Positions 1 to 41,072 of a DNA stretch of 41,072 bases are shown in pieces. Source of the DNA: Helicobacteraceae bacterium (GTDB taxonomy: Bacteria; Campylobacterota; Campylobacteria; Campylobacterales; SZUA-545); contig JAISOU010000012.1 of the NCBI GenBank assembly GCA_031275395.1, positions 1-41,072 of the forward strand, in the 5' to 3' direction. The notes under the pieces are model-generated. The model made no database searches, was not told the DNA's origin, and was given only the letters and a program-made list of their open reading frames with translations. The translations under genes and the position numbers were made by a program. How positions within the stretch are numbered: the stretch's first letter is position 1; each line of letters opens with the position of its first letter.

Positions 1-27
1 CATTACGATCGCAAGTTTTGCGGCGGC

Positions 28-93
28 TTAAAAAAACTGCGTAACGTCGCGCTTGAATTTTGCTCCGTCGTCGTCTTTAGCCGATATAAACAC
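28..93 (-). pseudogene. Possible 3' end of an unknown gene, cut at the homopolymer tract
   Basis: Read on the minus strand, about 21 codons (ending KFKRDVTQFF and then TAA at 30-28) look like the acidic, lysine-rich end of a protein. The frame runs into the poly-G complement and meets a stop just beyond it, with no start codon except the GTG at its edge. The plus strand is also open here, so coding is not proven. It matters because both flanks of the C tract look like gene interiors. Confidence 0.2.
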
Positions 94-109
94 CCCCCCC
101 CCCCCCCCC
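93..109 (+). repeat. 17-base poly-C homopolymer tract
   Basis: Seventeen consecutive C residues lie about 35 bases before the first possible start codon of the large secreted protein gene, directly after an AT-rich TATAAA. Tracts of this kind in Campylobacter and Helicobacter change length by slipped-strand mispairing and switch surface genes on and off. An assembly or two-colour sequencing artefact is the main alternative, because neither flank carries a complete gene across it. Confidence 0.9.
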
Positions 110-143
110 GTCGATAAGCAAATTTAGTTTTAACGTTCTTTTA

Positions 144-3100
144 TTGTCGTTAGCGTTTGCAATTCCGGCGTTTGGCGCGAGAACGCCTAGTTGCGCCGAT
201 CCTAATTTAAGTTCGTTAATTGAAGGTATGCCGACTACCAAGATTGGCGAAGTTATCGATAGCGGCTTTTATCTCTTAACGCCCGCGCAAAAAGTTTATA
301 CCTCTCTTGATCCTAGCGATCGCGATCTTTTTGAAGCGCCTCTTTTAGTTTTTTGCAAAGGGTTGAAAGCGTATAGCGATACGAAAAATCCAAATTCGGT
401 GGAGGTTTATTTGCCGTTGGTTATAACTACGGCGGGAGCGAGTTACCAAAGTAATTGGCAACTGAACGGAAATATGGTTATCGATTATTTTGCGGGGCGG
501 TGCAATTTAGGTCTTTCGTCAATATACTCCTCAGCCTATGAATACTATCATTATTGCCACATTCGCTCTGGGATATCGAGTATATGGGGGACGATGGCGC
601 CTACGCTTCCAAGCGGCGATAAGCTTTCCGCATTGCGCTTAAATATGGGTTCCTTAGAGCTTAGCGTTAATAATTATTTTCCATTCAACAATATTAACCT
701 TATTGGCACAAGTTTAACGATAGATCAGATTACAATGACGCCAAGCGCAAAATATCCGGATCCTAACGACTACGAGCATCAGGTTACTAATTGTTTTAAT
801 AACCAATTGATTTACGGGCATGATAATCAGGTCGTTAAGACAAATCTGCGAACGACAGGTCAATACGTTAGATACTGCGCGCTAGATAAATTGACGTTCA
901 AGCAGTTAAACAACTACCGCGCTCCTATTAAAAAACGGACGGGAAACGCGGTAAAACTTTACGAGTCGTGTTTGGATATTTATAACGCCCAAAAAGACGC
1001 TACGGACGGCTACTATCTAGTTAATCCGCCAGCCAACAAAAGCGTTCCATACGTCGCCTATTGCAAAATGCCGGAAGCGGGCGCGCAATCTGAAGACAAT
1101 TACGCAAAAACGATCTTTTTGGCGCTGGAAAGCAGAATACAGAGCAGAGCGTGGGATACGCTCGAGGATACCTGCGCAATGCTTGGAATCGCTTACTTTG
1201 TGCCGACCTCTAAAGCGAAATTCGACGAGATGAGAAAGTTTTTACTTGATCGAAAGCCGCAATGGGAAGGCTACACGGGCACGATCAATCAGTGGTATAG
1301 GGATATGATAGGAAATCAAACCTCTAATTTTCCAGTCGCGTCCGTAAGAAATAACGCCTTTTGGCCATTTGGTTCGCTTGGCATTTATCACCCCGAAAAC
1401 GGAGGCTCTTGGAGTATTTTTCAGAACAAGGCGATAAATAGCGAACAAATGGGTTCTGTCGTATATAACGGAAAAAAGTGGAAATCCATTCTCGATCCTA
1501 GCGACAATATTGGTCAATCTTACCTTGCCAAACTCCGAGAGATGGACGGACAGGCAAACGCGGAACTTCCGACGGCTTGGTGGATCTCCGACGAACCCAT
1601 TAGCGGTTTGAAGGAACCTAGCGGCAATTACGATAAGCTAACATGGCTTGCTTATGTTTTTGATTCAAGCGGTAATTTGGCGTATATCGACGATAGTAAC
1701 AGCCCCGCGATCGGCAACACGATAGGCAACAAGGAATTGACGGTGTATTCCTACCCGCACTACGTATGCCAAAGTTTAGATAGCTACGTATTAGCTTCGG
1801 TAGGCGTTAGCGATGATCCGCCCGTAGCCGCCCTCGCTTGGGACTCTACGCTTGAACCCGCAAAGGACGATCCCGCAACCTATACGAAAATGGCTAAGCA
1901 AACTTACCAAGACCCAGTTACTAAAAAGATCTTAGAGCGGGATGATATACAGATTAAGATCGCTCCCGCAGATGTAGAAGGATACGATGGTTTGCTATGC
2001 GCTAGATTAAAGATCAAAGATTTAACTAAAAAGGGTTTAACTAACGAAAACGTTTATTCCAAGCCTTACTCTATAAGCGGATCCGATCTTAACGCTCCCG
2101 TTTTAACTTCCAACGAAACTGCGGACGGTTATAAATGCGCCGCCGTTATCAAAACCCAAAACCTTAAAACCAATCCTATCGTCTTTAGTTGGAACGACGA
2201 CTTTATCGCCTCTCCAGAGGTATCCGTAGAGGTCTTAACGTCTAATTGCAAGACGATCGAGCAAATGCAAAGCGCAAGCGGGTGCAATACAAACCCTTCT
2301 ACGGCTTCTAATTTTAGTCTGCGTCCATCGTTTGAAGGGGGCGTATATGAAGGCAAGCTGATCTCTGGAAAGCTATACGGCGATCCGTCTTACCCTTTGG
2401 CTACTCCTCCTATCAATCCGCTTCCCGGCGGTATTAGCGCTTCGGCTACGATAGGATATAAAAGAAATTCCGGAGCGCAGCCCTGCAACGCGGGAAACGG
2501 GCTTTGCGTTCAAGCGATCGATAAAAAGCCGAGCGTAGGCGACGTAAGCGATAAAGCGGACGCAAATATATCCTTTACGGGAATCGCGGATATCGGCGGC
2601 GCTACGAAAGCGAATTTTCACAAACTAGGTTACGATAACGTGGGAGAGGTGGAACTGTGGCTGTTGGATAACGAATGGACGATAATCGATCAGAGCGGCT
2701 CTAACTACGACTGCGAAAACGGCAGCGACTCTACGGAGATCAACTTCACGCTTTCTAAAGATAAAAACCCCAACTGGGGCAAGATCGGTTGCGTCGTCAG
2801 ACATAAGATTGGCGAAGTAGAGATAAACCCCTATGAGTTAAACGTAACCAAGATGACGATCAAGGGTTCTATATTGTATGAGAGCGACGCTTCGTATGTT
2901 TATTACGCCAATACCGGCGAGGTAAATCTATCCGCAAACCCTCTTAACGATAAAAAGCAGTTCGCGATAGTAGAGATTAACGCCGAAGCGTTAAACGCCA
3001 AAGGCGGCGTTACCGATCTATACTCGGATGGCAACTACAGCAAAGAGATTACGCACGATATGATCTTAACGAGCTTCTCCGAAAACGATATGCCTACCGC

Positions 3101-3929
3101 AGTCATAGACGCTCTTTGGAGCGGCTACTGGAACGAGACGGACGAAACCGCCGATACTGTTACTCCTCCTAGCGTATGGCAAAGAGGCAAGGCGGAAGGG
3201 CTTAAATACGTCTTTAACTTTGGACGCGAGTTTAATAAGCCAAATCCCGTCTTGTTCATGGAAGCTAAGGACGTTAATCCAGACTTTAACCTTACGTTAA
3301 CGGAAACGTTAAATAATGACGTTAATGGAAGCGCCGCATGGACTGCGGGGTTAGCCGACGAGTTCAAACGCATCGACTTTATCTACGGTAGGGCGCATCT
3401 AAGAGACGTTAGTACCAAGACAGACGAGGCAAACGTTAGCTACGTTATCGATTACTTTAGCGATAGGACTGGAAGCGGGGGCGTTAGAAGCGTTTCCGCG
3501 TTTAAGATTCCAAGCGCTTTAACCTCTAGGGCGGGTTGGTATAGCATACCGCAGTACATAGACGGCGATACGAAAGGAACGATAAGCGCGGATCTTGGAG
3601 AGGGGACTGTGAATAAGCCTAATACGTCTAACGGCGTTGAAGCGAAGTTCGAGTATAGCGCGGACGAACCTAGACCTCGCAGATTTACTTCGCACTTAGA
3701 TATCCCATCTTATCTGTGGTATCACCCCTTTGGTAAAAACGACGGTTATCAAAAAGTCGTTCCTTTGGAAGTGCAAACCCGCAGAGGTTGCTTTGAACAC
3801 CCTTGCGGCGTTATCGAGTTTCTTACGCCCGTTATAGACGGATGGGGCGGTATAGGCGAGAGCGACGACGGACGTCATTACGACGATAATTCGACGAAAA
3901 ATTATGAACCGTATAGGTTGGGGCGGTAA
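144..3929 (+). CDS. Large secreted or surface protein with fibrinogen/GON-like cysteine motifs; start uncertain
   Basis: About 1,261 residues and probably exported. The frame continues upstream to position 90 without ATG and encodes a good signal-peptide core (KFSFNVLLLSLAFA, then a cleavage-like AFGA). The TTG at 144 falls inside that core, so the true start is an unusual codon near 114, or is reached through the poly-C tract, or is lost. Residues about 16-60 and 273-312 have the pattern C-x-D-I-x(n)-DGYYLVNP-x(n)-YVAYCKM, which resembles the start of fibrinogen-like or GON domains. The C-terminus (about 1188-1240: PSYLWYHPFG, CGVIEF, GWGGIGE) recalls the end of large MshQ-like surface proteins. 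The middle is rich in Asp, Asn, Ser and Thr, as expected for beta-sandwich repeats. An adhesin-like role is inferred; no catalytic motif was recognised. Confidence 0.75.
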   Translation: MSLAFAIPAFGARTPSCADPNLSSLIEGMPTTKIGEVIDSGFYLLTPAQKVYTSLDPSDRDLFEAPLLVFCKGLKAYSDTKNPNSVEVYLPLVITTAGASYQSNWQLNGNMVIDYFAGRCNLGLSSIYSSAYEYYHYCHIRSGISSIWGTMAPTLPSGDKLSALRLNMGSLELSVNNYFPFNNINLIGTSLTIDQITMTPSAKYPDPNDYEHQVTNCFNNQLIYGHDNQVVKTNLRTTGQYVRYCALDKLTFKQLNNYRAPIKKRTGNAVKLYESCLDIYNAQKDATDGYYLVNPPANKSVPYVAYCKMPEAGAQSEDNYAKTIFLALESRIQSRAWDTLEDTCAMLGIAYFVPTSKAKFDEMRKFLLDRKPQWEGYTGTINQWYRDMIGNQTSNFPVASVRNNAFWPFGSLGIYHPENGGSWSIFQNKAINSEQMGSVVYNGKKWKSILDPSDNIGQSYLAKLREMDGQANAELPTAWWISDEPISGLKEPSGNYDKLTWLAYVFDSSGNLAYIDDSNSPAIGNTIGNKELTVYSYPHYVCQSLDSYVLASVGVSDDPPVAALAWDSTLEPAKDDPATYTKMAKQTYQDPVTKKILERDDIQIKIAPADVEGYDGLLCARLKIKDLTKKGLTNENVYSKPYSISGSDLNAPVLTSNETADGYKCAAVIKTQNLKTNPIVFSWNDDFIASPEVSVEVLTSNCKTIEQMQSASGCNTNPSTASNFSLRPSFEGGVYEGKLISGKLYGDPSYPLATPPINPLPGGISASATIGYKRNSGAQPCNAGNGLCVQAIDKKPSVGDVSDKADANISFTGIADIGGATKANFHKLGYDNVGEVELWLLDNEWTIIDQSGSNYDCENGSDSTEINFTLSKDKNPNWGKIGCVVRHKIGEVEINPYELNVTKMTIKGSILYESDASYVYYANTGEVNLSANPLNDKKQFAIVEINAEALNAKGGVTDLYSDGNYSKEITHDMILTSFSENDMPTAVIDALWSGYWNETDETADTVTPPSVWQRGKAEGLKYVFNFGREFNKPNPVLFMEAKDVNPDFNLTLTETLNNDVNGSAAWTAGLADEFKRIDFIYGRAHLRDVSTKTDEANVSYVIDYFSDRTGSGGVRSVSAFKIPSALTSRAGWYSIPQYIDGDTKGTISADLGEGTVNKPNTSNGVEAKFEYSADEPRPRRFTSHLDIPSYLWYHPFGKNDGYQKVVPLEVQTRRGCFEHPCGVIEFLTPVIDGWGGIGESDDGRHYDDNSTKNYEPYRLGR

Positions 3930-3992
3930 TAACGACTTGGTTGAGGACTGATTGGCTAAGGTTGATAAAAGCGTCCTATTCAAGCGAGCTTA

Positions 3993-4024
3993 TATTAGGG
4001 ATCGGATCGATCCGATCCCTAATA
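3993..4024. repeat. 32-bp perfect palindrome centred on GATC
   Basis: Two 16-base arms mirror each other exactly around 4008/4009 (left arm TATTAGGGATCGGATC). It lies 64 bases after the stop of the secreted protein gene. It could fold into a strong hairpin and act as a terminator, but no T run follows. A protein-binding site is the alternative. Apart from this palindrome and the promoter at 4246-4274, I see nothing in 3930-4306. Confidence 0.75.
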
Positions 4025-4245
4025 AATTCAAGATCAATTTAATTTTAATTAACGAGGACATAGAAAATCAAAAACTATAGAGGTTCAAAGAGTTGCGTAT
4101 TTGTTAGCGAAACAGGCAACCGAATCATTCCTACGCAAGTCCCACTCAATTGATCTAGCGATATAAATCAAACGCTAATCTTTCTTAATTATTGATTAAA
4201 ACGTTGCAATCGAATCGCAATAAGCGATATTTGCGACAGTATATA

Positions 4246-4274
4246 TTGACAATTCAGCTGTCATAATATATAAT
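4246..4274 (+). promoter_or_regulatory. Consensus sigma-70 promoter of the merR-VIT/vWA operon
   Basis: TTGACA at 4246-4251 and TATAAT at 4269-4274 are separated by exactly 17 bases, a full match to the consensus. It drives the MerR-type gene that starts 33 bases further on. Such a strong promoter suggests that repression, rather than activation, sets expression. Confidence 0.85.
4247..4263 (+). promoter_or_regulatory. Putative MerR-type operator inside the promoter
   Basis: An inverted repeat, TGACA-N7-TGTCA, begins within the -35 box and fills most of the spacer. This is where MerR-family dimers bind. AT-rich flanks (ATATAT on the left, ATAATATAT on the right) extend the symmetry with one extra base. 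Autoregulation by the adjacent regulator is inferred. Confidence 0.55.
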
Positions 4275-4306
4275 AACGGCGCAAAACGATACAAAGGAGG
4301 TCGAAC

Positions 4307-4723
4307 GTGAGCGAAAAAACGTTCTCACTGGACGAGCTTAGTAGGCTTGTCAATATCGATAAGCGCACGATTCGCTACTACATACAGATCGGCTTGATTG
4401 CGCGTCCGATCGGCGAAACGCGCGCCGCCCGCTACGACGAAACGCACGTAAAAAGCCTTTTGCGCGTCAAAAACTTTCGCGAAGCGGGGTTATCGCTGGA
4501 GCGCATAGCCGACGTTCTTAGCGATCGCGGCGACAGTCCGCCCCCAACGCGCAGACGGCGGGGCGAAATACAAACGCGCAGTCATATCGCCGTCTGCTCC
4601 GGCGTGGAGATTTCAATCGCTCCCGACGAATCCGAACTTACGCCCGAACAGGTTAGAGAACTGATCCGTCAAATTGCGGCGCTAGCCGAAACTTTCAATA
4701 AGGAAAACGACAATGAGCAATAA
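4307..4723 (+). CDS. MerR-family transcriptional regulator
   Basis: A 138-residue protein. Residues 5-70 form a winged helix-turn-helix of MerR type (FSLDELSRLVNIDKRTIRYY, then the Arg/Tyr wing and the second helix pair GLSLERIADVL). The C-terminal part is short, has a single Cys near residue 97 and an amphipathic end (LTPEQVRELIRQIAALAE) that could form the dimer coiled coil. No metal-binding Cys cluster is present, so the ligand is unknown. The start is GTG at 4307, six bases after a strong AAAGGAGG. The stop overlaps the next gene's start by 11 bases, so both are made together. The promoter carries an inverted repeat that is the likely autoregulatory site. Confidence 0.85.
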   Translation: MSEKTFSLDELSRLVNIDKRTIRYYIQIGLIARPIGETRAARYDETHVKSLLRVKNFREAGLSLERIADVLSDRGDSPPPTRRRRGEIQTRSHIAVCSGVEISIAPDESELTPEQVRELIRQIAALAETFNKENDNEQ

Positions 4724-7172
4724 CGCATGCGGTCTTAGAACAACGAGCGGCGAATCGATCGCGCTTAAATCGGTTGAAATCGACGTTCGTATCGAAGGTT
4801 GGATACTAATCAAAACGCTTCGCCAACGCTATCGCAACGATACGCAAAACAATCTGGAGGTCGTCTATTCGTTTCCGCTCGCTTACGACGAAACGCTGTT
4901 GTCTATGAACGCGACGCTTGACGATAAGCGGCTCGAAGCGCAAATTATGGAGCGAAAAGAGGCGGCGGAGAGCTACGAAAAGGCGATCGAAAAGGGCGAC
5001 GCGCCGATATTGGTCGAAATCATAGCGGACGGCATAGCGTCGGTCAATCTTGGCTCAGTCGCGGCGGGCGCGGAAGTATCGCTTAAGATTGTATCCGCCG
5101 TCGCGCTACGGTTTGTCCGCGAGCAAATTCGCGTAACGCTGCCCTCTACGATCGCGCCGCGCTACGGCGATCCCATAGCACAAGGCGGTTTGAAGGAGCA
5201 TAACGCGATCGGCGTCGATCCGCTGGTCGAATATCCGCTGAACATAAGAATCGAGCTGATTGGCGAGGCGGCAAACGCGGCGATCTCCTCGCCAAGCCAT
5301 AATTTGCGTATAAAACGCGACGGCGAAACGACTGTGGCGAGCCTAGCCGACAAAGCGTTTATGGATCGCGATTTTATTTTGATTTTGGACGAAATCAAGC
5401 AAACTTCCGCCGTTTTGGTCGCGCCCGACGGCGACGAATTCGCGGCGATCGCCACCTTTTATCCGCGTTCGTCAAGCGCCTCCCAACCCGTTCGGCTGAA
5501 AATACTCGTCGATTGTTCGGGATCGATGAACGGCGATAGCATAAGGTCGGCAAAGCGCGCGCTAAGGCGGATCGCAAGCGAGCTTGACGAAGCCGATTTT
5601 GTTTCTTACAGCCGTTTTGGTTCTACGACGGCTCATGATTTTTCGTCGCCGCGCCCATGCTCGACTAAGGTTTTAGGGGCGTTAAACGCCGCGATCGAAG
5701 CTACAAACGCCGATCTTGGCGGCACGGAAACAAAAGCGGCGCTGTTGGAAGTGTTTAAGCTGGGCGCTCAAGACGACGAGTCGTCAAACGTTTTGCTGAT
5801 CACGGACGGCGAAACATGGGACGTAAAGGAGATTATCAAAACGGCGAAAAAGTCCGCGCACAGGGTTTTTGTCGTGGGAATCGGCGCGGCGGCGGCAGAA
5901 ACGTTTTTACGCGATTTAGCCGAGCAAAGCGGCGGCTCGTACGAGGCGATCGCGCCAAACGAGGACGGCGAGAACGCGATAGCCAGAATGTTTTATCGAA
6001 TGCGCGGCGGCGCGTTGAAAAACGCCGCGATCGATTGGTTTCAAACGCCCGCGTGGAGTAGCGATCTGCCGCGAAGCGTCTATGGCGGAGAAACTTTGCG
6101 CGTTTTTGCCAAGCTAAAAGCGCCGCCGAGCGAAACGCCGCGTTTGTCTTACGCGCAAAGCGGCGAAAATGTAGCGATCGACGCGCCGATCGTTTTATCG
6201 CAAGATAGTATCGTCTCAAGGCTTGTCGCCGCGCGCAGGATAAAGCAAACGGACGACGCGAAAGAGCGGCTGAATTTGGCGCTGAATTATCGGCTGCTAA
6301 CCGACGAAACCGCGCTGTTTTTAGTGCATGAGCTTGCGCAAAAATCTGACGGTACGCCAATGTTGCATCAAGTACCGCAGCAGCTCGCTGCTGGTTGGGG
6401 CGGATATGGACGCGTTTCAATACACGGACAAGCTAGCATTTACGCCTTCGCGATCTCTGGGTTCGCGTGTTATCGCTTGGGCGTTACAAGAGGCGCTAAT
6501 CCGTTAAGCGCGCTTCCTTCAAATGAACCGGATCGGATTTGTATTGAGCAAGATATAGACGCCGTTATTTCGCGATATAAAAGCGACTTTTGCGATCTGT
6601 ATTTTAAGATTTCAAATTACGTTAACGTCAATCGAGAAATTGAAGGCGAACGGCTTACCGAAATTACCGCCGAACGTCTTTTGGCGGGCGCTAACTTTGT
6701 CGCGAACAAACAACTTGACGCAAAGTTATGTTTGGTTGCAAACAAGCATAAAAATACGCTTGGCTTTTTTAAGCGAGTTTATCGAAAATCCGATCGACAG
6801 ATCGCGGACGAATACAAAGTCGCGCTTGGGCAAACGTATATCGGCGCGGGCGAAATTATCGCCGTCGCCTATATCGGCGACGAAAACGATCCAAATATGG
6901 TTTTGTTGGGATACGACGCAAACGCCGCCGTTTTATCGGTTATCGCGCTAAAAACGCCGTCGGAAACTTTGCTAAAAGCGGTTATTAAATGTTCAGCCCT
7001 AAGCGGCGCCGTTAATCGCAAAAAGCTATTAAGCGATCTAAACCTCCCGCCCAAAACCAAAATCGCGCCCGCAGTTTTAGCGGATAATTCGATCGAGTTT
7101 CAGGAGGAGACAAATCGCCCCGCTATCGCTAAACTGATAGCAAAATTAGGCGTAACGATCGCGCTAAAATAA
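4713..7172 (+). CDS. VIT + von Willebrand factor A domain protein
   Basis: An 819-residue protein. Residues about 10-150 match the vault/inter-alpha-trypsin (VIT) domain, including the typical E-A-x-x-x-Y-E-K-A segment. Residues about 265-430 form a vWA domain with an intact metal-ion-dependent adhesion site: DCSGSM, then Thr in LGGTETK, then Asp in ITDGET. About 380 further residues have no recognised domain; they are helical, then alpha/beta. No signal peptide is seen, so it is probably cytoplasmic. Bacterial VIT/vWA proteins are thought to bind protein partners through the metal site, but their function is mostly unknown. An AAGGA sits about nine bases before the ATG, inside the end of the regulator gene, so the pair is translationally coupled. 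Confidence 0.85.
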   Translation: MSNNACGLRTTSGESIALKSVEIDVRIEGWILIKTLRQRYRNDTQNNLEVVYSFPLAYDETLLSMNATLDDKRLEAQIMERKEAAESYEKAIEKGDAPILVEIIADGIASVNLGSVAAGAEVSLKIVSAVALRFVREQIRVTLPSTIAPRYGDPIAQGGLKEHNAIGVDPLVEYPLNIRIELIGEAANAAISSPSHNLRIKRDGETTVASLADKAFMDRDFILILDEIKQTSAVLVAPDGDEFAAIATFYPRSSSASQPVRLKILVDCSGSMNGDSIRSAKRALRRIASELDEADFVSYSRFGSTTAHDFSSPRPCSTKVLGALNAAIEATNADLGGTETKAALLEVFKLGAQDDESSNVLLITDGETWDVKEIIKTAKKSAHRVFVVGIGAAAAETFLRDLAEQSGGSYEAIAPNEDGENAIARMFYRMRGGALKNAAIDWFQTPAWSSDLPRSVYGGETLRVFAKLKAPPSETPRLSYAQSGENVAIDAPIVLSQDSIVSRLVAARRIKQTDDAKERLNLALNYRLLTDETALFLVHELAQKSDGTPMLHQVPQQLAAGWGGYGRVSIHGQASIYAFAISGFACYRLGVTRGANPLSALPSNEPDRICIEQDIDAVISRYKSDFCDLYFKISNYVNVNREIEGERLTEITAERLLAGANFVANKQLDAKLCLVANKHKNTLGFFKRVYRKSDRQIADEYKVALGQTYIGAGEIIAVAYIGDENDPNMVLLGYDANAAVLSVIALKTPSETLLKAVIKCSALSGAVNRKKLLSDLNLPPKTKIAPAVLADNSIEFQEETNRPAIAKLIAKLGVTIALK

Positions 7173-7178
7173 CGTTTC

Positions 7179-7209
7179 GATCGCCTTCGTTGCCAAAACG
7201 AAGGCGATC
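7179..7209 (+). terminator. Hairpin after the VIT/vWA gene
   Basis: A perfect 13-bp stem (GATCGCCTTCGTT with its complement) and a 5-base loop begin seven bases after the stop. A T-rich stretch follows only on the minus strand, so it may serve both converging operons. The absence of a plus-strand T run lowers confidence that it terminates on its own. Confidence 0.55.
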
Positions 7210-7366
7210 CGTTACAAAAAACAAAAGCAAACGTTTTGCCTTAACGCTTACGCTCGATCAAATTCGTCAAATAACCGATCCAAACGCCGCCCGCTTTCGC
7301 ATATTACATATACGGGAATAACGACGGTTGTAGGTTTTACGTTACCACAAAGCGACGGCAAAACGC

Positions 7367-9307
7367 TTAATCTCTTGCCAGCGCGTCGATCGGGTTTAAG
7401 TTAGAGGCGTTTCGCGCGGGCGCGTAGCCAAATATTACGCCAAGCGCCGACGAAAAGATCAAAGCGATCAAAACCGCGTCTAAAGAGAGTATCATCTTAA
7501 AATCGCTCATCAGGCTATTAAAAATAAGCGCGAATAACAACGCGAATAAAACGCCTATCATTCCGCCGATTAAAGAGAGTAAAATCGCTTCGGTTAAAAA
7601 CTGCCGCAATATATTATTTTGTTTTGCGCCAATCGCCATTCTGATACCAATCTCTTTAGTTCTTTCCGTTACGGATACAAGCATAATATTCATCACTCCC
7701 ACGCCGCCGACAATAAGCGCTATAAACGCTATGGAAGAGATCAAAAGCGTTAAAACGTTTGACATATCTTCCACCAATTTTCTAACGCTATCGCTATTTA
7801 ACGTGAAAAAATCTTTCGTTCCGTGAAGAGCCGTTACGACTTTGATTAGATTCTCTTCGGCTATATACGAGTTAATATCGTCTGAAATCTTTATCGTAAT
7901 ACCCGCTATTTCTTGACTTCCTATTATTTTATACATAGCGGTTGTGTATGGAGTATATATCTCTAAACTGCTGTTAGGAGGACCGAAAACCTCCTCTTCT
8001 TGCATAATCCCAATGATCGTAAGCGGTTGTTTATTAAAAAGGATAATCTGCCCGATTGAATCGCGCTTGCCCAAAAGTTCTCTTTGCGTGTTGTGATCTA
8101 TGATCGCAACCGCCGCCGCCTCTTTGACCTCTGAGGCGCTAAACTTTCTGCCCGCCTGAAGTTTTTTATTAGAGTTAAGCTCTAAAAACTCGGCGCTAAC
8201 TCCTTGTAACGACGACAATAGAGAGATATTTTTATAGGCGATCAAGCCGTCGTGGGCGACGATCGGGCTTACGCTATCGACATAACTTAGTTTTGACAAA
8301 ATCTCCGCGTCGCTTTGCTTTAACGTTTTTATCTTGCCCGCGTCTTTATCGCCAAATCCTTTGCCCGGAAATATCGTAATCGTGTTTGTTCCTATCGCTT
8401 TTACCCGTCCCATAATTTGCTCTTTCGATCCCTCGCCAAGCGCGAATACCGATATTACGGAAGCAATCCCTATAATAATTCCAAGCATAGTTAATAGCGA
8501 TCTCATTCTATGGGCTAAAATAGCCTGAATAGACATTCCAAGACTCTCGCAAAATTGGTATTTGAAATAGTTAAATCTACTTTTGATCTTTGGGATCTCT
8601 TTATCTTTTATCTCGTATATTTCGCCGCCGTTTCTCGTATCCGATACGATCGCGCCGTCTTTGAGTTCGATTATTCTATTTGCGTAAGAAGCTATTTTTT
8701 GATCGTGAGTTACTAAAATAATCGTATGCCCTTTTTTATGCAGATCTTTAATAATTTGCATAACCGTTTCGCCGCTTTTGCTATCCAACGCGCCCGTTGG
8801 CTCGTCCGCTAATATGATCTCGCCGCCGTTTATAAGAGCGCGGGCGACGCTAACTCTTTGCTGTTGTCCTCCAGATAGTTCGTTAGGTTTGTTTTGCGAT
8901 CTGTTTTCAAGTCCTAAATCGCTTAATAAGCGTTTTGATTTTTCGGCTCTTGTTTTGCCGTCCAAGCCATAATAGATAGAGGGCAAAGCGACGTTTTCAA
9001 CCGCGCTTAGGGCGCTTAAAAGGTTATATCTTTGAAAAATAAATCCAAACGTTTTACATCTAAGTTCCGCCTGCTCGTTTTTGTTCATTTTTGAAACTTC
9101 GACGCCGTTTATCTTATACGATCCAAAAGAAGGAGTATCTAAACAACCGATAATATTCATTAAAGTCGATTTTCCAGAGCCAGATTGCCCTACAATCGCT
9201 ACAAAATCGCCCTTATCTATCGATAGGCTAACGTTTTTTAACGCATAAACTTCGGCGCTTTTCAAACCAAAATGTTTGCTTATGTTTTCTATTTCTATAA
9301 TTTTCAT
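7367..9307 (-). CDS. macB: MacB-type ABC transporter (ATPase fused to permease)
   Basis: The 646-residue length and layout fit MacB. Residues 1-225 are an ABC ATPase with Walker A (GQSGSGKST), signature (LSGGQQQR) and Walker B (ILADEPTGALD). One membrane helix lies near 265-290, then a large periplasmic region to about 520, then three C-terminal helices (about 525-640). In the tripartite pump it works with the periplasmic adaptor MacA and an outer membrane channel of TolC type to expel macrolides, peptides or other substrates from the periplasm. No tolC homologue is in the window. It starts five bases after macA, so one transcript is likely. The adaptor gene carries a frameshift, so the pump may be inactive. 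Confidence 0.92.
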   Translation of the reverse strand: MKIIEIENISKHFGLKSAEVYALKNVSLSIDKGDFVAIVGQSGSGKSTLMNIIGCLDTPSFGSYKINGVEVSKMNKNEQAELRCKTFGFIFQRYNLLSALSAVENVALPSIYYGLDGKTRAEKSKRLLSDLGLENRSQNKPNELSGGQQQRVSVARALINGGEIILADEPTGALDSKSGETVMQIIKDLHKKGHTIILVTHDQKIASYANRIIELKDGAIVSDTRNGGEIYEIKDKEIPKIKSRFNYFKYQFCESLGMSIQAILAHRMRSLLTMLGIIIGIASVISVFALGEGSKEQIMGRVKAIGTNTITIFPGKGFGDKDAGKIKTLKQSDAEILSKLSYVDSVSPIVAHDGLIAYKNISLLSSLQGVSAEFLELNSNKKLQAGRKFSASEVKEAAAVAIIDHNTQRELLGKRDSIGQIILFNKQPLTIIGIMQEEEVFGPPNSSLEIYTPYTTAMYKIIGSQEIAGITIKISDDINSYIAEENLIKVVTALHGTKDFFTLNSDSVRKLVEDMSNVLTLLISSIAFIALIVGGVGVMNIMLVSVTERTKEIGIRMAIGAKQNNILRQFLTEAILLSLIGGMIGVLFALLFALIFNSLMSDFKMILSLDAVLIALIFSSALGVIFGYAPARNASNLNPIDALARD

Positions 9308-9311
9308 AGGT

Positions 9312-10479
9312 TTATAACGCGTCTACCCCTTCTGGGACTTCGTTTTCTTTCGCTTGGATTTGGCTTTTGGACATTTGAGTTATTACCAGCTCCTCGCCCG
9401 CGTTAAGTCCGCTTTTTACCTCGACGTATAGATGGTCGTATAGTCCGGTTATTATCTCTTTTTCCTGCGTCTTTTTATCCGCGATTGTTTTAACCCATTT
9501 GCGTCCGTTTTTTTCGCTAACTGCCGTTATCGGAACGATTAAAACGTTCTCCGCGCTCTGTATATCTATTTCGTTTTGAGTCGTCATACCTATACGAAAC
9601 TTTCCGTCCGCGTTTTCATACTCTACCCTAGCGTAATAGTATATCGCTTGCTTTTCGCCTACGACGCCGCTATATTGATCGTTTGTCAATATCGTCAAAC
9701 TCGGATCGATAGATTTTAACGGCGCTTCATAAACCGCGTCTTCGGAGAGAACGGAAAACTTTACCTTTTGTCCCTCTTTAATTTTTAAAATATCGCCTTC
9801 GGATATTTCAATTAGTATCTCTATTTTGCTTAAATCCGCAATCTGCGCAATCGTAGGCGCGTTTTGCAAGGCGTTTAGCGTTTGACCTACCTTTACCGGC
9901 AAAGATACGATCGTTCCGTCAAGCGGCGCGGTTATCGTGGTATAGGTTAGGTTTTTCTTGGCGCTTTCAAGCGATATTTCGGTCTGTTTTACCAGCGAAG
10001 CGCCCTCGGCGACTTTTGCTTTTGCCGATTCGTATTCGTTTTCCGTAACCTCAACCTCTTGCTCGGATATCGCCCTATTTTTTAAAAGCGTTTTTGATCG
10101 CTCGTATTTGGAGCTTGCTATTTTCAACGCGACTTCGGCGGATTTTAACTGCGCTTTATAACTATCTAACCTTAGCGGCGCTAACGGCGACTTCGTTTTG
10201 CTGCGTTTCGGAATCGATCTGCGCTATTAGATCGCCCTTTTTTACGACGTCGCCTATCTTGACGTTGATTACCTCTATCTGCCCTGAAACCTGCGCGCCT
10301 ACATTAACCAATTTTATCGCGCCGATCTCTCCCGCGGCATTTACCGTTTTTCTAATCGAGCCGATTTTAGCTTTATCGGTTATGTACCTTATTTCGTCCG
10401 AATTATAAAAAAACGCAAAACAGAGGCTTGCGCTTGCCGCGATTAAGAAAATAACCGCCCATTTTTTACCGATTTTCAT
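9312..10479 (-). pseudogene. macA: MacA-type periplasmic adaptor, interrupted by a +1 frameshift
   Basis: Two reading frames together give one adaptor of about 390 residues. The first (10479-10162) has an N-terminal signal anchor and the first half of the lipoyl/hairpin region, ending SAAKVR at a TAG. The second frame opens upstream of that stop and continues DSYKAQLKSAEVALKIA through the coiled-coil hairpin, lipoyl half, beta-barrel and membrane-proximal domains to 9312. The switch needs one base skipped near 10165-10172 (AAGGTTAGAT). The codons on both sides are otherwise intact and the second part has no start with a good ribosome site. It is therefore a recent mutation, a sequencing error or, less likely, programmed shifting. 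An AAGGA precedes the ATG at 10479. Confidence 0.85.
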
Positions 10480-10502
10480 CTGTTTTCCTTATCGATCATC
10501 TT

Positions 10503-10931
10503 TTAGAGATGTTTTTCTAAAATCCTATTAACGACGCCCATCGCGTCGCATACCTCTTGAAGCTCGCCGGCGCTAAGAGGCTCAAAGAGTTTCATAATGC
10601 GAACTCTTAACTGTTCCATCATCTCGTTTCTTACCTCTTCCCCCCCTTGGCTTACTGAATAGAACGTGTTTCTTCGATCGCTTTGGTCGATCTCTCGGAC
10701 TATCAACCCCTTCTTTTCCATCTGCGAAAAAAGAACGCACAGCGAGGAGGAGGACATTTCCAAGTCAGCGGCAATATCTTTTAGCCTCATTTTGCCTTTT
10801 TCGCTAAGTCTTTCAAGGATTGAAAATATCCGACGCGGGTGTTGTCCAAACGAAAGGTTCATTTTTTCCGCAAGTTTGTGCATAACGTTGCGGTTTCTTT
10901 CAAACAGCTCCGTGACCTTTCTCTTGTTCAT
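10503..10931 (-). CDS. MarR-family regulator of the macAB operon
   Basis: A 142-residue protein with the MarR winged-helix fold: dimer helix at the N-terminus, MRLKDIAADLEMSSSSLCVLFSQMEKKGLI as the helix-turn-helix (about 52-80), the DRR wing motif (SDRRNTFY) and a C-terminal dimerisation helix. It lies first in the operon, 23 bases before macA, as local repressors of efflux pumps often do. AGGAG precedes the ATG. The promoter upstream has two short inverted repeats that suit autoregulation. The ligand is unknown, though an antibiotic or phenolic inducer is typical of the family. Confidence 0.85.
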   Translation of the reverse strand: MNKRKVTELFERNRNVMHKLAEKMNLSFGQHPRRIFSILERLSEKGKMRLKDIAADLEMSSSSLCVLFSQMEKKGLIVREIDQSDRRNTFYSVSQGGEEVRNEMMEQLRVRIMKLFEPLSAGELQEVCDAMGVVNRILEKHL

Positions 10932-10955
10932 AACGCTCTCCTACTGGATTATTTT

Positions 10956-10973
10956 GCAAAAAATGATTTTTGC
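10956..10973. promoter_or_regulatory. Inverted repeat in the marR leader
   Basis: GCAAAAA-ATGA-TTTTTGC lies between the -10 box and the marR start, where a bound repressor would block early elongation. Binding by the adjacent MarR protein is inferred. Confidence 0.4.
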
Positions 10974-10980
10974 GATAAAT

Positions 10981-11009
10981 AGTTTAGCGCTAAAATAATT
11001 ATTTGTCAA
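10981..11009 (-). promoter_or_regulatory. Promoter of the marR-macAB operon
   Basis: On the minus strand TTGACA (11009-11004) is followed by a 17-base spacer and TAAACT (10986-10981). The 12-bp perfect palindrome TTTAGCGCTAAA at 10983-10994 overlaps the -10 box and is a good candidate MarR operator. Confidence 0.7.
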
Positions 11010-11165
11010 TAATTTTTTAGAAAAAAAATGAATTATCTTGATTTTACGGCGCAAAGCCGCTTCAGACCGGCGTTTTTGCGCCCCGCTCCGCCATAGAGCG
11101 CCGAAAATCGCGGCGATTTTGGCGATAGGCGCTACGATAGCGGCGAGAAAATCTAAAAGAGCGTT

Positions 11166-12110
11166 ATGAAAGAAGTCCGTTTTATCGATCTTTTCTGCGG
11201 TATGGGCGGCTTTCGCCAAGCGATGATCGAGGTTTGCCAACAATACGCGATCGCGCCGCAATGCGTGTTTTCCTGCGATATTGATAGATTTTGCCAAGAT
11301 AGTTACGAGGCAAACTTTGGCGAACGCCCTTACGGGGATATTACAAAAATAGACGAAAACGCCATTGCCGATCACGATATTCTATTCGCGGGTTTTCCCT
11401 GTCAGCCCTTTAGTATTATCGGGCAAAAAAAAGGCTTCGAGGATACGAGAGGAACGCTGTTTTTTGATATTGCGCGGATATTAAAACATAAAGCTCCAAA
11501 AGCGCTAATACTAGAAAACGTTAAACAGCTTGTAACTCATAACGGCGGTAAAACTTTACAGGTCGTTTTAGCGACGTTAAAAGAGTTGGATTATTACGCC
11601 CAATACGCCGTTTTGAACGCTTTAGATTACGGCTTGCCGCAAAAAAGAGAACGCGTTATTATCGTTGGATTCAAAGAGCGAAACGATTTTTCTTTTCCGC
11701 CGCAGATCGAAAGCTATAAACCGCTTTGCGAGATTCTTGAAAAAAAGGTCGATCAAAAATATTACGCTTCGCAATATATTACAAATAAACGCAAAGTAAA
11801 ACATCAGTCCAATTATCCTCTATCGATATGGCACGAAAATAAATCGGGCAATATCAGCTCCTATCCCTATTCGTGCGCGCTTCGATCGGGCGCGTCGCAT
11901 AACTATTTGCTTGTCAATGGCGAAAGACGATTAACGCCGCGAGAGATGTTCAGGCTGCAAGGATTTCCCGATAGTTATAAGATTGTCGTCAATGATCATC
12001 AAGCCAAGAGGCAAGCGGGAAACGCGGCGCCGATCAATATCGTTAAAGCCGCGATCGTTAGCGTTTTGCCCTATATTATTAAAGGTTCTAACGATGAGCG
12101 ACGTTTTTGA
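11166..12110 (+). CDS. dcm: DNA (cytosine-5-)-methyltransferase
   Basis: A 314-residue protein with the C5-methylase motif order: motif I FIDLFCGMGGFR (SAM binding), motif IV GFPCQPFS with catalytic Cys79, motif VI ENV, motif VIII QKRERVIIVG, a variable target-recognition region (about 180-250), then LTPREMFRLQGFP and motif X QAGNAAPINIV. It transfers a methyl group from SAM to C5 of cytosine in a specific sequence that cannot be read from the protein. It is at the short end for the family. The next gene is a Vsr endonuclease, overlapping by 17 bases, and no restriction enzyme is adjacent. It may be a solitary methylase or the rest of a type II system. Confidence 0.93.
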   Translation: MKEVRFIDLFCGMGGFRQAMIEVCQQYAIAPQCVFSCDIDRFCQDSYEANFGERPYGDITKIDENAIADHDILFAGFPCQPFSIIGQKKGFEDTRGTLFFDIARILKHKAPKALILENVKQLVTHNGGKTLQVVLATLKELDYYAQYAVLNALDYGLPQKRERVIIVGFKERNDFSFPPQIESYKPLCEILEKKVDQKYYASQYITNKRKVKHQSNYPLSIWHENKSGNISSYPYSCALRSGASHNYLLVNGERRLTPREMFRLQGFPDSYKIVVNDHQAKRQAGNAAPINIVKAAIVSVLPYIIKGSNDERRF

Positions 12111-12498
12111 TAAAAGGCTTCGTAGTTTTGTAATGCGGCAGGTAAAAAGCGCTAAAAATCGATCGACCGAATTAAAATTGATCGAGTTTTTTAAGGCGAA
12201 TAAAATCATAGGTTGGCGCAGAAGTTTTAAGCTCTTTGGCAAACCGGATTTTGCCTTTCCAAAGATAAAACTTGCCGTATTTGTGGACGGTTGTTTTTGG
12301 CACGGACATAACTGCCGCAACGTTACGCCAAAAGATAACGCGGAGTATTGGAACGCTAAAAGGGCTAGAAATATCAAACGCGATCGACTTGTTACGGAGT
12401 TTTTGCAAAAAAAAGGTTGGCGGGTTTTACGCATTTGGGAGTGCGAATTAAATCGTAAAAATATCGCCTCGCTCGATCCTTTAAGTTTTGCAAAATAA
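12094..12498 (+). CDS. vsr: Very short patch repair endonuclease
   Basis: A 134-residue Vsr protein. It nicks 5' of the T in T:G mismatches left when 5-methylcytosine deaminates. GKPDFAF carries the catalytic Asp, VDGCFWHGHNC the zinc/active-site residues, and WRVLRIWECEL the conserved C-terminal strand. An Asp stands where E. coli Vsr has a His before GCFW; this variant is common. I chose the ATG at 12094 because the homology begins there (MSDVFDKRLRS) and AAAGG lies eight bases upstream. The frame is open further upstream, but that part only overlaps the methylase. Coupling to the methylase fits its role of limiting methylation-induced mutation. Confidence 0.93.
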   Translation: MSDVFDKRLRSFVMRQVKSAKNRSTELKLIEFFKANKIIGWRRSFKLFGKPDFAFPKIKLAVFVDGCFWHGHNCRNVTPKDNAEYWNAKRARNIKRDRLVTEFLQKKGWRVLRIWECELNRKNIASLDPLSFAK

Positions 12499-12556
12499 AC
12501 AAACAATCGACGATTTCTAAACCAACCTTATTTGCTAAAACCTACGATCTCTTTCA

Positions 12557-12616
12557 TTCCCGCGTTTCTCCGCAATGGACGCTTCGCGGGCATAACGAGA
12601 AAGGGCTGGAATGATA
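12557..12616. repeat. Intergenic repeat related to the one at 19717-19772
   Basis: The segment has ATTCCCGC, then TTTCTCC-CAATGGACGCTTC with one differing base, then a GCGGG-ATAAC segment. The same order appears at about 19718-19772, where an extra 15-20 bases are inserted between the last two parts. Both lie between genes, so this is a dispersed non-coding element, probably a remnant. Confidence 0.55.
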
Positions 12617-12658
12617 AAAAACGCCGCTTGCGCTAAATCGGGCGAAGCGGCATATCGA

Positions 12659-13342
12659 TCATAGTTTTGCGACTATATCCAAGACAAAATCGGCGCTAAT
12701 TCTCGCGCTGGATTCCAAAAACGCGTCAAAGTTAAAGCCCGCGTCCATATCCGCCGCGTCGCTAATCGAACGCAAAACAAAGATCGGAACGCCGAAACTA
12801 GCGCATACGCACGCCACAGCCGCGCCTTCCATTTCAACCGCGTCGGCTTTATAGCGTTCGGCGATTTGCGTTTTTTTCGCGCCGTCCGCGATAAACTGAT
12901 CGCCCGTAGCGATTATCCCTTTTCCCAATTTTATGCCGCGTTCAAACGCAATGCTCTCGGCGACTTTATTCAGATTAGGATCGGTGGCGAAAAAATCGCC
13001 CGTTTCGGGGATAAAACCTAGCGGGTGTCCAAACGCGGTAATATCTACGTCGTGCTGAACAAGGCGCGTCGCGTAGATCAGATCGCCAATATGCAAAGAG
13101 TTATTGATCGCCCCCGCCACGCCGCTAAAAAGGATCGTTTTCACTCCGAAACGCTCGATTAAGATCGTAGCCGTAATCGCCGCATTGACCTTCCCAATAC
13201 GACTGTAGGCCGCAAAAACCGCCTTTTCGCCATATACCCCTTCGTAGTATTTGTTGTCGCCTACAAGGTAGGTTTTTACGCCGCTTAATTTGCCCAAGAT
13301 CGGATCGATCTCCTCTCTCATAGCTCCGATGATTCCTATCAT
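12659..13342 (-). CDS. mtnN: 5'-methylthioadenosine/S-adenosylhomocysteine (aminodeoxyfutalosine) nucleosidase, copy 1
   Basis: A 227-residue enzyme that removes adenine from MTA, SAH and, in Campylobacterota, 6-amino-6-deoxyfutalosine in the menaquinone pathway. The catalytic set is complete: Glu11 (GAMREE), Glu172 (VEMEG) and Asp195 (SISDAAD), and the GAM loop that lines the adenine pocket is kept. Its start overlaps the end of fabD by four bases (ATGA). The order fabD-pfs matches Campylobacter jejuni, so this is probably the ancestral copy in function. A second copy lies at 15992-16675 on the opposite strand, and a hand count gives about 73% identity. Confidence 0.93.
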   Translation of the reverse strand: MIGIIGAMREEIDPILGKLSGVKTYLVGDNKYYEGVYGEKAVFAAYSRIGKVNAAITATILIERFGVKTILFSGVAGAINNSLHIGDLIYATRLVQHDVDITAFGHPLGFIPETGDFFATDPNLNKVAESIAFERGIKLGKGIIATGDQFIADGAKKTQIAERYKADAVEMEGAAVACVCASFGVPIFVLRSISDAADMDAGFNFDAFLESSARISADFVLDIVAKL

Positions 13343-14280
13343 TGTTCGTCCTTACTTAAGATTTCTATCGCGCTTTCGAGATCGTCGGCATTCGATACGC
13401 CGATACTCTCTTTTGCGGTAATTTTTTTGTTTAAGCCTTTCAAAACGTTTCCGTGCCCAAACTCTATAAACAGATCGGTTTCGTTTTCGATCGCCGAAAT
13501 GCTCTGTTTGTAAAGAACGGGCTTGACAAGCTGATCGCCCAAAGCCTCGATCGCCTCGCTTTTGGTCTGATAGCGTTTTAGCGTCGCGTTGGATACGATC
13601 GGCGCGATAAAGCGATCGTTTAGCTTTTGGCTTAAAAGATTCTTTAACGGTTCGCGCGCCGGCTCTAAAAGCGGACAGTGGCTGGCGACGGACATATCCA
13701 GAAGAAGCGCGCGTTTTGCGCCGATAGCTTTAGCGCGATCGACTAGGCTCTCCAAATCCGCCTTGATTCCAGCCAAAACGATCTGCCCGTCGCAGTTGTA
13801 GTTTGCCGCCCAAACGCGCTTGCCCTCTTTTTGCGCCGTTAAACAAAGCTCTTGCGCCGCTTCGTCGCTTAAACCAAGCGTAACCATCATACCAGCCCCC
13901 GCGCCCTCGCAGGCTTTTTGCATGAACTCTCCGCGCTTTGCGGCGATCGCTACCGCGTCGCCAAGCGTCAAACCGCCCATCGCGCTAATCGCGCTTAATT
14001 CGCCCAGCGAATGCCCGAGCGCGTAAAGCGGCTTGATCGACAACTCGTTTTCAAAGAGCTTGTAGGCGATTAACGAAACGAACAAAATCGCCGGCTGCGT
14101 ATATTCTGTGCGCCCCAAGCGATCGTTTTCGACGAAAAGAATCTCGCTTAGATCGTAGCCAAGCGCGTCGTTTGCCTCGCTTAGCGCCTCTTTGGCGAAG
14201 TCGTAGCGATCGACGAAACTTTTGCCCATACCGACCGCCTGAGATCCCTGACCGGAAAAAATACAAGTTATTTTTTTCAT
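13339..14280 (-). CDS. fabD: Malonyl-CoA:ACP transacylase
   Basis: A 313-residue enzyme that loads malonyl groups onto acyl carrier protein at the start of fatty acid synthesis. The N-terminal IFSGQGSQAVGMGK motif, the nucleophile elbow GHSLGE (Ser near 91) and the later SVASHCPLL and FGHGNVL segments are all in place, and the length is normal. The ATG has AAGGA eight bases upstream. On the minus strand a TAAAAT at 14306-14301 could be its -10 box. It heads an operon with the nucleosidase, overlapping by four bases. Confidence 0.94.
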   Translation of the reverse strand: MKKITCIFSGQGSQAVGMGKSFVDRYDFAKEALSEANDALGYDLSEILFVENDRLGRTEYTQPAILFVSLIAYKLFENELSIKPLYALGHSLGELSAISAMGGLTLGDAVAIAAKRGEFMQKACEGAGAGMMVTLGLSDEAAQELCLTAQKEGKRVWAANYNCDGQIVLAGIKADLESLVDRAKAIGAKRALLLDMSVASHCPLLEPAREPLKNLLSQKLNDRFIAPIVSNATLKRYQTKSEAIEALGDQLVKPVLYKQSISAIENETDLFIEFGHGNVLKGLNKKITAKESIGVSNADDLESAIEILSKDEQ

Positions 14281-14338
14281 TCCCCATTCCTTTTTTTGCG
14301 ATTTTAACCTTTACGCGCTTCAAGGGCAATGGCGTAAA

Positions 14339-14977
14339 ATGCGACCTATGACCGCCGAAACATTTTTGTCGCAACTAAACGCTATGTCGTCCGATAAGCG
14401 CGCCGCCTTTTCGCAAACGGCACTGAAACTAAGCAAGCTATCCGCCGCGCAGGTCGTAAGGAGTATGCTAGACGATCGGGATTTTGGCGTTCGGATCGCG
14501 GCGATCAAGGCGATTCGCCATTTTCAATTCGACATTTACGAAAAATCGCTGATCCGCCTTCTGCTCGACGAGCAAAACGAGGTAAGGGTCGCCGCTTTGA
14601 AATCGCTTTGCAGTTTTGGCAAGAGCGAGCATTTCAAACTCGCCCGCGCCTTTTACGACGAAAACGCGGAGCTGCGCGGGCTGATTATCGATTCGTTCGT
14701 TAATTTCAGCGATCAGTACGACGCGCACAATTTCATCTTTTATCTGCTCGACAGCGCGAACGAGAAGATACGTCAATGCGCTATCAACTGGTTTGAAAAG
14801 GCGTTTGGGCGCGATATTTTTCTTCCGTGGATCGCGCAAATCTACGAAGATTCCCCTTGGTCGTTACGACTCTACTTTGAAGAGCTTTTCGCGCACCGCC
14901 TGAAACTGCTGTTTTCGCACCCGCGTTTTGGATACCGATTTAAGCTCGTTTGGTTAAATAAAAGGATCGCCGTATGA
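14339..14977 (+). CDS. HEAT-repeat protein of unknown function
   Basis: A 212-residue, nearly all-helical protein. Residues about 40-150 hold at least three HEAT-like repeats (DDRDFGVRIAAIKAIRHF, DEQNEVRVAALKSLCSFG, DENAELRGLIIDSFVNFS), which form a curved scaffold for protein binding. No signal peptide or catalytic motif is seen. Two starts are possible, 14339 or 14348. Neither has a clear ribosome site, and a TAAAAT overlaps the first. It overlaps the next gene, a P-loop ATPase, by four bases, so the two products may act together. The role is unknown. Confidence 0.75.
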   Translation: MRPMTAETFLSQLNAMSSDKRAAFSQTALKLSKLSAAQVVRSMLDDRDFGVRIAAIKAIRHFQFDIYEKSLIRLLLDEQNEVRVAALKSLCSFGKSEHFKLARAFYDENAELRGLIIDSFVNFSDQYDAHNFIFYLLDSANEKIRQCAINWFEKAFGRDIFLPWIAQIYEDSPWSLRLYFEELFAHRLKLLFSHPRFGYRFKLVWLNKRIAV

Positions 14978-15840
14978 ACCGCGCCGAAGCTTACGAGCTA
15001 CTTAAAGGATTTTTGAAAGCGGGCGTGGATTGCGCGATTATCGGCGAGGCGCAAAGCGGCAAAACCGCGCTCGCCAGATCGCTTGCGCCAGCCGCGCCGA
15101 TCTTACGCGCAAGCGAGGTTTCAAACGAACATCTAAGCGCGATTAGATCGCTTCTGATCGGCACGGATATTGCGATTATAGAAAACGCCGCGAAGGAAAA
15201 CGCGCTATTTTTAGAGGAGCTTTTATCGGTTAGGGCGATCTTAGGAACGCCGTTTGAATGTCGTTTTATCATTACGGCGCGGCAAAATCTGGCTATCGAC
15301 GCGATCGCTACGATTAGCCTCGAGGCGATCGCGCCACAGGAGTGGTTGAAATGGGCTAGATCGGCGCATATTCACCCCGCGCTGATCTCGCTTGCCGCGG
15401 ACGATCCCGCGTTTTTAAGCCGCCATCATTTTCGCTCGATCGAAGCTCTGTCGCGCGTTCTTAGCGCTAGACCTTCTATAAAAACGCTGGAAGCTACGAT
15501 CGGCTCTATACTCGGCGACGATTTGGGGGCAAGATCGACGCTAGCGGAGTTTATCGCCGCGCCGATCGAATCGCTCGAACATATCCGCGCCTCGACCGAC
15601 GAAAACGCCAAAGCCTATGAAACCGCGTTTATCGAACGGCTAAAAACCAAGCCTAAACCGGAGGATTGCCAGCACTTTGCGCGACACGTCGCCTCTTTAG
15701 CGCAAAGCGAGCCAAAAGAGGCTTTGGAGCTACTTAAAGAGCTTCTTAAAAGCCAAAAAGCCGCCGAAGCTCTCGAAACGACGTTAAAAGAGCCAAGCGT
15801 TCAAAAGATGATCGATAAAACGATTCAAGAGCTTTCTTAA
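14974..15840 (+). CDS. P-loop ATPase of unknown role
   Basis: A 288-residue protein with a Walker A motif, GEAQSGKT (about 23-30), and a hydrophobic strand ending in acidic residues, TDIAIIENA (about 68-76), in the Walker B position. The middle resembles the lid region of AAA-type ATPases. The C-terminal third is helical and charged. It overlaps the HEAT-repeat gene by four bases (ATGA), and nothing follows it closely. A loader or chaperone ATPase using the HEAT protein as adaptor would fit, but that is inference and I do not recognise the family. Confidence 0.7.
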   Translation: MNRAEAYELLKGFLKAGVDCAIIGEAQSGKTALARSLAPAAPILRASEVSNEHLSAIRSLLIGTDIAIIENAAKENALFLEELLSVRAILGTPFECRFIITARQNLAIDAIATISLEAIAPQEWLKWARSAHIHPALISLAADDPAFLSRHHFRSIEALSRVLSARPSIKTLEATIGSILGDDLGARSTLAEFIAAPIESLEHIRASTDENAKAYETAFIERLKTKPKPEDCQHFARHVASLAQSEPKEALELLKELLKSQKAAEALETTLKEPSVQKMIDKTIQELS

Positions 15841-15953
15841 ACGCTTTTTATTTGCGCGCGATCGCAACGCGCTAAAACGCCGCCGTAAGCGCTAAAACTC
15901 TTCGCATATTAAACTCATTTTTATAACGAATAGGCGACAAAGCGTTCGCTAAA

Positions 15954-15959
15954 TATAAT
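15954..15959 (+). promoter_or_regulatory. Probable -10 box for nucleosidase copy 2
   Basis: A perfect TATAAT lies 32 bases before the ATG. The matching -35 position (TAGGCG) is poor, as is usual in Campylobacterota, where the -35 box is weakly conserved. Confidence 0.5.
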
Positions 15960-15991
15960 CCGAATAGCGATCAGAGCGAAAAGGCAAAACG

Positions 15992-16675
15992 ATGATTGGA
16001 ATTATTGTATCCAGAAATGAGGAGATCAGCCCGTTTTTGGACAAAATGCGTAGCGTCAAAACCCATTTTATTGGTAGCAATCAGTATCACGAAGGGCTAT
16101 TCGGCGATAAAAAGATCGTCGTCGTTCATAGTCGTTTCGGAAAGGTAAACGCGGCGATCAGAGCGACGATTTTAATCGAGCGTTTCGGCGCGAAAACGAT
16201 CCTTTTTAACGGCGTCGCCGGCGCGCTCAATAAATCGCTTCATATAGGCGATCTCGTCTGCGCGACCAGCCTTATTCAGCACGACGTAGATATAGAGGCG
16301 CTTGGTTATGCGGTGGGTTTTATCCCCGAAACGGGCGATTTTTTCGCGACCGATCCTTTTTTGAATGGTTTAGCCGAAAGCGTGGCGATCGAACGCGGCT
16401 TAAAATTAAAAAAAGGGATAGTCGCTACGGGCGATCAGTTTATCGCGGACGACGCGAAAAAAGCGCAAATCGCCGAACGCTATAAAGCCGTCGCGGTCGA
16501 AATGGAAGGCGCGGCGGCGGCGTGCGTTTGCTCCGCGTTTGGCGTTCCGATTTTCGTTTTGCGGACGATCAGCGACGCGGCGGATATGGACGCTGGCTTT
16601 AACTTTGACGCGTTTTTGGAATCCAGCGTCGTGATCAGTACGGGTTTTACGTTAGATATGGTCGCAAAACTATGA
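15992..16675 (+). CDS. Nucleosidase paralogue, copy 2, with altered pocket loop
   Basis: A 227-residue paralogue of the nucleosidase at 12659-13342 with no gaps between them. A hand count gives 24/50 identical in residues 1-50 but 131/160 in 51-210. Glu11, Glu172 and Asp195 are all kept, so it should be active. The GAM segment before Glu11, which contacts adenine in the family, is VSR here. This suggests a change of substrate preference or efficiency, for instance division of MTA/SAH and aminodeoxyfutalosine duties between copies. It overlaps the following ttcA-like gene by four bases; C. jejuni has pfs followed by that gene. Confidence 0.88.
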   Translation: MIGIIVSRNEEISPFLDKMRSVKTHFIGSNQYHEGLFGDKKIVVVHSRFGKVNAAIRATILIERFGAKTILFNGVAGALNKSLHIGDLVCATSLIQHDVDIEALGYAVGFIPETGDFFATDPFLNGLAESVAIERGLKLKKGIVATGDQFIADDAKKAQIAERYKAVAVEMEGAAAACVCSAFGVPIFVLRTISDAADMDAGFNFDAFLESSVVISTGFTLDMVAKL

Positions 16676-17436
16676 ATCGGAACATAGCCAGAATGCCGAA
16701 ACGGGTTGTTAGAACTTTTGCGCAGACGATTGCGGAATACAAACTAATAGAGGAGGGCGATCGCGTTTTACTCGGTTTAAGCGGCGGCAAAGATTCCTTG
16801 ACGCTCGCTCATCTGCTTTTGCGATTACAAAAACGCGCTCCGTTTAAGTTTGAGTTTTTGGCGGTTACGATCGACTACGGAATGGGCGAGGATTTATCGC
16901 AAACTCTCGCGCACTGCGAACAATTTGGTATTCCATACCATATAGAGAAAACCGGTATTTTCAAAACGGCAAAGGATCATATTCGCGAAGGCAGCTCTTT
17001 TTGCAGTTATTTTTCGCGTATGCGCCGCGGCGCGTTATACGGCTTTTGCGAGCGGCTAAACTATAAAACTTTAGCGCTCGCCCACCATTTAGACGACGCG
17101 GCGGAGAGCTTTTTTATGAGCTTATTTTACGGCGGCAAACTGAGATCAATGCCGCCCGTTTATCGCGCTTCGGAACATAATGTGAAAGTTATTCGTCCGC
17201 TTATCAAAGTTCGGGAGGCGCAGCTTGCCGAGTGCGCTAAAGAAAACGGTTTTCCGATCGTAGGCGACGAAAACTGCCCCGCGTTCGCTATGAACGTAAA
17301 AATGCCGCGCGTTAGATACGAAACTAAAACGTGGCTAAAAGAGCTTGAAGGCAAGCGCTCGGGACTTTTTGATCAGCTTCGGCGCGCTTTTGAAACTCTT
17401 GACGTTAAATCTTTTGCCGATTTACGTTATATCTAG
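16672..17436 (+). CDS. TtcA-like tRNA thiolation PP-loop ATPase
   Basis: A 254-residue member of the TtcA group. TtcA proteins adenylate and thiolate tRNA cytidine-32 using an Fe-S cluster. The PP-loop SGGKDS (about 40-45), the FCSYFSRMRRG region, AHHLDDAAESFFM and YGGKLRSMPP all match. In E. coli TtcA the cluster is held by CxxC plus a later Cys. Here the first Cys and a later one (DENCPAF) remain, but the second Cys of CxxC is Phe. The cluster ligation or target may therefore differ, and I leave the symbol blank. It is coupled to nucleosidase copy 2. Confidence 0.85.
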   Translation: MNRNIARMPKRVVRTFAQTIAEYKLIEEGDRVLLGLSGGKDSLTLAHLLLRLQKRAPFKFEFLAVTIDYGMGEDLSQTLAHCEQFGIPYHIEKTGIFKTAKDHIREGSSFCSYFSRMRRGALYGFCERLNYKTLALAHHLDDAAESFFMSLFYGGKLRSMPPVYRASEHNVKVIRPLIKVREAQLAECAKENGFPIVGDENCPAFAMNVKMPRVRYETKTWLKELEGKRSGLFDQLRRAFETLDVKSFADLRYI

Positions 17437-17453
17437 CGCTTTTTGCGCTTTTT
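17435..17453 (+). terminator. Short hairpin with T run after the ttcA-like gene
   Basis: AGCGC-TTTTT-GCGCT is followed by TTTT and overlaps the stop codon. The stem is only five base pairs, so it is a weak terminator candidate. A TATATT at 17458-17463 just after it may be the -10 box of the lipoprotein operon. Confidence 0.4.
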
Positions 17454-17489
17454 ATTGTATATTTGCTAACTTGAATAAAGGAAAAAACG

Positions 17490-18260
17490 ATGAAAACGAC
17501 TAATTTATTTACGGCGATCGCTCTTGCGGCGGCGTTTTGCTTTTTTGGGTGCGAAAGCGATAGTTCGGACGAAGCCCGCGCTTACGATCGGCAAAAATCT
17601 CTCGACGACGGCGACTACGCGAACGTTTTAGAGCTGACAAAAAATTGCGGCGGCGATCAGGCGTGCTTGATGGATAGAGGCGCGGCTTATATGGGCTTGG
17701 CAGGATTTGACGCGCCCACGATTATTGAAGCGGTAACGGACGAAAAGGATGATAAACGCTATTTCGAGCTACTTTCGGACAAGATCAAACCGGACGCAAA
17801 CGAACGTCTTAAAGACGCGAACGTTACTTACGGGGAGGTTATTAAGGCGCGAGGCAAAAGCGTCGCCAGTTGCGCAGATTCTGGAGTCTCGCTTAACTCA
17901 TACGAAAATAGCGCCTGCTTTAATCGCGGATTAACGTCGATCGGCAGCAGCGCCGTTATAGCCGACGAGGTTGCAAAATTATACGACGACCTAAGCGGTA
18001 GTTGCGGTAATACGATCGACACTTGTTTTTCTGGCGCCGCTAACGGCGAGATTAGGGAATTGCTTAAAGACGCGGCGGGGTTGATTTGGGACGAATCGAA
18101 CGTTTTGATTGATATGATCAATGTTGGCGATTCTGACGTTAAAGGAAAGGTCGAAGAGATCAAAGGAGATATTTGCTCCAATTTAGGTAATAATTGCTCG
18201 AAACAAGACATTCTTGCCAACCTTGACAATATATTTCAGTATATTATAAAGAGCAGATAG
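17490..18260 (+). CDS. Lipoprotein of unknown function, Cys-rich
   Basis: A 256-residue protein with a type II signal peptide: a lysine-containing start, a hydrophobic core and the lipobox FFGC at residues 18-21. It should therefore be anchored in a membrane facing the periplasm. The mature part has paired cysteines (CGGDQAC, SCADSGVSLNSYENSAC, CGNTIDTC, CSNLGNNC) that suggest several disulphides, and it is mainly helical. AAAGGA precedes the ATG. It is nine bases before an outer membrane protein gene, so the two are probably co-transcribed and may work together at the envelope. No family recognised. Confidence 0.8.
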   Translation: MKTTNLFTAIALAAAFCFFGCESDSSDEARAYDRQKSLDDGDYANVLELTKNCGGDQACLMDRGAAYMGLAGFDAPTIIEAVTDEKDDKRYFELLSDKIKPDANERLKDANVTYGEVIKARGKSVASCADSGVSLNSYENSACFNRGLTSIGSSAVIADEVAKLYDDLSGSCGNTIDTCFSGAANGEIRELLKDAAGLIWDESNVLIDMINVGDSDVKGKVEEIKGDICSNLGNNCSKQDILANLDNIFQYIIKSR

Positions 18261-18269
18261 GCGAAAATT

Positions 18270-19394
18270 ATGCGAAAAACAACGTTATCGGTTGCGGCGA
18301 TTTTAGCGCTTGCGGTTTCTGCGCAAGCGCTAAATTACGAATATAGGCAAGTTTATAAAGATCCGAAAATAATGGGAGCGGGCGGCGCGAACGTTGCTAC
18401 GGGCGGCAACTTTAACGCGGTTTTTAGTAATCCTGCGGGCTTGGCTAAAATCCCGCTAGAGTATGGTTGGGAGATAGACGTTTTGCATATTGGCGTTTCT
18501 ATCAACGAGGACATAACCGATCTGCAAGATATTATAGACGACGCGGAAGAGAGCGATTCAAAAGCCGCGCAAACGCTTAAAGAACATATCGGCGATCGCT
18601 ATTCGATAGGCGCGTCCGTAAAGCCTTTTTCGATCGCCAAAATGTTTGACGAAACCGCTTTTGGAATCGGGCTTATCTCTAGCGTAAACGTCAATGCGGG
18701 AGTTCATCAAGGCTTTGGCGCAAGCGGCATTTTAGAAGCCGATATTTTGGCGTTTGGCGGCGTAGCGGGCGGGATCGCTCATAATTTTAACGAGCTAACG
18801 ATCGGCTCATACGAGCTTAATACGCTTTCCGTCGGGGTCGGGGCAAAGGTTTTGCGCTACGGATCGTTAAGCCGAAGCTACTCCGCCGTCGATCTTGCCA
18901 ATGAAGAGTTTGACAATATAGAAGACGAGCTTAAAGAGGGGACGAGCGTCGTTTGGGATCTTGGCGTTATTTACGATATTTTTCCGCATTTTTCGGTGGG
19001 TTTAAGCGCGCTTAATATCGGCGGGATCGGCGAAGGCGAAACGGAGATTCCTACGACGATCAACGTTGGCGCTTCTTACGTTTATCGTATAGGCGATCGA
19101 TCGTTTTTTAACCAAGTGCGAATCGGCGCGGATTATATCGATATAGCAAAAAAATATCCCGACGATAGCTATGTTAAGCGAACGCGAATTGGCGCGGATT
19201 TGAACGTATGGGAGGGCTGGCTTTCCTCTTTTGCCGTGCAAGCAGGCTTGTATCAGGGCGCATGGACGGCGGGCGCGAGTTTTCGCCTATCTTTTCTTGA
19301 TCTGGCTTTCTCGACATACGCCGAAGAGCTTGGCGCGTATTCCGGACAAGATCGCGATCGCCGCTATATGGCTTCTTTCGGTTTTAATTGGTAA
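18270..19394 (+). CDS. OmpP1/FadL- or PorV-like outer membrane beta-barrel
   Basis: A 374-residue protein with a cleavable signal peptide (AVSAQA, cut near residue 20). The segment GAGGANVATGGNFNAVFSNPAGLA is the typical N-terminal block of the OmpP1/FadL/TodX and conjugal-TraF-like barrels. It continues with alternating beta strands and ends in an aromatic pattern (MASFGFNW) as outer membrane proteins do for BAM recognition. Hydrophobic compound uptake is the known role of FadL-type barrels, but the substrate here is unknown. It follows the lipoprotein gene closely. The spacer after it holds a MITE-like element. Confidence 0.8.
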   Translation: MRKTTLSVAAILALAVSAQALNYEYRQVYKDPKIMGAGGANVATGGNFNAVFSNPAGLAKIPLEYGWEIDVLHIGVSINEDITDLQDIIDDAEESDSKAAQTLKEHIGDRYSIGASVKPFSIAKMFDETAFGIGLISSVNVNAGVHQGFGASGILEADILAFGGVAGGIAHNFNELTIGSYELNTLSVGVGAKVLRYGSLSRSYSAVDLANEEFDNIEDELKEGTSVVWDLGVIYDIFPHFSVGLSALNIGGIGEGETEIPTTINVGASYVYRIGDRSFFNQVRIGADYIDIAKKYPDDSYVKRTRIGADLNVWEGWLSSFAVQAGLYQGAWTAGASFRLSFLDLAFSTYAEELGAYSGQDRDRRYMASFGFNW

Positions 19395-19409
19395 CGGGGC
19401 GCTAAAACC

Positions 19410-19680
19410 TACGCATTTTCAGTAAATCCTCCAAACGCCGCCATTCCCGCGAAGCGCCCGCTCCGTAACAAAGTGGAGGAGCGCAAGGCGCGTAGGAAGC
19501 GCCCGCCGAAAAGCGGAGCGACCGCTCGCGGAGCGGAGGAGCGCAGACGCGGAGGGAGCGGAACGGCGCAAAGCGCTGATCCTGCATCGTTTGCAAATTT
19601 TGAATACTCACGGCTCGCCGTATTTGGATTCCCGCCTACGCGGGAATGACGGCGTTTGGAGGACTTACTGAAAATGCGTA
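19410..19680. mobile_element. MITE-like element with 42-bp terminal inverted repeats
   Basis: The outer 42 bases (19410-19451 and 19639-19680) are inverted copies with only two mismatches, beginning TACGCATTTTCAGTAA. The 187-base centre is G/A-rich, has GGAGGAGCGCA twice (19475 and 19535) and no convincing gene. A nested hairpin ATTCCCGC-CTAC-GCGGGAAT sits at 19628-19647 at the inner edge of the right arm. No transposase is encoded, so it would need one in trans. It lies in the 445-base spacer (19395-19839) between the porin and metE. The rest of that spacer holds the dispersed repeat at about 19717-19772 and nothing else I recognise. Confidence 0.75.
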
Positions 19681-19716
19681 AGATTTCGGAATACGACGGG
19701 TTTATGGTTTGGATTT

Positions 19717-19772
19717 CCGTGTTTCTCCTCAATGGACGCTTCCTGCGGAAGCTTTTCGCAAGCGGGAATAAC
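19717..19772. repeat. Intergenic repeat related to 12557-12616
   Basis: TTTCTCC-CAATGGACGCTTC matches the earlier copy except for one base. It then has an insertion containing a small hairpin (GCGGAAGC, GCTTTTCGC region) before the shared GCGGGxATAAC. It sits just outside the MITE-like element. Confidence 0.55.
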
Positions 19773-19839
19773 TTGCGCGTATTAAGAATGGGTCGCCTCG
19801 CGGGCGTTGATCGTTTCCGCGAGTTTATAACCCTTAAAT

Positions 19840-22101
19840 CTATTTGTTAAGTTCGGCGCGTATTTGTTTTGCGGCGGCGACCATATTTTCTAACGACGGG
19901 TAAGCCTCTTCCCACTGGCGCGTTTTCAAACCGCAATCTGGATTTACCCATAACTGCTCTTTGGGAATATGCTTTAGCGCCTTGCGTAACAGCTCCGCCA
20001 TCTCCTCTTGCGTAGGCACGCGCGGGCTGTGAATATCATAAACGCCCGGGCCAATTTCGTTCTGATAGCGAAAATCGGCGAAGGCATTTAAAAGCTCCAT
20101 ACCGCTACGGCTGGATTCGATACTGATAACGTCGGCGTCCATTTTGGCGATCCACGCGAAAATAGAGTTAAACTCGCTGTAGCACATATGGGTATGAATC
20201 TGCGTTTTATCCTCTACGCCCGAAGCGGCTAAACGAAACGAATCTGTCGCCCATTGCAGATATTTCTGCGCCTGTTCGACGCTTAAAGGCATTCCCTCGC
20301 GCAAAGCCGCTTCGTCGATCTGTATGACGCGAATCCCCGCTTTCTCCAAATCCTGAACCTCGTCGCGGATAGCAAGCGCTATCTGTTTGCACGTTTCGCT
20401 TGGTTCGAGATCGTCGCGCGCAAAACTCCAGCAAAGCATTGTTACGGGGCCGGTAAGCATTCCCTTAAGAGGTTTTGAACTAAGAGATTGCGCGTAGCTT
20501 ATCCAATCGATCGTCATAGGCGCTTTGCGATAGACGTCGCCGTAGATTACCGGCGGCTTAACGCAACGGCTACCGTAACTTTGCACCCAGCCGTTCTGCG
20601 TGAAGCAAAATCCGCCTAGTTGAGCGCCGAAGTATTCCGTCATATCGTTGCGCTCGCACTCGCCGTGTACCAAAACGTCCAACCCCAGCTTCTCCTGTTT
20701 TTCGACGCAAACTTTGATCTCGCTTCTGATAGCGGCGATATACTCGTCGTGCGTTATTTCGCCGCGTTTGTAGGATAGGCGCGTTTTGCGAATAGCGGCG
20801 GTTTGCGGAAACGAACCGATCGTGGTCGTCGGTAGCGGTGGCAGATTCAGCCATTTTTGCGCGGCGCGGCGCGCGGGGTACGCCGATTTGCGCGAAAGCA
20901 TAGACGGCTCGATCGCTTTAACGCGATCTCTGACGGACGAAACAAAAATATCGGGAAGTTTAGCCGCTTCCAGTAGTTGCGCCGCGTTTTTCTCCAGCGC
21001 CGCCGTATCGCCGCGTTTGATAATATCGCGCAAAGAGGAGATCTCGGCGCATTTTTGCACGGCAAAAGCCATACGGTTTTTGATATGTTCGGGCAACGCG
21101 GTTTCCTCCGCCAGATCGGTTGGGCAGTGCGCCAAAGAGCAGCTCGAGGATAGCAAAACGCGATCGCCGCCCAAAACGCGAACGGCTTGTTCGACTAGCT
21201 TCGCGGCTTTGGAGTAGTCGCTTTTCCATATATTGCGCCCGTTGATCAAACCAAGCGAAAGCGATTTCTCTTTTGGAAACGACGGCAAAATATTTTCAAG
21301 CTGTTCTTTACCGTTAACCAGATCGATATGCAAAACTCCGCAGTCGGCGTTAAGCGCAAGGGGAATGTTTTGCCCAAGCGTTCCAAAATAGGTCGTTAAT
21401 ATCAGCTTTGCTCCGCCGCAAGCCGCGTTTAGCTTCGCGTAGATTTCGGCAAATCGATCGCTTACCTCTTTTGGCGTAGGCTCGGCGCATAAAATAGGCT
21501 CTTCGATCTGAATATAATCGCAATGATCGCGCAACGTTTCAAGTAGCTTCGCGTAGGTTGAAACGACCTGATCGAGCCGTTTATACTTATCCGCGCCGTT
21601 TTGCGCTTTGGATAGAGCCAGCCAAGTAAACGGGCCTATGAGCGCCGGTTTTGGATTAAATCCGTTCTTTTTCGCTAGAAGCGTATCCTCTACGATCGGG
21701 TGTTCGTTGGCTACCCACTCCTCCTCGCCGATCTCGGGAACGATGTAGTGATAGTTTGTGTTAAACCACTTTGTCATATCCATAGCGGAGATATTGCGTC
21801 CCGCGTCGCCGCGCGCAAGGCTGAAGTAGAGTTTTAAGCGCGATTCGTCGCGTTTGAAACGAGGAGGGATCGCGCCGATAGCAAAAGTTACGTCCAGCAT
21901 ACGATCATAAAGAGAAAAATCGCCCGTAACGACGTAATCGAGTCCCGCCTCTTTTTGTATATTCCAGTGGCGCAGTTTTAATTGCTCGCAGCTTTCCAAG
22001 AGGGATTTTTCGGACAGCTCGCCTTTCCAATACGATTCAAGAGCCTGCTTCAACTCTCGTTGTTTTCCGATAGAAGGAAAACCTAAAATGTGCGTTTTCA
22101 T
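19840..22101 (-). CDS. metE: Cobalamin-independent methionine synthase
   Basis: A 753-residue, full-length MetE. It transfers the methyl group of 5-methyltetrahydropteroyltri-L-glutamate to homocysteine in the cytoplasm. The N-terminal half is the folate-binding barrel and the C-terminal half the catalytic barrel, with zinc ligands visible in IHTHMC (His and Cys) and NPDCGLK (Cys). AAGGAG lies eight bases before the ATG. A minus-strand TATAAT (22175-22170) may be its -10 box. I see no S-box or cobalamin riboswitch in the 234-base leader. It is transcribed alone. It recycles homocysteine, so it links to the nucleosidase genes upstream in the methyl cycle. Confidence 0.96.
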   Translation of the reverse strand: MKTHILGFPSIGKQRELKQALESYWKGELSEKSLLESCEQLKLRHWNIQKEAGLDYVVTGDFSLYDRMLDVTFAIGAIPPRFKRDESRLKLYFSLARGDAGRNISAMDMTKWFNTNYHYIVPEIGEEEWVANEHPIVEDTLLAKKNGFNPKPALIGPFTWLALSKAQNGADKYKRLDQVVSTYAKLLETLRDHCDYIQIEEPILCAEPTPKEVSDRFAEIYAKLNAACGGAKLILTTYFGTLGQNIPLALNADCGVLHIDLVNGKEQLENILPSFPKEKSLSLGLINGRNIWKSDYSKAAKLVEQAVRVLGGDRVLLSSSCSLAHCPTDLAEETALPEHIKNRMAFAVQKCAEISSLRDIIKRGDTAALEKNAAQLLEAAKLPDIFVSSVRDRVKAIEPSMLSRKSAYPARRAAQKWLNLPPLPTTTIGSFPQTAAIRKTRLSYKRGEITHDEYIAAIRSEIKVCVEKQEKLGLDVLVHGECERNDMTEYFGAQLGGFCFTQNGWVQSYGSRCVKPPVIYGDVYRKAPMTIDWISYAQSLSSKPLKGMLTGPVTMLCWSFARDDLEPSETCKQIALAIRDEVQDLEKAGIRVIQIDEAALREGMPLSVEQAQKYLQWATDSFRLAASGVEDKTQIHTHMCYSEFNSIFAWIAKMDADVISIESSRSGMELLNAFADFRYQNEIGPGVYDIHSPRVPTQEEMAELLRKALKHIPKEQLWVNPDCGLKTRQWEEAYPSLENMVAAAKQIRAELNK

Positions 22102-22335
22102 TGATACTCCTTGATTTTAAGCCGCCGCTCAAGCCGTCTTCGTCTTTTTTAACGCTTATAAGCGGCGCGATTATAGTTTTATACGCCTTATTCGCGCGTT
22201 TTACTAAAGTTTAGTCACGGCTATCGAGCGCCAAGCGCCGCAGATCGACCGCTTTTTGTCCAATAACTATAACGCTTTAGAATGACGTTAGCGGCCGCCG
22301 CTTTTCGTTTAAGTTGGTTTTAAGAGGCTTATCGC

Positions 22336-23997
22336 CTAGACGCTAAAGGCGCGGCGAAGTTTGTCGAGATACCACGCGAAGCTATTCGGGCGCAAAAACT
22401 CGATCGCAAAAAAGCCGCCCGCTTTGCGCGTCGCATAGCTGTTTTTTACAAAACGATCGGAGCTTAAAGGGTAATCCTCTCTAAAATGCGATCCGCGAGA
22501 TTCTTTGCGTCCTAGCGCGGCAAGCGCGGATATTTCGGCAACCTCTAAAGCGTTCAAAAACTCCAAGATCATCGTCAGTTCTACGTTGTTATTTCGACCT
22601 TTATCGACGCACGCCAAACCTCCGATCAGGGTTTGCAAATATTCGACGTATTCGATCGCGTCCAAAATCCCCGAAGCGTCGCGAAAAATCCCTAATTTTG
22701 CCGTTAGCTTTTTGCCCAAACTTTTACGCAGAGCGTTGATGTTATAAAGGCTTTCGCCCTCTAAAATCCGCTCTATCCTTTTGCGTTCGATCGCTACTTT
22801 TTCATCGCAAATCGCGCCTGTTTTCAAAGGTTTGGCGGTTTTTGCGAACCGCGCCGCGTTTTTGCCCGCGATTTTACCAAAAACCGCCGCCTCTAAAAGG
22901 CTGTTTCCTCCCAAGCGATTCGCGCCGTGAACGCCGCTATAAGCGCACTCGCCGCAGGCAAATAGCCCTGCAATCGCGGTTCTCGCTCGGCTATCAACCT
23001 CGATTCCGCCCATCGTATAATGCGCCGCTGGAGCGATTGGAACAAGCTCGCAAGAGGGATCAAGCCCTAGCTTCGCGGCTACGGCTTTGCAAAAATTAGG
23101 CAGTCGGCTTTGTAAAAACTCTTTGCCTAAATGTCTAACGTCGATAAAAACTTTGTGCCCGTTTCGTATTTCGCGTTCGATCGTCCGCGCGAGTTTATCC
23201 CGCGTTTGCATTTCGTTGGTAAATCTTTCGCCGTTTTCGTAGGTTAAAAAACCGCCTTCGCCCCGCGCCGCTTCGCTAACAAGCTCGCCCGATCCCAATA
23301 GTCCGGTCGGGTGAAATTGAACAAACTCCATATTGACTAGCCTTAGACCGCTACGAAACGCCGCCGCGATAGAATCGCCGTTTGTGGAAACGGGATTTGT
23401 GGCGCGTCCGCAGTAGATTCCCGCAAAACCGCCGCCGGCAAGGATCGCGCTTTTTGCCTCGATCGCCAAAACTTCGCCGTTTGAAAGTTTGAGCGCGCAA
23501 ACGCCCGCTATACGATTGTTTTTTACTATCAGATCGAGCAGAAAATGTCCGTGCAGGATTGTTATGCCCGCGCTATTGCAGATCTTCAAAAGCGCCTGAA
23601 CTAGCGACGATCCTACGCGATCTTGAACGTAGCAGGCGCGTTTTCTGCCGCTGCCGCCAAAACTTCTTTGCGCGATCTCGCCGTTTTCGGCGCGATCGAA
23701 CTGCGCTCCATTCGCGTCTAATTCCAATACGCGCGGCGGCGCGGCTTCGCAAAGAATCTTGATAGCCTCTTTATCGCCAAGTCCGGCGGCGGCGTTAATC
23801 GTATCGATCGCGTGCAAATAGGGCGCGTCCGATTCGGCGTATCCAAGCGCCGCGTTAATTCCGCCGCTTGCAAGCGAGCTATTGGAGCGAAACGGAAAGC
23901 TCTTTGTTATTAAAACGACGTTTAGATTATCCCTTTTTGCCTCCAAAGCCGCGCTCAAACCAGCCAGCCCCGTCCCGATAATCAAAACGTCGATCAT
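22336..23997 (-). CDS. Fumarate reductase/L-aspartate oxidase-type flavoprotein
   Basis: A 553-residue FAD protein. The Rossmann motif GTGLAGLSAA is at residues 7-16. The active-site set of the fumarate reductase family is present: FHPTG, ARGEGG, RDKLARTIE, AAHYTMGG and HGANRLGGNSL. The position where FrdA/SdhA attaches FAD covalently through His reads SLASGG here, as in L-aspartate oxidases, so FAD should be non-covalent. No membrane anchor or TAT signal is seen. The gene follows a plant-type ferredoxin gene by seven bases and a BFD-like gene. This suggests a soluble complex fed by [2Fe-2S] centres rather than the usual SdhB. NadB remains possible. Confidence 0.8.
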   Translation of the reverse strand: MIDVLIIGTGLAGLSAALEAKRDNLNVVLITKSFPFRSNSSLASGGINAALGYAESDAPYLHAIDTINAAAGLGDKEAIKILCEAAPPRVLELDANGAQFDRAENGEIAQRSFGGSGRKRACYVQDRVGSSLVQALLKICNSAGITILHGHFLLDLIVKNNRIAGVCALKLSNGEVLAIEAKSAILAGGGFAGIYCGRATNPVSTNGDSIAAAFRSGLRLVNMEFVQFHPTGLLGSGELVSEAARGEGGFLTYENGERFTNEMQTRDKLARTIEREIRNGHKVFIDVRHLGKEFLQSRLPNFCKAVAAKLGLDPSCELVPIAPAAHYTMGGIEVDSRARTAIAGLFACGECAYSGVHGANRLGGNSLLEAAVFGKIAGKNAARFAKTAKPLKTGAICDEKVAIERKRIERILEGESLYNINALRKSLGKKLTAKLGIFRDASGILDAIEYVEYLQTLIGGLACVDKGRNNNVELTMILEFLNALEVAEISALAALGRKESRGSHFREDYPLSSDRFVKNSYATRKAGGFFAIEFLRPNSFAWYLDKLRRAFSV

Positions 23998-24004
23998 GCG
24001 CGGT

Positions 24005-24295
24005 TTAATACTTCAGGCGCACAAGCCCGTCGTGTTTTTGGATTTTCATCTGACAGGTCAGCCTCGCGTTGGGGCTTGCGTCCGGAAAGTTTGCCAAAAC
24101 GACGTTTTCCTTTTCCGTCTTGGGCGATAGAAAATCCATACCGCCAAGCACCTCGACAATACATGTGCCGCATTGCCCGTCCCTGCAACCAAAGGGCAAC
24201 CCGCTACCCATCTTCTCGATTACCTCTTGGAGGGTTTCCCCCGGTTTGACGTTGACCGCCAAAAAATCGTTGATCACCTCGACGCGAGTCGTCAT
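24005..24295 (-). CDS. Plant-type [2Fe-2S] ferredoxin domain protein
   Basis: A 96-residue single-domain protein with the plant-type cluster loop CRDGQCGTC and the distant fourth Cys in RLTCQM. This matches the N-terminal half of succinate dehydrogenase iron-sulphur subunits, but the C-terminal [4Fe-4S]/[3Fe-4S] half is absent. AGGGAG precedes the ATG. It ends seven bases before the flavoprotein gene, so it is the likely direct electron donor or acceptor of that enzyme. Confidence 0.87.
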   Translation of the reverse strand: MTTRVEVINDFLAVNVKPGETLQEVIEKMGSGLPFGCRDGQCGTCIVEVLGGMDFLSPKTEKENVVLANFPDASPNARLTCQMKIQKHDGLVRLKY

Positions 24296-24378
24296 ATCAT
24301 CTCCCTTGTTAAAATATAGGCGAATGATAGAATAACTTTCCTCGCTTTAGGCGCTTAAAAAATAGCCAGATCCGTTTG

Positions 24379-24657
24379 TTACTGCTTACTTCCAAGCTGA
24401 TCGATCATATTTTCAAAGGGATTGTTGAACATATAGATAAGTCTTGCAATCTCTCCAAGATCGATTTTGCCGAACTCTACCATATCGTAAAGGCGGGTCA
24501 GCGCTCTGCGGCAACAGCTACGATCGCAACCCGTAACGAGTTTTTTCGCCTTTTTGTAGGACAGATCGTTGTTTATGAAAATCTCGATCGCCTCGCGCAC
24601 CGATTTTTCGCCGCAACTACATATTTGTAAAGATAAGATCTCTTCTTCGCTCGCCAT
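24379..24657 (-). CDS. BFD-like [2Fe-2S] protein
   Basis: A 92-residue helical protein with four cysteines in the BFD arrangement: ICSCGEKSVREAI, then TGCDRSCCRRAL. In this family the cluster links electron carriers or regulates partner oxidoreductases. It is the first gene of a minus-strand trio with the ferredoxin and the fumarate-reductase-type flavoprotein, 83 bases apart. No strong ribosome site is visible before the ATG. The partner is inferred from position only. Confidence 0.75.
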   Translation of the reverse strand: MASEEEILSLQICSCGEKSVREAIEIFINNDLSYKKAKKLVTGCDRSCCRRALTRLYDMVEFGKIDLGEIARLIYMFNNPFENMIDQLGSKQ

Positions 24658-24919
24658 AAGGCGCGATCCTATGCCTTTTTTGCGATTTTTGGCGCTTAAT
24701 TTTTAAGCGCTCAGGCGATAAAGATCGTCGCCTCTATTTTGAAAGCGAAGCGATCAAAAGGCGGGATTTTTAAGCGCGATCGTAATCGCATAGCGAATTT
24801 GTATGCGTCGTATTCAAATCTAGTTAAACCCTCGCGAGCGCCATTGACGAACATTCCCAAGAGGAATTATGGGATTAACAAAGGCGAAACGATAACGCTT
24901 AGCGCTATTTTGAATCTTC

Positions 24920-25153
24920 TTATTTCTCGTAAATAATTATGTTGCAATACCTCGATTCGGGCTCTTCGCACATTTTGTTAAGATCTGATACGCGTTGCGT
25001 CCAAGATTTGCACAATTCGCTCTCTTTATCGTCTTCGCGCGCCGCTTTAACGCTAAGGTTGTTTGCTTTTAGCGCAAACTCAAGGGCTTTTTGCGGCTTT
25101 TGCCGAATATCAATAGCTCTCCGCCGCGCTTCGGCGAAACGGAGAGCTATTAT
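24920..25153 (-). pseudogene. Degenerate second copy of the C-terminus of the adjacent Sel1-like lipoprotein
   Basis: The frame continues directly after the stop of the lipoprotein gene and reads about 77 codons to a TAA at 24922. The last 57 residues align without gaps to the lipoprotein's own C-terminus. I count 17 identities, including all three Cys (KESELC, NKMCEE, SRYCN against KESAAC, KRACEN, SQECS). It has no start codon, signal peptide or N-terminal half, so it is a tandem-duplication remnant, or a former read-through tail. A strong hairpin sits at its beginning. The rest of the 24658-25153 spacer (24658-24919) holds nothing I can support. Confidence 0.65.
25112..25151 (-). terminator. 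Hairpin after the Sel1-like lipoprotein gene
   Basis: A perfect 12-bp stem (AATAGCTCTCCG with its complement) and a 16-base loop that can pair internally (CCG with CGG). It starts three bases after the stop codon. Only a short, interrupted T stretch follows on the minus strand. Confidence 0.6.
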
Positions 25154-25585
25154 TTAAAGCGACATAGCGCCAAAAATGAGACTTAACGAACATTCTTGGG
25201 ACTCGACGTTTTCGCAAGCGCGTTTGAATTTAGAAGCGGTTTCCGTTCGCTGCGTGCATGCGGCGCTCTCTTTATTAAAATTGCACGCTTCTTCAGCGTT
25301 AAGATCGTGCGCCTTTTGCCCAAAAGCGACGGATTTTTTATGATCCGGTTTTATTCCTAACTTTTCATTGCCTTTTACATAGACGACCGACACTGCCCAG
25401 CACGACTTTGCGTAGTCGTTGCCGCACGATTTTTCAAAAAGCTTAAAAGCCTCTTTTTGTTCGCCCTTATTTTTCAAAATCGTTTCGGCTTCTTTAAACT
25501 GTTTTTCGCCCTTTTCTTTATCGGCGCAACCGCCGAAAAACCCGACTGAGAGCGCTAAAAGCGCCAACATCATTGAACGTTTCAT
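25154..25585 (-). CDS. Sel1/TPR-like cysteine-rich lipoprotein
   Basis: A 143-residue protein starting at the ATG at 25585, which has AGGAG nine bases upstream. The open frame extends 15 codons further, but those would precede the signal peptide. The N-terminus (MKRSMMLALLALSVGFFGGC) is a lipoprotein signal with the lipobox Cys at 20. The mature part has helical pairs with Cys residues (EAFKLFEKSCGNDYAKSCWAVSVVYVKG) like the Sel1-type repeats of Helicobacter cysteine-rich proteins. It is a likely periplasm-facing binding protein. A degenerate copy of its end lies immediately downstream. Confidence 0.78.
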   Translation of the reverse strand: MKRSMMLALLALSVGFFGGCADKEKGEKQFKEAETILKNKGEQKEAFKLFEKSCGNDYAKSCWAVSVVYVKGNEKLGIKPDHKKSVAFGQKAHDLNAEEACNFNKESAACTQRTETASKFKRACENVESQECSLSLIFGAMSL

Positions 25586-25679
25586 AATTTTTGCTCCTCT
25601 TTTATTTGATAACCTTACGGCTCGTTTCAACGGCTTTGCCGAACCAAATTTACCACTCTCTTTTCCGCGTATTTTTGCT

Positions 25680-26078
25680 TTAATTTAGATCGCTCTTAAT
25701 CGTCGCGATCGAAACGTTTTCTAACTTACGTTCTTTAAGCGCGTCCACAAGTTTAATAAAAGACGAAAAACGGCTCTCTTTATCGGCGCGAATAACGATC
25801 ATATCGGCGCGATTCATACTATCCAGCCGCATTAAAAGCGTATAAAAATTAACGGGTTCTTTATCCATAAAAAATTCGTCGTTTTCGTTAATTGCGATCT
25901 CGGCGCGCTTCTGCCCTTGCGCCGGAGTTTGCGGCAACGTAGTTTTTGCCTCCGGCAGGGCGACTTTAATTGCTCCCTGCGAAATAAAAGTCGCCGTTGT
26001 TAATACGATCGCCAATAAAACAAGCATAATATCGATAAACGGAATAACGTTTATGGAATCAATTCGTTTTAGACGCAT
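25680..26078 (-). CDS. exbD: ExbD/TolR-type proton channel subunit
   Basis: A 132-residue protein with a short basic N-terminus and one membrane helix containing the channel Asp (INVIPFIDIMLVLLAIV), then a periplasmic domain. With ExbB it uses the proton gradient to energise a TonB- or TolA-type partner. I start at ATG 26078 (MRLKRIDSINV), which has AAGAGA upstream and fits the family; the open frame is longer. It overlaps exbB by 20 bases. No tonB lies nearby. Confidence 0.88.
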   Translation of the reverse strand: MRLKRIDSINVIPFIDIMLVLLAIVLTTATFISQGAIKVALPEAKTTLPQTPAQGQKRAEIAINENDEFFMDKEPVNFYTLLMRLDSMNRADMIVIRADKESRFSSFIKLVDALKERKLENVSIATIKSDLN

Positions 26079-26493
26079 CGATCTCTTCCCATTCGGCAAG
26101 TAGCGACTCGGCTTTCGCAAGTAATAAGTTATACGCGATCGACGAGGGGATCGCTACGGCAAGCCCCGCCGCGGTCGCTTTAAGCGCGAGAGCCAAACCC
26201 GTCATAAGCGCCCCAGCGTCCAAGCCCGCCATATCGCTCGCAATGTCGATAAACGCGAACATAACGCCAAAAACGGTTCCTAATAAACCGACGTAAGGCG
26301 CGTTTGTAGCGATTGTGGCGATGATCGTTAGCCGTTTATTCAGCGCGATTTCAAAGCGCGTTCGACTTGTAAAATCGCCGATTTTAACGCCGTAGTAGAA
26401 AAATATTCGCTCGATCGCCGCCCACAGCGCGATCAATCCCATAACGCCCAAAACGCCAAACGCGATCCACTCTACAAGCTCTCTATCCATCAA
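26059..26493 (-). CDS. exbB: ExbB/TolQ-type proton channel subunit
   Basis: A 144-residue, short ExbB of the Campylobacterota kind. There is one N-terminal helix (about 10-32), a cytoplasmic loop and two helices with the conserved blocks GLLGTVFGVMFAF and ALKATAAGLAVAIPSSIAYN. It forms the pentameric channel around ExbD. The gene overlaps the M48 protease before it (11 bases) and exbD after it, so the three are translated from one message. Confidence 0.9.
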   Translation of the reverse strand: MMDRELVEWIAFGVLGVMGLIALWAAIERIFFYYGVKIGDFTSRTRFEIALNKRLTIIATIATNAPYVGLLGTVFGVMFAFIDIASDMAGLDAGALMTGLALALKATAAGLAVAIPSSIAYNLLLAKAESLLAEWEEIDASKTN

Positions 26494-27688
26494 TTCCTAG
26501 CCTCTCGATGCGCGTTAATATATTTGGGTGCGATTCGTTCCAAAGAGCGTATATAGGATATTTTCTTGGATAGGATCTATTTTCAATAACAAGTTTGATA
26601 AGCGCGCTTTTAAGATCGGCTTTATCGGTTAGCTTCGCCCCGTAGGCGTCTGCGGCAAACTCGGCGCGCCTGCTAAAAGCGTTAATAAACGGACGAGCAA
26701 AAAAGACGATCGGCTCTATAACGATTAGTAAAAACGCGAAAAGAATATAGATTTTTTGCGGCAGATTCAACGCTTCAAAAACGAGGTAGAAATATTCGTC
26801 GATAACTCCCAAAAACGCAAAGGCGCTAAACAAAACAATTCCAATTGCGCCAATACGTTTAAAAATATCTTTATGCTTAAAATGCCCAAGCTCGTGCCCC
26901 AAAACCGCCAATATCTCCCTTTCGCTTAGCTTCTCGATCAGCGTATCGTAAAGAGCCACGCGTTTTGTTTTGCCAAGTCCGGCAAAGTAAGCGTTTAGCC
27001 GCGCGTCGCGCTTAGCCGCGTCAATCTTAAAAACTCCTTTTGCGCTAAAGCCGGCTTGACCTAAAAGCATTTTAATCTTTTCTCCAAGCGGCGTATCGTC
27101 GATCGGCTCAAACCTGTTGAATAGCTTTGCAAAAAGCGGAAACAAAAGATTAACGGCGACAATAAAAAGCATAGAAAAAGTAAAGGCGTAAAGCCACCAA
27201 TATCCTTGAAAACTAAAATTATCCGGAATTGCAAAAGTAATTAAAAACGCTATAATAAAAACAATAGCTAATTGTTTAACAAAATCCGTAAAAAATAGCT
27301 TTCTTGTCGATCTATTAAAACCGAATTTTTGATCTATTCTAAAGGTTTCATAATAGCGAAAAGGCAGATGTAAAATCGAGTTAATTATTAAATAAAACGA
27401 GATAAAAAGCGCCGCTTTGAATCCGCTATCGTTAATTAGCGCGTCAAGCTGATTAAAGCCCCAAAAAACCCACAAAGCCAAACAAAATAGCGAGTAGATA
27501 CGCCCAACAATCCCCAACCGCAAACTTTCGATCTGATAATCCGCCGCCTTTAGCCAATCCTCGTCGGATAACAGCGCGGCTTTTTCTCCGCGCGTTCTTT
27601 TGACATAGCCAATTTGCGCGATCGTTATCGCCAGATCGACCGCGATATAGGTCGCGTAAAAGGCGACAAGTATCCAAACAAAACCCAA
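26483..27688 (-). CDS. Ste24-type M48 membrane zinc metalloprotease
   Basis: A 401-residue integral membrane protease. It has about seven predicted helices, the zinc motif HELGHFKHKD (about residue 265) and the third ligand region RRAEFAADAYG. Ste24/CAAX-type peptidases cleave prenylated proteins in eukaryotes; bacterial members such as HtpX and BepA act in envelope protein quality control. I chose the TTG at 27688, which has AAAGGGG five bases upstream; no ATG is available near the homology start. It heads the exbB-exbD operon, which may be simple convenience. Confidence 0.88.
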   Translation of the reverse strand: MGFVWILVAFYATYIAVDLAITIAQIGYVKRTRGEKAALLSDEDWLKAADYQIESLRLGIVGRIYSLFCLALWVFWGFNQLDALINDSGFKAALFISFYLIINSILHLPFRYYETFRIDQKFGFNRSTRKLFFTDFVKQLAIVFIIAFLITFAIPDNFSFQGYWWLYAFTFSMLFIVAVNLLFPLFAKLFNRFEPIDDTPLGEKIKMLLGQAGFSAKGVFKIDAAKRDARLNAYFAGLGKTKRVALYDTLIEKLSEREILAVLGHELGHFKHKDIFKRIGAIGIVLFSAFAFLGVIDEYFYLVFEALNLPQKIYILFAFLLIVIEPIVFFARPFINAFSRRAEFAADAYGAKLTDKADLKSALIKLVIENRSYPRKYPIYALWNESHPNILTRIERLGIDG

Positions 27689-27746
27689 AAGCGCCCCTTT
27701 TTAGTAAAATTAGAACCCATTTTATTATTTTAGAGCTTCGGCTTGA

Positions 27747-27752
27747 TACAAT
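27747..27752 (+). promoter_or_regulatory. Probable -10 box of the ABC-F operon
   Basis: TACAAT in the divergent spacer, giving a leader of about 55 bases before the ABC-F start. No good -35 box is visible. Confidence 0.4.
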
Positions 27753-27778
27753 GCGCCCGCAAAACGCTGGAATAAACG

Positions 27779-27802
27779 GACAAGTCGCGGGCGAGCTTGT
27801 CG
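27779..27802 (+). promoter_or_regulatory. Leader hairpin before the ABC-F gene
   Basis: GACAAG-N11-CTTGTC, with further pairing of GC-rich bases inside, lies just before the GGAGA ribosome site of the ATPase gene. A role in attenuation or ribosome-site exposure is possible, since ABC-F genes are often controlled through leaders, but there is no direct evidence. Confidence 0.3.
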
Positions 27803-27816
27803 AATAATGGAGAAAA

Positions 27817-29748
27817 ATGGCGCTGGTCGATCTTAAAGCGATCTCAAAACAATACGAAGCGCAAAAGATTTTGGACGCCGTTAATTTTGCGATCGACGAA
27901 CGCGAGCGCGTAGCGATCGTGGGCAGAAACGGAAGCGGAAAATCGACGCTTTTAAGGATTGTAGCGGGCATATTGGAAGCCGACGACGGCGAACGAATGA
28001 CGCAAAATAACTTGACGATAGAAACGCTTGATCAAAATCCCATTTTGGACGAAACTATAAGCGTAAAAAAAGCGATCGAAAACTCTCTAACTTATATTAT
28101 GCAACTCAAAGAGGAATATGTAAAACTAACGCAAAAAATATCGGAAGGTTTTGACGATAAAACAAACATTGATCGACTCGCGCAATTGGGTTCTAGGCTT
28201 GATTTTTTTAACGCTTGGGATATAAACGATCGAATCGAGCGGGTTTTAACGCAATTTAATCTTAAAGCGTTAGAAAACTCTCGGATCGGCGCGTTAAGCG
28301 GAGGCGAAAAGCGGCGCGTAGCGCTCGGCGCTTTGCTGTTAAAAAACCCCGATTTACTATTGCTTGACGAACCGACAAATCATTTAGACGTTTATATGGT
28401 TAGATTTTTAGAGGAGTTGATATTAGAAAGCAAAAGCGCGTTTTTGATTATCTCTCACGATCGCTATTTTATCGATAGGATCGCCACGCGTACGATCGAG
28501 ATAGAAAACGGGCGATTACGATCGTTTAACGGCGGTTACAATCTTTACTTAGAGCAAAAAGCGATTATGCTTGAATCTATGATGAAAAGCCACGAAACTT
28601 TGGTTAAACGGTTGCGATACGAACAAGAGTGGTTAAATCGCGGCGTTAAAGCGCGATTAAAACGCAATATGGGGCGAGTGGAACGCATTAAACAGATGAA
28701 GGAGGACGCAAAGAAAAATCCGTCGGCTATCCGCAAGGTTCGCTTGGAATTGGAGCGCGAGCAAAAGGCGTTTAATTGGGAGGAAAGCGTAAATCGCAGA
28801 AAAGCGTTATTTGAAATAGAAAATCTATCTATCGGGATCGAAAATAAACCTCTTATAAAAACATTAACCGCGCGTATATTACAGCAAGATAAAATTGCGA
28901 TCGTAGGCAAAAATGGAAGCGGAAAAACGACGCTTTTATTAACGCTTTTGGGACGACAAGATTCGCTTAACGGCAAAATTAAAATAGGTTGCGAATCGAT
29001 AGGCTATTTTGATCAGAACAGATCGTCGCTGGACGATAATAAAAATCTCTTAGAAACCTTCTGTCCAAACGGCGGCGATCGTATTAACGTTCGCGGGAGT
29101 AATATACACGTTTACGGTTATATGAAAAATTGGCTTTTTCCTAAAGAGTTTTTGGATAAAAAGATCGGCTCTTTAAGCGGCGGCGAAAAAAACCGCGTCG
29201 CTTTGGCGCTTTTATTTTCTAAGAAATATGACTGTTTGATTTTAGACGAACCCACAAACGATTTAGACATTCCGACGATCAATATATTAGAGGAGTATTT
29301 GCAAAGTTATCAGGGCGCGTTGCTATTTGTCAGCCACGATCGCTATTTTATTGATAAGATCGCCGCAAAATTATGGATTATTAAAGACGATCAAAGCATT
29401 AGCGAAGAGTTATGCAACTACTCCGATTATCTTGAAGACGAAGCGCTTTTTGAGGAAATTGATAAACTTGAATTAGCAAGCGATAAAGAAGCGTCAAAAA
29501 CCGAACGCAAACGATCGCAAAGCAAGTTTTCGTATAAAGAACAAAAGCTTTACGAAATCTTGCCGATCGAAATCGACGAATTAGAAAAAGAGATTAAACG
29601 GATAGAAAACGATATGATCGACGATCGCTATTCGCAAATAGAGCTTGTCGAATTAAATCAAAAGCTCGAAGGGTTAAAAACGTGTTTAGAAACGAAAATT
29701 GAAACCTATTTTGAACTAGAAGAGAGGAAAGAAAACTATGTATTTTAA
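27817..29748 (+). CDS. ABC-F family ATPase (Uup/Ettat-like)
   Basis: A 643-residue soluble protein with two ABC cassettes and no membrane domain. Cassette 1 has GRNGSGKST, LSGGEKRR and LLLLDEPTNHLD. Cassette 2 has GKNGSGKTT, LSGGEKNR and CLILDEPTNDLD. A charged linker between them (about 240-330) is the P-site tRNA interaction motif region. A C-terminal coiled coil (about 580-640) is typical of Uup. ABC-F proteins bind the ribosomal E site and rescue stalled or drug-bound ribosomes. The start has GGAGA five bases upstream. It overlaps psd by 11 bases. Confidence 0.92.
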   Translation: MALVDLKAISKQYEAQKILDAVNFAIDERERVAIVGRNGSGKSTLLRIVAGILEADDGERMTQNNLTIETLDQNPILDETISVKKAIENSLTYIMQLKEEYVKLTQKISEGFDDKTNIDRLAQLGSRLDFFNAWDINDRIERVLTQFNLKALENSRIGALSGGEKRRVALGALLLKNPDLLLLDEPTNHLDVYMVRFLEELILESKSAFLIISHDRYFIDRIATRTIEIENGRLRSFNGGYNLYLEQKAIMLESMMKSHETLVKRLRYEQEWLNRGVKARLKRNMGRVERIKQMKEDAKKNPSAIRKVRLELEREQKAFNWEESVNRRKALFEIENLSIGIENKPLIKTLTARILQQDKIAIVGKNGSGKTTLLLTLLGRQDSLNGKIKIGCESIGYFDQNRSSLDDNKNLLETFCPNGGDRINVRGSNIHVYGYMKNWLFPKEFLDKKIGSLSGGEKNRVALALLFSKKYDCLILDEPTNDLDIPTINILEEYLQSYQGALLFVSHDRYFIDKIAAKLWIIKDDQSISEELCNYSDYLEDEALFEEIDKLELASDKEASKTERKRSQSKFSYKEQKLYEILPIEIDELEKEIKRIENDMIDDRYSQIELVELNQKLEGLKTCLETKIETYFELEERKENYVF

Positions 29749-30562
29749 GTACATTAGTAGCGGTATATCGCGTCTATTTGGGCGTTTTGCTTCCAAAGCG
29801 CATAATAAAAGGATTCAGAGATTTATTAACGGCGTATATGTTAAAGCGCTTCGCATAGATATGGGCGAATTTGAAGCGCCGCGCGCCTATCCTACTCTTA
29901 ACGCGCTTTTTACCCGCGCCCTTAAAGCCCCGCGCAATATGCCAGACGATCAAAACGCCGTAATCTCGCCGTGCGATTCGCTTATTACTCAAGCGGGAGC
30001 AATCGAAAACAATACGCTTTTTCAGATCAAAGGTATGCCATATTCTCTTTGCGAGCTTCTGCCCTATATTAGCAAAGAAAATCTGACGCCTTTTGAAGGC
30101 GGATATTACGCCAATTTCTATCTATCTCCCCGCGATTATCATCGCTACCACGCGCCAATTGCGTTAAAACTAACAACATTAACGCATATACCGGGTAAAC
30201 TTTTTCCTGTTAATATGCCATTTTTGCGACATAAAGTAAACCTTTTTTGCGGAAACGAACGCGCCATATTAGAAGGAATAGATATTAACGATAAAAGATG
30301 GATTTTAGTTTTTGTAGGCGCTCTAAACGTAGGTAAAATGCGCTTTGCGTTTAAGGAGAGTTTTCAGACGAATATAAACGCTATGGTTATTAAAGAGTTT
30401 AATATAGACCTTAGCGTTAAACGCGGCGATCTGCTAGGTTGGTTTGAAATGGGATCGACGGTCGTTTCAATTAGCCAAAAAGGGGCGGCGCAATTTACGA
30501 TAGAGTCAAACAGAAAAATTAGGTTTGGCGATTCAATCGGTAAGCTAGAGAAAAAGCTATGA
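29738..30562 (+). CDS. psd: Phosphatidylserine decarboxylase proenzyme
   Basis: A 274-residue enzyme that makes phosphatidylethanolamine at the inner membrane. The self-cleavage site that creates the pyruvoyl group is FEMGSTVV near the C-terminus (Ser near 243). The catalytic and binding blocks SPCDS, YLSPRDYHRYHAP and GKLFPVN are all present, and the length suits the short proteobacterial type. It overlaps the ABC-F gene before it and the acyltransferase remnant after it (four bases). Confidence 0.95.
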   Translation: MYFKYISSGISRLFGRFASKAHNKRIQRFINGVYVKALRIDMGEFEAPRAYPTLNALFTRALKAPRNMPDDQNAVISPCDSLITQAGAIENNTLFQIKGMPYSLCELLPYISKENLTPFEGGYYANFYLSPRDYHRYHAPIALKLTTLTHIPGKLFPVNMPFLRHKVNLFCGNERAILEGIDINDKRWILVFVGALNVGKMRFAFKESFQTNINAMVIKEFNIDLSVKRGDLLGWFEMGSTVVSISQKGAAQFTIESNRKIRFGDSIGKLEKKL

Positions 30563-30762
30563 ATTCGACACACTATCGCTCAGAGATTGACGGGTTAAGA
30601 GCTTTCGCCGTTAATGCGCGATCGTATATATGTTTTTGCGTAGAAGAAAAGCGTTCTATAAAAAATACGATTGACGTTGATTTTGTAAAGCTCAACGCGA
30701 TGACGAAAACGGCTATTGATAAGGTATATGTCAAAGCGATCAACGCGCAAAAGCGAGCTTAG
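30559..30762 (+). pseudogene. Remnant of an OafA-type acyltransferase N-terminus
   Basis: The first 18 residues (HYRSEIDGLRAFAV) match the start of acyltransferase family 3 proteins, which O-acetylate surface polysaccharides from the inner membrane. The rest of a roughly 350-650-residue protein is missing, and the following 50 residues have no similarity to it. The ATG overlaps the psd stop by four bases, so the message still translates it. It is a deletion remnant rather than a working gene, though a new 67-residue peptide is conceivable. Confidence 0.6.
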
Positions 30763-30785
30763 CGCAAAGTGGCTAGAATTGCGGC

Positions 30786-31580
30786 GTGAAAATTAAAATA
30801 ATCGTTTGCTTGGCGTTGGGCGCGGCGTTTGTAACGCTTGTTTTTACGGGATATAGCGATCCGTTCGCGTTTAACAAAAGCGAGATTTTGTTAAGTCCTA
30901 GCGCGTCGCACTGGTTTGGCACCGATCGTTTAGGACGCGATCTTTTTAGCCGCGTCGTCGCGGGGGCGAAAAACTCGCTAACGATCGGCGTTTTAAGCGC
31001 GGCGATCTCAAGTTTTATCGGTTTGATGATCGGTATAACCGCAGGCTATTTTAGAGGCGTCGTCGATAAAGCAGTTGTCGTAACAATCGATCTATTTCTA
31101 ACCTTTCCTACCTTCTTTTTATTATTAATCTTAGTTAGCTATATGGACGCGAATCTATTTCTGCTGATACTTGTTATATCGATCACGGGCTGGATGGGAA
31201 CGGCAAGAATGATCCGAAGCGAAGCCTTTTCGATTGGAAGCAAGGCTTTTATTAAGATATTAAAAATCGCTAACGCGCCGCTATGGAAAATTATATTTAA
31301 GTATTACGCGCCGCTTTTAGCCCCGATTTTTTTAATCGCTTTTACGTTTGGAACAAGCGGAGCGATTTTAGCCGAAAGCGCGTTAAGTTTTCTAGGACTT
31401 GGCATTGCGCCGCCAGATATGAGTTGGGGTAGCTTATTAGCCGAAGGCAAGGCGCTAATCGACGTGGCGTGGTGGGTTAGCTTTTTCCCCGGTTTGTTTA
31501 TTTTTATTGTAACTTTTGCCCTTTTGACTTTCAGCGATTATCTGCAAAAAAGGCTCAACGCTCGTGAAACGTTACCTTGA
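30786..31580 (+). CDS. Dipeptide/oligopeptide ABC transporter permease (DppC/OppC type), orphan
   Basis: A 264-residue inner membrane protein with the family blocks HWFGTDRLGRDLFSRVVAGAKNSL near residue 42 and the EAA loop (SALSFLGLGIAPPDMSWGSLL). About six helices are predicted. Peptide or nickel importers also need a second permease (DppB), a binding protein and ATPases; none is adjacent, so partners must lie elsewhere. It starts at GTG 30786. The next gene overlaps its end by 17 bases. Confidence 0.88.
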   Translation: MKIKIIVCLALGAAFVTLVFTGYSDPFAFNKSEILLSPSASHWFGTDRLGRDLFSRVVAGAKNSLTIGVLSAAISSFIGLMIGITAGYFRGVVDKAVVVTIDLFLTFPTFFLLLILVSYMDANLFLLILVISITGWMGTARMIRSEAFSIGSKAFIKILKIANAPLWKIIFKYYAPLLAPIFLIAFTFGTSGAILAESALSFLGLGIAPPDMSWGSLLAEGKALIDVAWWVSFFPGLFIFIVTFALLTFSDYLQKRLNARETLP

Positions 31581-32292
31581 TAGTTTGCTTGCGGAATGCA
31601 AGCTAGACGAGAACAATCTTGATCCCCTTTTGATCGCTCGCGATCTACCCGACGACGCGGCGCTAATTTGCGCTTTGTTTGCTTACGGCAACGTAAAGGC
31701 GATGATCAAGTTTCTACGATCGCTTGATTTTAGCCTGCTTGATTGCGATGAAAACGCTATTAAAGAAAAATTGACCGATCGTTATTACCGATTTCAAAGC
31801 GTTGAGGATACGCAAAATATATTTATCGCTTTTGCAAAAATGCGCAAAGAAAAAATTATCTTGGAAGAGCGCTTTTGCGAAGCGTATAATAAAAACGGTT
31901 TTTTATTTGCGCTTTCAAATATGATCGCGCTTCTGCAAAGTTATATTACTTCGCAAACGCATGGCATAGATTTTTTATTATCGAAGCCGTTTGATTATCA
32001 GAATCCAAAAGGGGTTAGCGCCCTTAAACGTTATCTTATGTTTTTGCGCTGGGTCGTTCGTAAAGAGTTTCCCGATCTTGGGCGTTGGCGCGGCGTAAAA
32101 ACGGGCGATCTCTTAATTCCGCTCGATACGCATAGCTTTGCGCAGGCAAGCAAATTGGGGCTGCTCAAACGCAAAAGCGCCGATTTGTTAGCCTCGATCG
32201 AATTAACGCAAAAATTAAAAGAGTTTGACCAAAGCGATCCCGTAAAATATGATTTTGCTCTTTATCGCTTGGGACAAAACGCGCGATCTTAA
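31564..32292 (+). CDS. TIGR02757/DUF2400 family protein
   Basis: A 242-residue, helical, cytoplasmic protein. The motifs RWRGVKTGDLLIPLDTH and DPVKYDFALYRLGQ are diagnostic of TIGR02757, a widespread family of unknown function. Its fold is expected to resemble helix-hairpin-helix DNA glycosylases, which is inference here. GTG at 31564 overlaps the permease gene by 17 bases. It converges with a glycosyltransferase gene 25 bases away. Confidence 0.82.
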   Translation: MKRYLDSLLAECKLDENNLDPLLIARDLPDDAALICALFAYGNVKAMIKFLRSLDFSLLDCDENAIKEKLTDRYYRFQSVEDTQNIFIAFAKMRKEKIILEERFCEAYNKNGFLFALSNMIALLQSYITSQTHGIDFLLSKPFDYQNPKGVSALKRYLMFLRWVVRKEFPDLGRWRGVKTGDLLIPLDTHSFAQASKLGLLKRKSADLLASIELTQKLKEFDQSDPVKYDFALYRLGQNARS

Positions 32293-32297
32293 ACAGG

Positions 32298-32329
32298 TTT
32301 GACTTTTACGCATAATCTCATAAGTCAAA
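32298..32329. terminator. Inverted repeat between converging genes
   Basis: TTTGACTT-N16-AAGTCAAA spans the short gap and the end of the minus-strand gene. It could be a bidirectional terminator, with weak A/T flanks. Confidence 0.3.
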
Positions 32330-33610
32330 ACGTTCTAAGCCCTCGTCGTCCGCTTTGTCGATATTTACGCTTTCTTCTGTCTTGTTGGCGTCTTGTTTAA
32401 CGCTAAGATAAAAAACGGCGGCGCGAACTCCTAAAACAAAAAACTCTATCGCGTCCACCTCTTTTTCTTCGGGCGGTTTTACTAACGATATAACGTAATC
32501 GTCGCCGCTTTCAATTCCATAAAAGCGCAATCTAATCGCAAGATTTTTTGAAGAACATTCCGCCGCGTTTATGCCGCGTTCTTTTAGTATTTGCGCAAGC
32601 TCCTCCGCGAAGTGATAATTACGCGCGAAATGTTTGCCTGAACCACTCGTTAGCGCATAGAGAGGTTTATGAATAAAACTTAACGCCAAAATAAACAGAA
32701 GCGAAACAATTATTATCGATGCAAGCGTAATATGCGCTTTACGAAATTGCGGCAATCTAATACGCAACGAATTCATAAAAGCGTCTATCAACAACGGCGC
32801 GCAGAACGCCGCAAAGGGCGCGTAATCTTCGACCGGCAGATTTTGGCGCAAACTCAAAACGATAGAGAGCGCAAAAGGCGTGGCGCAAACAAACCATAGT
32901 AAAGGAAGTTTTTCCGAACGCTTGAAAATACCCCAATATAGCGCATAGATAAAATATCCAAAAACTAACGGGGAAAAGATTGCGCCGTATAGTCCGAAAA
33001 TATCTAAAAAATATCCTTTGGGTTTGCCGCCAAGCTCAAAGCCGTAAAGCGCGTATGAAACGAGGATAAAAATTAATAGCAAAGCCGCGATAAGAAAACG
33101 CTTTTGATAAAGATAATAGCAGATCGCGGCAAAGATTAAGGCGATAAAAAGATTGTCGGCTAAAGCCGCTAAAAAAAGAATGGCTATAGCCAGAGGTTCG
33201 CAACGATCGTTAAGCCATAGATAAATTAGCGCAACGCCCATTGCAAAAGGCGCTAAACTTACCAGAATTGCCGCGCTATTAACCCCCGGTAATAAAGCGA
33301 AAAGAAGCGCGGAAAAAAAAGCGTCGATCGGACGCGCGGATCGACGCGCTATTATATAGATCATCGCCGTATTAAATAGGTGCATAAGAATAAACGGAGC
33401 GCGAATAGCGAAATTGTTTTGCCCAAATAGCGAAACGCTAAAACGCAATAGATCCCCCAGCGCTCCCGAATCGTTAAAAAATAGTTTCGCTTCGCTCGCG
33501 CTAAGCCCAAGCGAAGGCGCGTAAAGAAAAAGAAGCGTTCCGTCAAGCGCCAAAAAGAGCGCAAGGGCTTTTTTAGAGGCTAAGAAACGCGCCAAGAATC
33601 TCGCGTCCAT
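32318..33610 (-). CDS. Multi-pass membrane glycosyltransferase (GT39/ArnT-like)
   Basis: A 430-residue protein with about ten predicted membrane helices and a first periplasmic loop carrying acidic residues (SASEAKLFFNDSGALGDLL). This is the layout of polyprenyl-phosphate-sugar-dependent GT-C transferases such as ArnT and PMT. The C-terminal 100 residues form a soluble domain. Donor and acceptor are unknown. Its ATG overlaps the end of trpG/pabA by 38 bases. Confidence 0.65.
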   Translation of the reverse strand: MDARFLARFLASKKALALFLALDGTLLFLYAPSLGLSASEAKLFFNDSGALGDLLRFSVSLFGQNNFAIRAPFILMHLFNTAMIYIIARRSARPIDAFFSALLFALLPGVNSAAILVSLAPFAMGVALIYLWLNDRCEPLAIAILFLAALADNLFIALIFAAICYYLYQKRFLIAALLLIFILVSYALYGFELGGKPKGYFLDIFGLYGAIFSPLVFGYFIYALYWGIFKRSEKLPLLWFVCATPFALSIVLSLRQNLPVEDYAPFAAFCAPLLIDAFMNSLRIRLPQFRKAHITLASIIIVSLLFILALSFIHKPLYALTSGSGKHFARNYHFAEELAQILKERGINAAECSSKNLAIRLRFYGIESGDDYVISLVKPPEEKEVDAIEFFVLGVRAAVFYLSVKQDANKTEESVNIDKADDEGLERFDL

Positions 33611-34142
33611 GCTCGCTCATAACGCTTTCTGGGTGGAATTGAACGCCGTAAATAGGGCGATCTTTGATTTCAATTGCCATAATTTCGCCGTCCGCGCTTA
33701 GCGCCGTAACGACGATATTTTCGTTAATCGTTTCGCGTTCGATCGCAAGAGAGTGATAGCGCGTAGCGTTAAACTCGCTTGGGACGCCTTTAAATATAGC
33801 GCTATGAGGTTTGATCACGCCGATTTTATCGACTTTACCGTGCATCAGTTTTTTGGCGCGAATAACTTTGCCGCCAAATGCCTGCCCGATCGCCTGATGT
33901 CCAAGGCATACGCCAAAAATCGGCGTTTTGTCTTTGAAAAAGTCGATTGCCTCTAGCGTTACGCCCGCTTCGTTCGGGCTGCTTGGGCCTGGAGAGAGTA
34001 TAAGTTTTTCGGGCTTTAGGGCGGCGATCTCTTTGACGCTTAACTCGTTGTTTCTGATAACTTTAACGTTCGCGCCAAGCTCCCAGCAGTATTGCGCGAT
34101 ATTGTAGGTGAAGCTGTCGTAATTGTCGATCAGTACAATCAC
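33573..34142 (-). CDS. trpG/pabA: Glutamine amidotransferase of anthranilate/aminodeoxychorismate synthase
   Basis: A 189-residue class I glutamine amidotransferase: nucleophile Cys in GVCLGHQAIGQ (about 79) and the His-Glu pair in FHPES. It supplies ammonia to the chorismate-using partner for tryptophan or folate synthesis. It is not next to trpE or other trp genes, so a PabA or dual role is plausible. The start is GTG at 34142 with AAAGGAT upstream. It lies three bases after fxsA. Confidence 0.9.
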   Translation of the reverse strand: MIVLIDNYDSFTYNIAQYCWELGANVKVIRNNELSVKEIAALKPEKLILSPGPSSPNEAGVTLEAIDFFKDKTPIFGVCLGHQAIGQAFGGKVIRAKKLMHGKVDKIGVIKPHSAIFKGVPSEFNATRYHSLAIERETINENIVVTALSADGEIMAIEIKDRPIYGVQFHPESVMSEHGREILGAFLSL

Positions 34143-34145
34143 AAT

Positions 34146-34526
34146 CTATCCTTTATCTTTAACGACTTCAACGTCTATTATATCGTCGTCTAGCGGCGGC
34201 TTATAACATTTTGCCGTAACGATCGACGCCGCGAGCAAAACCAAGCCCGCCGCGTCGCCTAAAAATCCGGGCAGTATAAGCAAAAACGCGCCAATTATTC
34301 TCATGATAAACGCGCGAGATAAAACGTCGGAGGAAAGCCATTTTTGCATAACCAGCCAAAGACTATCTCCCCTAAACGCCGAAGGCATATATATAACGAC
34401 CAAGAATCCTAAGATCGCGCTTAATATTATTTCCAAGAAAACGCCAAAAACTCCGATAGCTGAAGCCAAAGGTACGCTAAGAGCAATTTCCGCAAAAAGA
34501 TAAAGCGCAAAAAGTATTATTTTCAT
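34146..34526 (-). CDS. fxsA: FxsA family membrane protein
   Basis: A 126-residue protein with three or four membrane helices and the conserved block LLILPGFLGDAAGLVLL. E. coli FxsA affects exclusion of phage T7 by the F plasmid; the normal role is unknown. It is tightly packed between murI and trpG/pabA on the minus strand. Confidence 0.85.
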   Translation of the reverse strand: MKIILFALYLFAEIALSVPLASAIGVFGVFLEIILSAILGFLVVIYMPSAFRGDSLWLVMQKWLSSDVLSRAFIMRIIGAFLLILPGFLGDAAGLVLLAASIVTAKCYKPPLDDDIIDVEVVKDKG

Positions 34527-34548
34527 CGCAAAAACCTCTTAGATTTGG

Positions 34549-35292
34549 TTAAGGCAGATTTAGCCATTGCGAGGCGACCTCTTTTAGATGATTAACGTTT
34601 TCGCTGGCAAAAAGCCGCAGTTTTGTTTCGCCTTTTATCGGTGCTAATACGCCCTGTTTTTCTATCCACTCTACAATCGCGTCGCCGCTATGAACTAATT
34701 TCGCGTTATTAAACCAATTCGCAAGCGAACCGCTTATCATCGGATAGTGGGTACAGCCCATAATTACCGCGTCAAATCCGTCCAATTTGCCAAAGTAGTA
34801 CTTAAATACTTCGTCGACGATCGCGCCTTCAAAAATTTTCTCCTCTACGAGCGGGACTAGAAGCGGTGTAGCGATCGCGGTAACGTTTTTATAACCTTCG
34901 CTAAATAATAAACGCTGATAGCTATCGGAGTTTATCGTAGCTTTCGTCCCGATCACAAGAACGCGATCATTTTTATCTACCCCGCTATTTTTTAGCGCCA
35001 ACACCCCCGGTTCAATCACTCCCAAAACGGGAAAACGCGCCGTTTTTTTAAGCTCTTCAAGCGCGTATGAACTAGCGGTATTACACGCGACGATCAAAAT
35101 ATCCGCGTCAAAATTATTCACAAACTCCAACGCCTCCAATGAATAGCGAATAATGGTGTTTGGATCTTTGCTTCCGTAGGGAACGCGAGCCAAATCGCCA
35201 TAGTAGATAATCTCGTCGAAGAGCCTTCTTGCAAGCAAGGATTTAACGACGCTTAAACCGCCTATTCCGCTATCAAAAACAGCCGCTTTCAT
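34549..35292 (-). CDS. murI: Glutamate racemase
   Basis: A 247-residue enzyme that makes D-glutamate for peptidoglycan. FDSGIGGLSV at the N-terminus and the two catalytic cysteines in ACNTAS (about 70) and GCTHYP (about 180) are present, and the length is normal. It overlaps the MscS-type gene by four bases. Confidence 0.95.
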   Translation of the reverse strand: MKAAVFDSGIGGLSVVKSLLARRLFDEIIYYGDLARVPYGSKDPNTIIRYSLEALEFVNNFDADILIVACNTASSYALEELKKTARFPVLGVIEPGVLALKNSGVDKNDRVLVIGTKATINSDSYQRLLFSEGYKNVTAIATPLLVPLVEEKIFEGAIVDEVFKYYFGKLDGFDAVIMGCTHYPMISGSLANWFNNAKLVHSGDAIVEWIEKQGVLAPIKGETKLRLFASENVNHLKEVASQWLNLP

Positions 35293-36713
35293 TTCTCTTC
35301 GCCTATTAACGCGATATTTGGTTCGTCTTTAAAGCGTCGCAATAACTCTAGCGTTATAGCGCTCCTGATATTAAGTATATCTCTATACGGCGCGATATAC
35401 CACAGATACATTCTAATCGCCCTGCCGTCCTCTTGGAGCATAAATTGTATCTTTGGACGCATTTTTTTACCGCGCATTGTATAGCGATTGCGCAATCTGT
35501 CGTATTGTAATCTTGCCATCTCGATATAACGCCCCGTTAAAGCCAATACAGACTCCTCTGTGATCGCTCTAATTTTTTCAAAATCGCTTTTAATTTCAAA
35601 AGGTATCTCTATAAGATCGTATAACGTTTTCATCGTATCGTGCGTGTAGTTATAAACCGCTTTTGTAAATAAAAAATTATTAGGGATAAAGATTACGCGC
35701 CCCGCTCTTTTGATCTCTATCGCGTTATTATGCGTGATATTTTCATAGAGCGTTAAAGACATAGGCGAAATGCCGATCACGTCGCCGATCACAGGTTGCG
35801 AATCGTAGATTAAAATACGATCGCCAACCGCGATCGCTCCGCCGAAAACAAGCCTTATCCACGCGACAAAGTTCAATACGGCTTCTTTAAGCACGATCGT
35901 AAGACCAGCCGCCACAAATCCTACAAAGGTTAGCGCGTAAAGAAGATTATCTATATAGTTAAAAATCAAAAACAGCGCCGTGATCACAGCCGCCGCCAAA
36001 TTAAGCGCTCTGATCCAAAACGCCGCGCTTTCCGCGTCGCTTCCATAACGTCGTATCGCTCTAGGCGCAAACCATAAGGCGAGTATAATGATAAACGCTA
36101 CGACGATCGTCGCTAAAATCCTCGTTAGATCCTGCTCTTTGTAGTTTTGCGCGCTCGATTCTATAAAACCGCCGATCGTTTCTAACGCGCGTTTTTTTTG
36201 CTCGATCAAAGCTCGCGCCATCTCAAAATATCGCTTGTCGGATTGTATGCGTTCTAAAAAAGCGCTATCGTCCTCTTTTTCGGCTTGCGACTCATATTCG
36301 TCTAAGTAGGCAATCGCCAAAATATACTCTTTTTCAAGCGATCTAAAATGCGCGTTTGAACGCTCAAGCTCTCTTTGATAGGTTTGCGTGATATAACTGA
36401 TCAAATTAAGTCGTATTTTTTCTACTTGCGGCATAGGAAAGTTAAGCAAGTCCGGAAAGTTTTTCGGCAGAGATTCATAAGAGATTAACTGGGCTTCTAA
36501 AAGAGCTAATTCGTCGTTTAATTCTCTTGCCCCTTTAAGCGAAGCGCGCGCGATTTTTTTATTTAGATCGTCGATTCGCGTTCTTAACGATTCGTATTCG
36601 ATATGGTTTTTATATGTGGCGATCCATATATTGCGATCGTTTAGATAGTCGTCCTTCAGAGCGCCAAACGAGTAGATCGCCAAAAACGCGAAAAAAATAA
36701 ACGCTCTAATCAT
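35289..36713 (-). CDS. MscS-family mechanosensitive channel with long periplasmic coiled coil
   Basis: A 474-residue protein with a signal peptide (residues 1-18). A mostly helical periplasmic region (about 20-190) has two coiled-coil stretches. Membrane helices lie near 195-215, 232-252 and 258-290, the last being the Gly/Ala-rich pore helix (GFVAAGLTIVLKEAVLNFVAW). The MscS beta domain follows (GDRILIYDSQPVIGDVIGIS...). It protects cells from hypo-osmotic shock. It overlaps both ligA and murI by four bases, in a coupled operon. Confidence 0.88.
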   Translation of the reverse strand: MIRAFIFFAFLAIYSFGALKDDYLNDRNIWIATYKNHIEYESLRTRIDDLNKKIARASLKGARELNDELALLEAQLISYESLPKNFPDLLNFPMPQVEKIRLNLISYITQTYQRELERSNAHFRSLEKEYILAIAYLDEYESQAEKEDDSAFLERIQSDKRYFEMARALIEQKKRALETIGGFIESSAQNYKEQDLTRILATIVVAFIIILALWFAPRAIRRYGSDAESAAFWIRALNLAAAVITALFLIFNYIDNLLYALTFVGFVAAGLTIVLKEAVLNFVAWIRLVFGGAIAVGDRILIYDSQPVIGDVIGISPMSLTLYENITHNNAIEIKRAGRVIFIPNNFLFTKAVYNYTHDTMKTLYDLIEIPFEIKSDFEKIRAITEESVLALTGRYIEMARLQYDRLRNRYTMRGKKMRPKIQFMLQEDGRAIRMYLWYIAPYRDILNIRSAITLELLRRFKDEPNIALIGEEK

Positions 36714-38674
36714 AATCCCAATTCCTCGTTAAACTCTTCCCAAAGCAAAATGGTCGCGCCAAACTCTTCGGCTTTTTGCAGTTTGCTCCCCGCGCTTTCG
36801 CCCGCTAATACAAAATCGGTTTTTTTAGAAACGCTCGCGCTTACTTTTGCGCCGCGCTCTTCTAGTTTTTCTTTAATCGTTTCTCGCGGGATCGGAAAAC
36901 TTCCCGTAATAACGACCGTTTTTTCGCTAAAACGCGAATCTTTGATTGTTTTAATCTTTGGCGACTGCGGCTTTATAACCGCTTTCAAAGCGTCGATCCG
37001 ATCGCGGTTAATATCTAAAAATTCCGCAAGCGACGCGCTCATCTCTACGCCAAAACCGTCGATCGCCGCATAGTCTTCAAAGGTTTTTATATCCCACTCT
37101 TCTCCAAAAACTTTCGCTAACTTTTTTGCCGCCGCCTCGCCGATATGTTCGATTCCAAGCGCGTGTATAAACCTCCATAATTCGCTTTTTTTGCTATTTT
37201 CGATCGCGTTTAATAAAAGCGAAACTCTGCGCTCTTTGAAACCTTCAAGATTAAGAAAACTATCTTCATTTATCGCGTAAATATCTTCGATCCTGCGAAT
37301 CTTTTGCGCCTTGTATAGCGCCAAAATAATCTCTTTTCCAAGCCCTTCGATATTCATCGATCGCTTTGAGGCAAAGTGGATCAAACAATTTAATATACGC
37401 GCTTCGCAATCGAGATTTTGACATCTTAAAATCGCTCCGTCTTCGAAAAGTTTTGCGCCGCACGAGGGGCAAACGGCAGGCTTTTCGATCGGCTTTTCGT
37501 TTCCGCTTCTAACGCTGGAAAATACCGACGTAACTTTTGGAATGACGTCGCCGCTTCTGATTAGCGCGATCGCGTCTCCTAAACGCAGATCGAGGCGCGT
37601 AATTTCATCAAAATTATGTAAAGTTACCCGTTCGATCGTCGCGCCTTCTATATTGACCGCTTCCACGCCGCCCACAGGCGTTAACGCGCCCGTTCGCCCT
37701 ACCTGCCAATCGACGCTTATTAACCTTGTTTTCTTTTCGATCGCCGGAAACTTATATGCCGCCGCCCAACGGGGGGCTTTGATCGTCCAACCAAGCCGAT
37801 CGCGTATAAATAGATCGTTAATTTTTATCGCCATTCCATCAAGCGCCATCTCTAAACTATTACGATTTTTTTGCATATCTTGATACGCCGCTTCTATCTC
37901 GCTTGCCGAGTTGCAAACGCATCGCATAGGTATCGGACGAAATCCAAAAGATTCTATTATCCTCATCTCCTCGAAGCCGCTCTTTACGCCCAACGCGCCG
38001 CGCCCAATCCCCCACGCGAGAAAAACAAGGTTGCGCTCGGCGACTATTTTTGGATCAAGTTGCCGCAGACTTCCGCTTGCCGCATTGCGCGGATTTGCAA
38101 AAGGCGTTTCGCCGTTTTCGGCGCGATCACGGTTGATCCGCTCAAACTCGCTCTTGTAGATCACGACCTCGCCGCGAATCTCAATTAGCTTTTTATGCTC
38201 GATCGAAAGCGGCGCGGTTCGGATCGCCTTTGCGTTGTTAAAGACGTTTTCGCCCTCGATACCGTTACCCCGCGTTACGGCGCGAACCAAAACGCCGCCG
38301 TCATAAACCAGCGAAAGGCTTGCGCCGTCAAACTTCGGTTCGCAAACGAAACTTAGATCGTCGGTTTCGGCGAGTTTTACGATTCGTTTAATCCAAGCGT
38401 TAAGTTCGCCGTTATCGAAAAGATCGTCTAGCGACCACATTCGCTCAAGGTGCGCCGCTTTTTCAAAGCCCTCCAAAAGCGCGTCGCCGACTCGCTGCGT
38501 GGGCGAAAATGGAGAAATCTCGTTTGGGCGCTCCGTTTCGTAGGCTAAAACTTCGCGGTAAAGCGCGTCGTAGTCGCTATCGGTCGCTTCGGGCGCGTCG
38601 AAAACGTAGTAGGCGCTAGCCCACCGCGCCAATGTTTTTACCGCCTCTTGGTAGGCTTCAGGCGACATTGGCAT
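36710..38674 (-). CDS. ligA: NAD-dependent DNA ligase
   Basis: A 654-residue, full-length bacterial ligase that seals nicks using NAD. The adenylation Lys is in EPKFDGASL (about 113). The OB domain, the four-Cys zinc finger (CPSCGAKL, CQNLDCEA), the helix-hairpin-helix region and the C-terminal BRCT domain (SEKTVVITGSFP, KTDFVLAGESAGSK) follow in order. It overlaps the Fur-type gene (17 bases) and the MscS gene (four bases). Confidence 0.96.
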   Translation of the reverse strand: MPMSPEAYQEAVKTLARWASAYYVFDAPEATDSDYDALYREVLAYETERPNEISPFSPTQRVGDALLEGFEKAAHLERMWSLDDLFDNGELNAWIKRIVKLAETDDLSFVCEPKFDGASLSLVYDGGVLVRAVTRGNGIEGENVFNNAKAIRTAPLSIEHKKLIEIRGEVVIYKSEFERINRDRAENGETPFANPRNAASGSLRQLDPKIVAERNLVFLAWGIGRGALGVKSGFEEMRIIESFGFRPIPMRCVCNSASEIEAAYQDMQKNRNSLEMALDGMAIKINDLFIRDRLGWTIKAPRWAAAYKFPAIEKKTRLISVDWQVGRTGALTPVGGVEAVNIEGATIERVTLHNFDEITRLDLRLGDAIALIRSGDVIPKVTSVFSSVRSGNEKPIEKPAVCPSCGAKLFEDGAILRCQNLDCEARILNCLIHFASKRSMNIEGLGKEIILALYKAQKIRRIEDIYAINEDSFLNLEGFKERRVSLLLNAIENSKKSELWRFIHALGIEHIGEAAAKKLAKVFGEEWDIKTFEDYAAIDGFGVEMSASLAEFLDINRDRIDALKAVIKPQSPKIKTIKDSRFSEKTVVITGSFPIPRETIKEKLEERGAKVSASVSKKTDFVLAGESAGSKLQKAEEFGATILLWEEFNEELGL

Positions 38675-39095
38675 TCTGCGTCTTGCTCCTCTTTTTTGCC
38701 GCGCAATTCGGACAAACGCCGTTAAAGATCAGATCGCCATCTTCGAGTTTCGCGCCGATTGGAACGTTTAACGCCCTTCTGATCGCCGCGTAATCGGCGC
38801 CTATGTCCAAAATCTCGCCGCACTTGCGGCAGATCAAATGCGCGTGCTCTTTTTGCGCCAGCTCAAAAACTTGGCGCTCCCCCGCGATCGCCAGCTCCCT
38901 AACAAGCCCGCGCTCCGTCAGCGTCGCGAGGTTGTTATAGACGGTCGAAAGAGAGAGCATTGGTTGCAAAACTTTAAGCGTCTGATAGATCGTTTCGATC
39001 GTCAGATGACCGCGCTTGGATAGCTCGCTCATCAGCATTAGCCTTTGCGGAGTAGCCTTTAGCCCGCATAGATTGAGTTTGGTTTTGTAATTCAC
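38658..39095 (-). CDS. Fur-family regulator, PerR-like
   Basis: A 145-residue protein. The winged helix (LKATPQRLMLMSELSKRGHLTIETIYQTL... STVYNNLATLTERGLV) binds DNA, and two CxxC pairs (CRKCGE, CPNCAA) form the structural zinc site. HAHLIC holds regulatory metal ligands. This pattern fits PerR or Fur. I start at GTG 39095 because a TATAAT on the minus strand at 39129-39124 would put the transcript start after the alternative TTG at 39146. It heads the operon with ligA. Peroxide or iron sensing cannot be decided from sequence. Confidence 0.85.
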   Translation of the reverse strand: MNYKTKLNLCGLKATPQRLMLMSELSKRGHLTIETIYQTLKVLQPMLSLSTVYNNLATLTERGLVRELAIAGERQVFELAQKEHAHLICRKCGEILDIGADYAAIRRALNVPIGAKLEDGDLIFNGVCPNCAAKKRSKTQNANVA

Positions 39096-39123
39096 GCTTT
39101 TGTTCCCCAAAAGGTTTTTCCCG

Positions 39124-39129
39124 ATTATA
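39124..39129 (-). promoter_or_regulatory. -10 box of the fur/perR-ligA operon
   Basis: A perfect TATAAT on the minus strand, 29 bases before the chosen GTG start. It lies within the extended open frame, which argues for the later start codon. Confidence 0.55.
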
Positions 39130-39264
39130 GCTAACGATTTATTCAAAATGTTCGCTTTGTAAGCTAGGCGGTAGAAATTACGCGTAAAAACAAAACGATC
39201 GGCGATAAAAGAACGGCAGCCGCTATATCCATAAAAGGCTTCTTTACTCGTTTAAGAACCCGTG

Positions 39265-39396
39265 TCAATTCGCTAAACGTCGTTTATTTTCAGGTTGCGT
39301 TAGCGCTTGGCGCTCTACGTCCGCTCCCGTCGTTAGCGCCGTTCCTAATTTATCGTCTTTTAATCTCGCATTTGCAAAAAATACCTCGCTTGGCAA
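39265..39396 (-). other. Coding-like fragment of unknown origin
   Basis: About 43 codons from a TTG read PSEVFFANARLKDDKLGTAL and continue to LTQPENKRRLAN, then TGA. The composition is like a real protein end, with no low-complexity bias, but there is no ATG or ribosome site and the frame closes 40 bases upstream. It may be the 3' end of a decayed gene. The rest of the 39147-39576 spacer shows nothing I can support. Confidence 0.3.
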
Positions 39397-39576
39397 ATTC
39401 GCATACAGGCAACAAATAATCTGCTCTAGTTATGGAAAAACCATCATACTTCGCGCAAAAATAGAAATAGCCCGATCAAAATTAAAGCGATAATCTTATT
39501 TAACGGTCGTTCAAAACGATCGATGAAAGTTCAAGTTTATTAGAGGTTTTAGAAAAGAATAAAGGTTTTTTGCGCA

Positions 39577-40251
39577 TCAAGGTTTCTTTTCAACGGAGTT
39601 AAGGAGTAGTTCATATTTTCGCATAAGTTCCTGATCATTACGATCTAAAAATGAAAGAAGCAAAAAGCGGTCGTCGTTTGATAAAAACAATAAAAACTTA
39701 GTTTCTCCTTCTTTACAATCAAGTTCTTTTCCTTCGATTTGCGCATACCTTTTAATAGCGACGTTTGCGAAATCGCATTCCGCAGGCGCGCTATCAGTCT
39801 TTTCTATAGCGTCGCTATTGACGATAATAGACGCTTTATTGTTAAAGTCGGGCATAATCGTATAAGCGCCGGCATCGCGTTTGTAGATAAACCATTCAGG
39901 AAAGGGGAGATTAACGGTGTATTGTTCTAGCTCTATCGTTTGTCCGTTTATAAGAGCTAAATAGGTTTTTTTAATAAAACATGGATATAATTGCGTTACG
40001 GTAAATAATGATATACAAAATACGCTAAATATGCAAACGACGATTTTAAATATTCGTTTAACTTTGCTATCCACTCCTACGTAAAGCGCTAGAAATAGAG
40101 ATAATAAAATTAGTGGATATAAAGATTTGGTTAATATACATATAAAAATAAGAGTAAAAAAGATTCCAGAAGAAATATGCTTGTTTCTAATTGCGTTAAT
40201 TATCTTAGATTTAATAGAGGCTTTATTTTCAGGGTTTATTTCTTGATCCAT
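39577..40251 (-). CDS. Membrane protein downstream of Rhs, candidate immunity protein
   Basis: A 224-residue protein. Two or three hydrophobic segments (about 25-60 and 65-90) anchor the N-terminus. The remaining 130 residues are soluble, with a PFPEWFIYKRD segment and two Cys. No family recognised. I use the ATG at 40251; a TTG three codons earlier has no ribosome site. It follows another small membrane protein by nine bases and an Rhs protein before that, the position of immunity genes in polymorphic toxin loci. It is AT-richer than the house-keeping genes. Confidence 0.55.
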   Translation of the reverse strand: MDQEINPENKASIKSKIINAIRNKHISSGIFFTLIFICILTKSLYPLILLSLFLALYVGVDSKVKRIFKIVVCIFSVFCISLFTVTQLYPCFIKKTYLALINGQTIELEQYTVNLPFPEWFIYKRDAGAYTIMPDFNNKASIIVNSDAIEKTDSAPAECDFANVAIKRYAQIEGKELDCKEGETKFLLFLSNDDRFLLLSFLDRNDQELMRKYELLLNSVEKKP

Positions 40252-40260
40252 TTGCTTCAA

Positions 40261-40575
40261 CTATTTTACGTTAGGTTCGCCCATTAAAATAACACGAAAA
40301 GTAGCTATCACGCCTAGACATAGTATTGCAATCATAAAAATTAAAAATACCGGATATGAAAGCCATTCGGTTGATTTTTTAGAACCAGAATAAAACACTT
40401 TCTCGCTAGTAAAAGGTATAAAAGATATAGACGCTATTGCAATTAACAAAGCGGCAAAAATAGCGTATAGGAGGTCGTCTGTTTCGGTCAATATGCCATT
40501 ATACATAATGATAGATAATACCACGCTATTATAAACGGCGAGGATAATTAAAAGTTTTCTAAGTTTATTTATCAT
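40261..40575 (-). CDS. Small membrane protein next to Rhs, likely immunity protein
   Basis: A 104-residue protein with three predicted membrane helices (about 7-25, 37-55, 74-95) and short loops. Its ATG overlaps the Rhs stop (AAATGA) and GGGG in the Rhs coding end serves as ribosome site, so it is made together with the toxin protein. Immunity proteins against membrane-acting effectors are often small membrane proteins like this. The role is inferred from position. Confidence 0.6.
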
Positions 40576-41072
40576 TTCCCCAACCCTTCCCTTGCTTTGT
40601 CCGTATCTCTAAGACGGTTACCTATTGGCGCTACCGATGGATTTCCGCCATTATCAACCGCCGTGCATGTTGCAGATACAATGCCATATCCAAGTCCGGC
40701 GATAGCCGCTATAACTGCGCCTCCCCATCCGCCCGTAGAAGCGCTAGCGCCAATAAGAGCGCCGCCAACCCCATATATCAATCCATTACCTAATGCATCT
40801 AGCAAAGAATCGCCATTAATAAGAGAGGCTACTGTTCCTACTAATAAACCTGTCAAAAATCCAACGCCAATACCTGCGAATATTGAAAACTCCCCAGTTG
40901 GATCCACATAATTGATCGGATCATTCCCAACATACCCGTAAAGATTAGAACTACCTCCGTTAAAGTCAATCGGGTCTTTGGCGGTCCAACGTCCTGTAAA
41001 TGGATCGTAATCTCTGTAACCAAATCTGATTAGGTTGGTATCCTTATCGTAAAGACCTCCCGCAAAGCCGAT
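40572..41072 (-). CDS. Rhs-family protein, C-terminal part with glycine-zipper tip (runs off the window)
   Basis: The frame is open to the window edge. It begins with the RHS-repeat core end ([25 protein letters not shown], then [21 protein letters not shown]), where the toxin tip normally starts. The tip is only about 105 residues. It is very rich in Gly, Ala and Ile with repeated GxxxG spacing ([41 protein letters not shown]), followed by a polar tail. No nuclease or deaminase motif is seen. The tip may insert into membranes as a pore or be a pretoxin domain whose toxin is lost. The N-terminal part is outside the window. Confidence 0.85.

Follow-up and report, generated by a model that had tools for sequence, protein, structure and literature searches.

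What is the origin of two oppositely oriented copies of pfs, one beside fabD and the other beside a ttcA-like gene, and what does the more diverged copy do? The window in which they lie is the whole stretch of 41,072 nucleotides analysed here. In Campylobacterota a single MTA/SAH/aminodeoxyfutalosine nucleosidase (MTAN) serves the methyl cycle, 5'-deoxyadenosine clearance and menaquinone synthesis. The enzyme is a drug target in Helicobacter pylori (PMC13280913).

Organization of the locus

The following features were defined:

12620..12655, (-): hairpin and T run directly 3' of pfs1, probable terminator (fold z = -2.06 for 12560-12665)
12659..13342, (-): pfs1 (copy 1), MTAN of 227 aa, start overlapping the fabD stop (ATGA)
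12659..13204, (-): inverted-repeat arm within pfs1, codons ~46 to stop, the presumably homogenised part
13339..14280, (-): fabD, malonyl-CoA:ACP transacylase (TIGR00128, 290 bits, cut-off 260.9)
14339..14977, (+): gene for a HEAT-repeat protein, divergent to fabD in the ancestral order as well (HEAT_2, 48.3 bits)
14974..15840, (+): putative P-loop NTPase ("AAA"), overlapping the HEAT gene (GEAQSGKT motif, by eye)
15954..15959, (+): TATAAT, probable -10 box of the pfs2-ttcA promoter, identical in sequence in the sister genome G005
15992..16675, (+): pfs2 (copy 2), diverged MTAN of 227 aa, stop overlapping the ttcA start (ATGA)
16130..16675, (+): inverted-repeat arm within pfs2, codons ~46 to stop, 83% identical to the pfs1 arm
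16672..17436, (+): ttcA-like PP-loop gene, 3' of pfs2 (ATP_bind_3, 84 bits; PRK10696, 205 bits, under the cut-off of 272)

The AAA gene gave no Pfam or NCBIfam match and is putatively assigned from its motif and from its position after the HEAT gene in relatives. The TATAAT box was missed by a two-hexamer promoter scan because the scan requires a -35 element. The two arms form an inverted DNA repeat of 546 nt that is 83% complementary. Both junctions, fabD/pfs1 and pfs2/ttcA, keep the ATGA overlap, the latter in both species (that of the window and G005), and a search for fabD or ttcA remnants beside both copies found no flank similarity outside the gene ends.

Both products belong to the same enzyme family, matching PF01048 (PNP_UDP_1), the MTAN equivalog PRK05584 (274 bits for Pfs1 and 248 for Pfs2, cut-off 169) and TIGR01704 (168 and 153 bits, cut-off 73.8). 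Gapless BLASTP alignment gave 166/227 identical residues (73%), with 24/50 (48%) in residues 1-50 and 131/160 (82%) in residues 51-210, which bears out the hand counts made earlier from the sequence. The catalytic Glu11, Glu172 and Asp195 (Glu12, Glu174 and Asp197 in E. coli numbering, of which Glu12 and Asp197 are named in the titles of PDB 1z5n and 1z5o) are present in Pfs1, Pfs2 and the Pfs2 of G005. As had also been noticed, Pfs2 carries V6-S7-R8 beside Glu11 where Pfs1 has G6-A7-M8. An AlphaFold2 model of Pfs2 (pLDDT 92.3) found its best structural match in C. jejuni MTAN (6aym, TM 0.95), to which it is 47% identical in the structure alignment; it resembles the Campylobacterota MTAN / aminodeoxyfutalosine nucleosidases (6aym; H. 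pylori 3nm4 and 4bmx) in fold, length and catalytic residues, but lacks their GAM motif (VSR or VAR instead) and carries Leu104 and Tyr106 in place of the Phe and His found in all 57 compared orthologues.

Origin of the second copy

In seven relatives a single pfs lies in the order AAA (reverse), HEAT (reverse), fabD, pfs, ttcA (all three forward), confirming for Campylobacterota the earlier statement that one pfs normally joins the two genes now found apart. The HEAT gene is likewise divergent to fabD in G001, G002, G003, G006, G010, G011, G013 and G008. Only the window genome (G000) and G005, both from uncultured Campylobacterota, have the AAA-HEAT-fabD-pfs block inverted and two pfs genes. 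The original prediction of an inversion with duplication that split the operon thus holds, except that the "two unknown genes" were not left between the copies by this event: since the whole block is inverted, they are simply the normal divergent neighbours of fabD. A second MTAN copy was clear only in these two genomes among those surveyed in the order; nearly all of the 199 genomes of the order, and five other members of the genus that were searched, have one close copy. These data support an inverted duplication that split fabD-pfs-ttcA and arose within this lineage, a nucleosidase duplication that is real but fairly ordinary.

Could the arrangement be an artefact of assembly? Both genomes are drafts, in 96 and about 240 contigs, and in G005 the contig stops inside pfs1. 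We nevertheless reject this explanation, which is almost certainly wrong, since G005 shows the same internal order from pfs1 to ttcA on an independently assembled contig (L032), and the copies, at 73% and 78% protein identity, should be too different for their reads to be mixed up.

Acquisition of pfs2, or of its N-terminal part, from another lineage can be dismissed with little hesitation as well. The phylogeny that had been proposed as a check placed pfs1 and pfs2 as sisters with 100% support, which excludes transfer, and copy 2 did not group with a distant lineage. Support for uniting the copies is 99-100% in full-length and C-terminal trees and 80% in the N-terminal nucleotide tree; only the N-terminal amino-acid tree separates them, and without support. 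No closer relative of pfs2, and hence no likelier donor, was found among the 199 genomes of the order or in a wider genome-contig collection.

We envisage that, in the lineage from which the window species and G005 descend, an inversion of AAA-HEAT-fabD-pfs went along with duplication of the one pfs in fabD-pfs-ttcA. This would have left the block bounded on either side by a pfs, the two copies running in opposite directions, with pfs1 coupled to fabD and pfs2, under a promoter of its own, coupled to ttcA. The same gene order would result if pfs had first been duplicated in tandem and an inversion between the copies had come second, and no intermediate showing which step came first was found among 15 genomes of the family. 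Gene neighbours do not locate the left inversion breakpoint, since no two genomes of the genus share the gene that lies beyond AAA. The junction of Vsr and pfs1 seen in the window is absent from G005, in which REP-like repeats and a ubiA-like gene follow Vsr.

The locus shows two hallmarks of DNA duplication associated with inversion, namely an inverted segment and an inverted duplicate at both its ends. There is a precedent for this process in Helicobacter (Furuta et al. 2011, cited in PMC4671568). As far as the H. pylori hpn/hpn-2 case is described in PMC4671568, it likewise comprises a short inverted cluster (four genes) with a gene inverted at both ends, and one paralogue remained nearly unchanged while the other diverged, as with pfs. 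Compared with that description, pfs differs in encoding a core metabolic enzyme, in the probable partial homogenisation of its paralogues and in breakpoints that are not mapped to the base. For this bacterial class, the pfs pair is a further case of gene duplication linked to inversion.

Divergence, constraint and probable gene conversion

Pfs1 and its G005 orthologue share 98% of residues 1-128, and Pfs2 is only 87% identical to its own orthologue; dN/dS is near 0 for pfs1 and roughly 0.2-0.5 for the pfs2 orthologues. At 88 conserved columns Pfs1 has no changes, whereas Pfs2 has 17 (both species counted). Between the Pfs2 orthologues 29 residues differ, where neutrality predicts 44.5 +/- 3.4, and the real pfs2 is free of stop codons, which appeared in 66% of the neutral simulations. 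Its changes were only mildly steered away from conserved columns (17/66 against 25.6 expected, p = 0.019), and the recognised catalytic, base and ribose residues are all intact in both species. Judged from these comparisons, pfs2 evolves faster and yet remains constrained, and pfs1 would continue the ancestral housekeeping role under strong constraint. Decay of pfs2 to a pseudogene is not supported, given the open frame in both species and the remaining constraint.

The original prediction had seen the divergence as focused on the active-site end. The neighbourhood of Glu11 is indeed altered, but the poor conservation of residues 1-50 has its counterpart at silent sites and is better accounted for by homogenisation of the remainder. 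The N-versus-C contrast between the copies (0.199) was reached in none of 300 simulations (0.059 +/- 0.038) and is not seen between orthologues. Silent codon identity at shared residues is 0.46-0.61 between the copies in codons 1-50 and mostly 0.74-0.77 in codons 51-227, whereas orthologues show 0.90 and 0.82, respectively. For the window pair alone this contrast is weak (Fisher p = 0.12); of the three comparisons involving G005, two gave p 0.007-0.009 and the third, covering codons 1-128 only, 0.61. Thus a bounded tract of low silent divergence, absent between orthologues, is present with moderate strength. Silent sites show the same contrast, which exceeds 300/300 simulations, and gene conversion across codons ~51-227 probably explains it better than selection alone. 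Ectopic conversion between the inverted copies would have homogenised roughly this part at a later time, the first 50 codons being older divergence left unconverted. The N-termini of both copies are somewhat long-branched relative to G003 (p about 0.015), so that a burst of accelerated change may have contributed. In single-copy orthologues, too, variability is greatest in the N-terminal 50 residues.

Possible roles of Pfs2

Met8 is found in Pfs1 and in all 57 orthologues compared, and is Arg in the Pfs2 of both species: the second copy has lost a Met that every other compared orthologue retains. GAM with Met8 is a conserved feature of Campylobacterota MTAN, not a proven requirement for activity. 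Phe104 to Leu and His106 to Tyr are also common to the window and G005, and Ile49 to Phe occurs in the window only; four of the nine conserved-column changes common to both species lie at residues 6, 8, 104 and 106. We take Met8, Ile49 and Phe104 to lie in the 5'-alkylthio subsite, as in the E. coli MTAN structures. Pfs2 changes are marginally enriched in this subsite (p = 0.04, or 0.14 when shared changes alone are counted).

We consider it reasonably probable that an inversion-linked duplication was followed by conversion and that an altered pfs2 has been retained partly through coupling to ttcA. Pfs2 would have kept its fold, catalytic residues and reading frame while the 5'-alkylthio side of its pocket changed; it is most likely still a nucleosidase, but one predicted to differ in its preference for the 5' substituent or to be less active on it, and its retention may be due in part to the translational coupling of ttcA to it. 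A credible competitor, although one we would not bet on, is that pfs2 is redundant and heading for loss, its 3' part being repaired by conversion and its frame staying open mainly because ttcA, whose start overlaps the pfs2 stop, needs translation through it. The overlap in both species, the raised dN/dS and the distribution of changes relative to conserved columns are in keeping with such relaxed constraint. The intact active-site residues, the deficit of changes relative to neutrality, the absence of stops and the confidently folded model oppose it, and the clustering of shared changes at 6, 8, 104 and 106 looks less than random.

About as likely as relaxed constraint with retention ahead of ttcA, but in itself rather unlikely, is the originally suggested division of labour, in which one copy would serve the methyl cycle (MTA/SAH) and the other aminodeoxyfutalosine for menaquinone. 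The genome holds MqnA/D and MqnE/C family proteins of the futalosine pathway (PF02621 and TIGR03700 searches, which show presence only) and LuxS, whose presence does not tell which copy serves it; searches of the genome found no SAH hydrolase and no further close MTAN. The changes lie on the 5' side of the pocket, the catalytic part being preserved, Arg8 of Pfs2 might interact with a carboxylate, either that of aminodeoxyfutalosine or that of SAH, and the four known MTAN substrates differ at their 5' side (PMC7557402). Against this, every single-copy relative does both jobs with one enzyme, the copies adjoin fabD and ttcA rather than mqn or luxS genes, Pfs1, unchanged at conserved columns, should remain a generalist, and neither copy is assigned to one pathway by its sequence. 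Slightly more doubtful still is the proposal that Pfs2 is neofunctionalised, Arg8 and the partner loop (E102, L104, Y106) recognising an acidic 5' substituent such as that of aminodeoxyfutalosine, with a generalist/specialist split between the copies. It is improbable that Pfs2 acts mainly as a partner subunit. Positions 104 and 106 presumably lie, as in E. coli MTAN, in the loop completing the neighbour's pocket, which speaks for this role, as does the homodimeric state of MTAN (PMC6371041), and homogenisation of codons 51-227 would preserve similar interfaces. As each 5' subsite borrows residues from the other subunit, pairing of Pfs1 with Pfs2 would produce one altered pocket and one hybrid.

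More than one MTAN per genome also occurs in Borrelia burgdorferi (Pfs, Bgp, MtnN) and Aeromonas hydrophila (MtaN-2). The active sites of the Borrelia copies are reported to be highly conserved, and two of these proteins to be exported (PMC7557402), whereas here one pocket is altered, and no export signal was seen by eye in the MTAN copies of the window. A naturally occurring enzyme whose catalytic residues are intact but whose 5' pocket is changed would reveal the residues that set substrate choice.

Gene order and the two nucleosidase copies

Two intact genes of the phosphorylase superfamily, each encoding 227 residues, are present in the window, and both products exceed the curated cut-offs for MTA/SAH/aminodeoxyfutalosine nucleosidase (MTAN).

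12659-13342, minus strand, pfs1 (copy 1)
15992-16675, plus strand, pfs2 (copy 2)
15954-15959, TATAAT, putative pfs2-ttcA promoter, conserved in the sister genome G005

The proteins align without gaps at 73% identity, and a recount gave exactly the values counted by hand in the original prediction (48% in residues 1-50 and 82% in residues 51-210). At the DNA level, the copies form an inverted repeat of 546 nt (83% complementary) from about codon 46 to the stop codon; no similarity was found in the flanks beyond the gene ends. The nearly complete genome contains no third MTAN match, even at E <= 10.

Across seven relatives of this genus and family, the order is AAA<- HEAT<- / fabD-> pfs-> ttcA->, where AAA is a putative P-loop NTPase gene, HEAT a HEAT-repeat protein gene and ttcA a ttcA-like PP-loop gene. 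More distant families have a single pfs, flanked by fabD and ttcA in the same order, with extra intergenic sequence among the three genes in two of these families. The order in the window and in G005 (whose locus is identical in place to record JAISRI010000222, a Helicobacteraceae MAG) is pfs1<- fabD<- HEAT-> AAA-> pfs2-> ttcA->. The AAA-HEAT-fabD-pfs block was therefore inverted as one unit, with pfs at each end. This agrees with the predicted duplication with inversion, in which one copy kept fabD and the other ttcA; the two genes previously taken for unknown genes left between the copies are in fact HEAT and AAA, the old divergent neighbours of fabD. ATGA overlaps occur at both old junctions (fabD/pfs1 and pfs2/ttcA) in both species.

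Among 199 genomes of the order (completeness >= 90%), two strong MTAN matches occur only in the window genome and G005. Genome G144 has two weak matches (best E 7.9e-37), possibly a split gene or else a second copy.

Origin of the duplication

In full-length nucleotide and protein trees, the pfs1 and pfs2 sequences from the window species and from G005 all fall into a single clade, supported at 100%; the duplication is therefore lineage-specific and older than the split of the two species. Copy 2 groups with copy 1 and not with a distant lineage; distant transfer of a copy is excluded as far as present data go. The arrangement matches the pattern of DNA duplication associated with inversion, a process known from H. 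pylori that has been proposed for hpn/hpn-2, two genes likewise found on either side of an inverted cluster of four genes (PMC4671568). A possible alternative route is tandem duplication of pfs and then an inversion between the two copies, which would result in an identical gene order. Overall, the locus represents a real, well-supported inverted duplication of a known kind.

Divergence of the copies

When both species are counted, pfs2 carries 17 changes in the 88 columns conserved at >= 90% across 57 Campylobacterota orthologues, and pfs1 none (changes at conserved columns: 17/66 vs 0/25, p = 0.003). Copy 2 is thus really altered relative to its orthologues. The changes common to both species are G6V, M8R, A45V, T57R, T102E, F104L, H106Y, V176A and A213V, of which Met8, Phe104 and His106 are invariant in 57/57 other orthologues. 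As predicted, VSR replaces GAM beside Glu11 in copy 2 of the window (G6V and M8R being common to both species) and the three catalytic residues (Glu11, Glu172, Asp195) are intact, as are Phe150, Met171, Arg191, Ser194 and Phe205. Pfs2 is predicted to be well folded (pLDDT 92.3), and its model can be superposed on the MTAN of C. jejuni (TM 0.95).

In E. coli MTAN structures, the 5'-alkylthio subsite is lined by Met9, Ile50, Val102, Phe105', Pro113', Met173 and Phe207, which we take to correspond to positions 8, 49, 101, 104, 112, 171 and 205 of the window copies. With the subsite assigned in this way, 3/7 of its residues are changed in pfs2 of the window (p = 0.04 against 0/11 for the base, ribose and catalytic residues) and 2/7 in both species (p = 0.14 against the same set).

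Residues 1-50 do show the lowest identity, as originally noted, but the suggestion that divergence is focused on the active-site end is weakened by silent sites, which show the same contrast. Third-position identity between the copies rises from 0.46 over codons 1-50 to 0.76 over codons 51-210. Where the two copies encode the same residue, codon identity is 0.46-0.61 over the first 50 codons and mostly 0.74-0.77 after them, with a value of 0.68 in a single between-copy comparison restricted to codons 51-128; orthologues give 0.90 and 0.82, respectively. The N-minus-C difference is slightly negative for orthologues of the two species; between copies it was 0.199, a value reached in 0/300 simulations under a partition model with proportional branch lengths (predicted 0.059 +/- 0.038). 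We favour gene conversion that homogenised the last three quarters of the two genes, which accounts for the contrast; neither faster mutation near the gene start nor selection acting on the protein alone produces it. For silent codons of the window pair alone, the contrast is non-significant (p = 0.12). The N-termini of both copies are somewhat distant from the relative G003 (p about 0.015), so that a phase of accelerated change on the stem may have added to the divergence. Single-copy orthologues, too, vary most in their first 50 residues.

Constraint and possible functions

Between the two species, dN is 0-0.01 and dS 0.17-0.32 for pfs1 (128 shared codons), and 0.05-0.07 and 0.15-0.37 for pfs2. 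The pfs2 orthologues differ at 29 residues, compared with 44.5 +/- 3.4 expected under neutrality, and two thirds of neutral simulations contained a stop. Since dN is higher than in pfs1, and the differences are fewer than neutral, pfs2 is under constraint, though weaker than that on pfs1.

MTAN substrates are SAH, MTA, 5'-deoxyadenosine and aminodeoxyfutalosine (PMC7557402). The window genome encodes MqnA/D-type and MqnE/C-type proteins and LuxS; SAH hydrolase was not found in it. As it lacks this enzyme and any other close MTAN, the two copies between them probably hydrolyse all four substrates. Being unchanged at every conserved position, pfs1 can be expected to remain a generalist. For pfs2, two readings are nearly equal: it may be an enzyme whose 5' preference has shifted or whose activity has fallen, or a relaxed copy retained partly through ttcA, which is coupled to the stop codon of pfs2 and would be transcribed from the putative promoter ahead of pfs2. 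The division of labour originally proposed, between the methyl cycle and menaquinone synthesis, would be a possible special case of the changed-enzyme reading. The second enzyme is of interest as a putative MTAN variant.

Neighbouring regions

An orphan-looking C-5 cytosine DNA methylase and a Vsr mismatch endonuclease (11166-12498) are conserved in G005 and three other relatives (G001, G003, G006); no restriction enzyme was seen beside them in the window. The following Vsr/pfs1 junction (12499-12658) differs from that of G005, in which REP-like repeats (ATTCCCGCCTTCGCGGGAAT type) and then a ubiA-like prenyltransferase gene come after the pair (methylase 97% identical). Because the alignment with G005 ends at 12529, a further rearrangement occurred at this junction, perhaps at the REP-like repeats.

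The putative P-loop NTPase (14974-15840; motif GEAQSGKT) has no Pfam or NCBIfam match. Its gene adjoins the HEAT-repeat gene wherever both are found in the family, and evolves fast: outside G005, its products share 25-58% identity with that of the window. Between AAA and pfs2, G005 has a putative lipoprotein gene (189 aa; L032:2920-3489, minus strand); in G001, a homologous gene (L108:9017-9565) is separated from ubiA by about 450 bases. The lipoprotein gene was deleted in the window genome, as only about 30 bases resembling its 5' end are retained (about 15865-15911).

A fast-evolving putative lipoprotein (17490-18260) and a conserved outer-membrane-like protein (18270-19394), neither with a Pfam match, are syntenic 3' of ttcA in several relatives.
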